The notes under the pieces are model-generated. The model was not told where the DNA came from, made no database searches, and worked only from the letters and a program-made list of their open reading frames with translations. From Alphaproteobacteria bacterium (GTDB taxonomy: Bacteria > Pseudomonadota > Alphaproteobacteria > Caulobacterales > Parvularculaceae), in the NCBI GenBank assembly GCA_016125455.1, contig WGLS01000001.1:496001-560000 (forward strand): a DNA stretch of 64,000 nt, written 5' to 3'. Below are positions 1 to 64,000 of the stretch, in pieces. A program made the position numbers and the translations under genes. How positions within the stretch are numbered: the stretch's first letter is position 1; every line of letters starts with the position of its first letter.

Positions 1-1599
1 GCCTTCCGCGACTTCCATGAGACGGCCTACAAGATCTACAAGATCCGTGAAGAGAAGGATCTCGCGCTCGCCCACCTCGAGCGGTTCAAGTCGCTTGATG
101 ACCAGGGCCGCGAGGTGGCCGCCAACGCGAACCAGGCGATCCTCAGCGCCGAATTCGATTTTGCGAATCAGGAACTTCAGATCGAGAAACTCCAGCGGAA
201 CCAGCTTGAATCCGACTTTGCGCTCGCCGAAGCCCGGCAGCGCCAGCGGCTGCTCGCAACCTATGCCGTCCTGGCGCTCGTCACGATCGTGCTCGGCTTC
301 ATGGGGCTCGCTATTCATTCCGCACGCCGCAACCAGCGCGTGACGGCGTCGCTGAATGCGGAACTGGAATCGGCGAACGTCGAACTCCAGCGGAACAACG
401 CGGCGCTTGAAAAGGCCAACCAGGCGAAACTGCAGTTCCTGTCGACGACGAGTCACGAAATACGCACGCCGCTGAACGCGATCATTGGCCTTACCGACGT
501 CATCATGGCCGGCGACAGCATGACGCCGCGCGACAAGGAATATGTCCGTATCGTCAATGAGTCCGGCAAGAGCCTGCTGGCGATCGTCAACGATATTCTT
601 GATATTTCGAGGCTCGAATCCGGTCGCCTTGTCATCGACGCGAAGCCGGTCGACGTAGCGGATTCAATTGGCGCCGTCGCCGAGCTGTGGCGGCGGTCCG
701 CCGAAGACAAGGACCTTGAATTCGAAGTGGACATCGCGGCGTTTGATGCGCCGATTGCGACCGATGACCGGCTGCTGCGCCAGATCGCATCAAACCTCAT
801 CTCGAACGCCGTCAAGTTCACGAAATCGGGCGCCGTCCGGGTTTCGCTTCGTCCGTGGACGTCTCTTGGCCGGCGAGGGCTTGAACTGTGCGTCGCTGAT
901 ACCGGCATCGGGATTGCGCCGGAAGCGCGCGACCTGATTTTCGAGGCGTTCCGCCAGGAAGACGGCAGCGCCCGCCGCAATTTCGGGGGCGCCGGCCTCG
1001 GTCTCGCGATCGTCCAGCGGCTCGTGCACGAAATGGATGGCGAAATATCGCTCGACAGCGCATTGGGAGAGGGATCCGTGTTTACAATCAGATTGCCGGC
1101 GCGCGCCGATGAAATCGAAAGCGCGACTGCGCCGCGGGAGCTTCCCCGTCTGGAGGAAGGCGCCGCGCCGTGCTCGATCGAAGAGCTGGACGTGCTGCTG
1201 GTCGAGGACAATCCGGCGAACGCCATGGTCATCAAGGCGCTCCTGAAGTCCAAGGTCAAGTCCATCGAAACAGCGGAGAACGGCGAAGTCTGTCTACGGA
1301 TGATGGAGGAGAATTCCTACGACCTTATCCTAATGGACAAGCAAATGCCGGTCATGGACGGGCTCGAAGCGATCCGCTGCATCCGGAAAATGGACGACGC
1401 CCGGCGCGACGTGGCCATCATCGCGGTCACCGCTGACGTTTTCCCCGGCGCCCGCGAGGAACTGATTGAGGCGGGCGCGGACGACTATGTTTCAAAGCCC
1501 GTGCAACTGCCAGTTATCTTGCGCACTATTGACGCCACGCTCGCACGGCGCGCTCGAAGCGCCGGCGATGACGGTCGGGCCCTTTCCGCGGCATCCTGA
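1..1599 (+). CDS. Hybrid sensor histidine kinase/response regulator, TPR type (5' truncated)
   Basis: The frame is open from base 1, so the gene begins upstream of the window; 532 codons are visible. Codons 1-38 look like the end of a TPR array of the kind found in TPR-type signalling proteins. A charged helical stretch follows, then one membrane segment (codons 84-108). The cytoplasmic kinase has the dimerisation H-box SHEIRTP (His at codon 152, base 454), N-box LISNAVKFT, G1 box DTGIGIAPE and G2 box GGAGLGLAI. A C-terminal receiver domain follows, with acidic pocket VEDN and phospho-acceptor Asp at codon 446 in LMDKQMPVMDG. Known family: phosphorelay kinases with extracytoplasmic TPR input. 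No output regulator is adjacent, so the target is unknown. It converges on the next gene with a 15-base gap. Confidence 0.93.
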   Translation, partial: AFRDFHETAYKIYKIREEKDLALAHLERFKSLDDQGREVAANANQAILSAEFDFANQELQIEKLQRNQLESDFALAEARQRQRLLATYAVLALVTIVLGFMGLAIHSARRNQRVTASLNAELESANVELQRNNAALEKANQAKLQFLSTTSHEIRTPLNAIIGLTDVIMAGDSMTPRDKEYVRIVNESGKSLLAIVNDILDISRLESGRLVIDAKPVDVADSIGAVAELWRRSAEDKDLEFEVDIAAFDAPIATDDRLLRQIASNLISNAVKFTKSGAVRVSLRPWTSLGRRGLELCVADTGIGIAPEARDLIFEAFRQEDGSARRNFGGAGLGLAIVQRLVHEMDGEISLDSALGEGSVFTIRLPARADEIESATAPRELPRLEEGAAPCSIEELDVLLVEDNPANAMVIKALLKSKVKSIETAENGEVCLRMMEENSYDLILMDKQMPVMDGLEAIRCIRKMDDARRDVAIIAVTADVFPGAREELIEAGADDYVSKPVQLPVILRTIDATLARRARSAGDDGRALSAAS

Positions 1600-1614
1600 C
1601 AACGCCCCGATCGG

Positions 1615-2511
1615 TTAGCCGAAAATGTCCCGAACGACATCGTAGGCGCCGGCGTAGGCCGCGACGCTCGCCTCGATCGGGTCGGCGTACCCGCCGCCGA
1701 TCGCCATTGAGACCGGGACGCCCGCCCGTCGGCAGGACCTGAGCACGAGGTCGTCGCGCGCCTTCAGGCCGCCAAGGCTGAGGGCCATGCGGCCAAGCCG
1801 GTCTTCCTTGAGGGGGTCGACGCCTGCCTGGTAGAGCACGATATCCGGCGAGAAGCGGAAGGCCGCCGGCAAGGCGCGCTGCAGGGTGTCGAGATAGGCG
1901 TCGTCGCCGACGCCGTCTGGCAGCGGCACGTCGAGATCCGACGGGAACTTCCGGAACGGGAAGTTTTTCTCGCCGTGTACGGAGAGAATAAAAACATCTG
2001 GCCGGGGGCCGAGAATGGCGGCGTTGCCATCCCCCTGATGGACGTCGAGATCGATGATCGCCACGCGTCTGACCGCGCGGCTCGCCAGCAGCGACAGCGC
2101 CGCGACGGCAAAGTCATTGAACACGCAATAGCCAGCGCCAAAGTCATAGTGCGCATGGTGGGTCCCGCCGGCCAGCTGGCCCGAAACGCCGTCGCGCAGC
2201 GCCGCGTGCGCCGCCGAGAGCGCGCCGCCACATGTCGCGCGAGCGCGTTTCGCGATCTGCGGCGACCACGGAAAGCCGATGCGCCGCATCGCGGCCGGGT
2301 CGATCGTTCCGTCGTCGATCGACCTTACATAGGCCGCATCGTGCGCGCGCAGGAGATCCTCGTCGGCGACAAGCGGCGATGATGACAGCTCGCCTGCGGC
2401 AACCAGTCCGTCGGCCAGCAGCTTTTGACGCAGCATGCCGTATTTGCGCCCCGGAAACCGGTGGCCCGGCGGCAGCTCAAGGTCGAAAGCGTCCGAGTGG
2501 AAAACCTGCAT
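1615..2511 (-). CDS. Histone deacetylase-fold family protein (acetylpolyamine/acetyl-lysine amidohydrolase-like)
   Basis: 298 residues, the usual length of the short bacterial class of the arginase/deacetylase fold. The zinc-site signature is intact: paired His 118-119 in GGTHHAHYD, Asp156 and His158 in DLDVHQGDGNA, and Asp232 in QAGVDPLKEDRLG. These are the residues that in the family hold zinc and activate water to cleave an acetyl group from an amine. The sequence does not show whether the substrate is acetyl-lysine, an acetylpolyamine or a small amide. It converges on the histidine kinase and lies 51 bases downstream of hemH on the same strand, so it may be read with hemH. No signal peptide is seen, so it is probably cytoplasmic. 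Confidence 0.9.
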   Translation of the reverse strand: MQVFHSDAFDLELPPGHRFPGRKYGMLRQKLLADGLVAAGELSSSPLVADEDLLRAHDAAYVRSIDDGTIDPAAMRRIGFPWSPQIAKRARATCGGALSAAHAALRDGVSGQLAGGTHHAHYDFGAGYCVFNDFAVAALSLLASRAVRRVAIIDLDVHQGDGNAAILGPRPDVFILSVHGEKNFPFRKFPSDLDVPLPDGVGDDAYLDTLQRALPAAFRFSPDIVLYQAGVDPLKEDRLGRMALSLGGLKARDDLVLRSCRRAGVPVSMAIGGGYADPIEASVAAYAGAYDVVRDIFG

Positions 2512-2562
2512 CGTTTCTTGCGCGGGTAAGGGGGAGGATCGGACTGCTCCCGCTGCGCCTCG

Positions 2563-3684
2563 TCAGGCGATGGCCGCCCGCCATCCGGACAGCTCGTCCG
2601 CAATCAAGTCCTCAGCCAGCGCGATCATTTCGTCGGAACTGTTGAGGCAGGGCGCGCATAGGAAATGCCGGCCGCCCTTCGCCTTGAAGTCGGCCGCCGC
2701 CGCGATCCCGATTTCCTCGAGGGTTTCGAGGCAGTCTGAAATGAAGCCGGGCGTTACGACCATCAGGTTCCTGACGCCTTCGCCGGCAAGGCGGTCAATG
2801 GTCTCGTCGGTTGCCGGCCCGAGCCACTTCTCAGGGCCGAACCGGGACTGGAAGGTCATCGGCGCGAATTCCTCGTTCCAGCCCATCCGCTCCCGGAGCA
2901 GTCTCGCGGTTTTGGCGCACTGACAGTGATAGGGGTCGCCCTCGGCCAGCAGGCGCTCCGGTACGCCGTGGAAGGAGATGATCACCCGCTCAGGCCGCCA
3001 CGCCAGGGCCGCCATCGACTTGTCGAGGCTTCGCGCAAGCGCCTCGATGTAGGCGGGCCGATCGTGGAACGCTGGCGCGATGCGTAGGGCAGGCTGCCAT
3101 TTCAGCGCCTTCACGGCGTCGAATGCGGCGTCATGGACGCTCGCTGTCGTCGTCGATGAATATTGCGGATAGAGCGGAACGACGACGACCCGATCGCACC
3201 CGTTCGCCTGCAACGCGGCAAATCGGCTCGCCACCGACGGCGAGCCATAGCGCATTGCCCAGTCGACGATGACGTCGCTTCGACCGGCGGCGATCCTTTC
3301 GCCGAGCCGTTCTGCAAGATCGCGCGTGAAAAAGCGGAGGGGGCTTTCGTTCGTTTCGGCGCGCCACACCTCGGCATAGGCCTTTGCCGTTTTTGCCGGC
3401 CGGACATTCAGAATGACCCCATGGAGCAATGGCAGCCAGAGCGCGCGTGGGTAATCGACGATCCGCTCGTCGCTGAGGAATTCGGCAAGATAGCGCCGCA
3501 CCGCCTCGGCTGTCGGGGCGTCCGGGGTCCCAAGGTTAACCAGCAGCACGCCGATCTTCCGGCCGCCGACCGCGGGGTGACCGGCAGGCAACGGGCCAGT
3601 CGCCGCGTAGGACGTTTCAAGGTCCTCCGGCGAGGGATCCGCGACTGCGTGCAACTTGGCTCGTCCGTTCATGTTCGCCTTCAT
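2563..3684 (-). CDS. hemH: Ferrochelatase
   Basis: Inserts Fe2+ into protoporphyrin IX, the last step of protoheme synthesis. The 373-residue protein has the N-terminal VLLVNLGTPDAPT signature (about residue 46), LYPQYSSTT (171-179), the catalytic region SFHGVPERLL with His239, followed by GDPYHCQC, and a conserved acidic helix DCLETLEEI near 318-326. The first about 40 residues are an extra low-complexity leader; a second ATG four codons in (3672) has AAGG just upstream and could be the real start. Cysteines occur in the CQC segment, but the C-terminal cluster cysteines of iron-sulfur ferrochelatases were not clearly identified. Its promoter must lie in the 142 bases shared with the divergent PiT-like gene. 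Confidence 0.96.
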   Translation of the reverse strand: MKANMNGRAKLHAVADPSPEDLETSYAATGPLPAGHPAVGGRKIGVLLVNLGTPDAPTAEAVRRYLAEFLSDERIVDYPRALWLPLLHGVILNVRPAKTAKAYAEVWRAETNESPLRFFTRDLAERLGERIAAGRSDVIVDWAMRYGSPSVASRFAALQANGCDRVVVVPLYPQYSSTTTASVHDAAFDAVKALKWQPALRIAPAFHDRPAYIEALARSLDKSMAALAWRPERVIISFHGVPERLLAEGDPYHCQCAKTARLLRERMGWNEEFAPMTFQSRFGPEKWLGPATDETIDRLAGEGVRNLMVVTPGFISDCLETLEEIGIAAAADFKAKGGRHFLCAPCLNSSDEMIALAEDLIADELSGWRAAIA

Positions 3685-3826
3685 GCAGGTTTAGATGGCC
3701 TAAGCTCATACGCGCCGCAACAAGGATCGGGTCTCTCCAACCGGCGAACTGCCGAAAAAGCCGTCACAAAAGCTACATCTAAGCGTGAAAAACCCTTCGC
3801 CGGGGCGTTCGCGCTGGAGGGGCCAT

Positions 3827-5191
3827 ATGCTGTTCGGCTTGGATATCGGGATTTGGGCCGCGGTCGGCTTCCTCTTCGCCGCCTACGCCGTTGTCGGCAA
3901 CGACGCGCTTCAGACCCTTGGCACATTCATCAATTCTAACGACCGGTTTCCGTGGTGGGTGCTGTACCTGTTCGCCGGGGCCATTCTGGTCGCCGCGTTC
4001 TTTTACGGCTGGGCCCAGGGCGATCCATCCTACGGCCGCCTGACGAAGTATCCCGAAATCGAGATCCAGTGGTACCACGCACTGCCGCCGTTCGTCCTAT
4101 TGCTCCTGACGCGGACAGGCATCCCGGTCTCCACTACGTTCATGGTGCTTACGATTTTCGCCGTGGGATCGGCGAACCTGACCGACATGCTGGAAAAGTC
4201 ATTCGTCGGGTATGCGTTCGCTTTCCTCGTCGGCGGCGCCGTGTACCTCATCGCCGCGCCGACGTTCGAGCGCTTCTTCATCAAAACGCAGGATACGCAG
4301 CATCACCCGGTGTGGGTCGTCCTCCAGTGGTCCTCGACGGGCTTCCTGTGGTGGCAGTGGCTCGCCCAGGACTTCGCCAATATCTTCATTTTCCTGCCAC
4401 GACAGCTTGCGCTGGCCGAAGCGAGCGTTGCGATCGCCGTGGTTCTTTTTCTGCTGTTTGTAACTTTTGCCAATGCAGGCGGGCCGGTCCAGCGAATTCT
4501 CAAGACCAAGCGAAGCGTCACGGACATCCGGTCGGCGACGCTGATCGACTTCACCTACGCCTGGCTGCTGGTCTATTTCAAGGAAATGAACAACATTCCG
4601 ATGTCGACGACCTGGGTGTTCCTGGGACTGATTGCCGGACGTGAATTTGTCATCCGGCACGTCGACCTCGAGGAGGGCAAGGGCGTTGGGCGCATTCTCG
4701 GCGACCTTGGCGATGCGGTCTCCGGCTATGTCATCACTCTGTTCCGCTATGTGTTCATCGGGGTCGAATCCGGCCGCACGGCGCGCAATGCAACGATTGA
4801 ACCCGTCGCCGGCCCAACTCGGTTCTGGCGGCTGACGGGCAAGTTCCTGCCCCTCCTAGCGATCTTCTTTTTCTTTTTCCTCTTCTACGTCGTCCCCTCC
4901 AGCGAGTACGCCGCCGCGTCTGGACCGGCCGGAGGCTTCGCGGCGGCGCTTGCAGCCGGCAATATCGGCGCAGTGACGATCATCGCGCTCGCGGTCGTCG
5001 CCGCGGCGGCGCAGGCGCTGACAGGTAGCGGTCTTTGGTCGGTCTTCAGGCTTGAAGAGGAAGACGTCATTGAAGCGGCAGACGGCGTGCATGCCGACGG
5101 CGTCAAGGCGCTGATCGGCCTTTTGATCAGCGTCGTTCTGGCTATTGGCCTGCCGCGCATCGCCGTGGCGGCGGTGCAGCAGGGCTTGTGA
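3827..5191 (+). CDS. Polytopic membrane protein, PiT-like (phosphate permease superfamily, tentative)
   Basis: I place the start at ATG 3827 because GGAGG (3816-3820) sits 6 bases upstream; a GTG at 3785 is in frame but has no such site. The 454-residue protein has many hydrophobic segments. Two motifs recur in the two halves: GIPVSTTFM (first half) and NIPMSTTWV (second half), and the N-terminus reads AYAVVGNDALQTLG. P-V-STT and GND motifs repeated in inverted halves are the hallmark of the PiT inorganic phosphate permeases, so a related ion or anion carrier is likely. The overall sequence is not a standard PiT, so the substrate is open. The C-terminal half carries several extra membrane helices. 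Stands alone; converges on the acyl-ACP synthetase gene. Confidence 0.75.
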   Translation: MLFGLDIGIWAAVGFLFAAYAVVGNDALQTLGTFINSNDRFPWWVLYLFAGAILVAAFFYGWAQGDPSYGRLTKYPEIEIQWYHALPPFVLLLLTRTGIPVSTTFMVLTIFAVGSANLTDMLEKSFVGYAFAFLVGGAVYLIAAPTFERFFIKTQDTQHHPVWVVLQWSSTGFLWWQWLAQDFANIFIFLPRQLALAEASVAIAVVLFLLFVTFANAGGPVQRILKTKRSVTDIRSATLIDFTYAWLLVYFKEMNNIPMSTTWVFLGLIAGREFVIRHVDLEEGKGVGRILGDLGDAVSGYVITLFRYVFIGVESGRTARNATIEPVAGPTRFWRLTGKFLPLLAIFFFFFLFYVVPSSEYAAASGPAGGFAAALAAGNIGAVTIIALAVVAAAAQALTGSGLWSVFRLEEEDVIEAADGVHADGVKALIGLLISVVLAIGLPRIAVAAVQQGL

Positions 5192-5215
5192 CGAGCTGTC
5201 GTTCCGCGCCGTGAA

Positions 5216-6952
5216 TTATTCAGCGGCCTTCGGCAGGCCGTTCTCTTCGTCGTTCGCCGGACGTTGCGCGCGCGCCGCGCCGGCCGCCGGCTTTCCCGGC
5301 TTCGACAACTTTCCGGCCTCTGTGTTCTCCGCTGCCCTGACCGCCGCGGACCGGGCGGCCGCCTCTTCGGCAATGCGGTCTTCCGCGAGGCGTTTGATCG
5401 CGACATAGTTCAGCTTGCCGGTGCCGAGCACTGGAACCTCGTCAACCGAAACGATTTTCTTCGGTACCGCAATTTCCGGCACTCCGTGCGACTGCGCCCA
5501 TGCGAGCAGAAGCGCCCGGTCATGCTCCTTGCGATCCGTAACCAGAACGATCTGCTCGCCCTTGCGCGGATCAGGCAGGATCGTCGCCGCGTGCATGTTG
5601 TCCGGCCACACTGCGGTGGCGCAGTTTTCGACGACCGCCAGCGACACCATTTCGCCGCCGATCTTCGCGAACCTCTTCACCCGGCCGCGAATGCTCATAT
5701 AGCCGGCTTCGTCGATCACCACCACGTCGCCGGTGTCGTGCCAGCCGTCCTTCAACGGATGAATGACGCCAGGCTCCTTGGGCGTGATATAGCCTTTCAT
5801 GACGTTCGGGCCGCGGACCCAGAGACGCCCCGCGCCATCGAGGCCCTCAACCGCCTCAAGGCGATACTCGACGCCCGGCAGCAGCTTGCCGACGGTCCCT
5901 GAACGGATGTCGCCCGGCTGGTTCGCGGCAAGGACCGGCGAGCCTTCGGTGACGCCGTATCCTTCAAGTACTTCGAACGAGAAACGGCGTTCGGCCATCG
6001 CGCGCGTTTCGTCCTTCACCCGCTCGGCCCCGCACACGGCGAGCCGCAGCGAGGTCATTCCGCGGGCGTCGCTCGCGCGCATGTATTGGAGCAGGAAAGT
6101 GTCGGTTGCGAACAGCACCGTTGCATTCGTCTCGAAAATTCGCTTGGGAATGATCTTGGTCTGCAGCGGCGAAGGGTGCAGCGCCGTCGGATATCCGACG
6201 ATCAGCGGCCAGAGCGTTCCCGCCGTCAGGCCGTAGCAATGGAACATCGGGAGCGGATTGAAGAAAATGTCCGAAGGCGCGATTTCGACGTGCTCGGCAA
6301 TCTGCTCGATGTTCGCGATGATATTCGAATGCGAAAGTACGACGCCCTTGGGGTCGCCCTCCGTGCCGGAAGTGAACAGGATGACGCCCGGTTCGTCGGG
6401 ATCTGGGTTTGCCGAAAGCACGGAGGGCAGGAAGGGGCCAAAGAGCGCCCTCAGCTTGTCGCGGAGGGTCAGTTCCTCCCGCAGATCCTCGAGGTAATGA
6501 AAGGTCAGGTCGTCCTTCAGGTCAGCGACAAGTCCGTCCAGCCCGCCGACCTCAATGAACTTGTGCGCGGTCAGCACCTGCGTCACCTCAGCCGCCTTGC
6601 AGGCCGCCTTGATGTTCCGCGCGCCGGCCGTAAAGTTGAGCATCGCCGGCACGCGGCCCTGCGCCATCGTCGCAAAGAGCGCGATCGTCGCGCCGGCGCC
6701 CGTGGGCAGAAGAATGCCGATCCGTTCGTTTGGCGTCGAACGCCGCGCAATCGGCCCGGAGAGCGCAAAGCTCCCTTTCAGAAGATCGCCATAGGTCAGG
6801 TTGCGGCCGTCGGCGTCCAGGAGCGCTAGCGTCTTGCGGCCCTTGCGCCGCGCGGCGCCCAGGAATGCCGCAAAAATGCCCTTCCGTGACTTTCGTTCGA
6901 CCCGTCTGATGACGTCCTTGTCGCCGGCAACGCCGCTTGCGGTGACCGTCAT
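5216..6952 (-). CDS. AMP-dependent acyl-ACP/acyl-CoA synthetase (Aas C-terminal-domain type)
   Basis: Member of the adenylate-forming enzymes. The P-loop-like motif LFTSGTEGDPKGVVLSHSN and the downstream FNPLPMFHCYGL and VLFATDTFLLQY stretches match the synthetase half of Aas, the enzyme that activates fatty acids on ACP for lysophospholipid reacylation. Here the half stands alone: no PlsC-type HxxxxD acyltransferase domain precedes it. The start is set at ATG 6952 (578 residues), which has GGAGG 6 bases upstream; the frame extends to 6982 but without a ribosome site. The adenylate-binding GYGVTEGSPV and hinge-region RVKRFAKIGGE motifs are present. The C-terminal 50 residues are Ala/Arg-rich and low in complexity. 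Likely role: activation of exogenous or recycled fatty acids at the inner membrane. Confidence 0.9.
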   Translation of the reverse strand: MTVTASGVAGDKDVIRRVERKSRKGIFAAFLGAARRKGRKTLALLDADGRNLTYGDLLKGSFALSGPIARRSTPNERIGILLPTGAGATIALFATMAQGRVPAMLNFTAGARNIKAACKAAEVTQVLTAHKFIEVGGLDGLVADLKDDLTFHYLEDLREELTLRDKLRALFGPFLPSVLSANPDPDEPGVILFTSGTEGDPKGVVLSHSNIIANIEQIAEHVEIAPSDIFFNPLPMFHCYGLTAGTLWPLIVGYPTALHPSPLQTKIIPKRIFETNATVLFATDTFLLQYMRASDARGMTSLRLAVCGAERVKDETRAMAERRFSFEVLEGYGVTEGSPVLAANQPGDIRSGTVGKLLPGVEYRLEAVEGLDGAGRLWVRGPNVMKGYITPKEPGVIHPLKDGWHDTGDVVVIDEAGYMSIRGRVKRFAKIGGEMVSLAVVENCATAVWPDNMHAATILPDPRKGEQIVLVTDRKEHDRALLLAWAQSHGVPEIAVPKKIVSVDEVPVLGTGKLNYVAIKRLAEDRIAEEAAARSAAVRAAENTEAGKLSKPGKPAAGAARAQRPANDEENGLPKAAE

Positions 6953-7127
6953 GGGTTTCCTCCACGCGGGATCCGGTCTCATGCGCCGGATTTGTTACAA
7001 GATATCAATATAGCGTCGTTTTACGCCAGATATCGATTGTCCGCAAAAATCGAGGGTTTCAAGCGTTTTCTGCGCCCGCACGAGCGCCCGAATGCCGCTC
7101 CCGCCGCCGCTTCCGCCCGAGCTGGCG

Positions 7128-7832
7128 TCATTCGTCGCGCATTTCCCCCAGGATCGCCCCCGCCGCCGCCGCAGGATCGCTCGCCGCCGTGATTGGTCGG
7201 CCGACAACGAGGTGGCTGGCGCCGGCCCTCAAAGCGTCAGCCGGCGTCGCAACGCGCTTCTGGTCGCCAATGTCAGCGCCCGCCGGCCGGACGCCGGGGG
7301 TCACGATCAGGGGCGCCGGGCCGAGGGCGTCGCGCAGCGCGGCGGCTTCCATCGCCGACGCAACGACGCCGTCAGCGCCTTCGTCAATCGCCATGCGCGC
7401 GCGGTCGAGAACGATCTTGGGCAAGTCGATCTCGTCGGCGGATAGGTTGAACCCTCGTGCGACGTCCGCGGGCGACTGGTCGGTCAGGACCGTCACCGCG
7501 AGGATTTTCAACGTCGCGTCGTCGCCCCGCCCGGCGACCGCGGCGCGCACGACCGTAGGCGTCGAATGGACCGTCAGAAGGTTCGCCCCGAACTGCCGGA
7601 CCGACTGGACGCCTTTTTCGACGGTTGCGCCAATGTCATGGTATTTCAGGTCGAGGAACACGTTCTTGCCGGCGCCCTTAAGCAATCGCGCCAGTTCAAA
7701 CCCGCCAAGCGGCGCGAGCTGATAGCCGATCTTGTAGCTGACGACGGCGGGTCCGAGGGTGGTGATGAGGCTTTCGGCGTCTTCGACGCTTGGCAGGTCG
7801 AGGGCGACGATCAGGCGGTCGTCGGGCTTCAT
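7128..7832 (-). CDS. pyrF: Orotidine 5'-phosphate decarboxylase
   Basis: Converts OMP to UMP, the last step of de novo pyrimidine synthesis. The 234-residue (beta/alpha)8 barrel starts at MKPDDRLIVALDLP and shows the catalytic charge network DLKYHDIGATV (Asp-x-Lys-x-x-Asp), the phosphate-binding region LIVTPGVRP and the end segment GRPITAA. The frame is open further upstream to 7913, but that would overlap nth by 76 bases; ATG 7832 lies 5 bases after the nth stop and gives the family's normal N-terminus. It is therefore read as the second gene of an nth-pyrF pair. pyrD, from the same pathway, lies far away at 46.3 kb in this window. Confidence 0.95.
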   Translation of the reverse strand: MKPDDRLIVALDLPSVEDAESLITTLGPAVVSYKIGYQLAPLGGFELARLLKGAGKNVFLDLKYHDIGATVEKGVQSVRQFGANLLTVHSTPTVVRAAVAGRGDDATLKILAVTVLTDQSPADVARGFNLSADEIDLPKIVLDRARMAIDEGADGVVASAMEAAALRDALGPAPLIVTPGVRPAGADIGDQKRVATPADALRAGASHLVVGRPITAASDPAAAAGAILGEMRDE

Positions 7833-7837
7833 TGGCG

Positions 7838-8530
7838 TCACGTTGCCTTTCCGGCTCTGGGGGTCGCTTTCGCCGCCTTTGCGGACGTCGGCGTCTTGTG
7901 CTTGAAGAGGCAAATATCAGCGATCGGACAGGCCGGACAATCGGGCGTGCGCGCCTTGCACACGTAGCGCCCATGAAGGATCAGCCAGTGGTGCGCGTCG
8001 CGCATGAACGCTTCGGGCGTGATTCGCTCAAGGCCCTTTTCGACTGCCAGCGGCGTCGTTCCGGGCGCAAGTCCGGTGCGGTTCGCCACCCGGAAAATAT
8101 GCGTGTCGACGGCGATCGTCGGTTGCCCGAACGCAGTGTTGACGACCACATTTGCTGTTTTGCGACCAACGCCCGGCAGCCGCTCCAGCGCATCGCGGTC
8201 GGCCGGCACCTCGCCGCCGTGCTCTTCGATCAGCATACGCGACAGGGCGACCACGTTTTTCGCCTTGTTGCGCCACAGGCCGATGGTGCGAATGTACTCG
8301 CCGAGTTTCTCTTCGCCGAGCGCGACCATTTTTGCAGGCGTGTCCGCCACCCTGAACAGCGGGCCGGTGGCGCGATTGACGCCGATGTCGGTCGCTTGCG
8401 CCGACAGCGTGACGGCGACGAGCAGCGTGTAGGGGTCCTTGTAAGCAAGCTCCGTCGTCGGCGCAGGGTTTGACGCTCTAAGGCGGTCATAGAGCGCCGC
8501 CGCGGCTGCTTTGGTCAGTTTTCGCGCCAT
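7838..8530 (-). CDS. nth: Endonuclease III
   Basis: DNA glycosylase/AP lyase that removes oxidised pyrimidines in base excision repair. The 230 residues carry the helix-hairpin-helix with the catalytic lysine (LPGVGRKTANVV), the catalytic aspartate in AVDTHIFRVANRTG, and the [4Fe-4S] ligand set C-x6-C-x2-C-x5-C (CKARTPDCPACPIADIC). All key residues are present. I chose ATG 8530 (MARKLTK) over the in-frame 8566 because the extra 12 residues are an Arg-rich stretch with no family match. pyrF follows after 5 bases. The short membrane protein upstream on the same strand is 45 bases away. Confidence 0.96.
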   Translation of the reverse strand: MARKLTKAAAAALYDRLRASNPAPTTELAYKDPYTLLVAVTLSAQATDIGVNRATGPLFRVADTPAKMVALGEEKLGEYIRTIGLWRNKAKNVVALSRMLIEEHGGEVPADRDALERLPGVGRKTANVVVNTAFGQPTIAVDTHIFRVANRTGLAPGTTPLAVEKGLERITPEAFMRDAHHWLILHGRYVCKARTPDCPACPIADICLFKHKTPTSAKAAKATPRAGKAT

Positions 8531-8575
8531 GCCTGGCGTTAGACAGGCGCGCCGTCGGCGGAGCAAGCCGGAATC

Positions 8576-8794
8576 CTAGTCGTCCTTCGATGGATCGCGC
8601 GTTGCGTCCTCGATTTCATCGGCGACGTCGTCGGCCGCGTCTTCAAGATCATCGGCGGCGCGATCAATCGCTTCGCCGACCGTCTGCGGTTCCCGGTTCT
8701 CCTGGTAAACCCACCACCCGCCAACGGCGACGACCGCGAGCAGGATTGCGATAACGAGCGGGTTCGATTTGCCCGCTTGTCGTGATGCGTTCAT
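8576..8794 (-). CDS. Small single-pass membrane protein with acidic tail
   Basis: 72 residues. After a short basic N-terminus (MNASRQAGK) comes one strongly hydrophobic segment (about residues 12-32, ending GGWWVYQE), then an acidic tail with a heptad-like run of Ala/Asp/Glu (AADDLEDAADDVADEIEDA) that probably forms an amphipathic helix in the periplasm or cytoplasm. The start is fixed by AGGAG 7 bases before ATG 8794; the upstream in-frame extension lacks a site. No family function is recognised; such small proteins in alphaproteobacteria are usually annotated as hypothetical. It could be co-transcribed with nth-pyrF. Confidence 0.75.
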   Translation of the reverse strand: MNASRQAGKSNPLVIAILLAVVAVGGWWVYQENREPQTVGEAIDRAADDLEDAADDVADEIEDATRDPSKDD

Positions 8795-8932
8795 CGGCTT
8801 TCTCCTGATGACCTGACGCTTGAACACGCCATCGCCCAATGCGTTCCCCGTTCGCCGTCCATGCAGCGGTCCCGGTTATCTCGGTCCGCGATGTGGTCCC
8901 CCGTTCGGCGATGGCGCGCCGACGCGCCGCAA

Positions 8933-8961
8933 TTGGCTGTCAGACCTGCCGCCGCTAGACT
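8933..8961 (+). promoter_or_regulatory. Candidate sigma-70-type promoter for the DUF2244 gene
   Basis: TTGGCT (8933-8938), a 17-base spacer and TAGACT (8956-8961) fit the housekeeping pattern. The expected transcript start, about 8968, falls right at the ATG at 8969, so either that message is leaderless or translation starts at the in-frame ATG 9017. Confidence 0.4.
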
Positions 8962-8968
8962 GCGGTCC

Positions 8969-9553
8969 ATGCCTTTGAACCGATCTTTGCGCGCAGACTC
9001 TGGCGGCTATGAGACGATGGCGCCGAATGAAGTCGGGCGCGTCGCCTATGAGCGGCCGCCGACGCCGCCCGCGTCCAGTGAAACGGCCGGCGAGGCATTC
9101 GAGGCGCTTTTGTATCCGAACCGATCCTTGCCGCCAGCCGGCTTCGCCATCGTCATGGGGATCGTCATCTGCGTGAACCTGACTCTCGGCGTCTATTTTG
9201 CCGCCATTGGGGCGTGGCCGGTGCTTGGGTTCTGCGGCGTCGACATTTTTCTCGTGTGGCTGGCGTTCAAGGTCAGCTACCGTCAGGGGCGACTGCACGA
9301 ACGGATAAGGCTGGACGCGGAAGAGCTCGTGGTTTCCAGGGTGCTGCCGTCGGGACATGAATCCCGATGGCGGCTCCAGCCGTTCTGGACCAGCGTCAGC
9401 ATCGTTGCGCCGAAAGAACACCACGCCGAAGTCCGTCTCACCAGTCGGGGACGCACATTGATCCTTGGGTCGTTTCTGTCGCCAAAGGAGCGGGTCGCCT
9501 TTGGCGGGACCTTGAAGGAGGCGCTCCGTCGCGTCACTTCTGGCGGCGATTGA
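8969..9553 (+). CDS. DUF2244 domain membrane protein
   Basis: 194 residues from ATG 8969. The body begins at FEALLYPNRSLPPAGF and has two membrane segments (VMGIVICVNLTLGVYFAAIG and WPVLGFCGVDIFLVWLAF), followed by a soluble beta-rich part containing the family-like stretches RIRLDAEELVVSR, ESRWRLQPFW and SFLSPKERVAF. This arrangement fits DUF2244, an alphaproteobacterial family with no known function. The frame opens at 8861; neither ATG 8969 nor ATG 9017 has a strong ribosome site, so the start is uncertain by 16 codons. The next gene follows after 43 bases, likely in the same transcript. Confidence 0.82.
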   Translation: MPLNRSLRADSGGYETMAPNEVGRVAYERPPTPPASSETAGEAFEALLYPNRSLPPAGFAIVMGIVICVNLTLGVYFAAIGAWPVLGFCGVDIFLVWLAFKVSYRQGRLHERIRLDAEELVVSRVLPSGHESRWRLQPFWTSVSIVAPKEHHAEVRLTSRGRTLILGSFLSPKERVAFGGTLKEALRRVTSGGD

Positions 9554-9596
9554 GCGGTCGCATGTTTCGCGCCGGCGGATCGGATTGGGACGAGAG

Positions 9597-10241
9597 ATGA
9601 CGCACCTGCTCATCGGCCTCTTTGGACTGGTCGTGGCGCTGGCTGGGGCCTACGCCCTATGGGCGCGGCGCATAGAAGCCGAGTTGAAGGAAGGTGCGGC
9701 CGTCGCCTTCGAACGCTACGTGCGCGAGGAACCTACATTGATCGGCGCCATGGGCGAGGACGACTTTACGACGATCTACCGTCGATCGAACTTCCCGCGC
9801 TTTCCAAAATATTTCCTCGCCAGCCTGGTCGTGTTCGTTGCGGCGCTGCCCGTCGTGTTCGGCTTTCTAACCGGCGCTGTCTGGCTTCTTGACCGGTTCG
9901 ACCTCGTGGCGGAGCCGGCCGAGCTCGCGAAATACGTGCCGCTTGGCGACGGCAAGACGTCCGCCGGGCAAGCGCAACGCGAGGAAATGGCGCTATACAT
10001 GGCGCGGGATTTTGCCGGCTTCTTTTACTTTTTCGGCGTCATCGCCGCCTGGGTCGGGATCGTCAGTGTGTCGATGAAATTCTACCATGCGCGGCGTCCG
10101 GAAGATGTGCGCGATGAGTTGCTTCGGGCCCGCGATGCAGCGATGACGGCGCCGCAGGGGGGCGCGGAAGACGACCTGGGCGGCGACGGGCGCGGCGGGT
10201 CGGATCGCCCGGCAATCACCGTCGATCGAGAGCTGACCTGA
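9597..10241 (+). CDS. Hypothetical integral membrane protein
   Basis: 214 residues. An N-terminal signal-anchor (MTHLLIGLFGLVVALAGAYALWA) is followed by a soluble patch, a second long hydrophobic segment (about residues 75-105, KYFLASLVVFVAALPVVFGFL) and a third (FAGFFYFFGVIAAWVGIVSV), then a short charged tail. I do not recognise a family. ATG 9597 was chosen over the in-frame TTG 9585 because GGGA/GAGAG lies just upstream. It sits 43 bases behind the DUF2244 gene and 12 bases before gloA, so the three probably form one operon; this gives no firm hint of function. Confidence 0.75.
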   Translation: MTHLLIGLFGLVVALAGAYALWARRIEAELKEGAAVAFERYVREEPTLIGAMGEDDFTTIYRRSNFPRFPKYFLASLVVFVAALPVVFGFLTGAVWLLDRFDLVAEPAELAKYVPLGDGKTSAGQAQREEMALYMARDFAGFFYFFGVIAAWVGIVSVSMKFYHARRPEDVRDELLRARDAAMTAPQGGAEDDLGGDGRGGSDRPAITVDRELT

Positions 10242-10253
10242 AAGGACGATGAC

Positions 10254-10694
10254 ATGCGGTACCTGCACACCATGGTGCGCGTCAGCGATATCGACGCCGC
10301 GCTGGACTTTTACTGCGACAAGCTTGGCCTCGTCGAAATCAGTCGACACGACATTGAGAGGGGCCGGTTCACGCTGGTCTTTCTTGCCGCGCCGGACGAC
10401 GTCGCCGCGGCGCGCGAAAAGAAAGCGCCGATGGTCGAGCTCACCTATAATTGGGATCCGGAAGAATATGCGGGCGGGCGCAACTTCGGGCATCTCGCAT
10501 TCCGGGTCCGGAACATTTACGAGGCGTGCGCGCGGCTCATGGAGGGCGGCGTTACAATCAATCGTCCGCCGCGGGATGGACACATGGCGTTCGTGAGGTC
10601 GCCGGATGGCATCTCGATCGAACTCCTGCAGGAAGGCGACAGCCTGCCGCCGGAGGCGCCCTGGTCGGACATGCCGAATGTGGGGTCCTGGTGA
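10254..10694 (+). CDS. gloA: Lactoylglutathione lyase (glyoxalase I)
   Basis: Isomerises the methylglyoxal-glutathione hemithioacetal to S-lactoylglutathione in methylglyoxal detoxification. 146 residues, a vicinal-oxygen-chelate fold made of two beta-alpha-beta-beta-beta units. Metal ligands are visible in order: His5 in [10 protein letters not shown], Glu in MVELTYNW, His in NFGHLAFRV and Glu in DGISIELLQ. The spacing and GYN-like loop ([12 protein letters not shown]) match the Ni/Co-type bacterial enzyme. Its ribosome site AAAGGA lies 7 bases upstream of ATG 10254. It is the last gene of a probable three-gene run. Confidence 0.93.
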
Positions 10695-10786
10695 GCGGGC
10701 CCTGCGCCGCAGCATTAGAGAATTGTTAACGGCGTCAGCCGATTGGAGAACCTTCGCGCGGAGCGCTAGCGCGCACAGGAGGGGCG

Positions 10787-11737
10787 ATGGGGGCCGACGC
10801 CGCAGGTGCCGTTGACGACGCCGTCCGCCTCGAAGGCGTGACAAAGTCGTTTGGCGGCTTCACCGCCGTTCGCGATCTTTCCTTTGCCGTTCCCCGCGGA
10901 GAGATTTTCGGGTTTCTCGGCCCCAATGGCGCCGGCAAGACGACCACTCTCCGCATGATCCTTAACATCATTGAGCCGACCGGCGGCAGGATCGATGTGC
11001 TCGGTCGGCCGTCGACGAGGCCGCAACGCGCCCGCGTCGGCTATCTGCCTGAGGAGCGCGGGCTCTATCGCAAGATGCGCGCAGCGGAGTCGATCGCATA
11101 CTTCGCCAGACTGCGCGGCATGCCCGCCAGGGACGCAATCCGCCGCGCCAGCGAACTGCTGAACGAGTTCGGGCTTGGCGAGTTTGAGCGCTCTCGCAAT
11201 GAGGCGCTTTCAAAGGGCATGGCGCAGAAAGTTCAGCTGCTAGCGGCGATCGCTCATGACCCGGAATTTCTTATCCTCGACGAGCCGTTTTCCGGACTTG
11301 ATCCTATCAATCAGGGCGCACTGGAGGAATTGATCCGTTCCTTGAGGGCGCGCGGCAAGACCATCATATTCTCCACCCATGTGATGGAGCATGCGGAACG
11401 CCTTTGCGACCGATTTCTGATCATCGCGCGCGGCCGCAAACGGTTCGAAGGCACTCTTGAACAAGCGCGGGAAAGCGTCCCCCAGCCGATCGCACTGCGC
11501 ACGCGGGCGTCGCCGGAGGAGCTGCAGCGTCTGGCCGGCGTCCGGCGCGCCTACGGTCCCGCCGCGGATGGAGAGTTCGCCGACCGGAATATCGAACTTG
11601 AACCTGGCGTCGATCCCCAGTCCATTCTTGCGGCAATTGTCAGCGCCGGGATCGCCGTAAAGCGTTTCGACGCTTCAGCCGCGTCGCTGCACGATATTTT
11701 CGTCAAACTGGCCAGTGAGGAGCCTGACGCCGAATGA
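10787..11737 (+). CDS. ABC transporter ATP-binding protein (NatA-like)
   Basis: 316 residues. Walker A is GPNGAGKTT near residue 45, the signature helix is a variant (LSKGMAQKVQLLAA instead of LSGGQ-type), Walker B is FLILDEPFSGLDP, and the switch His is in IFSTHVMEHAE. The first domain is followed by about 90 residues resembling the DUF4162-type C-terminal extension of NatA/CcmA-like exporters. It overlaps the permease by 4 bases (ATGA), so the two are translationally coupled and form one exporter. Known relatives export sodium or drugs; the real substrate here is unknown. Confidence 0.93.
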   Translation: MGADAAGAVDDAVRLEGVTKSFGGFTAVRDLSFAVPRGEIFGFLGPNGAGKTTTLRMILNIIEPTGGRIDVLGRPSTRPQRARVGYLPEERGLYRKMRAAESIAYFARLRGMPARDAIRRASELLNEFGLGEFERSRNEALSKGMAQKVQLLAAIAHDPEFLILDEPFSGLDPINQGALEELIRSLRARGKTIIFSTHVMEHAERLCDRFLIIARGRKRFEGTLEQARESVPQPIALRTRASPEELQRLAGVRRAYGPAADGEFADRNIELEPGVDPQSILAAIVSAGIAVKRFDASAASLHDIFVKLASEEPDAE

Positions 11738-13254
11738 AGCAGATCCTCCTGATCGCATGGCGCGAATACAGACAGTACGTATTTTCACGCGGCTTTCTGC
11801 TGTTCCTGATCCTGACGCCGGTTGTCGTGGTCGCTGCGACGGTTCTCCTGTCCGTCGTCGATCGCGCGCGGCCGGAGCGGACATTTGTGGTCGTCGACCA
11901 GGCGGGCGACTTCATCGACCTTCTGGATGCGGATCTGACGCGACAGAACGCGCGCGCCGCCCTTCAGGCATGGAATGTCTGGGTCCAGGTCGCGGTTGAC
12001 AGGGAGGTTATAGAGATTGCTGACTTGCCTGCGCCTTATGGCGCTGGGCCGATCACGAATGAACGCATCGAGGCGTTCCTGTCCGCGGGCGGCGCCGACG
12101 CGGGGGTCCGGGCCCTTTCTCCCTACCTCAAGGCTGGGGCGCCGCCATTTATTGCGCCAAAAGCGCGGTTCGCCCGCATACCCGCGCCGCCGGAAGCGAC
12201 AGGCGCCGCGACGTCAGCCGATGCGGCGGCCGCGCTGGAACCGTACCTCGTTGGCGCGCGCCGGCTGCCGGGGGCTGGCGACGAACTCTTCGCGGCGGTC
12301 ATCATTCCCGACGGGTTCGCCGCCGATGCGAACGCGCCGAGTGCGGAGTACTGGAGCCGGAACGTAACCGACCCAACGCTTCAGATGTCCGTCACGAGGG
12401 CCTTGCGCGACGCGCTGCGGCGGCGCGCGGCGGCGGATCTTGGCCTTGAGCGCGGCGTTCTCGACCGACTTGCGGACATTGATGCGCCGATCGCATCGTT
12501 CACGCCGGGCGCGTCCGACGTTGCGGATGCCGCCATTGATGACACCGACCGCCTCGAGAAAGTCATCCTGCCCGGCGTCATGACTTACGCGCTGCTGGTC
12601 GTCGTCTTCGCTGTCGGCAATCCGCTCCTCACCAACACGATTGAGGAGCGCTCCAACAAGATCGTCGAGGTGCTGCTGTCGTCGGCGACCGCTGACCAGT
12701 TGATGGCCGGAAAGCTGCTTGGCATTGCCGCGGTCGGGCTGACCGTCCCGACGATCCTGCTGGCCGGCGGCCTCGCGGCGTCGCTGGCGGCGGGGCCGGA
12801 AACTGAGTTCATCCGGCAGGCGATGACGGCGCTGTTCCGGTCCAACCTGATCTTCGCCTATCTATTCTACTTTTTGTCCGCCTACGTAATTTTTGCGATG
12901 ATTTTTCTCGCAATCGGGGCTCTTTCTAACTCGTTGCAGGACGCCCAGGCCTTTATGGGTCCCTTGATGATGATCGTCTTTGCGCCGATGCCGTTCGCGA
13001 TAATGGTGTTCCAGAACCCGAACGGCCTTGCCGCGACGATCCTGACCTTTATCCCGATTTATACGCCCTATGCAGTGATGCTGCGGATCGCCGCTGACCC
13101 GCCATTCTGGGAAATCGCTGGCGGCACAGCGTTGATGCTTGCCTTCGCCGGCGTCGTTGCGCGCGTCATGGGGCGGATTTTCCGCAACAACATTCTCAAC
13201 GCCGCGCCGCCGAGGGCAAAGGAAATCTGGAAGATTGCCCGCCCGCGCGCCTAG
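11734..13254 (+). CDS. ABC-2 type transporter permease (NatB-like)
   Basis: 506 residues. One membrane helix at the N-terminus (FSRGFLLFLILTPVVVVAATVLL) is followed by a large extracytoplasmic region of about 250 residues, then five or six helices in the C-terminal half starting at GVMTYALLVVVFAVGNPLL. The motif EERSNKIVEVLLSSATADQLMAGKLLG between the first two helices of the bundle is characteristic of ABC-2 permeases of the NatB/YhaP kind. Start codon overlaps the ATPase stop by 4 bases. The stop overlaps the convergent zinc-finger gene by 4 bases. Confidence 0.92.
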   Translation: MKQILLIAWREYRQYVFSRGFLLFLILTPVVVVAATVLLSVVDRARPERTFVVVDQAGDFIDLLDADLTRQNARAALQAWNVWVQVAVDREVIEIADLPAPYGAGPITNERIEAFLSAGGADAGVRALSPYLKAGAPPFIAPKARFARIPAPPEATGAATSADAAAALEPYLVGARRLPGAGDELFAAVIIPDGFAADANAPSAEYWSRNVTDPTLQMSVTRALRDALRRRAAADLGLERGVLDRLADIDAPIASFTPGASDVADAAIDDTDRLEKVILPGVMTYALLVVVFAVGNPLLTNTIEERSNKIVEVLLSSATADQLMAGKLLGIAAVGLTVPTILLAGGLAASLAAGPETEFIRQAMTALFRSNLIFAYLFYFLSAYVIFAMIFLAIGALSNSLQDAQAFMGPLMMIVFAPMPFAIMVFQNPNGLAATILTFIPIYTPYAVMLRIAADPPFWEIAGGTALMLAFAGVVARVMGRIFRNNILNAAPPRAKEIWKIARPRA

Positions 13255-13451
13255 ACCTGCCGGTCCATCCGGGCCTTTTGCGGGTCATAGACGAACATGC
13301 GGTCGCAGTAGCCGCATTCCGCCTTGCCGTCTTCAAGCGAGTACCACACCTTCGGGTGGCCAAGCGCGCCGCCGCCGTCGCACGCGATGCGATGATCCGC
13401 AACATAGACGACTTCGGGCGGCGGCGGGGCGGTGCGACGTGCGTCGGTCAT
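13251..13451 (-). CDS. Zinc-finger domain protein, NDUFS6/zf-CHCC type
   Basis: 66 residues. The zinc ligands are spaced as in the zf-CHCC family: Cys in RIACDGGG, His in GHPKVWY, and the Cys pair in ECGYCDRMF. Bacterial members resemble the mitochondrial complex I subunit NDUFS6; in alphaproteobacteria the protein is usually encoded away from the nuo genes, as here. A role in complex I assembly is an inference from homology. The frame opens at a TTG at 13514, but ATG 13451 gives the usual short length. The ribosome site is weak. Confidence 0.85.
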   Translation of the reverse strand: MTDARRTAPPPPEVVYVADHRIACDGGGALGHPKVWYSLEDGKAECGYCDRMFVYDPQKARMDRQV

Positions 13452-13600
13452 GGTTATTGGCCGTTTGACAAGAAACTTGATCGCGTCATCCGCCAAACCA
13501 TATCGGTGCGTCAAGCCTTGCGCCTTGTTCAGGCGGCCCGACCTTTCGCCGCCGCCCTCCGCGCCCTAAATGGCGGTGACGTCAACGAAGAGACCCGTAC

Positions 13601-14578
13601 ATGCCGCAGGACCGAGACATCGCCATTGCCGCCCGCCGGCTAACAAAGACCTATGCGGCGACGAAAAAGGCGCCCGCCAAGGAAGCGCTGAAGGGCATCG
13701 ATCTTGATATCAAGGCGGGTTCGATCTTCGGGCTTCTGGGGCCAAACGGCGCAGGCAAGTCGACATTCATCAATATTCTCGCCGGCCTCGTAAACAAGTC
13801 CGACGGCGAGGTGACGGTCTGGGGGTTCGATATCGACCGCAATCCGCGCCAGGCGCGCGCGTCCATTGGCGTCGTCCCGCAGGAAATCACCACAGATGTG
13901 TTCTTTACGCCGAAGGAATCCCTCGAAATCACTGCGGGTCTTTACGGCGTGCCCAAGGGGAGCCGCCGGACGATGGAAATACTCGGCGCCCTTGGCCTCA
14001 CAGACAAGGCAGATGCATACGTTCGGCAACTGTCCGGCGGAATGAAGCGCAGGCTTCTGGTCGCAAAGGCGATGGTGCACGCGCCGCCGATCCTTATCCT
14101 CGACGAACCCACCGCCGGCGTCGATATCGAACTGCGAAAGCAACTATGGGAGCAGGTCGTCAAATTGCACGATCAGGGCGTCACGATACTCCTGACGACG
14201 CACTACCTCGAAGAAGCCCAGGAGCTTTGCGATGAAATCGCCATTATCAATCATGGAGAAGTGGTCGCCTGCGAGCCGACGGAAAAGCTGATCGCTTCGC
14301 TTGATCGCAAGACGCTGATGGTGACGCCCGCTGAGACGCTGTCAGCGGCGCCCGACCTGTCGCCGTTCGCCGCCGAGCTGAAGCCTGACGGCCGCATCGC
14401 TATTCCGTATACGCCAAGCGAGGGCAGGGTCCGCGACATTCTTGATCGACTGGCGTCGGCCGGGGTTGGCGTGCGCGACCTGACCACTGATCAACCCGAC
14501 CTCGAGGAAGTATTCCTGGACCTGACGTATCGGCGCGATGCGAAAGACGCGTCTAGAGCAGCTGCCCCGCAACCCTGA
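13601..14578 (+). CDS. ABC transporter ATP-binding protein (no adjacent permease)
   Basis: 325 residues, an ABC-2 exporter ATPase. Walker A GPNGAGKST, signature LSGGMKRRLLVAK, Walker B LILDEPTAGVD and H-loop TTHYLEEAQELCD are all intact, so the enzyme should be active. The last about 90 residues are a C-terminal regulatory extension. In related alphaproteobacteria a permease gene normally sits next to this ATPase; here the neighbours are a convergent DUF2785 gene (overlap of 26 bases) and a zinc-finger gene. It may work with a permease encoded elsewhere; the permease at 11734 already has its own coupled ATPase. Confidence 0.92.
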   Translation: MPQDRDIAIAARRLTKTYAATKKAPAKEALKGIDLDIKAGSIFGLLGPNGAGKSTFINILAGLVNKSDGEVTVWGFDIDRNPRQARASIGVVPQEITTDVFFTPKESLEITAGLYGVPKGSRRTMEILGALGLTDKADAYVRQLSGGMKRRLLVAKAMVHAPPILILDEPTAGVDIELRKQLWEQVVKLHDQGVTILLTTHYLEEAQELCDEIAIINHGEVVACEPTEKLIASLDRKTLMVTPAETLSAAPDLSPFAAELKPDGRIAIPYTPSEGRVRDILDRLASAGVGVRDLTTDQPDLEEVFLDLTYRRDAKDASRAAAPQP

Positions 14579-15479
14579 TTGCGGCTTGCGAAAGCGCCGT
14601 CGGTCCCTCGCCGTCCATGCTTGATGCGTATGCGTACAAGGCGAGCGCAAATCCCCGGATATTGTGAACCCGATCAAGGTCCGCATTGGACTGAAAGGCT
14701 TCGCCCCAGTTGGCGAGCGGCGCGGGGTTCGCGACCGCTTCCAGCCAGGTTGACCATTCATCTTCGCCGATCAGGCCGCGCCTCGCCATATAGGCGATCG
14801 GGCGCGCCAGACGGTTGGTTTCGCCGCGAACATAGGCGACGCCGGCCGGCGGCGAAACCTGGGCTGCAATTGCGTCGCGCAGCGCGCGCAACTGCTTGAG
14901 GGTCGTTCTTTCGTTCACCGTTAGTTGCAGGATGAAGTCGGCCCCGTGCGCGACTCCATGCCGCCAGCCGCCCTGTTCGTCGAACGCCCTGTAGTCCGAT
15001 ATCCCAGAGAGATACTTCGCCGCGGCGTAAACGAGGCCGTTCAACTCGCGTTCGTCGAGGAACGGCTCGATGCGATCCGTCCGGACGATTTCGGCGAGGG
15101 CCAGCGCCGCGAATGGCGCGGCCACGCCGGCGGGATCGACGCTGCCCGTCTCCCGACCGTCAAGGCGCGGGACAAGGTCGTCGATCAAACGGCGCCGCTG
15201 ATCTGCGCTGACGAGGCCGGCCCGCAACAACGCCGCCAGCCCTTCGTAGCCGATCTGGTCGCGCAGCGTCGGGTCCGGATGGCCAAGGCAGGCGCCCAAC
15301 GCCGCCGCCGCAGCGTCGGGCGTGGTCGTTTCGAAGCCGTTGTCGCGCCAGGCAAGAAGCTCCTCGCGAGCCATGCCGAGCGGGGCGCGGGTGGGCGTCG
15401 GCGCTCCGGCCAGCAGCGACTGCGGCGCCAGCAATAGAATTGCGCCTATTGCTGTGATGGGGCGGGGGCGGTTGATCAT
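14553..15479 (-). CDS. Secreted DUF2785-like protein
   Basis: 308 residues with an N-terminal signal peptide (ITAIGAILLLAPQSLLAGA, likely cleaved after residue 25). The body is alpha-helical. The segment YLSGISDYRAFDEQGGWRH followed by GVAHGADFILQL resembles the core of DUF2785, whose members keep a conserved D-x-R-G..GW.H..AH.AD pattern; the match is from memory of the family and is moderately sure. Its function is unknown. The 3' end overlaps the convergent ABC ATPase gene by 26 bases, so the two transcripts must overlap. Confidence 0.78.
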   Translation of the reverse strand: MINRPRPITAIGAILLLAPQSLLAGAPTPTRAPLGMAREELLAWRDNGFETTTPDAAAAALGACLGHPDPTLRDQIGYEGLAALLRAGLVSADQRRRLIDDLVPRLDGRETGSVDPAGVAAPFAALALAEIVRTDRIEPFLDERELNGLVYAAAKYLSGISDYRAFDEQGGWRHGVAHGADFILQLTVNERTTLKQLRALRDAIAAQVSPPAGVAYVRGETNRLARPIAYMARRGLIGEDEWSTWLEAVANPAPLANWGEAFQSNADLDRVHNIRGFALALYAYASSMDGEGPTALSQAAIRVAGQLL

Positions 15480-15602
15480 CGGCGAATCCTGCTCTGGCGG
15501 GGCGCGGTCCGCCGCGCCTCGCCGTCATCATCGACATCGGGCGAATTCAGCGCAATCCTTCCGCCGGACGAGTCGATCCGGCGCCGGGAGAAGGGAAACG
15601 TC

Positions 15603-16559
15603 ATGCGGTGGGCAGGAATTCTGGCAATTTGCAGCGCAATGACAAGCGGCGTCGGCTGCGGAGGCGCGGCGCCGGAGGGTCGCGAGCCGCCCTCCGTTAA
15701 CGTCAACGTGGCGGCGCCTGATATGCCGAACACGGATATCTTCACGGCGAATCTGCGCTTTGTGGAAGGCGAGCCCTTAATCAGCGACATTGGGCCAATC
15801 GCGGAAGGGCCAGGATACGAGAATCAGCCGTCGTTTCTGCCCGACGGAGCCGGCTTTCTTTTCACGGCGCAGTCAGCTTCGGGAAAGACCGATGTATTTC
15901 GGCACGCGCGGGGCGCCGAGATCGCGACGCCCGTCTTTCAGTCGCCGGATCGGAGCGAGTATTCTCCGCGGCTGTCCGCGGACGGCGCGTCAATTACCTA
16001 CATCCAGGAAAACCCCGATGGCGACTGGACGGAACTCCACGCCATGCCGGTCGATGGCGGCGAAGGCAAGGCGGCGATCGATCTCGCGCCGCTTGGCTAT
16101 TACGCGTTTGTCCGTAACGGCGCTGCGGTTCTGGCATACTTGCGGTCCGAGCCGCCAACCCTGCACCTCGTGGAGATCGAAAGCGGCGCGGATGAGCTTG
16201 TTGCGACGGACGCCGGGCGCGGCCTAATGCCAGGCACGGATGGTTCGTCGGCCTACTTTACGGCCGGCAGTCCGAGCGAGCCATTGATGCTTCATCATTT
16301 CGACGGCGCATCCGGCGCGGTCTCGCCGATGTTTGCCTTGCCGTCCGGATCCGAGTTCTATGTCGCCTTTGATTCGCCCGGCGCCCGAACCGGGTTCTTC
16401 AGCGGCGATGGATCGACGCTCGTTTATCGGACTGACACGGACGATGACGCATGGCGCGCCGTCGTCGATCTCGCCGGCATTGGCGTGCGGACGATTTCGC
16501 GCCTCGCCGTCAACGGCGATTTGACGCGCATTCTGATGGTCGTTGAGCGGGCGGAATGA
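15603..16559 (+). CDS. Lipoprotein with TolB/PD40-like beta-propeller repeats
   Basis: 318 residues. The N-terminus MRWAGILAICSAMTSGVGC is a short signal peptide ending in a lipobox-like GVG-C, so it is probably a lipoprotein (Cys19). Propeller-like blades are seen as YENQPSFLPDGAGFLFTA, EYSPRLSADGASITYI and FFSGDGSTLVYRTD, the D-G-x-x-(I/L) turns of PD40 (WD40-like) repeats as in TolB. It lacks the TolB N-terminal domain and is shorter than TolB, so it is not TolB itself. A ribosome site (AAGGG) precedes ATG 15603. It converges with the acyltransferase gene 5 bases further on. Confidence 0.82.
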   Translation: MRWAGILAICSAMTSGVGCGGAAPEGREPPSVNVNVAAPDMPNTDIFTANLRFVEGEPLISDIGPIAEGPGYENQPSFLPDGAGFLFTAQSASGKTDVFRHARGAEIATPVFQSPDRSEYSPRLSADGASITYIQENPDGDWTELHAMPVDGGEGKAAIDLAPLGYYAFVRNGAAVLAYLRSEPPTLHLVEIESGADELVATDAGRGLMPGTDGSSAYFTAGSPSEPLMLHHFDGASGAVSPMFALPSGSEFYVAFDSPGARTGFFSGDGSTLVYRTDTDDDAWRAVVDLAGIGVRTISRLAVNGDLTRILMVVERAE

Positions 16560-16563
16560 GCCT

Positions 16564-17559
16564 TCACGCGGTTGGCGACGCAACGTCGCCCTCGACAGGC
16601 GACCAGGCGCGGCCTGCGCGAATATCCTCGATGGCATGCCGACGGAGTGCGCCGGTCACATCGTTTGGGTCGCCCTTGAGGGCGTCCGGCGGGATCGGCG
16701 GGCCAAATGCGATGTCGAAGGGCTTGCCCTTCTTGTTCAGCAGCTCCCGGAAAAGCGTGATGTCCCGAAGTTCCTGGTTCAGGTTTCGGAACCAGTAGTA
16801 GACCCAGGAATTCCGCGATCGGACGTTCGCCGGCACGATCGCGCAGTCGTGCTTTTTTGCAAGAATCGCGACTGAGGTCATCCATTCCTGTTCGATCAAA
16901 TTCTTTCGTTCGTCCATGTAGGCGAGCCTGCCGGATGGGAAAAGCACGACGCATCGGCCGTCCGAGAACGCGTTTCGCGATGACCGCAAGGTCTCGCGGG
17001 ACCGCTCCCGGGTGCGTTTTTCGGGCACCCACTCGACCGGGATCATTAGCTCGGTGAATTTCGGCACTACGCGAATTGCATCGCGGTTTGCGAAAAAAGT
17101 GAGATCCGGCCGCTTTCCCTTCAAGGCGTCGAACATGGCGACGCCGTCAGCGATGCCGGTCGGATGGGTTGCGGCGATCAGGACGCGGCCGGTTTCCGGC
17201 ACGTGCTCCAGCCCTGTAACCGATACGTCGAGGGCGAGCGCTTCGCTGACGGAATCAAGGGCCTTCCGACCGCTCATGTCCGCAATGCGGTCCGCCATGC
17301 GGATCGCCTGCCGGTGCCGCAGGACCGGAAACAGGATCGATCTATAGAGCGGCCATAATGGCCGTTTGACGAGCGTCTTGGCGCGCTCCTCAATCAGCTG
17401 CTCGATAATGTGCTTGTCGTCGTGCGGGTCGTCCGCACTCTGCTCATCATCAGGGCCGGCGTCCGGGCCTGAAGCCGGGCCTGAAGCTGGGCCTGCCGCC
17501 AGCTCTGGCGGCGGACATGCCTTCCGCGTCGTCGGTGCATGGATTGCTTGCAACGTCAA
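16564..17559 (-). CDS. Lysophospholipid acyltransferase-like protein (PlsC/GPAT superfamily)
   Basis: 331 residues. The acyltransferase fold is shown by VLIAATHPTGIADGVA (block I, with His and Asp five residues apart rather than the usual four), FANRDAIRVVP (block II), VVLFPSGRLAY (block III) and CAIVPANVRS (block IV). This is the pattern of glycerolipid acyltransferases; the exact acceptor is not shown. The N-terminal 50 residues hold a Gly-Pro-Ala/Asp-rich repeat encoded by a 12-base tandem repeat. The start is a TTG at 17559; a second TTG at 17553 has AAGGG at better spacing (7 bases). It is separated from rph by 69 bases on the same strand. Confidence 0.85.
   Translation of the reverse strand: MTLQAIHAPTTRKACPPPELAAGPASGPASGPDAGPDDEQSADDPHDDKHIIEQLIEERAKTLVKRPLWPLYRSILFPVLRHRQAIRMADRIADMSGRKALDSVSEALALDVSVTGLEHVPETGRVLIAATHPTGIADGVAMFDALKGKRPDLTFFANRDAIRVVPKFTELMIPVEWVPEKRTRERSRETLRSSRNAFSDGRCVVLFPSGRLAYMDERKNLIEQEWMTSVAILAKKHDCAIVPANVRSRNSWVYYWFRNLNQELRDITLFRELLNKKGKPFDIAFGPPIPPDALKGDPNDVTGALRRHAIEDIRAGRAWSPVEGDVASPTA
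17453..17500. repeat. Four-copy 12-base imperfect tandem repeat inside the acyltransferase gene
   Basis: Units GGGCCGGCGTCC, GGGCCTGAAGCC, GGGCCTGAAGCT and GGGCCTGCCGCC follow one another without gap. In the encoded protein they give the Gly-Pro-Ala-Ser/Asp run of the N-terminal tail. Twelve bases keep the frame, so copy changes would alter the tail length only. Confidence 0.85.
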
Positions 17560-17628
17560 ACCCTTAACGGCTTTTCGCTCTCAAGAGTATATCGCCGTTC
17601 AGATTAACGGAATGCCGATAAGTTCGTC

Positions 17629-18342
17629 TCAGCTGGCGAGCGCTGCCGCCTGCAGCGCCTTCAGGTCCTCGCAGGCGCTGCGGGCCAGTGATATGAGCGC
17701 TTGCAGCTGTTCCTCGGAAAATGGCGCGCCTTCCGCCGTGCCTTGCACTTCCACGAGCCCGCCCGATCCGGTCATCACGAAGTTCATGTCGGCGTCTGCG
17801 GAAGAATCCTCCGGGTAGTCGAGGTCGACCACCGGGCCGCCGCCGACAATGCCGCAGGAAATTGCCGCGACGCTGTCGCGGATCGGGTTCTGTTTGATGA
17901 CGCCATCCCTGACCGCCCAGTTGCAGCATTGGGCGAGCGCCACATACGCCCCGGTCACGCTGGCGGTGCGCGTGCCGCCATCGGCGCGGATGACGTCGCA
18001 GTCGATCAGAATCTGGCGCTCGCCGAGCGCTTTCAGGTCGATGACGGCGCGCAGGGCGCGGCCGATCAGCCGCTGAATTTCCTGGGTCCGGCCGGACTGG
18101 CCGTTCTTCGCTTCCCGACGCGTGCGCTCATGGGTCGACCGCGGCAGCATGCCATACTCCGCGGTTACCCAGCCCTTGCCCTGCCCGCGCAGCCAGGGCG
18201 GCGTCGTTTCGTCCCACGACGCCGTGCACAGGACATGGGTGTCGCCGAACTTCACGAGGCACGAGCCTTCGGCCTGCGGCGCGTAGCCGGCCTCGAGCGT
18301 GACCGTTCTCATTTCGTTGAAGCTTCTTCCCGAAGGACGCAT
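17629..18342 (-). CDS. rph: Ribonuclease PH
   Basis: Phosphorolytic 3'-5' exoribonuclease that trims the 3' tails of tRNA precursors, active as a hexameric ring. The family start MRPSGRS is at ATG 18342 (237 residues); the frame is open to 18369 but AAAGG lies about 9 bases before 18342. Conserved blocks are [48 protein letters not shown] and [19 protein letters not shown] (the phosphate/metal site). It lies on the minus strand, in the same neighbourhood as hrcA-grpE, a common alphaproteobacterial arrangement; here a membrane protein gene sits between them. Confidence 0.96.
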
Positions 18343-18442
18343 TTGCAATGACCTTTCAGGGGGCGGCAAGGTCGCAGGCCCCGGAACGCGGCGAGTTACT
18401 CCGCCTTGCTCTGAAAGTCTAATCCGCGCGCCGTCTCGGCCC

Positions 18443-19519
18443 CTATTTCAGGCCTGCCGCCGATGCGAACTTGCGCAGAAAAGCATCCGCTTCTCGCTGT
18501 CGCAGGTTCTTCGCGATTTTCACGCGTCGACTGCCGTAGTCCACGCAAACATGGTAGGCGGTTGAAGCTCGCGGCCGGTCAAAAAACAGGTCCCGGATCG
18601 CAACGCCCAGCGCCGCGCCGGCCATGTAGTTGACGCCCTGCGTGCGTTTCGCGCCTTGCTTCATAATGCGCCTATTGTTGCCCAGCGTCTTGAGAACGCT
18701 GTTGAAGACGTACGCCTTTTTGATCTTCCGTATTTCCAGTCTCTCTCTGTTCGCGAATACGACGCCGTCCGAAACGATGACCCTTCTGGGCGCGACCCGC
18801 ATTGCAAACATGAAGACGATCGCCCAAAGCAGAAAGGGAATAAAAATGAAGTTGATTATCGGGATCAGCGAAAAACCGATCAGGTAGATCCAGACGAGCG
18901 GACCCGGAATCGCCGCCCGGTAGTTAAGCACGATTGCGTCGTCATTGATTTCGGACCGGACGTCGCCTGTCAATTCGGCCGTTTCCTCGGCGCTAATGGC
19001 TTCGCCGGGTGCGGACGCTTTGTTGCCCGCCGCGGCGAATTCTTCCCCGGCTTCGACGCGGAGGAAACTCGCCGGCGGCGCGATGCATGCGTCAGCGGCT
19101 TGCGATCGCTGGCCGCTTCGCCGCTCCTCAAGGTAGGCCTCTCGGATGTCGCGCTCAAGCGCGCGTCCGACAAACACGCGCATCGCGTTGCTGAAACTGT
19201 CGCGTCCGGCGGCGAATGCTTTACGGTAACCGATCCATTCGCCTGATGGCCGCACGACTGCCTTCGCCGCCGCAAGGGCGAGTTCAACCGCAACGACAGG
19301 CGCGCTGAACAACAGCGAAGCGAATGCCGCAGGGGCGAGCGCCAACCCCAGACCGACCTTTTCAATCGGGCCGCGGCTCGCAAATGCTTCCGACAGGCTG
19401 ACTTCGACGGAGCGGGTCGCCTCGGCGATCCCGGTGAAATCCACGGCGATGCGGCGCGGGTCGCTGACGCCCCATCGGTCATGAACCGCCAGCTCGAATA
19501 CGCCAAAACGAAATCGCAT
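18443..19519 (-). CDS. Hypothetical membrane protein
   Basis: 358 residues, no family recognised. The N-terminal 40 residues look soluble, followed by a helical stretch with hydrophobic runs ([27 protein letters not shown]) and a long low-hydrophobicity middle part. A membrane pair lies in the C-terminal half ([39 protein letters not shown]), followed by a basic soluble tail with a [17 protein letters not shown] stretch. ATG 19519 was preferred to the in-frame GTG at 19531; the site upstream is poor (GGGGG). It is divergent from hrcA. The two promoters must share the 129-base gap 19520-19648. Confidence 0.7.
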
Positions 19520-19648
19520 ATGCCCCCGCACTTCAGGTTAATGATTACCGACCCTTGCGCGGCTGGCAACCCGGGGCCGCCGGCGACAGAGGGGGCCTTG
19601 CAGCCGCAGGCGCTTCTCGAACCAGGCGTAGCGCTCTATCTAACAGGC

Positions 19649-20689
19649 ATGACAGTTCTTTCGGAAATGGACGAGCGCGCCCGAGAGGTCTTCAGGCGCA
19701 TCGTCGAGACCTATCTCGACACGGGTGAACCTGTCGGGTCGCGCACCTTGTCCCAGGGCGGGCTTGGCGTATCGGCCGCGACCGTTCGCAATGTCATGGC
19801 GGACCTCACGGACATGGGGCTGCTATATTCGCCGCACATCTCCGCCGGCCGCATTCCCACTGAAATCGGCCTGCGCCTGTTTGTCGATGGCCTGATGCAG
19901 CTCGGCGGCCTGACGCCGGACGAGCGGCGCGCCCTCGATATCGGTGCCTCTGCAGGCGACGGCGATACAGTGCTGGAGCAGGCGGCGGCCCGGCTGTCCG
20001 GGCTGACCCGCACCGCCAGCCTTGTTGTCGCGCCGAAGAGCGAAGGCCAGCTGCGGCATGTAGAGTTCGTGGCGACATCGTCGGCCGAAGCGCTCGCCAT
20101 TCTGGTCTATGAAGACGGCCGCGTTGAAAACCGCGTCATGGCGCTGCCCGGCGGTCTGCCGCCATCATCGTTGATCTCGGCGGGCAACTACCTTTCCGCG
20201 CGGCTCAGGGGCAAATCGCTCGGCGACATGCGCAAGACGATCCTCGCCGAGCTTGAGTCCAATCAGGCCGCGCTCGATGAGCTGACCTCCAAACTGGTGA
20301 AGGACGGCGTCGCCGACCTCAGCGACGGCGAGCGGTCCAGCCTGATCGTCCGGGGCCGCGGGCGCTTGCTCGACGCGGCGGCGGAAGAGGATCTCGAACG
20401 GGTCCGAATGCTGTTCGATGACCTGGAGCGTAAACGCGACGTCATCGACGTCCTTAACGCGGCCCGTGACGCGGAAGGCGTGAAAGTCTTTATCGGCTCC
20501 GAGAACCGCTTGTTTTCGTTGTCCGGATCTTCCGTGATCGCGGCGCCTTATCGGGACCAGTCGAACCAGATCGTCGGTGTCCTTGCCGTTCTCGGGCCAA
20601 CGCGGCTCAATTATGCCCGCATTGTGCCTATCGTCGACTACACTGCGGAAACCGTGTCGCGCGTGCTCGGCCGCACCGGCGGCGCTTGA
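19649..20689 (+). CDS. hrcA: Heat-inducible transcription repressor HrcA
   Basis: Represses groESL-type operons by binding CIRCE elements; GroEL helps it fold. 346 residues from ATG 19649. The frame opens 168 bases upstream, but the protein only matches the family from MTVLSEMDERAREVFRRIVE. The DNA-binding winged-helix N-terminus includes PVGSRTLSQ, VSAATVRNVMADL and PHISAGRIPTEIGLRLFVDGL, followed by the HrcA domain, with the C-terminal GPTRLNYARIVPIVDYTA. grpE follows 116 bases later on the same strand. I saw no CIRCE (TTAGCACTC-N9-GAGTGCTAA) near hrcA or grpE in this window, so its targets lie elsewhere. Confidence 0.96.
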   Translation: MTVLSEMDERAREVFRRIVETYLDTGEPVGSRTLSQGGLGVSAATVRNVMADLTDMGLLYSPHISAGRIPTEIGLRLFVDGLMQLGGLTPDERRALDIGASAGDGDTVLEQAAARLSGLTRTASLVVAPKSEGQLRHVEFVATSSAEALAILVYEDGRVENRVMALPGGLPPSSLISAGNYLSARLRGKSLGDMRKTILAELESNQAALDELTSKLVKDGVADLSDGERSSLIVRGRGRLLDAAAEEDLERVRMLFDDLERKRDVIDVLNAARDAEGVKVFIGSENRLFSLSGSSVIAAPYRDQSNQIVGVLAVLGPTRLNYARIVPIVDYTAETVSRVLGRTGGA

Positions 20690-20739
20690 GCCCAGCGGCG
20701 CCTGAGCCCTGCGGCGGCGGCGCGCCCCGACCTCATTGG

Positions 20740-20768
20740 TTGAAATACGCGCCCGGTCTGCGTACATC
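20740..20768 (+). promoter_or_regulatory. Possible promoter upstream of grpE
   Basis: TTGAAA (20740-20745), a 17-base spacer and TACATC (20763-20768) precede grpE by about 37 bases. The TTGAAA box is what alphaproteobacterial heat-shock sigma-32 promoters also share (CTTGAAA type), but the -10 region here is not the typical CCCAT. It could allow grpE expression apart from hrcA. Confidence 0.28.
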
Positions 20769-20805
20769 GCCCGGCTGAAGGCAGTAACCTCACGACGAGT
20801 GCGGC

Positions 20806-21468
20806 ATGAGCGATAGCGACTTTGATGGCAATGGGGAGCCGGCTGGCGAGGTCGAGGCGGACATCTCCAGCCTCGATGCAACCGCGCAGGCGGCGATCGT
20901 CGCCCTGCAGGATGAAATCGAAAAACTGAACGACCGGCTGCTCCGGACGGCCGCCGAGCTTGAGAACACGCGCCGCCGCGCCGAACGCGAAAAATCCGAA
21001 GCGAGCGCGTATGCGATCGCCGGATTCGCGCGTGACCTGCTTTCGATCGCCGACAATTTTGAACGCGCTCTTGCGACGGCGCCGGAGGACCCGGCCGATA
21101 TGTCCGCCGAAGGGTTCAACGGGCTGATGACCGGGGTCAGGATGACCGAAAAGGAACTCCTCAAGGTCCTCGACCGCCATGGCGTCAAGCGCATTGATCC
21201 GACTGGCGACAAATTCGATCCGAACCGGCATCAGGCCGTCGCGCAGGCGCCGGCCGCGGGCGTGCCCGCCGGGCACGTGTCGCAAACCGCGCAGGTTGGC
21301 TTCGTTCTAGGCGACCGCGTGCTTCGCGCCGCCATGGTTATCGTTTCCACCGGCGCGCCGGAAGCAGAACCGGAAGCGAAGATCGCGAACGATGCGGCGG
21401 CATCGCCCGCCGCCGATGAGCCGGCCGATTCCGACGGATCAGGATCAAAAATCGATACGCGGGTTTAG
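20806..21468 (+). CDS. grpE: Nucleotide exchange factor GrpE
   Basis: Releases ADP from DnaK, partner of the DnaK-DnaJ chaperone cycle. 220 residues. The N-terminal coiled coil begins near ALQDEIEKLNDRLLRTAAELENTRRR, followed by the family block ERALATAPEDP and ...GFNGLMTGVRMTEKELLKVLDRHGVKRIDPTGDKFDPNRHQAV; the beta-domain end is VGFVLGDRVLRAAMVIV. The acidic Ala-rich C-terminal tail is longer than in E. coli GrpE. dnaK is not in the window. Follows hrcA at 116 bases. Confidence 0.96.
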   Translation: MSDSDFDGNGEPAGEVEADISSLDATAQAAIVALQDEIEKLNDRLLRTAAELENTRRRAEREKSEASAYAIAGFARDLLSIADNFERALATAPEDPADMSAEGFNGLMTGVRMTEKELLKVLDRHGVKRIDPTGDKFDPNRHQAVAQAPAAGVPAGHVSQTAQVGFVLGDRVLRAAMVIVSTGAPEAEPEAKIANDAAASPAADEPADSDGSGSKIDTRV

Positions 21469-21477
21469 GCGTCGTCG

Positions 21478-21774
21478 CTAGATTTCGACGCCACTTCTCG
21501 CCGCCGGCTCGGCGGGTTGATCAATTGACTGCGGCGCATCGAGCTCCTCGCACGACGGCAGGGAGGGGTCGTCGCCGCGCTTCATCTTGATACGTATAAT
21601 CATGTCGCGCGCCGACTCGCTGTTTGCGTTCCTGTCGCAGATGCGGACTTCGAGCGCAGGCGCGACGAATCTGACAGATGGACGATTGTTCTCGCTGATC
21701 GATACGTCGACCGACATCGCCGCGTAGCTTGCGAGATAGAGCGCCGCGCCGGCCAGAAGCATCTGTTCCTTCAT
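21478..21774 (-). CDS. Small secreted or membrane-anchored hypothetical protein
   Basis: 98 residues. A strong GAGGAGGG site sits 4 bases before ATG 21774, which fixes the start; the frame runs further upstream without one. The N-terminus (MKEQMLLAGAALYLASYAA) is a plausible signal peptide. The mature part contains one internal cysteine pair (positions in CDRN and SCEELDAPQ) and ends with an acidic/Pro tail. I do not recognise it. It converges on grpE (gap of 9 bases). Its promoter lies in the 219-base space before the next gene. Confidence 0.7.
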   Translation of the reverse strand: MKEQMLLAGAALYLASYAAMSVDVSISENNRPSVRFVAPALEVRICDRNANSESARDMIIRIKMKRGDDPSLPSCEELDAPQSIDQPAEPAARSGVEI

Positions 21775-21946
21775 TTCGCCCTCCTCATGCTGATGAATTA
21801 GGCGTGCCTCCTGATAGGCCGCTGCGCGGCTGAATTCACTAGTGAATGCTGGCGCCGCGTTGCTGCGCTGCATCATTGCGGGTCGCGCAATCTGCAGGCG
21901 CGGTCGCCGCACGATCAGGATCTTGTCGTGATGCTTGCGCGATCAG

Positions 21947-21963
21947 TCATGATCTAATCATGA
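21947..21963. promoter_or_regulatory. Perfect 7-3-7 inverted repeat, operator candidate
   Basis: TCATGAT-CTA-ATCATGA has two exact complementary 7-base arms around a 3-base centre. It lies 31 bases ahead of ATG 21994 and about 170 bases from the divergent ATG 21774. Such a site is what a dimeric regulator would bind. Confidence 0.6.
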
Positions 21964-21993
21964 TGCTCGGGATCGAAGGAGGGCGCTGGCGAC

Positions 21994-23028
21994 ATGGCGG
22001 GGAAATCATTCAAGGTCGACGGGCAGATTGCGCTCCTCGCCTTCGCGCTCAGGATGCACAAGCCGTCGACACCGTCCGGGCCAATCGAGCTTCACGTGCG
22101 GGTGCGCGATGTTTGCGACCGCGCATGGCGAGAGGCGTTGAGTGCGGAAAAAGCGCCCGTGCAGCCAACGTTTCACCGCTGGTATCGTGGCGAAACCGGA
22201 ATCGGCCCCGAAAATCTGAAAGGCTTGCAGCTGGCGCTGAAATGGATTGCCGATGGCCGAATCCCGTTTGAAGCCGTCGATCTCACGAGACCCGTCCATG
22301 AACTTGCGGTGAAATATGGCGTGTCTCTGGACGATTTTCACGCCTGGCTTTCCGAAGCGGAGGCGGAGCGCAATGGCGGCGCGCCGGATCCCCGTCGCGA
22401 ACGCGACGCCTCGATCGTAAAGGATATTGGCGGCGTCAGCCTCTGCTATCGTCATCACACGCACCCCAAGTTCGGCGACCTTGTGCGACGGACTGCGATG
22501 GTCGTTGTTGCGCGAGACCCGGGTCCCGGCGTCGAGATCCAGCTTGTCGGACCGACGGGAAAGGTCTGGTCGGGCGAAATCGTCCGTGGACAGGATACCT
22601 ATACCGCAATTGTTGAACGCCGCGGCGAAACGGGCGGGTGGTTTGTCAACACAATTACGCTTGCGACCTTTGGCGGCTCAAAGAATGTCCGAAGCGGGTT
22701 TCGAACGCGCATTTCGGACGACTTCGTCCGGTATCTCTCATCGTACAGATTACTGTGCGTGCGGCGGCCGGATCTGGACCCGATCCTCGATTCAGATGAC
22801 TACGTCTCATCGCTGCAAGGTCTGTGTCATGACGTCAGCTTGTCGGCAAAGCCCTCGTCAGACGCAAAGAAGAAAGCCTATTTGGAGATCGACAAGGCGT
22901 TGAACGCAGACCGGCCAAGAGATCCGAGCACTGGCGAGCTGATTGGCCAAGGGTCTTCCGTATTGGTTTACTTCTTCGACCCGCGACGGTTTGATCTCGC
23001 GCTTATTGCCGCCGATCCTGCAAGCTAG
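21994..23028 (+). CDS. Hypothetical protein, unrecognised family (possible DNA-binding regulator)
   Basis: 344 residues. The first about 100 residues are alpha-helical with basic residues (KSFKVDGQIALLAFALRMHKP, FHRWYRGETGIGPENLKGLQLALKW) and could form a helix-turn-helix module of the regulator kind; this is my inference only. The middle has beta-rich parts (VVVARDPGPGVEIQLVGPTG, YTAIVERRGETGGWFVNTIT). The C-terminal third is mixed alpha/beta and includes DPILDSDDYVSSLQGLCHDV. No signal peptide or membrane segment is seen. GGAGGG lies about 12 bases before ATG 21994. It stands alone behind a perfect palindrome and next to housekeeping coaBC, which is convergent 4 bases beyond its end. Worth a structure search. 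Confidence 0.72.
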   Translation: MAGKSFKVDGQIALLAFALRMHKPSTPSGPIELHVRVRDVCDRAWREALSAEKAPVQPTFHRWYRGETGIGPENLKGLQLALKWIADGRIPFEAVDLTRPVHELAVKYGVSLDDFHAWLSEAEAERNGGAPDPRRERDASIVKDIGGVSLCYRHHTHPKFGDLVRRTAMVVVARDPGPGVEIQLVGPTGKVWSGEIVRGQDTYTAIVERRGETGGWFVNTITLATFGGSKNVRSGFRTRISDDFVRYLSSYRLLCVRRPDLDPILDSDDYVSSLQGLCHDVSLSAKPSSDAKKKAYLEIDKALNADRPRDPSTGELIGQGSSVLVYFFDPRRFDLALIAADPAS

Positions 23029-23032
23029 CGGC

Positions 23033-24235
23033 CTATGAGAGGCTTGCCGCAATGCGATCCGCAAGGCGCGCGGCTACAAGGTCCTTGGCGTCGGCAGGCC
23101 ATGTTTCTTCGCCCGCCGCGTCGATAATCGTGACGGCGTTCAATTCGCCGCCCATGACGCCGGGCCCCTTCGTCGACACGTCATTGGCGACAATCCAGTC
23201 GCAGCCCTTGCGTTTCAGTTTGGCGCGCGCATGCGCGATCACGTCGTCTGTCTCCGCAGCAAATCCGATTACAAGCGCCGGGCGTTGTCCCGCGGGCAGT
23301 TTCGCGAGGGTGGCGAGAATATCGGGGTTCTCACTCAACGGAATTGCGGACAAGCCGCCGCACTCCTTTTTGATTTTTCCTTCCGCGGCGAGTTCAGGCC
23401 GATAATCGGCTACGGCGGCGCACATCACCGCGATGTCCGCCGGCAAGGCGTCGAGTGACGCCTCCAGCATTTCGCTCGCCCTCTCTACACGAACTAAGCG
23501 CACGTTCGCCGGCGGCGCGATCGTCGTCGGTCCCGATACGAGCGTGACGTCTGCGCCGAGGCGGGCGAGAGCGGCCGCGATAGCGTAGCCCTGCTTGCCC
23601 GATGACCGGTTGGCGATGTACCGGACCGGATCAATCGGCTCATGGGTTGGCCCGGCGGTCACCAGCGCCCGTTTGCCGGCCAGTCGCCAGTCCGAAGACG
23701 ACAGCGCCGCCTCGATGGCGTCAACGATCGCCGCCGGTTCGGCAAGCCGGCCGAAGCCAAACTCGCCGCACGCCATGTCCCCTTCGTCCGGGCCCACGAA
23801 CAGGGCCCCATCAGCCTTCAGCTGACGTATGTTCCTCTGCGTCGCGGGATGCTCCCACATCCGCACGTTCATGGCGGGGGCAAAGAGCACCGGCTTGTCC
23901 GTCGCAAGAACGGCGGTCGAGGCGAGGTCGTCGGCATGTCCATGTGCGGCTTTCGCCATGAAGTCGGCGGTTGCGGGCGCGACGACAACAAGCGCCGCCG
24001 AACGCGAAAGCTCTATGTGACCCATTTCCGCTTCTGCGGTCAGATCGAACAGGTCGTCGTAGACCTTGTCCTGCGTCAGTGCGCCGACGGAAAGCGGCGT
24101 CACGAACCGCGCGCCTGCGCGGGTCAGAATGGCGCGCGTCGAGATACCCCGCTTCGCCAGGAGGCGGATCGTCTCCAGGGACTTGTAGGCGGCAATGCCG
24201 CCGCCGATGATCATGAGGACAGATCGTTCATTCAT
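23033..24235 (-). CDS. coaBC: Bifunctional phosphopantothenoylcysteine decarboxylase/phosphopantothenate-cysteine ligase
   Basis: Makes 4'-phosphopantetheine in CoA synthesis. 400 residues: the flavin-dependent CoaC half comes first (residues 1-190) with the active-site His in GHIELSRSA, PAMNVRMWEHPAT, and the reactive Cys in MACGEFGFGRLAEP; the CoaB ligase half follows (KRALVTAGPTHEPIDPVRYIANRSSGKQGYAIA). The normal fusion is present. The decarboxylase and ligase are in frame with no break. It converges on the orphan at 21994 and its upstream gap (24236-24581) is long and shared with a divergent gene. Confidence 0.95.
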   Translation of the reverse strand: MNERSVLMIIGGGIAAYKSLETIRLLAKRGISTRAILTRAGARFVTPLSVGALTQDKVYDDLFDLTAEAEMGHIELSRSAALVVVAPATADFMAKAAHGHADDLASTAVLATDKPVLFAPAMNVRMWEHPATQRNIRQLKADGALFVGPDEGDMACGEFGFGRLAEPAAIVDAIEAALSSSDWRLAGKRALVTAGPTHEPIDPVRYIANRSSGKQGYAIAAALARLGADVTLVSGPTTIAPPANVRLVRVERASEMLEASLDALPADIAVMCAAVADYRPELAAEGKIKKECGGLSAIPLSENPDILATLAKLPAGQRPALVIGFAAETDDVIAHARAKLKRKGCDWIVANDVSTKGPGVMGGELNAVTIIDAAGEETWPADAKDLVAARLADRIAASLS

Positions 24236-24581
24236 AGCGGCAAGACTAATCCATCAGGGCGCGTCATGTAATGGCGAAGCAATCGAACTTTGACGCCATT
24301 TGACGTTTTTACTTGCCAGGACCATCCGTTTTCGTTAACCCCCGCCGCCCGGCGAGGCGTTCCCCCGCCGTGAAACGGAGAAGCACATGCGTTTAGGCCA
24401 GCGAGCGAGTTTCGCGAACGTCTGACGCGTTGTCCGTCGTCCTTCCGGATGACCGGCGGCGCAGAGGCGTCGCCTGATTGTTTGAAAATGCCTCTTTGGC
24501 GATCGCCGCCGTCACGTTGCGCCCCGTTTGGCGCATGCATCGGCGTGTCGCCGTTTGGCTCCCCGGAAGGAGATACATGTC
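24236..24581. other. 346-base intergenic region between coaBC and the PcfJ-like gene
   Basis: Divergent promoter region. The 7-base word TTTGACG occurs twice ten bases apart (24289-24295 and 24299-24305), one helical turn, as a response-regulator site could. A short frame MRLGQRASFANV (24387-24425) has GGAGAAG six bases upstream and might be a leader peptide; no attenuator hairpin was seen. Otherwise no gene of normal size is supported. Confidence 0.6.
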
Positions 24582-25619
24582 ATGTCGCACGAAATTGTGC
24601 GCGGCGCGCTTGCTCCGTGGCCGCCTGACGGCGCGGATACGGCGCTCGGCGGCGCCTATGGCTGGCTGACGCCGCACGTTGCGGCGATCGCTGGCGTCAA
24701 TCCGGATTTTGCCCGCCGCGCGCTCGTGCTCGAACGATCGGAGCTTCACTTTATTGCTCTCGCGATCTCGTTGATGGAGCCGTCGGGCCTGGAACGGCGC
24801 GAGGTGGAAGCGCTTGGCCGGCGGATTGGCGTTGCGCCGCGCGACGCCGTTCTTGCCGCCGCGGCGCCGGCGGGGACCCGCGGCATGGCGTCCGTGGTCG
24901 GACGACTCGTCGGCAAGGTCTGGCGTCCGCCGACTTATCGACGGCTTGCCGCACTGATGGCGAACGCGGAGACCGCCAAGGCGATCCGTCACATGAAGAA
25001 CGTCTCCCGCCGCGACATCCGGACGATGACGCGGCTGCCCGATGGCTACCGGACGCGTCCGGTCATCGAGCTTTTGCGACGTCGCGGGCACGTGCCGACT
25101 GTCGTGTTCGCAATTGATCTGGTCCGCCGCGTACGGCGCGACCTGACTGACCGGCAGATAATGGAATCGCTCAAGTCGATGCAGCCGGGCAACCCGCCTG
25201 AATGGATCGAACGCCATTACGCGGCCGCGCCTTTCCCGCCGCCGCCTGCGCCTGGCGTTCTGCCGGTGGCTGGCGGCGGCAAGCTGACGCCGCTCATGCG
25301 GTACGGCGAACTGGTGCAGGCAGGCGAGGCCTTGAGAAACTGCGCGCGCACTTACGCGATGGCGGTTATCAGGGGCGATTCGTATATCTATGCGTACACG
25401 GTTCACCGCGGTCATGCCCACTGGCCCGGCGGCATGGTCGAGGTGCGCCGCGCGCCACTTGCCGGCTGGTGCGCCGTGCAGGCGCTCGGCCAGTCGAATG
25501 AGCCGCTGGCGCCGGCCGCCCGTTTTGCCCTCGCCGCCGCCCTGAAGTCTGCGGGTTATCTCGTTGCGCCGCGGCTGGTCCACCCCGATGCGCCCTGGCT
25601 CAACATCGACTTCGACTGA
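24582..25619 (+). CDS. PcfJ-like protein (chromosomal orphan)
   Basis: 345 residues. The C-terminal part (about 245-325) reads EALRNCARTYAMAVIRGDSY, then IYAYTVHRG, then MVEVRRAPLAGWCAVQALGQSN, the layout of the PcfJ family: a Gly/Cys turn, a tyrosine strand, a strand with charged residues and a Q-x-x-G-x-x-N end. PcfJ-like proteins are known from conjugative plasmids and phage-like elements but their activity is not established. The N-terminal 230 residues are alpha-helical, basic in the middle (VVGRLVGKVWRPPTYRRLAAL). AAGGAG lies 10 bases before ATG 24582. No conjugation genes are nearby, so a mobile origin or a domesticated role is inference. Confidence 0.65.
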   Translation: MSHEIVRGALAPWPPDGADTALGGAYGWLTPHVAAIAGVNPDFARRALVLERSELHFIALAISLMEPSGLERREVEALGRRIGVAPRDAVLAAAAPAGTRGMASVVGRLVGKVWRPPTYRRLAALMANAETAKAIRHMKNVSRRDIRTMTRLPDGYRTRPVIELLRRRGHVPTVVFAIDLVRRVRRDLTDRQIMESLKSMQPGNPPEWIERHYAAAPFPPPPAPGVLPVAGGGKLTPLMRYGELVQAGEALRNCARTYAMAVIRGDSYIYAYTVHRGHAHWPGGMVEVRRAPLAGWCAVQALGQSNEPLAPAARFALAAALKSAGYLVAPRLVHPDAPWLNIDFD

Positions 25620-25632
25620 TGTCGCAACGGCG

Positions 25633-27213
25633 CTAGCTCAGCGCCGTCGCGACCGCCAGGACGAGGGCCGCGACGCCGGCAAACCAGAATGCGGCTCTGG
25701 TCATGCGGCCTTCACGCGCGAGCGCGCGGGCCAGCGCCGTCATCTCGGTCCGCGACCAGTCTTCGTGCAAAGCGCCGGCTCGCGCTGACGCCGCGCCGAT
25801 CATTTCGATGTAGCGGGGAATGTTCGGCGCAATATCGAGCGCTTTTTCGGTGGCGTCGCGCAATCGTTCGATTTGTCGCCGGGGGCCTACCGAATCCGCG
25901 ATGTAGTCGCGCACGACAGGCGCCGCCGCATCCCAAAGATTGATTTGAGGGTCGAGCGCGCGCGCGACGCCTTCGACGATAACCATTGTCCGTTGCAGGA
26001 GCACAAGCTCCGGACGCAGATGCATGTCGAACAGATCGGTAACGTCGAAAAGCTGTTGCAGGATGCGCGACATGTCCATGTTCGCTGCGTTGCGGCCGTA
26101 GAGCGGTTCGCCGACGGCGCGAAGCGCCTGCGCGAACTGGTCGACGGAGTGGCTTTCCGAAACATAGCCGGCGGCGAAGTGCGCTTTCGCCGTGCGCTGA
26201 TAGTCGCGCGTGACGAAGCCGTGAACGATTTCCGCGAACGTCCGGCGCGCCTCCTGGTCGAGACGGCCCATGATGCCGAAGTCTATAAGGACGATGCGGC
26301 CGTCGTCGCGCACCATGATGTTGCCCTGGTGCATGTCCGCATGGAAAAAACCGTGATTAAGCGCCTGGTTCAGGAAGAGTTGCAGGATATCCACCGCCAG
26401 CCTGCGTCGATCATGGCCCTTGCGGTCGAGTGCGTCGATGTCGCCGATCGGGGTCGCGTCGACCCACTCCAGCGTAAGGATCCGTCGTGTCGTCAGTGGC
26501 CAGACGATCTCGGGAATATAGATGCGCGCGTCGTCCTTGTGGATCTCGGCGAGCGCCGACGCCGCGCCGGCTTCCATCCGCAGATCAAGCTCGACCGCGG
26601 CGGATGACATCAGCGTTTCGACGAACTTCACCGGCTCAAGCCGCCGCGCCGCCGGCGCAAGTCCTTCTGCGGCTTTCGCCGCCCGCATGAAGGCGCGGAA
26701 TTCGATGGTCGCGCGCTGTTCTATGCCAGGCCGCAGCACTTTAACTGCGACGTCCTGCCCGTCGCCGGTCGTTGCGCGGTGAACCTGGGCAATCGACGCC
26801 GCCGCGATCGGCTCGGAAAAGCGGCTGAAGCACTCGTGCAGGGATTTGCCGAAGGCGCGTTCCAGCTCGCGAACAGCGAGCGCCCGGTCGAATGGCGGCA
26901 TCCTGTCCTGCAGTCGCGACAGGTCCCGGGCCATTTCCATGCCGATGATGTCGGGACGGGTGGCGAGCATTTGACCGAGCTTCACATAAGGCGGGCTCAT
27001 GGACTCAAAGGCCGCCGCCATTCGTTCGCCTGGCCTAAGTCGCCGAACCCCGTCGCGCGCGCGTCGGTTCGAGCCGATGCGCGAGACCGCGCCGAACGCC
27101 CGGACCAGCGGCGGCAATCGGTCCGCAAACTCCCGAGGGACAAGCGCATCATAGCGCGTCAGGCGATGCCCGGCGGCGATCAGGCGGGCCCAGTCGGCGA
27201 CAGCGGTCAGCAT
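25633..27213 (-). CDS. ubiB: UbiB-family ABC1/ADCK kinase-like protein (ubiquinone biosynthesis)
   Basis: 526 residues. It has the kinase-like motifs of the ABC1/ADCK/UbiB group: [20 protein letters not shown] (lysine in VKV), and the catalytic stretch [33 protein letters not shown]. The alanine-rich loop ([12 protein letters not shown]) replaces the normal kinase glycine loop, as in the family. Near the C-terminus there is at least one membrane segment ([19 protein letters not shown]). In bacteria UbiB is needed for ubiquinone formation, with ATPase rather than standard kinase activity. It starts at ATG 27213, overlapping the ubiE stop region, and is read with ubiE. Confidence 0.93.
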
Positions 27214-27217
27214 GCCG

Positions 27218-28021
27218 TCAGACCTTTGCGCCGAAATGAATGGCGGCGACCCCACCGGAGAGGTTCTCATATCCGACGCGTCGGAAGCCGGCGTCCGCGA
27301 TCATCCGGGCGAACCGCTCCTGAGTGGGAAAGCGGCGGATCGATTCAACGAGATAGACATAGCTTTCGCGGTCCGACGTGACGAACTCCCCGAGCGCTGG
27401 AATGACGTTGAAAGAGTAGGCGTCATAGGCGGCGCGCAGCGCTCCTACGGTCGGTTGCGAAAATTCAAGGCACAGGAACCGGCCGCCATATCTGAGCACC
27501 CGTCTTGCTTCGCGCAGCGCTTTCTCGATCCGGGTAACGTTCCTGATGCCAAATGAGATCGTATAGAGATCAACGCTCGCATCCGGCAGCGGCGTTTGCT
27601 CGGCGTCGCCGCAGACCCACATGGCGCCAAGCGCGGCGGCGCCTGCCGGCGCGGTCGATGCCTTGCCAACCCTCAGCATGCTGTCGTTCACGTCACAGAT
27701 GATCGCCGACGCCGGCGGGCGGCCTTGCGCTCCCTTGCGGCTTTTGGCGCGCGCCAGGAAAGAAGCCGCCACATCGCCAGTCCCGCCGGCCATGTCGAGT
27801 AGCCGCCGGCCCGGCTGCGGCGCGAGCCGGTCAATAAGCGTCGATTTCCACAGCCGGTGGACCCCCGCCGACATGAGGTCATTCATCAGGTCATAACGGG
27901 GCGCGACGGAATCGAAGACGTCGCGCACGAGGTTCGCCTTTTCCGTCGCCGCGACGGTCGCGAATCCGAACGACGCAAAAGCGGCGTCGGACTGATCGGG
28001 GTCATTGAAATCCGGTGGCAT
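27218..28021 (-). CDS. ubiE: Ubiquinone/menaquinone biosynthesis C-methyltransferase UbiE
   Basis: SAM-dependent C-methylation of the benzoquinol ring. 267 residues. Family motifs: [28 protein letters not shown] site [12 protein letters not shown] and [25 protein letters not shown]-type region (here [19 protein letters not shown]). A short N-terminal extension precedes the conserved start. It ends just before ubiB on the same strand (spacing -6 bases), the usual alphaproteobacterial pair. The 238 bases upstream up to ihfB hold both promoters. Confidence 0.95.
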
Positions 28022-28259
28022 GATCGGGTGATATCGCCGGGCTTGAAAGAATAGAAGCGACTTGACGCCACACGATTGTTCGCGGAAAGTAACCGTCTGA
28101 ATTTTCTCGCTTTTCGACGGCCTGGGTCCCCGGCGTCGTCACGTCAAGCGTTGGCGACCGGACGCAATGCCGGATAACTTCGACCCGGTCGGCTCCCGTT
28201 CGGACGACTTTGAATGTGAGGCTTAGAGGCGCGTCGCGCGCAGGCAGGAGAACGAGCGC

Positions 28260-28541
28260 ATGATCAAGTCCGAACTCGTGAACAAGCTCGCTGAAGAAAA
28301 CCCGAACCTCTTTCACCGCGACATCGAGAAAATCGTCTCTATCTTCTTCGGCGAGATTTCGGGCGCGCTGGTGCGCGGCGACCGCGTGGAATTACGGGGC
28401 TTCGGCGCGTTTTCGGTGAAGCATCGGCCGCCGCGAATTGGCCGGAACCCGCGATCTGGCGAACCCGTCAGAATTGACGAGAAGTTTTCGCCCTTTTTCA
28501 AGGCCGGCAAGGAAATTCGCGAGCGGCTGAACAAGGACTGA
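28260..28541 (+). CDS. ihfB: Integration host factor subunit beta
   Basis: DNA-bending HU/IHF-family protein, partner of IhfA, with roles in replication, transcription and recombination. 93 residues, normal length. The arm contains the DNA-minor-groove Pro in [22 protein letters not shown] lies about 9 bases before ATG 28260. It is followed by lapA and then trpF, the standard alphaproteobacterial order. Confidence 0.96.
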
Positions 28542-28627
28542 AGCTTGGGCGTCCCGCAATGCCTTTCGTCCGGCGTCGACGCGGCGCTAGAATGGCGTCG
28601 GTGTAGAATGCAGGCCGGAGCCTCGCC

Positions 28628-28963
28628 GTGAAGAAACTGCTGGGTCGTTTAATATGGGTCCCGCTCGGGTTCGCGTTCGTGGTGTTCCTAGCGGCGAACC
28701 GACAGCCGGTGTCGATCAGCCTTGACCCTGTCTCCACCGACAATCCCGTGATTCAGACGCCGGCGATCTGGCTCTGGTTCTGGCTGACGCTGTTCCTGCT
28801 GATCGGCTTCTTTCTTGGCGTTTTCGCGATGTGGGTGTCCGGCCGGGACCGTCGACTGAAAGCGCAGGAAGATCGTCGCGCGTTGAAGGAACTGGAGCGC
28901 GAAAACCAGATCCTGGCGGCGAGGTCGACTGGCGAAGCGCCGTTGATCGTCGCGGAAGGGTGA
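28628..28963 (+). CDS. LapA/DUF1049-family small membrane protein
   Basis: 111 residues with two membrane helices: near residues 8-24 (WVPLGFAFVVFLAANRQP) and 48-72 (WLWFWLTLFLLIGFFLGVFAMWV), then a cytoplasmic coiled coil (LKAQEDRRALKELERENQILA). The NRQPVSISLDP stretch after helix one fits DUF1049. In E. coli LapA acts with LapB in lipopolysaccharide assembly; the role here is by homology. It begins with GTG 28628 and lies 2 bases before trpF. Confidence 0.85.
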   Translation: MKKLLGRLIWVPLGFAFVVFLAANRQPVSISLDPVSTDNPVIQTPAIWLWFWLTLFLLIGFFLGVFAMWVSGRDRRLKAQEDRRALKELERENQILAARSTGEAPLIVAEG

Positions 28964-28965
28964 CA

Positions 28966-29688
28966 ATGGGTCGCCCGGGAAGCGGGCTCGCCAGTTACCA
29001 ATCGACGATCATCAAGATATGCGGCCTGCGAACCGCTGCCGACGCTAAAGCGGCGCGCGACGCCGGCGCAGACATTGTTGGCTTCGTCGTCGTGGAAGGC
29101 GCGACGCGAGCTGTGCCTGTCGATAAGTTGGCGTTTATTGCAAGCGACCTTCGAAAGGCGGGCGCAAAGAAGGTGGGTGATGCTGTCCGGATCGCCGCGC
29201 TGACCGTTAATGCGGACGACGAATTGATTCAGTCGATCTCGCCATTGGTTGATATCCTCCAATTGCATGGCGATGAAACGCCGGACCGCGCCGCGGCAAT
29301 CGGGCTGGCGACTGGCCTGGCGGTCGCGAAGGCAATCGGCGTGGCGGGCCAGGACGACCTTCGCCGTGCCGCAGCTTATGCTGGCCATGTCGACTTTCTT
29401 GTTCTCGACTCAGCGCCGTCGTCCGACGGACCGGAAAGAGGCGGCCTTGGGCGCGGGTTCGACTGGTCGTTGCTCGACGAATATCGCGGAGAAGCGCCGT
29501 TCCTTTTGGCGGGAGGGCTGACGCGGGCCAATGTGCGGGGCGCTGTCGCCGCTGCTGCTAGGAATGCAAAGTTTTCAGGGGTCGATGTATCGTCCGGGGT
29601 TGAGCGCGAGCGAGGCGTGAAGGACGCGGAATTGATGCGGGCATTCGTCGACGCCGCTCGCAGGCCAGGGGAAAGGGGCCCATCATGA
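28966..29688 (+). CDS. trpF: Phosphoribosylanthranilate isomerase
   Basis: Isomerises PRA to CdRP in tryptophan synthesis, a (beta/alpha)8 barrel of about 240 residues. Motifs: IKICGLRTAADA with the catalytic Cys, LQLHGDETPD, DFLVLDSAP with the catalytic Asp, and the phosphate loop FLLAGGLTRANV and GVDVSSGVE. ATG 28966 is used; the frame is open about 45 codons upstream inside lapA but the family match starts here. The lapA stop lies 2 bases before, so expression is coupled. It overlaps the next gene by 4 bases (ATGA). Confidence 0.95.
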   Translation: MGRPGSGLASYQSTIIKICGLRTAADAKAARDAGADIVGFVVVEGATRAVPVDKLAFIASDLRKAGAKKVGDAVRIAALTVNADDELIQSISPLVDILQLHGDETPDRAAAIGLATGLAVAKAIGVAGQDDLRRAAAYAGHVDFLVLDSAPSSDGPERGGLGRGFDWSLLDEYRGEAPFLLAGGLTRANVRGAVAAAARNAKFSGVDVSSGVERERGVKDAELMRAFVDAARRPGERGPS

Positions 29689-30317
29689 CATTTCGCTTCG
29701 TAAGCATGCTGGTTGTGGCGGCCCTTGCCGGCCCGATGGCGAGCGCTGCTGATGGCTCCCTGGAGGCAAAGGCGGTCGCAGGCCTTATGGCGGGCGGCAA
29801 GGTGATCGTGCTTCGCCATGCGAATTCGCCCGCTGGCCAGGCTGGCGCCGTTGGCATGACGGCGGGGTGCCGCCTCGCCGATGGTCGCGGCCTGGACGCC
29901 ATCGGCTTCGCGCAGGCAAGGGCCATGGGCGCATATCTCGCCGAGGCCGGCATTCGAATTTCCGCAGTCTACACGAGCGAAATGTGTCGGGCGTGGGACA
30001 CGGCGCGGCTTGCGTCGTCCGGGGGCGAGGCGGCTGCGGTTGAGGCGCTCGTTTCGACTGATGCAGCGATCGTTGACGCGTTCAAGACCCAGCTTGAAGC
30101 TGAAATCGTTGAAGACTGTCTCGACGGCGTTTGCGGCAATATCCTCCTCGCGAGCCATTCCAACGTCGTTCCCCAGTTCGGCGCGATTCCTGCCGAAGGC
30201 GAACCAGAGACGCCTTCCGGCGCGCTCTACGTGGTCGACCCCGCGACATGGACCGCCCTTGGCCGCGTCGACTTTATGGTTCAGACAGGCGACGACCCAA
30301 TGTCGGCGCGGCATTAA
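29685..30317 (+). CDS. Secreted histidine-phosphatase-superfamily protein
   Basis: 210 residues. A signal peptide ([21 protein letters not shown]) precedes the core. The phosphatase signature is VLRHANSP (RHA variant of RHG, residues about 43-50) and a second conserved His in LLASHSN; both are needed in the family for phospho-histidine catalysis. The substrate is unknown; related small proteins hydrolyse phospho-sugars or phospholipid heads in the periplasm. It overlaps trpF by 4 bases and lies 31 bases before trpB, so it sits inside the trp transcript even though it has no evident role in tryptophan synthesis. Confidence 0.88.
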
Positions 30318-30348
30318 CAGGCGCCGCGCGTCGCCACCCAGGATCCCG

Positions 30349-31581
30349 ATGACCGCGCTCGTTCCGAACAGCTTTCGCACAGGACCCGATGAATTCGGCC
30401 GTTTTGGCGAGTTTGGCGGCCAGTTCGTGGCGGAAACGCTGCAGCCGCTGATCCAGTCGCTCGGCCGCGAATACGCCCGGGCGAAGTCAGACCCTGCATT
30501 CGACGCCGAGTTACGGCACTACCTGAAGCACTACGTGGGCAGACCGTCGCCGCTCTACTTTGCCGAGCGCGTGACGGCGCACGTCCGCGAACGCGCCGGC
30601 GCTGGCAAGGGCGCGAAAATCTATTTCAAGCGCGACGAGCTCAATCACACCGGCGCGCACAAGATCAACAATTGCGTCGGCCAGATCCTTCTTGCCCGTC
30701 GGATGGGCAAGACCCGGATTATCGCGGAAACCGGCGCCGGGCAGCACGGCGTCGCGACGGCGACTGTCTGCGCGCGTTTCGGTCTGCCCTGCGTCGTGTT
30801 CATGGGCGCCACCGATGTGGAGCGACAGAAGCCGAACGTCTTCCGGATGCAGTTGCTCGGCGCGGATATTGTGCCCGTCACAAGCGGTAGGGCCACCCTG
30901 AAAGACGCCATGAACGAGGCGCTTCGCGACTGGGTGACAAACGTGCACGATACCTTTTACGTCATTGGCACGGCGGCGGGGCCGCATCCTTATCCGATGC
31001 TGGTGCGCGACTTTCAGTCGGTCATTGGCATTGAGGCGCGCGAGCAGATCGTCGAAGCGGAGGGCCGCCTGCCCGACGTCATCATGGCGTGCATAGGCGG
31101 CGGCTCGAACGCGATTGGCCTGTTCCACCCTTTTCTCGACGACAAGGACGTGGAGATCATTGGCGTCGAAGCGGCTGGCAAGGGCGTCGACTCCGGCGAG
31201 CACGCGGCGTCGCTGACAGGCGGCGCGCCCGGCATCCTGCACGGCAACAGGACATACCTCCTGCAGGACGATGACGGGCAGATTGTCGACGCCCATTCCA
31301 TCTCCGCCGGGCTCGATTATCCTGGCATCGGCCCCGAGCATGCCTGGCTGAAAGACATTGGCCGCGCGCAGTATCTTTCCGCGACCGACGACGAAGCGCT
31401 CGCCGCCTTCCAGCTCTGCGCAAAGCTCGAGGGGATCATCCCGGCGCTGGAGCCGGCCCACGCGCTCGCGCGCGCGATCGACAAGGCGGCCGAAATGGAC
31501 GCAGATCAGATCCTCGTCCTCAATATGTGCGGCCGCGGCGACAAAGACGTGTTTTCGGTGATGGAGTATCTCGCCGAATAG
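30349..31581 (+). CDS. trpB: Tryptophan synthase beta chain
   Basis: PLP enzyme that joins indole and serine to tryptophan in the alpha2beta2 complex with TrpA. 410 residues from ATG 30349; the frame is open upstream inside the phosphatase gene, but the family begins at [23 protein letters not shown]. The PLP lysine is in [14 protein letters not shown]; other blocks are [22 protein letters not shown] (phosphate cradle) and [19 protein letters not shown]. It lies 31 bases behind the phosphatase gene and has a normal AGGA site. The partner trpA lies about 4 kb away. Confidence 0.97.
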
Positions 31582-31587
31582 GCGGAC

Positions 31588-32361
31588 ATGCGGATGTCGG
31601 ATGATTCATTCACACTCGTCATCACAAGCTGCGGGCGGTTCGACCTCCTGACGCGGACATTGGCGAGCCTGTCGCGTTGCCTCGATGAGCCGCCGGCCCG
31701 CGCGATCCTGATTGAGGATTCCGGCGACGCATCCGTCAGGGACGTGGCGCAATCCGCTGGGCCTCTTGTCGGCCGGCCAATCGAAACGATCGTCAACGAC
31801 CGCCGCCTCGGACAGATGGCTTCTATCGATCGCGCCTACGCGATGGTCAAAACGCCTTTCATCTTTCATTGCGAAGATGACTGGGAATTCACGCGCGCCG
31901 GATTCATTGCATCGTCGCGGCGCCTGCTCGACGCGATGCCCGATGTCAGCATGGTCGGCCTGAGGGATCGCTGGAGCCTCAATCCGCTGCTGCACAACCT
32001 GCCGGACGAGGAGCATGCGGGCGAAAGGGTATTCATGACCGACCCGGCGGCGCACCCTGAATACTTTAGCTACTCGTTCAATCCGGGCCTGCGGCGCCTA
32101 TCGGACTATCGCCAGATCGGTCCGTTCTCCGCGCTCGGCCACGAAGCGGATGTCAGCCTTGCGTTCAAGCGAGCAGGATTTCGAATGGCGTACCTTTCGG
32201 AGGCCGCGGTTGCGCATATCGGCGACGACCGGCATGTGAATGACCCGATGGGCCCGAAACGACCGACGAACCCATTCGAGCGCTGGGGCCGATCCGTCAG
32301 TAAGCGTATCAAGCGCGTTCGGCGCGCGGTTTCCGGTAGTGGTCATGGCGCAAGTCGCTGA
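31588..32361 (+). CDS. Glycosyltransferase family 2-like protein
   Basis: 257 residues. The N-terminal GT-A-like fold begins FTLVITSCGRFDLLTRTLASL and carries a metal-binding acidic motif HCEDDWEF (about residues 94-101), plus IEDSGDAS at the nucleotide-sugar region. Family members transfer sugars to lipid or polysaccharide acceptors; the actual sugar is unknown. The C-terminal basic tail (KRIKRVRRAVSG) may bind the membrane. It begins 6 bases after trpB and overlaps the O-antigen ligase gene by 17 bases, which points to a linked envelope function. Confidence 0.82.
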   Translation: MRMSDDSFTLVITSCGRFDLLTRTLASLSRCLDEPPARAILIEDSGDASVRDVAQSAGPLVGRPIETIVNDRRLGQMASIDRAYAMVKTPFIFHCEDDWEFTRAGFIASSRRLLDAMPDVSMVGLRDRWSLNPLLHNLPDEEHAGERVFMTDPAAHPEYFSYSFNPGLRRLSDYRQIGPFSALGHEADVSLAFKRAGFRMAYLSEAAVAHIGDDRHVNDPMGPKRPTNPFERWGRSVSKRIKRVRRAVSGSGHGASR

Positions 32362-33601
32362 GTTTCTCTATTCTCCCTCAGAGTTGCACCGAGGCGCGAC
32401 GTTCAGGGTTTTCTTCTGGATGCTGGCGATCGCCGCGATCCTCGGCCATCGCGCCTATGCGCCAATTCTGCTCGCGCCTCTGGCGGCGATTGACTGGCGA
32501 CACGCCTACTACTCTCGCCATGCGACCTTTCGATCCGTCGACCGACGATGGGTGGCGTACTTTTGCGCAGCCGGCGTTTTCTCGATCTACACCGCGGTTT
32601 CGGCGCTTTGGTCTCCGTTGCCTATGCAGGCTGACTGGGCCCTGCGCCTCGGCGCGTGCTTCCTGATTGCGCCGGTGTCGTTCCACAGCGTCGGTTACCT
32701 GACGCCAGCGACGCGCGAGCGCGCGGCCGCGGCGGTCGCATGGGCGACGCTCGCCATGCTCCTCCTGCTGACGTTCGAAGCGGCGACGAACGCCGCCATC
32801 CGTCAGGCATTGCCGCCGGAGGAAACCGTGGCGCGGGATTTCATCTCGCTCGGACGCGGCACGCTACTGCTGGTGCTGCTTGTCTGGCCCGCCCGACGGA
32901 TTTTCGCCGAGCGGTTAAAGCGCCCCTGGCTCGGCTGGCTGTTGGTCGTCGCGGCGACGTACCCGGCGTTGAAATTCTCTATCGTGACGAATGCAGCGAT
33001 GCTGGCCGCAGGGTTCATCGCTTACTGGGCCGCTCGCGCATTCGGCCGCAGCGTGGCCGCCTCGATATTCGCAATGGCGGCTGTCTTGATCTGGGCGACG
33101 CCCATGGCGGCGGTCATGCTGGACGCGCAGTCGGCGTATGAAGCGCTCCCCTGGCTGCCGGATTCGTGGGCGCAGCGGCTGTTCATCTGGGAGCGCGCCG
33201 GGGACGCCATCGCAGCGCATCCATTCGGCGGCGGCGTCGAGTATGCCCGCGCTATCAGCCGGCCAATTGACGCGGTGAGCATTAATGGGGTTGCGCTCAA
33301 TACCATGCCGCTGCATCCGCATAATCTCATCTTGCATGTCTGGATGGACCTCGGGGTCGTTGGCGCCCTGTGTCTTTGCGGCTTTTTGTTTGCGGGATGG
33401 CGGGGCCTTTCGCACGTTGGCGATCGCCATGAGGACCTTGCAACCGCTGCGGCGGTTGCGGCCGCCATTCTGGTGACGGCGATGACCGAGTGGAGCGTAT
33501 GGCAGGTCTGGCGCTTCGCGGCGGTGTGGATCGCGCTGATGGCCATCCGTCTCGCCTCTGGGCCAGCGCCGGCGTCCCATTTCGTGAGGCCCGGCCTTTA
33601 G
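32345..33601 (+). CDS. O-antigen ligase-like integral membrane protein (Wzy/WaaL)
   Basis: 418 residues with about ten membrane segments. The region around residue 324 reads PLHPHNLILHVWMDLGVVGALC, the conserved HPHN-x-x-L loop of O-antigen ligase and polymerase-family proteins. The gene starts at ATG 32345, overlapping the glycosyltransferase by 17 bases. It probably joins a polysaccharide to lipid A-core or polymerises sugars. No ABC exporter or Wzx flippase is in this neighbourhood. Confidence 0.85.
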   Translation: MAQVAEFLYSPSELHRGATFRVFFWMLAIAAILGHRAYAPILLAPLAAIDWRHAYYSRHATFRSVDRRWVAYFCAAGVFSIYTAVSALWSPLPMQADWALRLGACFLIAPVSFHSVGYLTPATRERAAAAVAWATLAMLLLLTFEAATNAAIRQALPPEETVARDFISLGRGTLLLVLLVWPARRIFAERLKRPWLGWLLVVAATYPALKFSIVTNAAMLAAGFIAYWAARAFGRSVAASIFAMAAVLIWATPMAAVMLDAQSAYEALPWLPDSWAQRLFIWERAGDAIAAHPFGGGVEYARAISRPIDAVSINGVALNTMPLHPHNLILHVWMDLGVVGALCLCGFLFAGWRGLSHVGDRHEDLATAAAVAAAILVTAMTEWSVWQVWRFAAVWIALMAIRLASGPAPASHFVRPGL

Positions 33602-33718
33602 CGGCGCGGGCGGATTGATTGCGCGCGGCGTGTTGCATCGGCTATTGGCTTATCGTCGCCGTCCCTCGGGTTGGCGCGAGGCCGCGGGATTGAATTGGCC
33701 GCAGTGAGGGGATTGGGG

Positions 33719-35479
33719 ATGTTTCGTTCTGGAAATGCGCTGCCTGGAAATGCTCTGCCTGGAAAAGCGCTGGCGGTCGTTGCCGCCTGCCTGTTCGTCG
33801 CCGCCTGCTCATCTTCGAAATCGATTGATGATCTCGCCAAGGTCGGCGCGCCTGACGCTGCGACGATGGTGTCGGTTGCGCAAGGCGAGCTTGTCGGACT
33901 GACGACAGCGCGCGGGGCGAAGGCATGGCTTGGCGTTCCGTTCGCCAAAGCGCCGGCGGGCGATTTGCGCTTTCGTGCGCCCCGGCCGCCCGAGCCCTGG
34001 TCCGGCGTGATGGAAGCGACGTCATTCGGGCACAGATGCCCGCAAATGACCAACGGCCTCAATCAGTCAGAAGGCGTCGCCCCCGGATTGCGGGTCGGCG
34101 ACGAAGACTGTCTTCGCCTGAATGTATTTGCCCCGGCGGATGGCGGCGAAGGCCTGCCGGTGATGGTCTGGATCCATGGCGGCGGCAATGTGTGGGGTCG
34201 CGCGAGCGCATATGATCCTTCCGATCTGGTGATGAACGAAAACGTCATTGTCGTGACGACCCAGTACCGGCTTGGGCCGCTGGGCTGGTTCGCGAGCGAG
34301 GCGCTGCGCGACGCCGCCGGCGCATCCGATGAACCGCTCGACGCCAGCGCGAACTTTGGAACGCTGGACCTTGTCGCGAGCCTCAGGTGGGTCCGCGACA
34401 ACGTCGCCGCATTCGGCGGCGATCCGGGGAACGTGACGATCTTCGGCGAAAGCGCGGGCGGCCACAATGTCGTGACCCTGCTGGCCGCGCCCCAGGCGGC
34501 GGGCTTGTTCCACAGGGCAGTGATCCAGTCAGGCAGCTTCGATTCCGTGAGCGTAGCCGAAGCCGAGAATGGCGGCCAGGATCTCATCAATCCGTCAACG
34601 GAAGTTATGGCGCGTCTCGGGGCGGCCAGCGCCGGCGATTTGCGCAACCTGTCGCTCGACGAACTCTTTTCCGCATTCGGATTTGAAGAAAACGGCGGCT
34701 TCCTTGACCTGCCAAAGATAATCACTGGCGATCCGGCGCTTCCGACGCCGACACTGCGCGAGGCGTTCGACGATATTGCAACGTTCAATGCGACGCCGAT
34801 CATCACCGGCACGAACCGCGACGAGATGAAGCTCTTTCAGGCGTTGGACCCGGAGCTTGTGAACGCGTGGCTTCGGTTCATCATCATCCCGAAAGACCAG
34901 GACTTCTATGATGCGCTGTCGGACTACCAGTCGCGCTTGTGGCGCGTGCGTTCGGTCGATGATCCGGCATCCCGGATGGCCAGGGCGGGCCATGGCGACG
35001 TCTGGGCCTACAGGTTCGACTGGGACGAAGCGGGCAAGTTTCTGCTGACTGATTTTTCGACCCTGTTCGGCGCCGCCCACGCATTCGAGATTCCGTTCGT
35101 GATGGGTAACTTCGAGTTCCTCGGCCCTGCGGACAGGTTTGTGTTCGCCAAAGAGACCAAGGAGAGCAGGGAGGACCTGTCGCGCGCCATGCAGCGGTAC
35201 TGGGCGGCGTTTGCCCGCACTGGCGCGCCGGGCGAAGCAGGCGGGCCGGCGTGGCGTCCCTACGCAGATGGCGCGAGCCTGATGCGATTTGACAGCCGCA
35301 ACGACGGCGGCGTCGAGGTGGTCAATGATGCTGACAGCCTGGGTGGCCTCCTGGAGGATCTGTCAGCGGACCCGCGTCTTGACGGCGGGGAACGCTGCCG
35401 CATTGCAGAGGCCCTCGTGCTGTGGGCGCGTGATATGGAGACGGAAATTCGCCGCGGCGCCGGCTGCACGTCTAGCTGA
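33719..35479 (+). CDS. Type-B carboxylesterase lipoprotein
   Basis: 586 residues. After a signal peptide containing three near-identical pentapeptides it has a lipobox [12 protein letters not shown], so it is probably an outer-face lipoprotein. The alpha/beta hydrolase body has [11 protein letters not shown] (oxyanion loop), the nucleophile Ser245 in FGESAGGHN, the acid in [10 protein letters not shown] and the His in [15 protein letters not shown], so the triad is complete. The substrate is unknown; it is in the cholinesterase/carboxylesterase B family. ATG 33719 has GAGGGGA upstream. It is flanked by the O-antigen ligase gene and trpA on the same strand. Confidence 0.9.
33729..33773. repeat. 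Three-copy 15-base imperfect tandem repeat in the esterase signal region
   Basis: Units CTGGAAATGCGCTGC (33729), CTGGAAATGCTCTGC (33744) and CTGGAAAAGCGCTGG (33759) encode repeated Gly-Asn/Lys-Ala-Leu-Pro pieces of the N-terminus, near the lipobox. Confidence 0.85.
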
Positions 35480-35546
35480 CGGGTTTCACGGGCGCACGGA
35501 CGCAAGGCGACTCAATCGTTTCCGGCAAAAATCAGGATCCAGGCAA

Positions 35547-36383
35547 GTGTCCCGTATCGCCTCCACGTTCGCCGCAATTCGTCAGGACCGGCGCGCGGCG
35601 TTCATTCCCTTCATCATGGCGGGCGACCCCGATCCGGATGCGTCGTACGCCCTGCTGAAGGCTATGCCTGAGGCGGGCGCGGACATCATCGAACTCGGCG
35701 TCGCGTTCACCGACCCGATGGCCGACGGCCCATCGATCCAGGCGGCGGGCCTGCGGGCGCTGAAGGCGGGGCAGACCCTGACCGGCACGATTGAGATGGT
35801 CCGCCGGTTCAGGGCCGAGGGCGGGACGACGCCGATCATTCTGATGGGATACGCCAACCCGATCCATCGGCGCGGTTTCGAAAGTTTCGTATCGGAAGCC
35901 GCCGAAGCCGGCGTCGACGGGCTGATCGTCGTCGACCTGCCGCCGGAAGAAGATGGTCCCCTGAGGTCCGCGGCTGCGGCTGCCGGCATCGACGTGATCC
36001 GGCTTGCGACGCCGACCACCGACGCCGAGCGCCTGCCAGCGGTGGTCTCGGGCGCTTCGGGATTTATCTACTATGTTTCCGTGGCCGGGGTGACCGGCCG
36101 GGCAAGCGCGCTTGAAACCGACGTTGCCGCAGCGATTAGCGGGCTCAGGCAGGCATCCAGCCTGCCCATAGCGGTTGGTTTCGGGATCAAAACGCCCGGG
36201 CACGCGGCAGTTTTCGGGCGGTTGGCCGATGCCGTTGTCGTCGGGTCCGCGATCGTCGACCGGGTAGCCGCCGGGGCGGAGGCTCTTGAGAAAGGCGCTC
36301 TGGATACCAATTCTTTCGTGATTGACGTGGCAGGGTTCGTGCGTGAGCTCGCGATGGCGACGAGATTGGCTCGAAAGTCCTGA
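35547..36383 (+). CDS. trpA: Tryptophan synthase alpha chain
   Basis: Cleaves indole-glycerol phosphate to indole and G3P for TrpB. 278 residues. I use GTG 35547, with AGG a few bases before; the open frame upstream is a read-through of the esterase gene in another frame. Catalytic Glu is in [16 protein letters not shown] and Asp in the same block; the phosphate-binding GYANPIH and [10 protein letters not shown] loops are present, with IVVDLPPEE. The enzyme should be fully functional. It is not adjacent to trpB, from which it is separated by three other genes. Confidence 0.96.
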
Positions 36384-36492
36384 TCTTCAACGATTGGGCT
36401 GGCCTAGAACGTCGCTGAGGCCGTATCCTTCTAAGGCGGTCGACCGCGTCTTCAGGGCCGGCCCGACCGCGATCTGGTGAGGAGAGTATGCC

Positions 36493-37443
36493 GTGAACTG
36501 GCTGTCGAACATTACACCGCCCGGCATCAAGAACATGTTCCGGCGACCGGACGACAACGCTGACACCCTCTGGCTGAAATGCGGCGGTTGCGGCGAAATG
36601 ATCTTCCATCGCGATCTGGAGAACACCCAGCGCGTGTGCCCGGCGTGTTCGCACCACATGTCGATTCCTGCCGAAGACCGGCTGCATGCATTCTTCGATG
36701 ACGGCAAGTTCGAGGACATCGAGCTGCCCGAGGCGCCGGTCGATCCACTCAAGTTTCGTGACGAACGACGGTACGCTGATCGGATCAAGGATGCGCGCCG
36801 CAAGACCGGCCGCCAGGATGCAATGCGCGTGGCGGCGGGCGCCGTCCACGGCCTGCCAATAGTGGCCGCCTGCCAGGATTTCGCCTTCATGGGCGGGTCG
36901 ATGGGTTGCGCCCTGGGCGAGGCCTTCCTGAAAGGCGTCGAAGAGGCGATCAAGCGCAATTCGGCGCTGGTCGCATTTTCCGCCTCCGGCGGCGCGCGCA
37001 TGCAGGAAGGGATACTCTCCCTCATGCAGATGCCGCGCACGACGATTGGCGTGCAGATGATGCGCGAAGCGGGCCTGCCTTACATCGTTGTCCTGACCCA
37101 TCCGACGACGGGGGGCGTTACCGCGTCATTCGCCATGCTCGGCGACATAAACATCGCGGAACCCGGAGCCCTGATCGGCTTCGCCGGCCCGCGGGTCATC
37201 GAACAGACAATCCGCGAGAAACTGCCCGAAGGGTTCCAGCGGTCCGAGTTCCTGAAGGAAAAAGGCATGGTCGACATGGTCGTGCACCGACATGATCTGC
37301 GCGATTCTATCGCGAAACTGGTTCGGGTGCTGACCAAGAATGGATCGGCCAGGTCGCGAATTTCGCTTGGCGAGGGCGAGGCGACGCCTGCCGCGAAACC
37401 TCCGGCCAATGACCTTGACGCCGTCGACAAGGCCGCGGAGTAA
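36493..37443 (+). CDS. accD: Acetyl-CoA carboxylase carboxyltransferase subunit beta
   Basis: Forms malonyl-CoA with AccA in the carboxyltransferase complex, the first step of fatty acid synthesis. 316 residues. The N-terminal zinc ribbon is C-x2-C...C-x2-C ([17 protein letters not shown]). The crotonase-like core includes [12 protein letters not shown] and the oxyanion motif [17 protein letters not shown] 36493 has GAGGAGAG 7 bases upstream; an ATG at 36488 is out of frame and hits a stop after two codons. folC follows at 2 bases distance, the standard pair. Confidence 0.97.
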
Positions 37444-37445
37444 GC

Positions 37446-38777
37446 TTGAACTTTTCCATCCGTGGCGAGACGAAGCTGGACGACGCCCTGCGGGCGATCG
37501 CTACGCGCCGACCTAAGCTCATCGACCTCAGCCTTGGCCGCACCCGGGCCGCTCTTGGCCGGCTTGGCGACCCCCAGGACCGGTTGCCGCCGACTTTTCA
37601 TGTGGCCGGCACGAACGGCAAGGGTTCTACGGTCGCCTATATCCGTTCCATGCTCGAGGCGGCGGGCGCGCGGGTTCATGTCTATACCTCGCCGCATCTC
37701 GTTCGGTACAATGAGCGAATTACGCTCGCCGGCTCGGCGATAAGCGATGAGGCGTTCATGGCGGCGCTCGCCGCCGTTGACCATGCGGCGGGCTCGGATG
37801 AACTCACCTATTTCGAGACTCTGACCTGCGCGGCGTTCGTCGCGTTCGCCGAAGTCCCGGCTGATTTCGTGGTGCTTGAGGTTGGCCTTGGCGGTCGGCT
37901 TGACGCCACCAATGTGATCAGTGAACCGGCCGCGGCCGTCATTACGCCGATTGGCCTCGATCACCAGTCCTATCTGGGCGATACGCTGGCCGCAATCGCG
38001 CGCGAGAAGGCTGGCGTGTTCAAGGCCGGGCGGCCGGCCGTCATCGGCGCCCAGGAACCCGAAGCGATGGCCGCTCTCATTGACGCTGCCGCGGCGGCGC
38101 AGGCGACGCCGTTCGTCTTTGGCGCCGACTGGACGAACTGGGCTGAATCCGGCCGTCTTGTTTATCAAGACATGAAAGGTCTCAGCGATCTGGACCCGCC
38201 GCGCATCTTTGGCGCGCACCAGTTCGGCAATGCAGGCCTCGCGGTCGCAGCGCTGCGCGCGGGCGGGCTTGAATTATCGAGCGACGTTCTTTCGCGCGGC
38301 ATTTCCACGGCGGCCTGGCCCGCGCGCATGCAGCGGATTGGCGGCGGCAGGATCGGCAAGCTGCTCCGCATCGGCGAAGCTGGCGCCGGTCGGGAAGCAT
38401 GGCTCGATGGCGGCCATAATCCGCATGCGGCGGCGGCCATTGCCCGTGCGCTCGCCGACCTTTCGGATCGCAGCCCGAAGCCGGTCTTCATGATTGCGGG
38501 CATGCAGTCGACAAAAGACGCACAAGGATATTTCACGCCGTTCGAAGGTCTTGTCCGGCAAGTGGTCGCAACCGCCGCTGACGCCGAACATGCAGCGTCG
38601 CCGGACGACATCATGAACGCCGCAATTCATGCGGGCATCGCCGCGTCGAAGGCGCCGACCCTGGCGGCCGCCCTGTCGGCCGCAGCCGACATCGAGGCCG
38701 GGCCGGTGCGGTTCCTGATAGCCGGCTCGCTCTACCTTGCTGGCGAAGCGCTCGCCATGCAGGAAGCAGGCGACTGA
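37446..38777 (+). CDS. folC: Folylpolyglutamate synthase/dihydrofolate synthase
   Basis: Mur-ligase-like ATP enzyme that joins glutamate to folates. 443 residues. P-loop FHVAGTNGKGSTVAYIRSML, VHVYTSPHLVRYNERI, EVGLGGRLDATN, and the second-half ITPIGLDHQSYLGDT block are all present. The start is TTG 37446, two bases after the accD stop; GGAG lies just before it at good spacing, which supports TTG. It converges on lysK with a 6-base gap. The accD-folC pair is conserved in many alphaproteobacteria. Confidence 0.95.
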   Translation: MNFSIRGETKLDDALRAIATRRPKLIDLSLGRTRAALGRLGDPQDRLPPTFHVAGTNGKGSTVAYIRSMLEAAGARVHVYTSPHLVRYNERITLAGSAISDEAFMAALAAVDHAAGSDELTYFETLTCAAFVAFAEVPADFVVLEVGLGGRLDATNVISEPAAAVITPIGLDHQSYLGDTLAAIAREKAGVFKAGRPAVIGAQEPEAMAALIDAAAAAQATPFVFGADWTNWAESGRLVYQDMKGLSDLDPPRIFGAHQFGNAGLAVAALRAGGLELSSDVLSRGISTAAWPARMQRIGGGRIGKLLRIGEAGAGREAWLDGGHNPHAAAAIARALADLSDRSPKPVFMIAGMQSTKDAQGYFTPFEGLVRQVVATAADAEHAASPDDIMNAAIHAGIAASKAPTLAAALSAAADIEAGPVRFLIAGSLYLAGEALAMQEAGD

Positions 38778-38783
38778 CCGGGT

Positions 38784-40400
38784 TCAGTCTCGCGCGAGCG
38801 CTTCATCGATCAGATCGGCTGTCGCCGCTGCGCCGTAGATTTTGGCGAACGGCCCCATGCGCGGACCTTCCGACTGGCCGAATACGACTTCGTAGAGGCC
38901 GCGGAACCAGTCGCGGATATTTTCGAATCCCTCGTCCTTGCCGGCCGTGAATGTCGCCGTCTGGAAATCGTCCTCGCTCGCGCCGTCGCCAAGCGCACGA
39001 TAGGCCCGGGACAACGCCGCCAGTGCGGCGCGCTCAGCGGCCGTCGGCGCCCGGAATGATTTGTTCGGCGCCACGAAGCGATCGAAGTAAGCTCGAGCGT
39101 GAGCGATCATGCGATCGACTTCCGCAAGGGCAATTTCGTCCGCATCGGGTCGATATTTGCGTACGAACCCTCTGATGAGATCGGCGTCCGCCGAGCCAAC
39201 GGCGCTGACGAGCGTCAACAGCATGCCATAACTCACCGGCGGCGTTGCATCGGGCGGCGCGCCTTCGTGAATGTGCCATGCCGGATTGTCGAGGGCTCTT
39301 GCGCCATCCTGGGCCGCGAACTTTTCGACGTGGCTCCAGTACTCGTCCGCAGTCTTCGGGATGATGTCGAAATATAGCTTTTTCGCCGCTTTCGGGTTCT
39401 GGAACATGAAGAGCGCGAGGCTTTCCGACGAGGCATAAGTCAGCCACTCGTCGATCGATATCCCGTTGCCTTTGGTCTTCGAAATCTTCTTGCCTTCCTC
39501 GTCGAGGAACAGCTGGTAGTTGAAGCCCGCCGGGGGCTCCGCGCCGAGCGCCCTCGCGATCCGCGACGACAGTCGCACGGATTCGGTCAGGTCCTCGCCG
39601 GACATTTCATAGTCAACGCCAAGCGCGACCCAGCGACCGGCCCAGTCCGCCTTCCACTGCAGTTTGGCCTGGCCGCCAAGAACGGACCCTTCCGTCCTCG
39701 CGCCGTCCTCGTCCTCGAACGTGATCCGGCCGGATGCCGGGTCGAACTCAAGGATCGGGACGTAAAGCACGCGCCCGCTCGTCGGCGAGATCGGCAGGAT
39801 CGGCGAGTAGGTTTCCCGTCTATCGGCGCCTAGGGTCGGCAGGATGATGTCCATCACTGCATCATAGTGTTCGAGCACCTTCAGCATCGTCGCGTCGAAT
39901 GCGCCGGAGCGATACCGCTCGGTCGCCGAATAAAAATCATAGTCGAACCCGAAGCGGTCGAGGAATGCCCGCAGCGCTGCATTGTTGTGATGCGCGAAGC
40001 TTGGATGGTCCGTGTCGAACGGGTTTGGCACCGATGTCAGCGGCTTCTGCAGATGCGGTTCGAGCCTGTCGCGGTTCGGCAATTGCGGCGGCACCTTGCG
40101 CATGCCGTCCATGTCGTCCGAAAAACAGATCAGCTTTGTAGCCCGTCCGGTGAGGGCCTCGAATGCCCTGCGGACCATTGTCGTACGAACGACTTCGCCG
40201 AACGTGCCAATATGCGGCGGGCCCGAGGGGCCATATCCCGTCTGAAACAGGACCGGTCGTTCGCCTGTGCTCACGCTTGTGCTGCCGGCGGGCGCGGCGG
40301 CCTCGATCTTCTCCAGCCGTTTGATCAATGCGCGCGCCTCGGCGAAGGGCCAGGCTTTCGCCGCCTCGAAATCTTCGCGAGTGAAATTTCGCGCCGCCAT
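38784..40400 (-). CDS. lysK: Lysyl-tRNA synthetase, class I (LysK)
   Basis: Charges tRNA-Lys; alphaproteobacteria commonly use this class I form in place of class II LysS. 538 residues. The class I HIGH equivalent is GPSGPPHIGTFGEVVRT; the KMSKS equivalent is KKISKTKGNGIS (Ser to Thr in the fourth place). The Rossmann domain is followed by the anticodon-binding alpha-helix cage. The motifs show it can be active; the Thr variant is conservative. On the minus strand with the TerB-like gene divergent 175 bases upstream. Confidence 0.95.
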   Translation of the reverse strand: MAARNFTREDFEAAKAWPFAEARALIKRLEKIEAAAPAGSTSVSTGERPVLFQTGYGPSGPPHIGTFGEVVRTTMVRRAFEALTGRATKLICFSDDMDGMRKVPPQLPNRDRLEPHLQKPLTSVPNPFDTDHPSFAHHNNAALRAFLDRFGFDYDFYSATERYRSGAFDATMLKVLEHYDAVMDIILPTLGADRRETYSPILPISPTSGRVLYVPILEFDPASGRITFEDEDGARTEGSVLGGQAKLQWKADWAGRWVALGVDYEMSGEDLTESVRLSSRIARALGAEPPAGFNYQLFLDEEGKKISKTKGNGISIDEWLTYASSESLALFMFQNPKAAKKLYFDIIPKTADEYWSHVEKFAAQDGARALDNPAWHIHEGAPPDATPPVSYGMLLTLVSAVGSADADLIRGFVRKYRPDADEIALAEVDRMIAHARAYFDRFVAPNKSFRAPTAAERAALAALSRAYRALGDGASEDDFQTATFTAGKDEGFENIRDWFRGLYEVVFGQSEGPRMGPFAKIYGAAATADLIDEALARD

Positions 40401-40575
40401 TCAAATAGTCCCCTGAACGTTTCCGGATGAAAGATGAATCGTTTGAATGAACACGAGGCCTGACTTTGTCAAACTGTCGCAACTAGGCGGTTCCGTTCCG
40501 TCGTCCGGCGCGCTACGGATAGACTAACGGGCGCGGGTCGAGGATCATTGCGCCAGCAACATGGAGCGCGATCCT

Positions 40576-41016
40576 ATGTCCGCTGAAGGCATCGTTCCGC
40601 TTACGCCGCAAGAAGCGATAATCTACCTGATGGTCATGACGTCGGCATCCGACGGCATCATCACCGATCGCGAGCTCAGGACGATCGGGCGCGTCGTGAG
40701 GTCATTTCCGCTGTTTTCCGAAGCGGACGAGGAAGCGCTCGTTGAAACGGCCGAAGCCTGCGGCCGACTGATGGCGATGGATGACGGCCTGCATCGGGTC
40801 CTGGAATCGGCGGCTGCCGCCTTGCCGCGTCATCTTGGCGAAACTGCCTATGCTGCAGTGGTTGACGTCGTCACGGCGGACGAGCGCCTTGATATCACCG
40901 AAATCCGCGTGCTCGAACTCATCCGCGATTCCTTGAGGGTCCCCGATGCCGGAGCCGAAGCGATCGAGCATGCAGCGCGCGCCCGGCACCTCACGTCAGA
41001 TGACGCCAGTGCCTGA
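40576..41016 (+). CDS. TerB-family protein
   Basis: 146 residues, helical. The stretch YLMVMTSASDGIITDRELRTIGRVV and LDITEIRVLELIRDSL matches the TerB fold, where acidic residues bind metal ions. Known relatives range from tellurite-resistance proteins to general stress factors; alone without other ter genes the role is unclear. ATG 40576 has GGAG about 9 bases before and was preferred to the ATG at 40561. Ends with an Asp/Ala tail. Confidence 0.8.
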   Translation: MSAEGIVPLTPQEAIIYLMVMTSASDGIITDRELRTIGRVVRSFPLFSEADEEALVETAEACGRLMAMDDGLHRVLESAAAALPRHLGETAYAAVVDVVTADERLDITEIRVLELIRDSLRVPDAGAEAIEHAARARHLTSDDASA

Positions 41017-41094
41017 CGACTCGCCTGACGACTCGCCTGGGTCAGCCGCCATTGTCCTGACATCTTCTTTTGGCGCCCTTGTCCAGGCGCCCGT

Positions 41095-41979
41095 TCAGAA
41101 CGGGCTCTTTTCTTCCTTGTAGCCGGCGGGCGGATTCCAGATGCCGTCGGGCGGCGAGATATCCGCGGCGGAGACAAGCCTCGTCGTCGTTGGGCCGGCC
41201 CCGCCAGCATCCGTGCTGACGCCGCCGACGGGCACCCGGTCGTCAATATCCGACATGAACCGGAAAGGTCCGGCATCGCCTGGCATCAGGCCGCCCATCG
41301 CCGTCTCCATGTACGCGAAAAGGTCCTTCATCCGGTCACGAACCATTGCGCCGCCCTCGATATCCGCGGTCTTTGCCGCCCACACCTCGCCGTCCGGCGC
41401 GCCATTTCGCGTGATCTGATAGGTTACCGCCGTAGCGCCCATGACCTTCTTCGTGTCGCCGGTGCGCTCGACAGAATAGGTCGGCGCGTCGCCGAACGCC
41501 GAGGCGAGCGGCCCAGCCCCGTTCATGCCGCTCATGCCTGGCACGTTCGCCATGGCCGCCATTGCGCGTTCGCGCTCTTCAGGCGACATGTTCGCCATCG
41601 CCTCGGCCATCGCCGCCTTCATCTGTTCCTGAACCGCACTCATCTGGGAGCGGGCGGCCGCCATTTGTTCGCCCATGCCCTCCGTCTTCGCCGCGATTTC
41701 GCTCGCCTTCATTCGGGTGAACGATCCTTCCGCATGGTCGACAAAGATCAGTTCGTCAGCGTCGCCGAGCAGAATGACTTCGCCGCCCTGGGCCTTCTCG
41801 GCGCCCACGGACATCCGCAGGTTCTTGTCATTGGCCCAGATCTCGCCGGTCTCGGTCGAGCCGTCGGCGTTCGTCGTTTCAATTCGCCACAACGCATCGG
41901 CGTTTGCGGCCGATGTTGCGAACGCTGTCGCGAACAAGGTCGCGCCGGCGACTGAAGCCATCATCCGGTTCTTGCGCAT
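41095..41979 (-). CDS. Secreted hypothetical protein (DUF4412-like, tentative)
   Basis: 294 residues. A signal peptide (MRKNRMMASVAGATLFATAFATSAANA, cleaved near residue 27) follows GGGGAGAG 7 bases upstream of ATG 41979. The mature part starts with a beta-rich ALWRIETTNADGSTETGEIWA, then a long Met/Ala/Gln/Glu-rich helical stretch (MGEQMAAARSQMSAVQEQM) and a C-terminal beta-rich region with PPAGYKEE. The layout resembles DUF4412-type periplasmic proteins, but I am not certain. Function unknown. Confidence 0.78.
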   Translation of the reverse strand: MRKNRMMASVAGATLFATAFATSAANADALWRIETTNADGSTETGEIWANDKNLRMSVGAEKAQGGEVILLGDADELIFVDHAEGSFTRMKASEIAAKTEGMGEQMAAARSQMSAVQEQMKAAMAEAMANMSPEERERAMAAMANVPGMSGMNGAGPLASAFGDAPTYSVERTGDTKKVMGATAVTYQITRNGAPDGEVWAAKTADIEGGAMVRDRMKDLFAYMETAMGGLMPGDAGPFRFMSDIDDRVPVGGVSTDAGGAGPTTTRLVSAADISPPDGIWNPPAGYKEEKSPF

Positions 41980-42142
41980 TGAATTTCTCTCCCCGTAACC
42001 GATCTGGAGGCCGACGCCTCGTCGGCGAACGCTAATTGCGCCGCGAGCCCCTGTCCACAAGCCGCAGTGGCGCCTTCATGTCGCCGACAGACGTGCGACG
42101 ATCCAATCCGCCGTAAGTTTTGATCGATATTTCTGATCCATC

Positions 42143-42172
42143 TTGGGGCCGCGGGTTTGCTTGCTATATAAG
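42143..42172 (+). promoter_or_regulatory. Candidate promoter for carbonic anhydrase gene
   Basis: TTGGGG (42143-42148) and TATATAAG (42165-42172) with a 16-18 base spacing, in the 343-base divergent gap 41980-42322. The remaining sequence of the gap shows no further supported gene. The mRNA leader would be about 145 bases long. Confidence 0.45.
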
Positions 42173-42322
42173 TGATTGACGTCGCAGCGCCTCTTGCCGC
42201 TTCTGTGCGCACTGCCCATCAGGCCTGCGCGAGCGGCCTCGCCAAAGCGCCTTCCGCACGCTTCGCGGCGGCCACAACAGCCATTCGCCCCATTGAATTC
42301 GGGCATAAACAAGGAGCGCCCC

Positions 42323-42982
42323 ATGCCTCGCTTCGCCGCCGGCGTCGTAAAATTCCAGAACGAAGTCTACCCCGAGAACAAGGACCTTTTCCACGAACTC
42401 GACCGCGGGCAAGCGCCTGAGGCGCTGTTCATCACGTGCTCGGATTCGCGCATCGAGACCGCGATGATCACCCAGACGGCGCCGGGCGAGCTGTTCATCT
42501 GCAGGAATGCGGGCAACATCGTGCCGCCGCCCTCAACTCATACCGGCGGCATGTCAGCCTCGATCGAGTTCGCCGTGGCGGCCCTGAAGGTGCCGCATAT
42601 TGTGGTGTGCGGGCATACCCAGTGCGGCGCGATGAAGGGCGCCATGAATCCGGAAGGGCTCGACAAGCTGCCATACGTTCGCGACTGGCTCAGCTATTCG
42701 CGCGGCGCCGTCGAGATTGTCGAGGAGCTGGGCGCAGGCCTGTCCGAAGACGAAAAGATGACCTTGCTGCTTCGTCAGAATGTCATTCTTCAACTGCAGC
42801 ACCTGCGCTCGCACCCGAGCGTCGCCCGCCGGCTCGCAAAGGGCGACGTTGAACTGCACGGCTGGGTGTACGACATCAAGACCGGAGCAGTCGACGCGTA
42901 CGATCCGGCGACAGGCGACTTCTGCCCTGTTGACGTGCGGTATGCGGCGGAGATGAAGCGGCTCGCGGCCGACTGCGCCTAA
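42323..42982 (+). CDS. Beta-class carbonic anhydrase
   Basis: Interconverts CO2 and bicarbonate using a zinc site. 219 residues. Zinc ligands are Cys39 in TCSDSRIE, His98 and Cys101 in CGHTQCGAM; Asp41 and Arg43 form the gating pair. This is a complete set for the beta-class (CynT/Can type). ATG 42323 has AAGGAG 6 bases upstream; the frame is open to 42176 but without a ribosome site. The next gene on the strand, 63 bases on, is a SulP-family transporter, so supply of bicarbonate is the likely joint task. Confidence 0.95.
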   Translation: MPRFAAGVVKFQNEVYPENKDLFHELDRGQAPEALFITCSDSRIETAMITQTAPGELFICRNAGNIVPPPSTHTGGMSASIEFAVAALKVPHIVVCGHTQCGAMKGAMNPEGLDKLPYVRDWLSYSRGAVEIVEELGAGLSEDEKMTLLLRQNVILQLQHLRSHPSVARRLAKGDVELHGWVYDIKTGAVDAYDPATGDFCPVDVRYAAEMKRLAADCA

Positions 42983-43045
42983 GCGATGCATTCATGGCGG
43001 GCCGGCGACGGCCCGTCTCCCCCAACGTCCGCAACGAGGACCTCA

Positions 43046-44761
43046 ATGACGACTTCCGACTCAACGTTCATGTCCGGCCTCCGCGGTCACTTTGACTTCT
43101 CCAACCTTCGCGGGGACGTTCTTGGCGGCCTGACCGCCGGCGTCGTGGCCTTGCCGCTGGCCCTTGCATTCGGTGAGGCCTCTGGCGCCGGGCCAATCGC
43201 CGGCCTTTGGGGGGCAATTTTCGTCGGGTTCTTTGCCGCGCTGTTCGGGGGCACCGGTTCGCAGGTCTCAGGTCCAACGGGGCCGATGATTGTCGTCTTT
43301 GCCGGCGTATATGCATCGTTGTCCGGGGATCCGGCGCTCGTGTTTGCGTCGGTGGTTCTGGCCGGCATCCTGCAGATCCTGATGGGAGTGCTCCGGCTGG
43401 GGCAGTACATCAAGCTCGTGCCGTATCCGGTCGTTTCCGGCTTCATGAGCGGCATTGGCGTCATCATCATCGCCTTGCAGATATCGCGACTGTTCGGCCA
43501 CGAACCGGATGATCCGGGCACCATACCAGCGATCGCGGCTATTCCCGGCGCTGTCGCGACGCCGGTCTGGCCGGCGCTGCTGGTGGGGCTGATCTCGCTC
43601 GCCACTGTGTTCCTGTGGCCAAAATCGATTGCGAAATTCGTCCCTGGCGCCCTTGCCGCCCTGCTGATCGGCACCGTCGTCAGCCTGTTCGTCGGATTGC
43701 CCGACAGCCTGACCCTTGGCCAGATTCCGAAAGGCCTTCCCGGATTTACGCTGCCCAATTTCACGCCGGAAACCGCCGGCGTGATCATCGAGGCGGCGAT
43801 AATTCTGGCGCTCCTCGGCGCGATCGACAGCCTTCTTACCTCTCTCGTCGCGGATTCGATTACCGGCACGCGGCATAGGTCCAATCAGGAACTCGTCGGA
43901 CAAGGCATCGGCAATACATTCGCCGGCCTGTTCGGCGCCATTCCGGGCGCCGGCGCGACCATGCGGACGGTCGTCAACATCAGGTCCGGTGGGCAAACGC
44001 GAATTTCCGGCATGACGCACTCGCTGGTTCTGGTTGCGGCGGCGCTGCCGCTTGCAGGCCTCGCGGCAAACATTCCTCATGCCGTGCTTGCCGGGATCCT
44101 CGTCAAGGTCGGCTATGACATTATCGACTGGAGCTACCTGCGCCGCGCCCATCGCGGCCCGCGGTGGGACCTCGCGCTGATGGCCCTCGTCCTTGGTCTG
44201 ACGGTATTCGTGGACCTCATCACGGCTGTCGCCGTCGGGGTCGTGCTCGCGGCGCTCGCGTACGTAAAGCAGATTGCGGATATCCAGGTGAAAGCGGCGC
44301 AGGATGCGCGCGGCCGACTTGAGGATCCAGCGGAGCGCTCGCTCCTTGAGCGCGCGAACGGCAAGGTCATGTTGTTCGATTTCGCCGGCGGTCCGTTGAG
44401 CTTCGGCGCGGCTGCCGACCTTGGCCATCACGTCCGCGAGCGGGGCAGCAAGGGCGCCCTCGCGATCATCCTTGATTTCACCTACGTGCCGACGATCGAC
44501 CTCTCCGCCGCCCGCGCCGTCGAGACGATCGTCTGCGACGCGAAAGCTGCCGGCAAGAAGGTCTTCATGTCGGGAGTGAATGAGGACGTCCAGCGGGTGC
44601 TGACCGGCCTCAACGCCGACCATTGCCTGCCCGATGAGGGACGGTTAAGAAATCGCGCCGATGCATTGCGCGCCGCGCTCGAGGTCGCCGGCGTCGTTGC
44701 GCCCGACGCGTCGCGCGGCGACTCTGGCCTCGGGGCGCCCGTGGCCAATCCGGCCAGCTAA
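43046..44761 (+). CDS. SulP family anion transporter with STAS domain
   Basis: 571 residues. The transmembrane part carries about 12-14 helices, with the SulP opening GLTAGVVALPLALAFGEASGAGP and GGTGSQVSGPTGPMIVV. The C-terminal STAS domain begins near residue 440 and holds FDFAGGPLSFGAAADL and DFTYVPTIDLSAA. ATG 43046 has GAGG about 7 bases before. Gene context (carbonic anhydrase just upstream) suggests bicarbonate transport; sulfate is the other family substrate. Confidence 0.92.
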   Translation: MTTSDSTFMSGLRGHFDFSNLRGDVLGGLTAGVVALPLALAFGEASGAGPIAGLWGAIFVGFFAALFGGTGSQVSGPTGPMIVVFAGVYASLSGDPALVFASVVLAGILQILMGVLRLGQYIKLVPYPVVSGFMSGIGVIIIALQISRLFGHEPDDPGTIPAIAAIPGAVATPVWPALLVGLISLATVFLWPKSIAKFVPGALAALLIGTVVSLFVGLPDSLTLGQIPKGLPGFTLPNFTPETAGVIIEAAIILALLGAIDSLLTSLVADSITGTRHRSNQELVGQGIGNTFAGLFGAIPGAGATMRTVVNIRSGGQTRISGMTHSLVLVAAALPLAGLAANIPHAVLAGILVKVGYDIIDWSYLRRAHRGPRWDLALMALVLGLTVFVDLITAVAVGVVLAALAYVKQIADIQVKAAQDARGRLEDPAERSLLERANGKVMLFDFAGGPLSFGAAADLGHHVRERGSKGALAIILDFTYVPTIDLSAARAVETIVCDAKAAGKKVFMSGVNEDVQRVLTGLNADHCLPDEGRLRNRADALRAALEVAGVVAPDASRGDSGLGAPVANPAS

Positions 44762-44783
44762 GGTCCGCGAAGCTGGCGCCGGC

Positions 44784-46157
44784 TCAGGCGAGGATCCAAC
44801 TGCAGATTACTGCCGTGACGACTGCGATGAAGACGTTGATCGCGGCGCCTTCGCGCGCCATTCGGGCGATTGGCACGCGACCAGTGGCGTAGATGATGGC
44901 GTTCGGCGCCGTCGCGACCGGCAGCATGAACGCGCACGAACAGGCGATTGCCGCCGGAGCCATCAACAGTTCCGGCGGAAGGCCGCGCGAGGTCGCCACC
45001 GCCGCTAGCACCGGCATCAGCAGGTTGGCGGTCGCCGTGTTCGACGTGATCTCCGTAAAGAATGTAACGGCCATGCAGATGGCGAGGATCGTCAGGAACG
45101 GGTTGTCGCCGATCAGGTCGCCAAGCCTTTCGCCGATCAGGTCGGAAAGGCCGCTTTCGCGGAACGCCGACGCAATGCAAATCCCGCCCGCGAACAGCAA
45201 CAGCATGCCCCAGGGTATGTCGTTCGCGGTCTCCCAGTCGAGCAATGCTCCGCCCTTTCCATTTGGCGTCAGGAACATGACAATTACGGCGGCGACCGCG
45301 ACCGTCGAGTCGCCTGCGAGTTCGAACCCGAATGCCCCCGACCAGCCCCCGAAGGGTTCGACGCGGAAAATCCACGCGAGAATGGCGAGTCCGAATACGA
45401 TCATCACCCGGCGCTCGTCGGTGCGCCATGGACCCGGCGCCGGCAGCTCGGGCGCTGCTACGCCGCCGAGCCCCCTGGTGAGCCAGATCGCCATCAAGGG
45501 CACGCCGACGATCACCACCGGGAGGCCGATCTTCATCCACTGGACGAACGTGAACTCGCCGCCGGTGGCGCGCTGATAGGCGTCCAGGAAGATCAGGTTT
45601 GGCGGCGTGCCAATCAGGGTGCCGACGCCGCCAAGCGAGGCCGCGAAGGCAATGCCCATGAACAATGGCGCGGAAAGCTTGTCAGTATCGAGCGATGTGC
45701 GCTGGACGATCGATAACGCCATGGTCGTCAGCATCAGCGTTGTCGCGGAATTTGAGATCCACATAGAGAGGATCGCAGCGGCGGCCATGAAGCCGAACAC
45801 CAGGCTTCGACCGGACGGCCCTGTGAGGCTTATCATGCCAATCGCCAGGCGTTCGTGCAGGCCGCATTTCTCAAGGCTCTTGGAGAGCATGAACGACGCC
45901 ATCAGCAGAACGATGACATAAGACCCGAGCGCCGCGGCCGCCTGTCGCTGGTCAAGGACCCCAACCAGTGGAAACAGCGCGAAGGGGGCCAGCGATGCGG
46001 CAGGAATCGGCATCGCTTCGGTGATCCACCATGCGGCGGTCAATACGGTGACGCCGATTGTGCTGGCGATTTTCGGATCGAGGCCGGCGGCGAGCGACGC
46101 GCTCCATGCGGCGAAGGCGATGGCGATGCCTGCGGCGATGCGGAATGGCTTTAACAT
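44784..46157 (-). CDS. SLC13/DASS family sodium:dicarboxylate-type transporter
   Basis: 457 residues, about 11-12 membrane helices. The DASS signature SNSATT appears in ILSMWISNSATTLMLTT and a second one reads EITSNTATANLLMPV near the C-terminus; ASLGGVGTLIGTPPNLIFL is the cation/substrate loop. Typical substrates are succinate, citrate or sulfate. It is transcribed toward the SulP gene (gap of 22 bases, convergent). Start at ATG 46157, with a weak site. Confidence 0.92.
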   Translation of the reverse strand: MLKPFRIAAGIAIAFAAWSASLAAGLDPKIASTIGVTVLTAAWWITEAMPIPAASLAPFALFPLVGVLDQRQAAAALGSYVIVLLMASFMLSKSLEKCGLHERLAIGMISLTGPSGRSLVFGFMAAAAILSMWISNSATTLMLTTMALSIVQRTSLDTDKLSAPLFMGIAFAASLGGVGTLIGTPPNLIFLDAYQRATGGEFTFVQWMKIGLPVVIVGVPLMAIWLTRGLGGVAAPELPAPGPWRTDERRVMIVFGLAILAWIFRVEPFGGWSGAFGFELAGDSTVAVAAVIVMFLTPNGKGGALLDWETANDIPWGMLLLFAGGICIASAFRESGLSDLIGERLGDLIGDNPFLTILAICMAVTFFTEITSNTATANLLMPVLAAVATSRGLPPELLMAPAAIACSCAFMLPVATAPNAIIYATGRVPIARMAREGAAINVFIAVVTAVICSWILA

Positions 46158-46307
46158 TCCGAACCCGTAGCAGAGTTCTCGTGCATTGTGCGACGTCCTG
46201 GGCCCCTGAGCCCGACGCTGTCCGCCTGCCGCATGAGCTTTACGCGGCGGCCGGATAATCGCTAGACCGCACGTCCGGCCGTTTGGCCGAACCGGGGAAG
46301 AACATTA

Positions 46308-47360
46308 GTGACCAACTTCGGCCGACTTTCGACGCGCGCCTTGCGCCTCCTCCCGCCGGAAAGCGCGCATATCGTAACGGTGAGGGCGCTTGCCGCCGGT
46401 CTGGGGCCGTCCGCCTGCGCCCGGCCGGATCCGTCCTTGCGGTGCACGGTGGCGGGGCTCGACTTCCCGAATCCGATCGGTATGGCGGCCGGGTTCGACA
46501 AGAACGCGGAAGCGCCGGACGCGTCGCTAAAGCTCGGGTTCGGCTTTGTCGAAGTCGGCGCCGTCACGCCGCGGCCGCAGCGCGGGAATCCTCGGCCCCG
46601 CGTGTTTCGTCTTCCAGCCAACGAAGCGGTGATCAACCGGTATGGTTTCAACAATGATGGCCTTGATCGCATCGCCGATCGTCTCCGGCGTCGTCGCGCG
46701 CGGCCAGGCGTTGTCGGCGCCAATCTTGGCGCGAACAAGGACAGCGCCGATCGGGCGGCGGATTATGTCACGGGGCTGAGCGGCCTTGCCGGCCTCGTCG
46801 ACTTTTTCACGGTCAATGTCTCATCGCCCAACACGCCGGGCCTGCGCGCCCTGCAGGACAAGGCCGCCCTTGGCGCGCTGCTTGCCGACGTTTGCGCCGC
46901 GCGCGACCGCGACGCCCCTGGCGCGCCGGTTTTCCTGAAAATTGCGCCCGACCTCACGGACGAGGATGCGGCCGATGTCGCAGCGGTCGTCACGGGGTCC
47001 GCCGTGAACGGACTGATCGTCTCAAACACGACGATCGAGCGTCCGTCATCCCTGTCTGGCCCATTCGTCTCGGAGAAGGGCGGCCTTTCCGGGCGGCCAT
47101 TGTTCGACAAGTCGACGCGACTGCTCGAAGACATGGCCCGCGCGACGAATTGCGCGAAGCCCCTGATCGGCGTTGGCGGCGTATCGTCGGCGAGGGACGC
47201 CTATGCGAAAATCCTTGTCGGCGCGAGCCTCGTTCAGCTCTATACGGCGCTTGTCTTCAGGGGACCCGGCCTTGTTGCCGAAATTGTCCGCGAACTGCCG
47301 CAACTCATGAAGGCCGACGGTTTTGACTCCGTCTCGGACGCCGTCGGGGCCAGGTTGTAG
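46308..47360 (+). CDS. pyrD: Dihydroorotate dehydrogenase (quinone), class 2
   Basis: Membrane-associated FMN enzyme that oxidises dihydroorotate with ubiquinone. 350 residues. The short N-terminal helix region typical for class 2 (STRALRLLPPESAHIVTVRAL) is followed by PIGMAAGFDKNAEAP, FGFVEVGAVTPRPQ, NRYGFNNDG, NVSSPNTPGLR (catalytic Ser) and GVGGVSSARDAYAKI. GTG 46308 has a purine-rich site (GGGGAAG) nearby. The gene tail overlaps the convergent MATE gene by 56 bases. Confidence 0.95.
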   Translation: MTNFGRLSTRALRLLPPESAHIVTVRALAAGLGPSACARPDPSLRCTVAGLDFPNPIGMAAGFDKNAEAPDASLKLGFGFVEVGAVTPRPQRGNPRPRVFRLPANEAVINRYGFNNDGLDRIADRLRRRRARPGVVGANLGANKDSADRAADYVTGLSGLAGLVDFFTVNVSSPNTPGLRALQDKAALGALLADVCAARDRDAPGAPVFLKIAPDLTDEDAADVAAVVTGSAVNGLIVSNTTIERPSSLSGPFVSEKGGLSGRPLFDKSTRLLEDMARATNCAKPLIGVGGVSSARDAYAKILVGASLVQLYTALVFRGPGLVAEIVRELPQLMKADGFDSVSDAVGARL

Positions 47361-48714
47361 ACGCGCGTCGAATCCGCGGCAGGTAAACCGCGAGCGTCAA
47401 TCCGCGCAGGACAAAGTAACCGGAGAATGCAGCCCAAAGGCCATGATTGCCAAAGCGATCCGCGAGATAGATGGTCGCCGGAAAGAGAAAGCTGGCGCAC
47501 ACGATCATGCCGTTGCGCATCTCTCGGGCCCTCGTCGCGCCGATAAAAATGCCGTCAAGCTGGAATGCCGCAACAAGGACAAGCGGGCTGGCTGCGATCC
47601 AGGGCATGTAGCGCGCGGCGGTCGCCCGGATTGGGCCACTCTCGGTCAGTGCGGCCAGGATCAGATCGCCGAATATCAAGTAGATCGCCGCAAACAGGAC
47701 CGCGAGCGCCGCCGCCGGCAGGCTCGTCGACCGTATTGCGGCGTCGATCCGCTTTGCGCCGCGCGCGGGATCGGCGTCGCCGGTCGCCTGGCCAACGAGC
47801 GCCTCGGCTGCGATCGCCGTGCCATCGAGCGCGAGGCCCGTAAACAGGAACAGCTGCAGCAACGCCTGGTTCGCCGCGAGCGTGACATCGCCGAAAGCGC
47901 CGCTGCGCTGGGTGAACCACGCAAAGGACAGCGCCAGAAGAAGTGTACGGATGAATATGTCGCGATTGACGTCGAGCGTTCGGGTGAGCGCCCTTGGCTC
48001 AATGAGGCCGCTGACGCTCCAGTGGGCTCGCAGACCTCCTTCCCGCGACAGGATGCGCCCGGCCAGCGCGACGGCGAGCGCAAAGCCTGCGGTCTCGGCG
48101 ATGACCGTGCCGAGCGCAACGCCGCCTGCGCCCATGCCGAGCCCGACAACAAACCAGTAATCAAGGACAATGTTGATGAACGTCATGCCGAGGCTGGCCA
48201 CCATCAGGTAATCCGTCCGCCCACGCGCGCTTAGCCAACCGAAAAGGGCGTAGGCGCCGATGGCGAACGGCGCGCCCCAGATGCGGGCGGCGAAGTACTC
48301 GCGGGCCGCCGCGAATGTTGCGTCGCTTGCGTCACTGCCGATGCTGAGCGCGCGGAACGCCAGCTCGCCGATCGGCCACTGCAGAAGGACGAGCATGACG
48401 CCGACGCCTGCGCCGATCAGCATCCCGCGAGCAAGGCTTGCGCGGATCTCAGCTTCGTCGCCGCGTCCATGGGCCTGGGCGGCGAGGCCGGCGACGCTCA
48501 TCCGGATGAAGCCGAAGGTCCAGTAGATGAGCGAGAAGATCACGGCGCCGAGCCCAACCGCCGCGATATCAAGGGGTCGCGGCGACCTGCCGAGCGCCCA
48601 GACATCGACAAGGCCCAACAATGGCGTGGCCATGGAGGCGAGGGACGCCGGGGCGGCCAGCCGGATCGCGTCCGGTATGGTGGCGAAAGCGTGCGCCCTG
48701 GCGACGACCGACAT
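47305..48714 (-). CDS. MATE family efflux transporter
   Basis: 469 residues with 12 hydrophobic segments, N-terminus ATIPDAIRLAAPASLASMATPLLGLVDVWALG. It fits the DinF-like branch (two halves related by duplication) used to export drugs or metabolites by sodium or proton exchange. I start it at ATG 48714; the frame opens at 48993 but the extra 93 residues are Ser/Arg/Pro-rich with no membrane segment. The 3' end lies inside pyrD (56 bases), convergent. Confidence 0.9.
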   Translation of the reverse strand: MSVVARAHAFATIPDAIRLAAPASLASMATPLLGLVDVWALGRSPRPLDIAAVGLGAVIFSLIYWTFGFIRMSVAGLAAQAHGRGDEAEIRASLARGMLIGAGVGVMLVLLQWPIGELAFRALSIGSDASDATFAAAREYFAARIWGAPFAIGAYALFGWLSARGRTDYLMVASLGMTFINIVLDYWFVVGLGMGAGGVALGTVIAETAGFALAVALAGRILSREGGLRAHWSVSGLIEPRALTRTLDVNRDIFIRTLLLALSFAWFTQRSGAFGDVTLAANQALLQLFLFTGLALDGTAIAAEALVGQATGDADPARGAKRIDAAIRSTSLPAAALAVLFAAIYLIFGDLILAALTESGPIRATAARYMPWIAASPLVLVAAFQLDGIFIGATRAREMRNGMIVCASFLFPATIYLADRFGNHGLWAAFSGYFVLRGLTLAVYLPRIRRASTTWPRRRPRRSQNRRPS

Positions 48715-48808
48715 TTGGCGGGACCCTGCAGAAAAAGTGAACGCGGATGATGACTTTGGAAATAGCCCAGGCTGACACGGACGGCGACCTCCTTTATCGG
48801 AAGAATCC

Positions 48809-49633
48809 ATGTGCCCTTCGGAAGAGTCAGAGGCCCGCGCGACCGACCCTGAAGACGATGAGGGCGTCGGCGATAAGACGGCCGCGCCCGCCGACGAACG
48901 TCCGCTTGGCGACGGCCAGAGCGCGGAGAAACCAATGGGCGGCGGGCGCGCCCGGCGTCTCTCCATGGCCGAGCGCCGCGAGGATTGCTTCACCGCGGCG
49001 GAAATTGGAGCGATCGCACACCTGTATCGAGGCGAAATCTATCGCTCGACGATTTGGCGAACGCGCCTCGACGCAACGACGAACTGGTCCGTTGTTTCCC
49101 TCGGCATTGCGCTCTCGATAAGCTATTCGTCCGTCAACGCCTCACCGCTGCCCCTGTTGCTGGTTGGCGCGCTCATCACGGTGTTCCTTTACCTGGAGGC
49201 GCGGCGGTACCGGTACTTCAATGTGTGGCGCGCCCGCGCCCGCTGGCTGGAGATCAATTTTTACGCGCCGCTGCTCAACCGGGAATCGTTCGAGGACGAA
49301 GGAATATGGCAGCGGCGTCTTGCCGAGGACTACCAGCGTCCGGAGCACCACATTTCCTTTACGCGGGCGTTCGGACGCAGGTTGCGGCGAAATTATCTCT
49401 GGATCTTTTCCGTTCAGGGTCTCGCCTATTTTGGCAAGATCATCATTCATCCGCGTCCGTTGCAAAATTTCGACGAGTTCCTGAGCCGGATGGTCGTCGG
49501 CCCGGCGCCGGGTTCCGTGATGCTTGTCGCCGGCGCGGCTTTCTATGCCGTCCTCGCAGGGGTCACGATGTACGTATACCTGAGCGATGTAAGGCGCATT
49601 CGCGAGCGTCCGAACCCGATCTCGATGGGTTAG
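48809..49633 (+). CDS. DUF2270 domain membrane protein
   Basis: 274 residues. An acidic N-terminal tail of about 50 residues is followed by [33 protein letters not shown], the DUF2270 signature. There are about four hydrophobic segments ([58 protein letters not shown]). Function unknown; members are alphaproteobacterial and archaeal. Its promoter is in the 94-base space shared with the MATE gene. It overlaps the convergent hisI by 4 bases. Confidence 0.85.
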
Positions 49634-50058
49634 GTCGACGTCGCCAGCGCAATAGTTGATTGTCCGTAACTGTCATGATCGACAACAATCCGGCGATAGA
49701 AGCAGGTGCGCCGCCCGGTATGGCAGGCCGGCCCCGCCTCTTCGACGACATATTCGAGGGCGTCCTGGTCGCAATCAATGCGAATTTCGCGCACCCGCTG
49801 GACATTGCCTGAGGTTTCGCCCTTTTTCCAAAGGCGCGACCGCGATCTCGACCAGTAATGCGCTTCGCCGGTATCCAGCGTGCGCTGGAGCGCCTGTTCA
49901 TTGGCCCAGGCGATCATCAGGAGGCGGCCATCAATGGCGCTGGTCGCCGCAACGGCGACCAGACCATCGGCATCGTAGGCGAGCGCCGGGGCGGTCGTTT
50001 CGTCGACCGCGGCCGACGACGTCTGATCGTCCGGGAACGGCCGGTCTGCGCCGGTCAT
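49630..50058 (-). CDS. hisI: Phosphoribosyl-AMP cyclohydrolase
   Basis: Opens the purine ring of PR-AMP, third step of histidine synthesis, using zinc. 142 residues. Motifs: [42 protein letters not shown], metal-binding DCDQDALEY, and [12 protein letters not shown] (zinc Cys). It starts at ATG 50058 and overlaps the folE stop by one base, so the two are coupled. No other his gene is in the window. Confidence 0.95.
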
Positions 50059-50687
50059 TACGCGCCGACGAGCTTCAGGAACCTCGCCTCAAGCGCCGGA
50101 TCGTCCTTGAACGCCCCGGTAAAGCGGGTCGTGACCGTATCGACCCCGTGCTTGTGAACGCCGCGCGTGGACATGCACTGGTGCTCCGCGGAGATAAGGA
50201 CCGCGACGCCCCGCGGCTTCAGCGCGCCGTCTATCGCATTCGCGATCTGGGCCGTCAGCTTTTCCTGAACTTGCAGGCGCTTCGAATATCCGTCGACAAG
50301 CCGGGCCAGCTTCGAAATCCCGACGACTCGATCCGTCGGCAGGTACGCGACGTGCGCAACGCCGATGATGGGCGCCATGTGGTGCTCGCAATAGCTCTCT
50401 AGCCGGATGTTCTTCAGGAGCACTATGTCGTCGTACCCCTCCACTTCCTCGAAAGTGCGGGACAAGGCGTCCTCAGGGTCTGCGTCATAACCCGAGAACC
50501 ATTCTTCGAACGCCTTGGCGACCCTTTTCGGGGTATCGACAAGTCCTTCGCGCGCCGGATCGTCGCCTGCCCACTTGATGAGAATCCGAACGGCTTCTTC
50601 TGCTTCCGCCCGCGACGGCCGCGTGGACAGGAGCGGCTCGTCTTTCGACGGCTCGCGCGCGAGGGCTTCGTAGGCAATGGCGTTCAT
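50058..50687 (-). CDS. folE: GTP cyclohydrolase I
   Basis: Makes dihydroneopterin triphosphate from GTP, entry to folate synthesis. 209 residues. Zinc ligands are Cys in [13 protein letters not shown] with His, and Cys in [10 protein letters not shown]. Conserved [33 protein letters not shown] and [10 protein letters not shown] blocks are present. The complete enzyme. It is encoded with hisI on the minus strand and divergent from cysS, separated by 198 bases. Confidence 0.96.
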
Positions 50688-50885
50688 GGGCCTGTCCTAT
50701 CGTTCAAAGCGATTACGAGTTCGCGATTCTCGGGAGAGAGGCGCGGGGTTGCGATTTCCTTACGACACCGAATGTAATCCCGGATCAGAGGAATCCAAGT
50801 CGCAAGGCCGTGAGGCCGCAGCTGCGCGGACCGGCGCATGGGTCAGCGCTTGCCTCGAGCCGTGCCGCGTCTTAGCAACCGAGCC

Positions 50886-52271
50886 ATGACCCTGACGCTG
50901 TTCGACACCAAAGCTCGCGCAAAACGGGCGTTCGCGCCAGGCGACCCTTCCCGCGTGACGATGTATGTCTGCGGCCCGACCGTTTACGACCACGCCCATA
51001 TCGGGAATTTCCGCGCCGCGGTGGTCTTTGACCTCCTGTTTCGCGTCTTGCGCCGCACATATGGCGCGGACGCGGTTGTTTACGCCCGGAACTTCACGGA
51101 CATCGACGACAAGATTATTGCTGCGGCTGCTAAGTCGAGAGAGCCAATCGCCGACCTGACGGCGCGGTATGCTGACATCTACAAGGCCGAGACCGGCGCT
51201 CTGAACGTTCTTGCGCCGACGCTTGAGCCCAGGGCGACCGCCCATCTCGCAGATATGATTTCCTTGATCGGCCGCCTGCTTGAAACCGGCGCGGCGTATG
51301 CCGCAGAAGGCCATGTCCTCTTTTCCGTGGCGGCGTTTGGCGACTACGGCGCCTTGTCGGGAGCCGATCAGGAGGAAATGCGCGCGGGGGCCCGGGTCGA
51401 GGTTGCGCCATACAAACGGGACGCGGCTGACTTCGTGCTCTGGAAGCCGTCAAAGCCCGGTGAACCCGGCTGGGAAACGCCGGCGGAATGGGGCCTCAGT
51501 GGTCCAGGAAGGCCGGGCTGGCACCTTGAGTGCTCTGCAATGATTTCGCGCAATCTCGGCGAGACGATCGACATCCACGGTGGCGGCCAGGATCTCAGGT
51601 TTCCGCACCACGAAAACGAACTGGCCCAGTCGATCTGCGCAAACGGCGCGCCTCTTGCTCGATATTGGGTTCACAACGGCTTTCTCCGTATGGGGAGCGG
51701 CAAAATGTCGAAGTCGGAAGGCAATGTCGTTCTGCCCCGGGACCTTCTCAAGGTCTGGCCGGGCGAGGCGCTGCGCTGGGCGCTGCTTTCGGCGCACTAC
51801 CGTCAACCGCTTGATTGGACGACAGATCTTATCGAGCAGTCGAAGCGACAGCTTGATCGCTTTTATCGCGTCCTTGCGGCGAACCCGGACGTTCCGGCCG
51901 GCGATCCCCCGCATGGCGTGATCGAAGCGCTGGAAGACGACTTGAATACGCCCGCCGCCTTCGCGGCGTTGCACGAGGCGCGTGACGCTGCTCTGAACGC
52001 TGACGGTGCGGCGCGCGATGCGAAAATCGCCGAACTGCGCGGCGCTGGCGATCTTCTCGGCGTCTTTCAGCATCCTGCTGACGCATGGTTCCGGAGCGCC
52101 GAATCCGCGGAAGGGCCTTCAGCGTCTGAGATTGAGGCGCGGCTGGCCGAGCGCGCCGAGGCGCGAAAAGCGCGCGATTTCGCCCGATCCGATACGATTC
52201 GGGACGAACTCGCCGCCGCCGGCGTCGTGATCGAGGATGGACCAACCGGCGCAACCTGGCGACGGGAGTAG
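50886..52271 (+). CDS. cysS: Cysteinyl-tRNA synthetase
   Basis: Charges tRNA-Cys. 461 residues from ATG 50886. HIGH motif: YDHAHIGNFRAAVVFDLLFRVL; zinc ligands include Cys in YVCGPTVYD and Cys/His in WHLECSAMI; KMSKS motif: GKMSKSEGNVV. The C-terminal helical part ends with FARSDTIRDELAAAGVVIEDG, as in the family. The frame is open 48 bases before, without a match. The NifU-like gene follows 74 bases later. Confidence 0.96.
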   Translation: MTLTLFDTKARAKRAFAPGDPSRVTMYVCGPTVYDHAHIGNFRAAVVFDLLFRVLRRTYGADAVVYARNFTDIDDKIIAAAAKSREPIADLTARYADIYKAETGALNVLAPTLEPRATAHLADMISLIGRLLETGAAYAAEGHVLFSVAAFGDYGALSGADQEEMRAGARVEVAPYKRDAADFVLWKPSKPGEPGWETPAEWGLSGPGRPGWHLECSAMISRNLGETIDIHGGGQDLRFPHHENELAQSICANGAPLARYWVHNGFLRMGSGKMSKSEGNVVLPRDLLKVWPGEALRWALLSAHYRQPLDWTTDLIEQSKRQLDRFYRVLAANPDVPAGDPPHGVIEALEDDLNTPAAFAALHEARDAALNADGAARDAKIAELRGAGDLLGVFQHPADAWFRSAESAEGPSASEIEARLAERAEARKARDFARSDTIRDELAAAGVVIEDGPTGATWRRE

Positions 52272-52345
52272 AATCATCGACCGGGGAAACGAATGCGGCG
52301 CGGGCGACGACTGGCAAAGCTCTCGTCGCTGATTATGTGTTAGAT

Positions 52346-52783
52346 ATGTTGAGCGAACTCTACACGGAAAAGCTGTTGGCGGCGGCGGCGAGCCTGCCGC
52401 CGGCCCGACATCTTGAGCGGGCCGACGCCGTTACGGCCGTCCGGACCAGCCGCGTGTGCGGGTCCGTAGTGGAACTCGACCTTGCCTTCGAAGGCGGCGT
52501 CGTCGTCGACGTTGCGGTTCGCGCCAAAGCCTGCGCCCTTGGCCAGGCCGCCGCCGGCCTTTTTGCGCCGCTCCTGCCCGGGATGACGCCTGGCGATATT
52601 CGTCGAGCGCGAGATGAAATGCGCCGCATGCTGAATGAAAATGGGACGCCGCCCGCAGACCCGCGATTGGCTCCGCTGGCCCCGCTCGCGGCAATTCGGG
52701 ACTATCCTCAGCGCCACGCATCCACCATGCTGGTGTTCGACGCCGCGGCCGACTGTGCGGAACGGATCGACGGCGGACATTGA
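52346..52783 (+). CDS. IscU/NifU-N-type iron-sulfur scaffold-like protein
   Basis: 145 residues. The NifU-N-like core has Cys38 (RVCGSVVEL) and Cys63 (AKACALGQAA). The third cluster cysteine of IscU, expected near residue 125, is replaced (RHASTMLVF has Ala/Ser there). A Cys137 lies further on and may or may not substitute. So the protein is an IscU relative with an altered site and may act as a cluster or metal carrier rather than a classic scaffold. It follows cysS by 74 bases. The two in-frame starts are GTG 52337 and ATG 52346; I use the ATG. Confidence 0.85.
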   Translation: MLSELYTEKLLAAAASLPPARHLERADAVTAVRTSRVCGSVVELDLAFEGGVVVDVAVRAKACALGQAAAGLFAPLLPGMTPGDIRRARDEMRRMLNENGTPPADPRLAPLAPLAAIRDYPQRHASTMLVFDAAADCAERIDGGH

Positions 52784-52820
52784 CGTAGCGTAGTGGTTTG
52801 CGAAATCATGCTTCGATCCG

Positions 52821-52849
52821 GCCGCCTATTATGGCGGCTTGCCGTTTTT
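52821..52849 (+). terminator. Weak rho-independent terminator candidate
   Basis: A 6-base-pair stem GCCGCC-TATTAT-GGCGGC (52821-52838) lies 38 bases after the NifU-like stop and is followed six bases later by TTTTT (52845-52849). The gap between stem and T-run is longer than usual, so termination would be weak. Confidence 0.4.
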
Positions 52850-53034
52850 CCACCAAAATTCAGGGATTTCCTGGGCGATCAAGCGCGATAATGCTCTTAG
52901 CGCGAACAATCCCGCTAACGTTCCCGTGAAAGTCGCGTTGTCGCAAATCCGACATCTTGAATTTAACTTGCCGCGACTACACACTCATCGCGTAGGTGAT
53001 GACCTAGATTCTCCCCCTTGGGTCCTTGCTGAAC

Positions 53035-53076
53035 GGTCGCCCGCGCCTCTCTCTCCCCCTTTGAGCGCGGGCGACC
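53035..53076. repeat. Perfect 12-base-pair hairpin with C/U-rich loop (sRNA or terminator candidate)
   Basis: Arms GGTCGCCCGCGC (53035-53046) and GCGCGGGCGACC (53065-53076) are exact complements, with an 18-base loop CTCTCTCTCCCCCTTTGA. No T-run follows on the plus strand (AATTCG). The pyrimidine loop resembles the anti-Shine-Dalgarno loops of several alphaproteobacterial small RNAs. Confidence 0.6.
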
Positions 53077-53127
53077 AATTCGCCGTTCGAGGCATTCCGC
53101 TTTCATTCTTCCGCGAGGAGATTCCCC

Positions 53128-54087
53128 TCAAGCCGGATCGGCGCGGCCGCTGTCTTCGGTGAGGCGGGTCATGGCGACGGAATCGACAGTTGCGAGGGCC
53201 TCTTCCTTCAGCCACGACTTGAAGGCCTGGACGGCCTTGATGCGCTGCTTGGATGCAGGATGAACGAGAAAATAGGCAAAATGCGAAGGCGTCGTGCGAT
53301 CGAACGGCGCGACCAGCCGACCGGCTTCCAGGTCGGCGAGGGCAAGGGCCGATTTCGCCAGGGCAATGCCCCGGCCGGCAACGGCTGCCTCAATGACGAG
53401 GCTCGATTGATTGAATTTCGGCCCGCGCGCGCCATCAACATGCTCAACGCCAGCCGCTTTGAGCCACATGGGCCAGGTCGGCGCGCTATCGTCCTTGTCC
53501 GGACTGCCATCATGAAGCAGCGTGAAATGAACAAGGTCGGCGGGCGTGCGCAGCGGCGGATCGGCGTCCAGCAGCCGCGGGCTGCATACGGGCACAATCG
53601 TTTCAGCCATCAACAGATCGGCGATCAAACCTTCGTAGCCGCCGGGCCCGTAGCGGATGGCAAGATCAACATCGTCCGTCGCGAAGTCCGCCAGCCCCAT
53701 ATCCGCGGATACCCAGACCTCGAACTCCGGATGCCGCTCCTGAAAGCTGTGCAGCCGCGGCACCAGCCATTTGCCGGCGATTGACGGCGCGACGGAAACG
53801 TTCAGACGTTTCGCGTCACCGGGTGCGGATAGGACGCGCGATGCCTCCTCGAGTTTGGAAAAGGCGTCGCGCAACAGCGGCAGCGCCGCCTGGCCGTTGT
53901 CCGTCAGCAGGAGCGCTCGGCGGGTGCGGCGGAAGACCTTCGCGCCGATGAAGTCCTCAAGCCCCTTGATCTGCTGGCTGATCGCGCCTGGCGTGACGTT
54001 CAGCTCCTCAGAAGCTTTAGTAAAGCTCATATGTCTGGCGGCCGCCTCAAAGGCGCGAAGAGCATTCAGGGGAGGCAGCGTCTTCAT
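53128..54087 (-). CDS. LysR-family transcriptional regulator, GcvA-like
   Basis: 319 residues. The winged-helix-turn-helix N-terminus is LNALRAFEAAARHMSFTKASEELNVTPGAISQQIKGLED. The effector domain starts near residue 90 (RLNVSVAPSIAGKWLVPRL) and follows the GcvA/AmpR pattern. It is divergent from cysG (220 bases apart), so it is a candidate regulator of the sulfur operon, but its subfamily is not CysB; the target is inference. The N-terminus suits ATG 54087. Confidence 0.92.
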   Translation of the reverse strand: MKTLPPLNALRAFEAAARHMSFTKASEELNVTPGAISQQIKGLEDFIGAKVFRRTRRALLLTDNGQAALPLLRDAFSKLEEASRVLSAPGDAKRLNVSVAPSIAGKWLVPRLHSFQERHPEFEVWVSADMGLADFATDDVDLAIRYGPGGYEGLIADLLMAETIVPVCSPRLLDADPPLRTPADLVHFTLLHDGSPDKDDSAPTWPMWLKAAGVEHVDGARGPKFNQSSLVIEAAVAGRGIALAKSALALADLEAGRLVAPFDRTTPSHFAYFLVHPASKQRIKAVQAFKSWLKEEALATVDSVAMTRLTEDSGRADPA

Positions 54088-54307
54088 CTTGTCTGAAGTA
54101 TCGCGTTAATTGAACATGATCCTCCAATATCGCCATTCAGGACGATCGGGAAGTCTGCTAGCCGTCTCCACCAGGCATGTCGGCACGCATTCGTGATTGC
54201 CATTCATGGACCACTGGCCGCAACAGCCCTCAATTGATTAGATAATCTGCTTCGACTCCGAAAAATTCTCCGTTTCTGCCGTTGGCCATATTGCTTAGCT
54301 TTTCTCA

Positions 54308-55747
54308 ATGACTGAGACGGCGGCGATCGCCATCGCGGAGAGTTCAATGGGCAAGCTGTTCCCTGCATTCCAGAAGCTGGAAGGTCGCCGCGTCGTTATT
54401 GTTGGCGGCGGCGACCTTGCCGCGAGGAAGGCGCGCCTTGTGGCGGCGCCGGATGTCGACCTGCGTCTGGTGTGGACCTGCTTTTCGCCGGCGGTCGTCG
54501 AGGAGTGGGCAGGCCGCGCAACAATGATCGACCGATCGCCTGTCGCCAGCGACTTCGATGGCGCCGCCCTTGCTTTTGTCGCGCTCGATGACGAGCTCGA
54601 AGCCGCCAGGTTCGGCGCGATGGCTCAGAGTGCGGGCGTTCCGGTGAACGTCGTGGACCGTCCCGAGATTTCCGACTTTTTCACACCGTCGATCGTTGAT
54701 CGGGGCGACGTTGTCGTCGCCATTTCGACGACCGGCGCCGCGCCCGCGCTCGCCAAGCGGTTGCGGGCGCAGATAGAAACCCTCTTGCCGCGACGGCTCG
54801 GCGCTCTGGCGGATTTCGCGAAATCCTTCCGCGGGGCGGTCTCCGGCACGCTCGCGCCGGACCGCCGGCGCGCCTTCTGGGAGCGCGTTTTCGCTGGAGA
54901 TATCGCCGCGACCTTCCTGGCGGGCGACGAAGCAACGGCGCGTGAGCGGATGATAACATCCCTGAACGCGCCCGACGCGCCGCCCCGCGGCGTTGTCCAC
55001 ATCGTTGGCGCCGGCCCGGGCGATCCGGAGCTTCTGACATTGCGGGCGCTTCGCCTCATTCAGGAGGCGGACGTCATTCTCTATGACCGGCTCGTAGGCG
55101 AGGGCATCCTTGATCTCGCCCGCCGCGACGCCGACCGGATCTTCGTGGGCAAGGCGAAGGCAGACCATGCCGCGCCGCAGGACGATATCAATGAACGGAT
55201 GGTCGCGCTTGCCGGCGCGGGCAAGATCGTCGTGCGGCTGAAAGGCGGCGATCCCTTTGTCTTCGGGCGCGGCGGCGAGGAGCTTGAAGCGCTCAAGGCC
55301 GCCGGCGTCGATTGCCATGTGACGCCCGGCATAACGGCTGCGCTCGGATGCGCGGCAAGCGCTGGCGCGCCATTGACCCATCGCGACTTCGCCCAGGCCG
55401 TCACGTTCGTGACCGGCCACGCGAAAGGCGACGCCGAGCCAGACCTCGACTGGCGGAGCCTCGCCGCCCTGCGCCAGACGCTCGTCGTCTATATGGGCGT
55501 TGAAACGGCGCCGCGCATATCGCAGCGCCTGGTTGAGGCCGGGATGAATGCCGAAACGCCGGTCGCCGTGATCGAAAACGGGACGCGCGACGACGAAAAA
55601 ATCCTTACCGGGACGATAGCGGGTCTTGGCGACTTGGTCTCGACGGGCGACATCGCGGGGCCGGCCTTACTCGTCATCGGCGAGACCGCAGCATTCGCCC
55701 GGCCAACATTCACGCGCGACGTCGCGCGTGAGAGGCGTTCCGCATGA
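54308..55747 (+). CDS. cysG: Siroheme synthase (multifunctional CysG)
   Basis: 479 residues with the three activities in one chain. The N-terminal half is the NAD-dependent precorrin-2 dehydrogenase/ferrochelatase (VVIVGGGDLAARKARLV, VNVVDRPEISDFFTPSIVDRG). The C-terminal half is the SAM-dependent uroporphyrinogen III methyltransferase (VHIVGAGPGDPELLTLRALRLIQEAD, LKGGDPFVFGRGGEE, CHVTPGITAALG). It makes the siroheme of CysI. It is the first gene of the operon; the next start overlaps its stop by 4 bases. Confidence 0.96.
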   Translation: MTETAAIAIAESSMGKLFPAFQKLEGRRVVIVGGGDLAARKARLVAAPDVDLRLVWTCFSPAVVEEWAGRATMIDRSPVASDFDGAALAFVALDDELEAARFGAMAQSAGVPVNVVDRPEISDFFTPSIVDRGDVVVAISTTGAAPALAKRLRAQIETLLPRRLGALADFAKSFRGAVSGTLAPDRRRAFWERVFAGDIAATFLAGDEATARERMITSLNAPDAPPRGVVHIVGAGPGDPELLTLRALRLIQEADVILYDRLVGEGILDLARRDADRIFVGKAKADHAAPQDDINERMVALAGAGKIVVRLKGGDPFVFGRGGEELEALKAAGVDCHVTPGITAALGCAASAGAPLTHRDFAQAVTFVTGHAKGDAEPDLDWRSLAALRQTLVVYMGVETAPRISQRLVEAGMNAETPVAVIENGTRDDEKILTGTIAGLGDLVSTGDIAGPALLVIGETAAFARPTFTRDVARERRSA

Positions 55748-56028
55748 AGGTCGTTACGGCCAACCTCCTTTGCGACGGACGCGTCGCGTACCTGGCGAGT
55801 GACGGCGCCTGGACCGATCGGGCGGAGAATGCGGTCCGTCTTGACGGCGAGGACGCGGACGCGGCGCTTTTCGCTGCGGCCTCTCGCGCTGGCGAAGTTG
55901 CAGATGCCTACCTCGTTGAGGTGGACGAAGCGGGGCGGCCGGTCGGTCGCGAGGGCCTGCGCGAGCGAATCCGGAATTCGGGTCCGACTGGGCGAACCGA
56001 CCTCGGCAAGCAGGCGGCGCGAACATGA
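55744..56028 (+). CDS. DUF2849 domain protein (sulfur operon)
   Basis: 94 residues, no membrane segment. It begins MKVVTANLLCDGRVAYLASDG and matches DUF2849, a small protein that in alphaproteobacteria lies between cysG and cysI. The function is unknown. It overlaps cysG by 4 bases and the glutathione transferase gene by 4 bases (both ATGA), so it is translated as part of the operon. Confidence 0.88.
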   Translation: MKVVTANLLCDGRVAYLASDGAWTDRAENAVRLDGEDADAALFAAASRAGEVADAYLVEVDEAGRPVGREGLRERIRNSGPTGRTDLGKQAART

Positions 56029-56639
56029 CAGGCAGGCTGACGATCTACGGCGACCGCATAAGCGGCAATTGCCTGAAGGTGAAGTGGGTTGCGCGCCACG
56101 CCGGCGTCAATTTTGACTGGATCGACGTTTCGGTCGCGATGGGCGAGACGCAAACGGATGAATTCCGGCAACTCAATCCATTCGGGCAGGCGCCGGTCGT
56201 CGTGTTTCCTGATGGTCGCTCCCTCGCCCAGTCGAATGCGATCATCTTCGCGATTGCGGACATGTCGTCTTCCCGCCTAATCCCGCTCGACGGATTTGCG
56301 CGCGCCGAGATGCTCGCCTGGATGTTCTGGGAGCAATACAGCCACGAGCCGGCGATCGCGGTGCGGCGGTACCGGAAGGCCATTCTTCGACGGACCGACG
56401 CGGAGCTCGATCCGGCGCTGCTTGAAAAGGGCGAGCGCGCGCTGACGCATCTTGAGCAAACCTTTCGCGGCCCATTCCTGCTTGGCGAGGAAGCGAGTCT
56501 CGCCGACGTCGCGATTGTCGCCTACACGCGCGTCGCTGATGAAGGCGGGTTCGATCTTGCTTCCCGGCCGCGCACCCGTGCGTGGATTTCCCGCGTTGAG
56601 CGCGCATTCGACATTCCGGAAACGGAGGGTCGCGCCTGA
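56025..56639 (+). CDS. Glutathione S-transferase family protein within the cys operon
   Basis: 204 residues. The thioredoxin-like N-terminal domain starts MTGRLTIYGDRISGNCLKVKWVA (catalytic Ser or Cys near residue 13-15), with the glutathione-binding LNPFGQAPVVVF and SLAQSNAI. The C-terminal helical domain has ERALTHLEQTFRGPFLLGEEASLADVAIVAYTRV. Overlaps of 4 bases with the upstream gene and one base with cysI show it is read with them. A transferase at this place is unusual for cys operons, so its role is open; it could handle sulfide- or sulfite-derived thiol chemistry. Confidence 0.88.
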   Translation: MTGRLTIYGDRISGNCLKVKWVARHAGVNFDWIDVSVAMGETQTDEFRQLNPFGQAPVVVFPDGRSLAQSNAIIFAIADMSSSRLIPLDGFARAEMLAWMFWEQYSHEPAIAVRRYRKAILRRTDAELDPALLEKGERALTHLEQTFRGPFLLGEEASLADVAIVAYTRVADEGGFDLASRPRTRAWISRVERAFDIPETEGRA

Positions 56640-58297
56640 TGTACCGCTATGATGAATTCGACGCCGCGATCGTCAAGGATCGCGTCCGGCAATTCCGTGG
56701 CCAGGTCGCGCGGCGTCTGTCGGGCGAATTGACCGAGGACCAGTTCAAGCCACTTAGGCTGATGAACGGCCTCTACCTGCAGCTGCACGCCTATATGCTC
56801 CGCGTCGCTGTTCCCTATGGCGTTCTGTCATCCCGGCAGCTGCGCAGGCTGGCGCATGTTGCGCGCGCCTATGACAAAGGTTACGCGCACGTCACGACCC
56901 GGCAAAACGTCCAGTTCAACTGGCCCGCGCTGATTGATGCGCCCGCCATTCTCGACGCGCTGGCCGATGTCGAGATGCACGCCATCCAGACCTCGGGAAA
57001 TTGCATTCGCAACGTTACGACCGACCAGTACGCCGGCGCCGCCTCGGACGAACTTGAAGACCCGCGCGTCTGGTGCGAGGTCATTCGTCAGTGGTCGACT
57101 TTTCATCCCGAGTTTTCATTCCTCCCACGGAAGTTCAAGATCGCCGTGACCGCCGCGACGCGCGACCGCGCAGCGATCGCGGTGCACGACATCGGCCTCA
57201 GGTTGATCGAACGCGACGGCGACGTCGGGTTTCAGGTTCTGGTCGGCGGCGGGCTGGGACGCACGCCCTTTATCGGTTTGCAGATCAAGGAGTTCCTTCC
57301 AAGGCAATCGCTGCTCTCCTATCTGGAAGCGATCCTTCGCGTCTACAATCTGGCCGGTCGGCGGGACAACAAGTACAAGGCGCGAATCAAGATCCTTGTC
57401 GACGCGCTCGGCATCGACGCATTTCGTGAAAAGGTTGAGGCGGAATGGGCTGAAATCAATGGCGACGGCATTGATCTTCCGCAAGCGGAGGTCGACCGCA
57501 TCAAAGCCTATTTTGCGCCGCCGGCGTTTGAGGCGCTGCCTGATGACGATGCGGGCGTCGAAAGCCTTGCGGCGTCGGACCCCCGCTTTGCGCAATGGCT
57601 TGCCGTCAATGTGGCGAACCACAAGGCCCCGGGTTACCGCATCGTCAATATCTCCCTGAAGGACCCCGACGCGCCCCCCGGCGATATTTCGGCCGATCAA
57701 ATGGACGCGGTCGCAAAGCTCGCCGAGCAATACTCGTTTGACGAAGCGCGCACGACCCACGAACAAAACCTCGTGCTGCCGCACGTGGCTTTGCGGGACC
57801 TGCCGAAGGTCTGGCGCGGCCTCGATGCCGCGGGACTGTCGCAATCAAATGTCGATCTTGCGAGCGATATCATCGCCTGCCCGGGGCTTGACTACTGCAG
57901 CCTCGCCAACACCCGGTCCATTCCGATTGCCCAAAGGATCGCCCGCGACGTCCGGGCGGTCGGCGACGAAAATGAGCTTGGCGAAATCGGGATAAAGATA
58001 TCAGGCTGCATCAACGCCTGCGGCCATCACCACGTTGGCCATATCGGCATTCTAGGCGTCGACAAGAAAGGCGAGGAATTCTACCAGATACTCCTCGGCG
58101 GATCGGCGTCGGATGACGCGAGCCTCGGGACTATCAGCGGGCGCGCCCTTTCGGCCGATGAGACGGTCGCCGCCGTTCGACGCATTTTCAATCGGTACAA
58201 GGAAGAGCGTAACGACGGCGAGCGGTTTATCGACGCGTATCGCCGTCTTGGCGACAAACCCTTCAAGGAGGCGATTTATGGCGATGTTCAGGCTTGA
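56639..58297 (+). CDS. cysI: Nitrite/sulfite reductase, hemoprotein beta-type (CysI)
   Basis: 552 residues. Duplicated reductase fold. The siroheme/[4Fe-4S] ligands are C414-x5-C420 (ACPGLDYCSLA) and C457-x3-C461 (SGCINACGHH). The ferredoxin-like NCIRNVTTDQYAGA sits in the first half. It reduces sulfite to sulfide, with electrons from ferredoxin or a flavoprotein. No cysJ is nearby. The start overlaps the transferase stop by one base; DUF934 overlaps the end by 20 bases. A nitrite role cannot be excluded, but the cysH neighbour favours sulfite. Confidence 0.95.
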   Translation: MYRYDEFDAAIVKDRVRQFRGQVARRLSGELTEDQFKPLRLMNGLYLQLHAYMLRVAVPYGVLSSRQLRRLAHVARAYDKGYAHVTTRQNVQFNWPALIDAPAILDALADVEMHAIQTSGNCIRNVTTDQYAGAASDELEDPRVWCEVIRQWSTFHPEFSFLPRKFKIAVTAATRDRAAIAVHDIGLRLIERDGDVGFQVLVGGGLGRTPFIGLQIKEFLPRQSLLSYLEAILRVYNLAGRRDNKYKARIKILVDALGIDAFREKVEAEWAEINGDGIDLPQAEVDRIKAYFAPPAFEALPDDDAGVESLAASDPRFAQWLAVNVANHKAPGYRIVNISLKDPDAPPGDISADQMDAVAKLAEQYSFDEARTTHEQNLVLPHVALRDLPKVWRGLDAAGLSQSNVDLASDIIACPGLDYCSLANTRSIPIAQRIARDVRAVGDENELGEIGIKISGCINACGHHHVGHIGILGVDKKGEEFYQILLGGSASDDASLGTISGRALSADETVAAVRRIFNRYKEERNDGERFIDAYRRLGDKPFKEAIYGDVQA

Positions 58298-58769
58298 TCC
58301 CTGGGCGAAAGCGGCCCGATGCGACGACGCTGCTTTCCGTGAGGTAGAACTTGCCGATTTCGATCCTTTCGCCGCGCGCGACGAGAGCGTTGCCGTGATC
58401 ATCGGCAATGATGCGGATCTCGTCGCCATGACCGAAATCTTGCGCGCGCGCCTTCGATCGGTCGATGCGGTCATTCTTCAGTTTCCGGATTTCCGGGACG
58501 GACGGGCGTACAGCCAGGCGCGGCTCCTGCGCCAACGGATCGGGTTCGAGGGCGACATCATCGCCCGCGGCGACGTATTGCGCGATCAGGCGCTGTTGAT
58601 GGCCCGTTGCGGGTTCACAATTGTCGAAACCGATCGGTCCTGCGCCGCGGATCTCGCTGAAAGCCTTCTCGAATTTTCGGCCTTCTATCAGCGCGCGAGC
58701 GACGGGCAGGAACCTGTCTGGTCGCTGCGTCATGAACGATCCGCGCAATCCGGACGCGCGGCCGCCTGA
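58278..58769 (+). CDS. DUF934 family protein (sulfur operon)
   Basis: 163 residues. Family signature: FPDFRDGRAYSQARLLRQR and GDVLRDQALLMARCGF. The protein is always found next to cysI and cysH in alphaproteobacteria and some other bacteria but its activity is unknown; an oxidoreductase accessory role was proposed. The ribosome site AAGGAGG is 6 bases before ATG 58278, so translation begins inside cysI by 20 bases, giving tight coupling. Confidence 0.9.
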   Translation: MAMFRLDPWAKAARCDDAAFREVELADFDPFAARDESVAVIIGNDADLVAMTEILRARLRSVDAVILQFPDFRDGRAYSQARLLRQRIGFEGDIIARGDVLRDQALLMARCGFTIVETDRSCAADLAESLLEFSAFYQRASDGQEPVWSLRHERSAQSGRAAA

Positions 58770-58820
58770 GGCGCTGTTGTCCGCAAGATGACCGCTTGAT
58801 GTTGATTTGGAGTTTCGGCA

Positions 58821-59603
58821 ATGGGATTAGCGGCAATCAAGACGGATGATCCGCTAACTGATGACGCGCCAGATTCGGCTTTCGCCGCTGCGCATGCGGC
58901 GCGACTGAACCAGGGCGCGGCGGCTATTGATGCGATTATGAGCGACCTGTCGTTCGATGAGCGGGTCGAGCGGACGCACCGGGTTCTACGCGGCGCAGCG
59001 GATGCTTTCCGGGGAAAGCTGGCGATTGTTTCATCTTTCGGCGCGGAGTCGGCGGTGCTGCTGCACCTTGCGGCGTCGGTCGCGCCGGACACGCCGGTCA
59101 TCTTTCTTAATACCGGAAAGCACTTCGCCCAAACCCTCAGCTATCGGAAGAAACTCGCGGCGGAATTTGGCCTGGCCGATGTCCGCGATATCAGGCCTGA
59201 CGTCGCAACGCTGTCGCGCGCCGACCCGCGCGGCGATCTGTGGCGCCGGGATCCCGATGCGTGCTGCGCGATCCGGAAGGTGCGCCCTTTGAGCGAGGCG
59301 CTCGACGGTTTCGACGCGTGGATTAGCGGCAGGAAGCGCTTTCAGGGCGGGCTTCGCGGCGCGTTGCCGGTCTTCGAGGCCTCCAAAGGAGCGGTCAAGG
59401 TCAACCCGTTGGCGGCTTGGACGATGGACGACATCGAAACCTACGGCGTTCGCTTTCGACTGCCGGCGCATCCCCTGGTCGAGCAGGGCTTTGCGTCAAT
59501 CGGGTGCTGGCCGTGCACCAAACCCGTCGAGGCGGGAGCGCGCGCGCGCTCCGGTCGCTGGCGCGGATCCGAAAAGACCGAATGCGGCATCCACCAGATC
59601 TGA
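58821..59603 (+). CDS. cysH: Adenylylsulfate reductase, CysH family (thioredoxin-dependent)
   Basis: 260 residues. The PP-loop core is IVSSFGAESAVLLHLAA (residues 69-85) and the catalytic tail is ECGIHQI with Cys255. Four extra cysteines, C148-C149 (DACCAIRK) and C229-x2-C232 (GCWPCTKP), form the [4Fe-4S] ligand set that marks APS reductases, not PAPS reductases. So sulfate is probably reduced as APS, without a PAPS step. It lies 51 bases behind DUF934 and ends the cys operon. Confidence 0.94.
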   Translation: MGLAAIKTDDPLTDDAPDSAFAAAHAARLNQGAAAIDAIMSDLSFDERVERTHRVLRGAADAFRGKLAIVSSFGAESAVLLHLAASVAPDTPVIFLNTGKHFAQTLSYRKKLAAEFGLADVRDIRPDVATLSRADPRGDLWRRDPDACCAIRKVRPLSEALDGFDAWISGRKRFQGGLRGALPVFEASKGAVKVNPLAAWTMDDIETYGVRFRLPAHPLVEQGFASIGCWPCTKPVEAGARARSGRWRGSEKTECGIHQI

Positions 59604-59610
59604 GGCCCGG

Positions 59611-60504
59611 TCAGGCTTTCGCGAGGAAACTGACAATCCGCTCCCGGACATCCGGCTCGTCGAGCATGGGTGCGTGCCCAACGTTTGCAGCCTCGACATA
59701 CTCGAAGCCCGGGCGCATCGCGCGCATTCGGTCGACGATCGCCGGCGACAGGAGATCGCTGATGGCGCCGCGAACCAGAAGCGAGGGCGCAGCCGCAAGG
59801 GCTTTCCAGCCCGGCGACAGGTCGGGGGCGGCGCCAATCTCGGCCAGCGCGCGGGAAATGTTCTGGTCGTAGTCGAGCGTCCATGCCCCGCTTTGCGTGC
59901 GCCGAAAGGTCCTCTCGGTCATCGCGTCCCAGAATGCCTCGTCCGCCTCCGGAAACGCGACGTCATTCACGGCGCGTATGGAGGCTTTCGCCTCGTCGAA
60001 GGAAAGCTCGGCGGACGCCGATGAGCCGGTCGACGCCCGCGTCGCCATGTAGGACATGATCCGCGCAATGCCCTCGGGCGCCAGTTCCGGACCAATGTCG
60101 TTAATGACGGCGGCGCGAATTCTGCCGGCGTCCTGCTCGGCGATCAGCATCGTCGTTATCCCGCCAAGCGATGTCCCGATGAACGCCGCGGCGTCGATCC
60201 GCAGCTTGTCGAGGAGCGCGATTACATCGTCGCGATACTGGGCGGGGTGGTATCCGCGATAGTCAGCGTACGATGATCGGCCCCGCCCGCGAAGCGAAAC
60301 GGCGCGCACGTCGTGGCCTTCTTGCGCCAGGATTGTCGCGATTGAGGCAAAGTCTCGTTCGTTGCGGGTCAGTCCCGGGAGGCAGAAGACCGGAAGGCCG
60401 CCGCCGGCGTCGCGCCGCGCCCGCCGCTTCGCGTGCAGCGTGACGCCGGTTGCAAGCTGGTGGAATTCGTCCTCGACCAAAATGTCATCCATTCGTTCCG
60501 CCAT
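59611..60504 (-). CDS. Alpha/beta hydrolase
   Basis: 297 residues. The nucleophile elbow is FIGTSLGGITTM (Ser112), the oxyanion region VFCLPGLTRNERDF, and the late His is in ANVGHAPMLDEPD. The fold is complete; substrate unknown, with similarity to esterase, lactonase or haloperoxidase-like hydrolases. ATG 60504 has GAGGGG 8 bases before it. It converges on cysH (gap of 7 bases) and is divergent from the TPR/oxygenase gene. Confidence 0.9.
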   Translation of the reverse strand: MAERMDDILVEDEFHQLATGVTLHAKRRARRDAGGGLPVFCLPGLTRNERDFASIATILAQEGHDVRAVSLRGRGRSSYADYRGYHPAQYRDDVIALLDKLRIDAAAFIGTSLGGITTMLIAEQDAGRIRAAVINDIGPELAPEGIARIMSYMATRASTGSSASAELSFDEAKASIRAVNDVAFPEADEAFWDAMTERTFRRTQSGAWTLDYDQNISRALAEIGAAPDLSPGWKALAAAPSLLVRGAISDLLSPAIVDRMRAMRPGFEYVEAANVGHAPMLDEPDVRERIVSFLAKA

Positions 60505-60675
60505 CGAAATTTCCCCTCGACCGTCCGCCTGCGCGTCTTGTTCAAGCGACGAACCCACCTAACTGCGTCGATCGGCGAGGCCAAGCATCGCTTACTTGCG
60601 TCGGTCAGGCTGCGTCGGCATTTTCCCCGGCCAAAGCAGTTTCCGGATTTCGCGCCAGAGGGACGCCGTCGCGCC

Positions 60676-62079
60676 ATGTCAGTTCTCAACGCCATGACAA
60701 TGGACGCCCAGCGGCTTCGCGCCGACGGGCGCCATGCAGAGGCGGTGGACCTCTTGCACGAGGTCATGCGCCGTGCGCCGCCCGAGAACGTCGCGGTCAT
60801 GCACAACTATGCCGCCGCCCTTGGCGATGCAGGCCGGAACGAAGAGGCCGTCGACGTGCTGCGGGGCGCTTTCGCGAAAGGTCTCGCCGCCCCGGAAAGC
60901 CATCTTGTCTTTGGCCGCGTCCTTGCCGCGACTGGCGCGTTCGAAGAGGCGGAAGCCGCATTCGAGCGCATTCTCGCCATCCGGCCATCCGACAGCCAGG
61001 CCCACAGGGAGCTTGCACAGCTCGCCTGGATGCGCACCGGCGATCGCGAAGCGGCGCTGCGGCGGATCGATGCCGCCGTCGCGGCCCATCCGGACGACCT
61101 GGGCCTTGCAACCTCCCGCGCCCAGGTCTTCGGCCAGACCGGCGATCCCGAAACCCAATATCGCCTGCTGAAGGACATTGCCGATGCGCACCCGGGCGAT
61201 CCTGTCGCCGCGCAGCTTGCCAGCATCGCGGCGCTTGACGTCGGGGACTTAGCAGCCGCGCTGGACCTAGGCGGCCGGGCCGCGCGCAGCCGCCCGGACG
61301 ACGCCGGCGCGGTCAACGCGCATATCTCCGCGCTGCTGGCCGTTGGCGACGCCGCGGGCGCGGCGCGCGAGGCGGAGACTATGCTTGGCAAGATGCCGCT
61401 CAACCAGATGTTCCTCGCGCACCTCGCGACCGCATGGCGCCTTCTTGGCGATGAGCGCTACCACGTTCTTTACGATTACGACGCGTTCGTGTTCGCCGGG
61501 TCGCTCGAAGCGCCGAAGGGTTGGGCGTCGCTTGATGGTTATCTGTCGGATCTGCGCGAGGGGCTTGAACAGGCGCACAAGTTCGTCACGCACCCGTTCA
61601 ACCAGTCGGTTCGCCATGGCAGCCAGGCGCCGTCGATCGATGGCGCTTCGCATCCGGCGCTTCGAGCCTACAAGGAAGCGGCGGCGCCGGTCGTTCGCGC
61701 CTATCTTGCGCGCCTTGCGCCCGGCGGGGATCCGCTGCGCCGGCGCACGCTCGCGTCGTTCAGGTTCTATAGTCTGTGGTCCATCAAACTTCCGACGAAT
61801 GGTTTCCATGTGAACCATGTCCATCCACAGGGATGGCTGTCTTCAGCGTGCCATGTGCGGCCGGCGGCGCCCGACCCGGAAAATGACAAGGCCGGATGGC
61901 TGAAATTCGGCGAGCCGGGGATCAAGACCGCGCCGGCGCTCGGGCCTGAGCGCTACCATCGGCCGGAAGCCGGCGTGCTGGCGCTGTTCCCCTCCTATAT
62001 GTGGCACGGCACGGTGCCGTTCGGGACCGGCGAGCCGCGCCTCACAATCGCCGCGGATATTGTCCCCTCAGCGACCTGA
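60676..62079 (+). CDS. TPR protein with C-terminal 2OG-Fe(II) oxygenase-like domain
   Basis: 467 residues. The first about 250 residues are TPR repeats (MRRAPPENVAVMHNYAAALGDAGRNEEAVDVL and similar helices). The C-terminal domain (about 330-467) has HVNHVHPQGWLSSACHVRP, then GVLALFPSYMWHGTVPFGTG and RLTIAADIVP: His/Asp-type metal and 2-oxoglutarate (Arg) residues of the 2OG-FeII_Oxy_5 group. The substrate is unknown; it may hydroxylate a protein or secondary metabolite. ATG 60676 lacks a strong site; MTMDAQ (60694) is the alternative. TonB receptor follows on the same strand. Confidence 0.88.
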   Translation: MSVLNAMTMDAQRLRADGRHAEAVDLLHEVMRRAPPENVAVMHNYAAALGDAGRNEEAVDVLRGAFAKGLAAPESHLVFGRVLAATGAFEEAEAAFERILAIRPSDSQAHRELAQLAWMRTGDREAALRRIDAAVAAHPDDLGLATSRAQVFGQTGDPETQYRLLKDIADAHPGDPVAAQLASIAALDVGDLAAALDLGGRAARSRPDDAGAVNAHISALLAVGDAAGAAREAETMLGKMPLNQMFLAHLATAWRLLGDERYHVLYDYDAFVFAGSLEAPKGWASLDGYLSDLREGLEQAHKFVTHPFNQSVRHGSQAPSIDGASHPALRAYKEAAAPVVRAYLARLAPGGDPLRRRTLASFRFYSLWSIKLPTNGFHVNHVHPQGWLSSACHVRPAAPDPENDKAGWLKFGEPGIKTAPALGPERYHRPEAGVLALFPSYMWHGTVPFGTGEPRLTIAADIVPSAT

Positions 62080-62189
62080 ACGGGGTCTGCGACCACTCGG
62101 GGCGATGAAATGACGCGAGCCGCCGATGCAGCTTTGTTGCGATGCGGCGTCGCCTCCCCAACAGGTTGAGCCGCCAAGATTAATCTCGC

Positions 62190-62205
62190 CTTAACCATGG
62201 TTAAG
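62190..62205. promoter_or_regulatory. Perfect 16-base palindrome upstream of the TonB receptor, operator candidate
   Basis: CTTAACCATGGTTAAG is its own reverse complement. It lies 220 bases ahead of the receptor start and would suit a dimeric repressor. Confidence 0.55.
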
Positions 62206-62341
62206 AAGGGGTGAACAAATTTGTGTTCGTTAGGTCACAGTCGTGACGAGAGTATGACACGCGGCTGCTTGATTGTTGACGATACATAGATAGCGACCCT
62301 AGCGTCCGCTCAGCCGGCAGATCGCGTCGGCGATCGCCGTA

Positions 62342-62365
62342 CCTTTTGGGCTCCTGCCGAAAAGG
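62342..62365 (+). other. Leader hairpin in the TonB receptor 5' region
   Basis: CCTTTT-G-GGC-TCCT-GCC-G-AAAAGG pairs over nine base pairs with one G-G mismatch and a tetraloop TCCT. A run of G follows (62366-62370). It lies about 60 bases before the ATG. Confidence 0.5.
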
Positions 62366-62425
62366 GGGGGCGTCCCGCTCGTGCGTAGCAACGGGCGGCA
62401 ACTCGTTAACTCGGAGGGAAATCCT

Positions 62426-64000
62426 ATGTCGACCAAGCGTCTTTCCAGACGTTTTCTGCGCTCCGCGCTGATGACGGGCGTTGCGGCTGCCGCCGCGGCT
62501 CCGGCGTTCGCGCAGGACGAAGCTGAAGACACCATCATCGTCACGGGTTCGCGCCTGAACCAGGCCAACCTGAATTCTTCCAGCCCGGTCTTCCAGGTCG
62601 AAGCTGGCGAGGTCGACACGCGCGGCGCGGCGCGCATCGAAGACCTTCTGAACATCCTGCCGCAGGCCCTGCCGTCGCAGACGTCGGAACTCGCCAACGG
62701 CGCGACCGGCACCTCGACCCTCGACCTGCGTGGCCTTGGCTCACAGCGCACGCTCGTCCTCGTTGACGGCAAGCGCCTGCCCTATGGCCTCGGCAACGGC
62801 ACCGGCGTCGGCGCCAACCTCGACTTCATTCCGGCCCAGCTCGTTGAGCGCGTCGACATCGTCACCGGCGGCGCCTCGGCCGTTTACGGTTCGGACGCAC
62901 TGTCGGGCGTTGCCAACTTCATCATGCGCCGCGACTTTGAAGGTCTCGAACTGGACGGCCAGGTCGGCTTCTTCCAGGACGGCAACGGCAACGACTTCGC
63001 CAACCAGCTGAACGCTAACTTCGGCGTGCCGATCCCGGACGCTGCCCTTGACGGCCGTGGCGTCAACGTGTCGGCAATCTTCGGCGCGAACACCGCCGAC
63101 GGCCGCGGCAACGTGACGGCGTTCATCCAGTACCAGGACCAGAACGAGGTCCGTCAGGGTGCCCGCGACTATTCCGCTTGCGCCTACGGCATTGGCGGGT
63201 TCGCCGATCCGCGCGCTCTCCAGGGCGTGGCTTGCGCCGGTTCGTCCACGTTCCGCCGCCTCGGCGTCGGCAACGCGAACGGCGACCTGTTCGTCGCGGA
63301 CGACGGCTCACTCGTGCCGTTCACGGGCGCGCCTGACCAGCTCTTCAACTTCGCGCCGGACAACTTCCTCCAGCGCAACAACGAGCGCTTCAACCTGACC
63401 GCGATGGCCCGGTATGAAGTCGCGCCGAATGTCGAGGCGTTCCTTGACCTCGGCTTCGTCGAAAACGTGACGGACTCGCAGATCGCGTTCTCGGGCACCT
63501 TTGGCCGTGAATTCCAGATCAATTGCGACAACCCGTTCCTCGACGCGGCGCATCCGGCCGGCGGCACCCTTCGCGACACCTTCTTCGGCTGTACGCCGGC
63601 GCAGGTCGCGGCGGGCGAGGACGTTCGCTTTGCGGGTCCGACGGGCACGCTGTACCGGAACGTCGGCGGCGATCCGCGGTCGTCCTTCATCGGTATCCAG
63701 ACCTTCCGCACGGTTGGCGGTCTTCGCGGCGTGATCGACGAGCGTTGGAACTGGGAAGTTTTCGGCCAGTTTTCGCGAACGAATCTTACCACAGAATCGT
63801 CCAACGACCTCAACTTCGCGCGGGTCCAGGACGGCTTCTTCGCGGTCGATGACGGCATGGGCAACGTTGTCTGCCGGTCGGGCAATGCGGGCTGTGCCCC
63901 GATCAACCTGTTCTCGCAGGCGTCCCTTCCGCTCGATCAGTCGCGCGCCCTCCAGGGCACGGGCATCGTGCGCGGCGTCACCGAACAGATCGTGCTCGGC
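62426..64000 (+). CDS. TonB-dependent receptor (3' truncated by window end)
   Basis: 525 codons are visible and the frame stays open to base 64000, so the gene continues beyond. ATG 62426 has GGAGGG 7 bases upstream. A signal peptide (MSTKRLSRRFLRSALMTGVA, then AAAAAPAFA) precedes a TonB box-like EDTIIVTGSRL. The plug domain follows with LDLRGLGSQRTLVLVDGKRLPYG and VERVDIVTGGASAVYGSDALSGVANFIMRRDF. After about residue 200 the beta-barrel strands start. Cysteine pairs in extracellular-loop-like parts: SACAYG...GVACAG, INCDNPF...FFGCTP, VVCRSGNAGCAP. Substrate unknown; oligo-saccharide or siderophore uptake are the common roles. Confidence 0.93.
   Translation, partial: MSTKRLSRRFLRSALMTGVAAAAAAPAFAQDEAEDTIIVTGSRLNQANLNSSSPVFQVEAGEVDTRGAARIEDLLNILPQALPSQTSELANGATGTSTLDLRGLGSQRTLVLVDGKRLPYGLGNGTGVGANLDFIPAQLVERVDIVTGGASAVYGSDALSGVANFIMRRDFEGLELDGQVGFFQDGNGNDFANQLNANFGVPIPDAALDGRGVNVSAIFGANTADGRGNVTAFIQYQDQNEVRQGARDYSACAYGIGGFADPRALQGVACAGSSTFRRLGVGNANGDLFVADDGSLVPFTGAPDQLFNFAPDNFLQRNNERFNLTAMARYEVAPNVEAFLDLGFVENVTDSQIAFSGTFGREFQINCDNPFLDAAHPAGGTLRDTFFGCTPAQVAAGEDVRFAGPTGTLYRNVGGDPRSSFIGIQTFRTVGGLRGVIDERWNWEVFGQFSRTNLTTESSNDLNFARVQDGFFAVDDGMGNVVCRSGNAGCAPINLFSQASLPLDQSRALQGTGIVRGVTEQIVLG

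Follow-up and report, generated by a model that had tools for sequence, protein, structure and literature searches.

A rare orphan protein preceded by phased TCATGA repeats: a candidate mobile, autoregulating Xre-like regulator in the Parvularculaceae

Among the regulators carried along with phage-defence and conjugation cargo, few are understood. RptR, an autoregulator that represses defence islands encoding Type I restriction-modification, was at first without homologues in the PDB and was found alongside defence genes; its operator consists of three direct repeats, each containing the 6-bp palindrome TAGCTA, located between 58 and 31 bp upstream of the RptR start (PMC12255303). BrxR and CapW are autoregulating WYL-domain repressors located on mobile defence islands, in which a helix-turn-helix (HTH) is joined to a C-terminal ligand-binding domain (PMC9122601, PMC9122588).

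Here we describe a gene from a 64-kb stretch of DNA (the window) in a 3.6-Mb genome (G000), whose 344-residue product can be compared with these regulators and with those of the Xre/lambda-repressor type, without membership in the RptR, Xre/HTH_3 or BrxR/CapW families being claimed. As in RptR, the gene's own promoter has direct repeats of a 6-bp palindrome (TCATGA/TCGTGA); the likeness is one of operator layout, and by analogy RptR would be a published precedent that the operator style here resembles. Unlike RptR, a compact single-domain four-helix protein reading 9-bp units with the core TAGCTA, the present protein has an Xre-like region followed by a large C-terminal part, and its putative operator has the core TCATGA in repeats 10-11 bp apart. 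The N-terminus aligns in HTH register with Xre/lambda-repressor-type regulators (P22 C2, HTH_3), but it scores below every curated threshold, and the C-terminal part matches nothing known. The proposed architecture (an HTH plus a C-terminal sensor), autoregulation and mobile elements recall BrxR/CapW; however, no WYL domain was found here (Pfam, PADLOC), and in contrast to the 11-bp inverted repeats of BrxR operators the repeats are direct, with a 6-bp core. The reading that we favour, at a probability of about 0.65, is that of an Xre-like regulator, rare and mobile, that controls its own gene and has a C-terminal domain of unclassified fold. Coordinates are collected in Table 1.

Table 1. Features of the locus in the window, of its counterpart in genome G022 (positions prefixed L), and two further window ORFs
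Feature	Position	Strand	Details
Insert between the grpE and coaBC stop codons	21469..23032		1,564 bp; missing in the sister species G002
Divergent small ORF	21478..21777	-	ATG at 21777; 99 codons; AGGAGGG Shine-Dalgarno; hydrophobic N-terminus (hydropathy)
Second perfect palindrome, ATTCACT-AGTGAAT (ATTCACTAGTGAAT)	21834..21847		14 bp; 57 bp upstream of the small divergent ORF
Putative operator repeat 1, TCGTGA (then TGCT)	21926..21931	+	-68; phased cluster
Putative operator repeat 2, TCATGA, the palindrome's left half	21947..21952	+	-47; phased cluster
Putative operator repeat 3, TCATGA, the palindrome's right half (then TGCT, like repeat 1)	21958..21963	+	-36
7-3-7 palindrome, TCATGAT-CTA-ATCATGA	21947..21963		30 bases before the ATG
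Orphan-protein ORF	21994-23028	+	ATG start; 344 aa
Domains of the 344-aa protein	residues ~36-86, then C-terminal		Candidate Xre-like HTH region, then C-terminal domain of unclassified fold
Promoter units of the G022 homologue	-83, -73, -52, -42		TCATGA, TCGTGA, TCATGA and ACATGA, respectively
SIR2 + short prokaryotic Argonaute pair	L006:11326-14534	-	G022 conjugative element; Abi_2-like and patatin genes close by
Two more TCATGA hexamers	L006:11150 and 11184		G022; 34 bp apart, between the small ORF and the Argonaute gene
One-mismatch TCATGA pair	L054:10665-10680		On the G022 element that carries the homologue, ~10 bp ahead of a traG/virD4-like gene
363-aa ORF	24528-25619	+	No Pfam match; NCBIfam RecX E 0.76, chance-level
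362-aa ORF	18443-19531	-	Hydrophobic stretches; no match in Pfam or NCBIfam

The 344-residue reading frame announced by the first-pass annotation is present, with AAGGAGG 11 bases 5' of its ATG, and the accompanying claim that it matches no family held in the profile search proposed there: no family scored above threshold in Pfam, NCBIfam, PADLOC, PHROGs or the PDB. Whole-genome searches found one relative, in a 2.9-Mb genome (G022) of another genus of the same family: a complete ORF of 366 codons, 30% identical over residues 7-329 (E 7e-31), with similarity running along the length. Neither protein gave any Pfam match up to E 10 or reached the gathering score of HTH_3 (PF01381). Sampling of the order, the class and the phylum turned up no further homologues, and neither did plasmids, phages, viral contigs or pattern-limited scans of genome contigs. 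As judged from these searches, the protein is very rare and undescribed.

In both proteins the N-terminal region contains RW(Y/F)(R/K)GE and, after it, a helix with N(L/I)..L, as in Xre proteins. The best match of a profile of the pair against the PDB was the P22 C2 repressor, in register and at a sub-threshold E of 0.029; an hhalign comparison with HTH_3 proteins encoded in the same genome gave E 0.0028 with a probability of only 11% (E 0.57 for the C-terminal control). These comparisons lend weak support to an HTH of the lambda-repressor/Xre type, so that the DNA-binding N-terminus proposed earlier is favoured by sub-threshold profile matches, although Pfam finds no HTH. Structure prediction, also suggested earlier, was run with AlphaFold without an alignment and reached a pLDDT of only 36 for the full protein and 46 for residues 1-135; in the latter model helices fall at places plausible for a five-helix HTH, and its Foldseek matches are non-significant and, at such confidence, uninformative.

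The gene is flanked by the housekeeping genes grpE and coaBC, as had been remarked, but it does not sit alone between them, sharing a 1.56-kb insert with a divergent small ORF. The sister species has grpE and coaBC side by side with overlapping stop codons, and the window therefore probably carries a 1.56-kb acquisition made by horizontal transfer. The third-position GC of the gene is 0.66, versus 0.74-0.77 in its neighbours, and the G022 relative is located elsewhere in its own genome than the grpE/coaBC interval; no direct repeat of at least 8 bp was found at the insert ends, nor any flanking duplication. Acquisition by transfer explains this most simply, and we infer gain over loss; the absence of the insert from the sister species may instead be a loss there. 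In the other family members whose contigs permit the check, grpE and coaBC are non-adjacent; the contigs of G001 stop here.

The palindrome before the gene is perfect, as the first-pass annotation stated, and lies 30 rather than 31 bases from the ATG. The 3.6-Mb genome has no second copy of these arms at that spacing, and the palindrome can alternatively be read as a direct repeat, TCATGAT-N4-TCATGAT. That such palindromes are intrinsically rare was ruled out, their counts being at Markov background: with 7-bp arms and spacers of 0-8 the window holds 99 (versus 89 +/- 16 in Markov sequence), and with a spacer of 3 it holds 8 (8.9 expected), while Markov simulation of the 216-bp intergenic region produced at least one in 22% of cases and at least two in 8%. 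With counts at chance level, the palindrome alone gives no evidence. Because the bases flanking the cores recur in the same orientation (TCGTGATGCT and TCATGATGCT for the window, TCATGAAGCA and TCGTGAAGCA for G022), direct repeats of a short palindromic core are preferred over one long palindrome, and the latter is unlikely to be the operator unit in itself.

A search before the homologue, where the long palindrome had been expected to recur, found the same TCATGA motif at the same promoter position, though the form shared is one of phased 6-bp repeats; the regulator reading gains support from this relative, the only one found. In both promoters the units are spaced by 10, 11 or 21 bp, so they would face approximately the same side of the helix, and since the two genes lie in unrelated genomic contexts, the motif appears to travel with the gene. 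The pattern TCATGAN{4,5}WCATGA, whose W and 4-5 spacing were chosen after both sites were seen, has a single occurrence in each of G000 and G022, directly 5' of the homologous gene in both, and none in G002. Allowing at most one mismatch, TCATGA-N4-TCATGA occurs eight times in G022, two of these occurrences lying in the 85 bp that precede the homologue; the probability that one or more of the eight would fall in that 100 bp is ~3e-4, for a spacing that had been picked after inspection. The window promoter is the sole place in the 64 kb with two TCATGA inside 100 bp, and this window-derived criterion selects 17 of 5,491 overlapping intervals of the G022 region (~0.3%), in three clusters of which one is the homologue promoter (roughly p 0.002-0.003). 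Neither repeat array was called by Tandem Repeats Finder, and no sigma-70-type promoter match was found. Two other sites were set aside: an exact TCATGATTAATCATGA site in G004, where the gene is absent, lies among glycosyltransferase-like and sulfotransferase-like ORFs and was judged a chance occurrence, and the one-mismatch site before the traG/virD4-like gene is too weak to make that gene a second target.

Might the upstream likeness be chance, or the site of a host regulator, with the protein an orphan of unrelated function? Motif conservation is here one comparison between two family members, the palindrome count of the window is at background, and the two upstream sequences, aligned directly, show no significant similarity (208 of 2000 shuffles reach the score), all of which would fit such a view; yet the paired motif is rare genome-wide and placed before both homologues, and the repeats are alike in position and helical phase, so that we regard this explanation as quite improbable. 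The surroundings of the homologue raise another. In G022 it is cargo on a conjugative element, seemingly an integrative one (TrbI from Pfam; VirB4-, VirB11-, VirD4-like and relaxase-like ORFs by inspection), and defence-type genes lie ~1-6 kb away: a SIR2/short-Argonaute pair, a protein resembling Abi_2 that scores just below the cut-off, and a patatin phospholipase; a Y-family polymerase is also near. Together with the patchy occurrence of the family, this neighbourhood would suit an effector of mobile elements that acts alone, in an accessory or defence role; its helical N-terminus would then have a role apart from autoregulation, and the TCATGA repeats before the gene would be the operator of another regulator. 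The defence-library (PADLOC) search, however, gave no match for the 344-aa protein and only SP_VI for the homologue (E 0.032 across 42 residues), and the window's insert contains no defence genes; we consider an effector unlikely.

The G022 homologue is likewise preceded by a divergent small ORF with a hydrophobic N-terminus. As the two small proteins have no detectable similarity (E 0.38), a conserved regulator/small-ORF pair is only a possibility, and the small ORF of the window is a possible regulatory target. Its weak matches elsewhere (E 0.016-0.09) were rejected, being located at unrelated loci.

Under the favoured reading of an autoregulating Xre-like protein, the gene would have arrived horizontally and would encode a transcriptional regulator of the lambda-repressor/Xre class, whose N-terminal HTH reads TCATGA-type 6-bp cores on one face of the helix, 36-68 bases before its own start. 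The protein would control its own gene, probably by repression, and possibly the divergent small ORF as well, while the C-terminal domain may dimerise or sense a signal; binding, the sign of regulation, the signal and the targets are what we infer from the locus and its relative. The self-controlled regulator of the first-pass annotation thus survives in its main idea, through the motif shared with the relative's promoter and the sub-threshold Xre-like N-terminus, though probably not with the long palindrome as its operator; the novel sensor domain and the undescribed system that it envisaged are possibilities. A broader proposal goes further and is doubtful as a whole: that mobile elements carry an undescribed family of regulators in which a diverged HTH of the lambda-repressor type is joined to a new C-terminal domain for signal sensing. 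Such regulators would read helically phased 6-bp palindromes and control themselves and a divergent small protein that is anchored in the membrane or exported, together with, in some hosts, defence or conjugation genes nearby.

A common palindrome, weak evidence by itself, was made informative by the promoter of a distant homologue. If the favoured reading is true, it would add a rare family to the regulators associated with phage-defence and conjugation cargo, with an operator code that is compact and easy to test, and with a C-terminal domain, as yet unclassified, that may act as a sensor.
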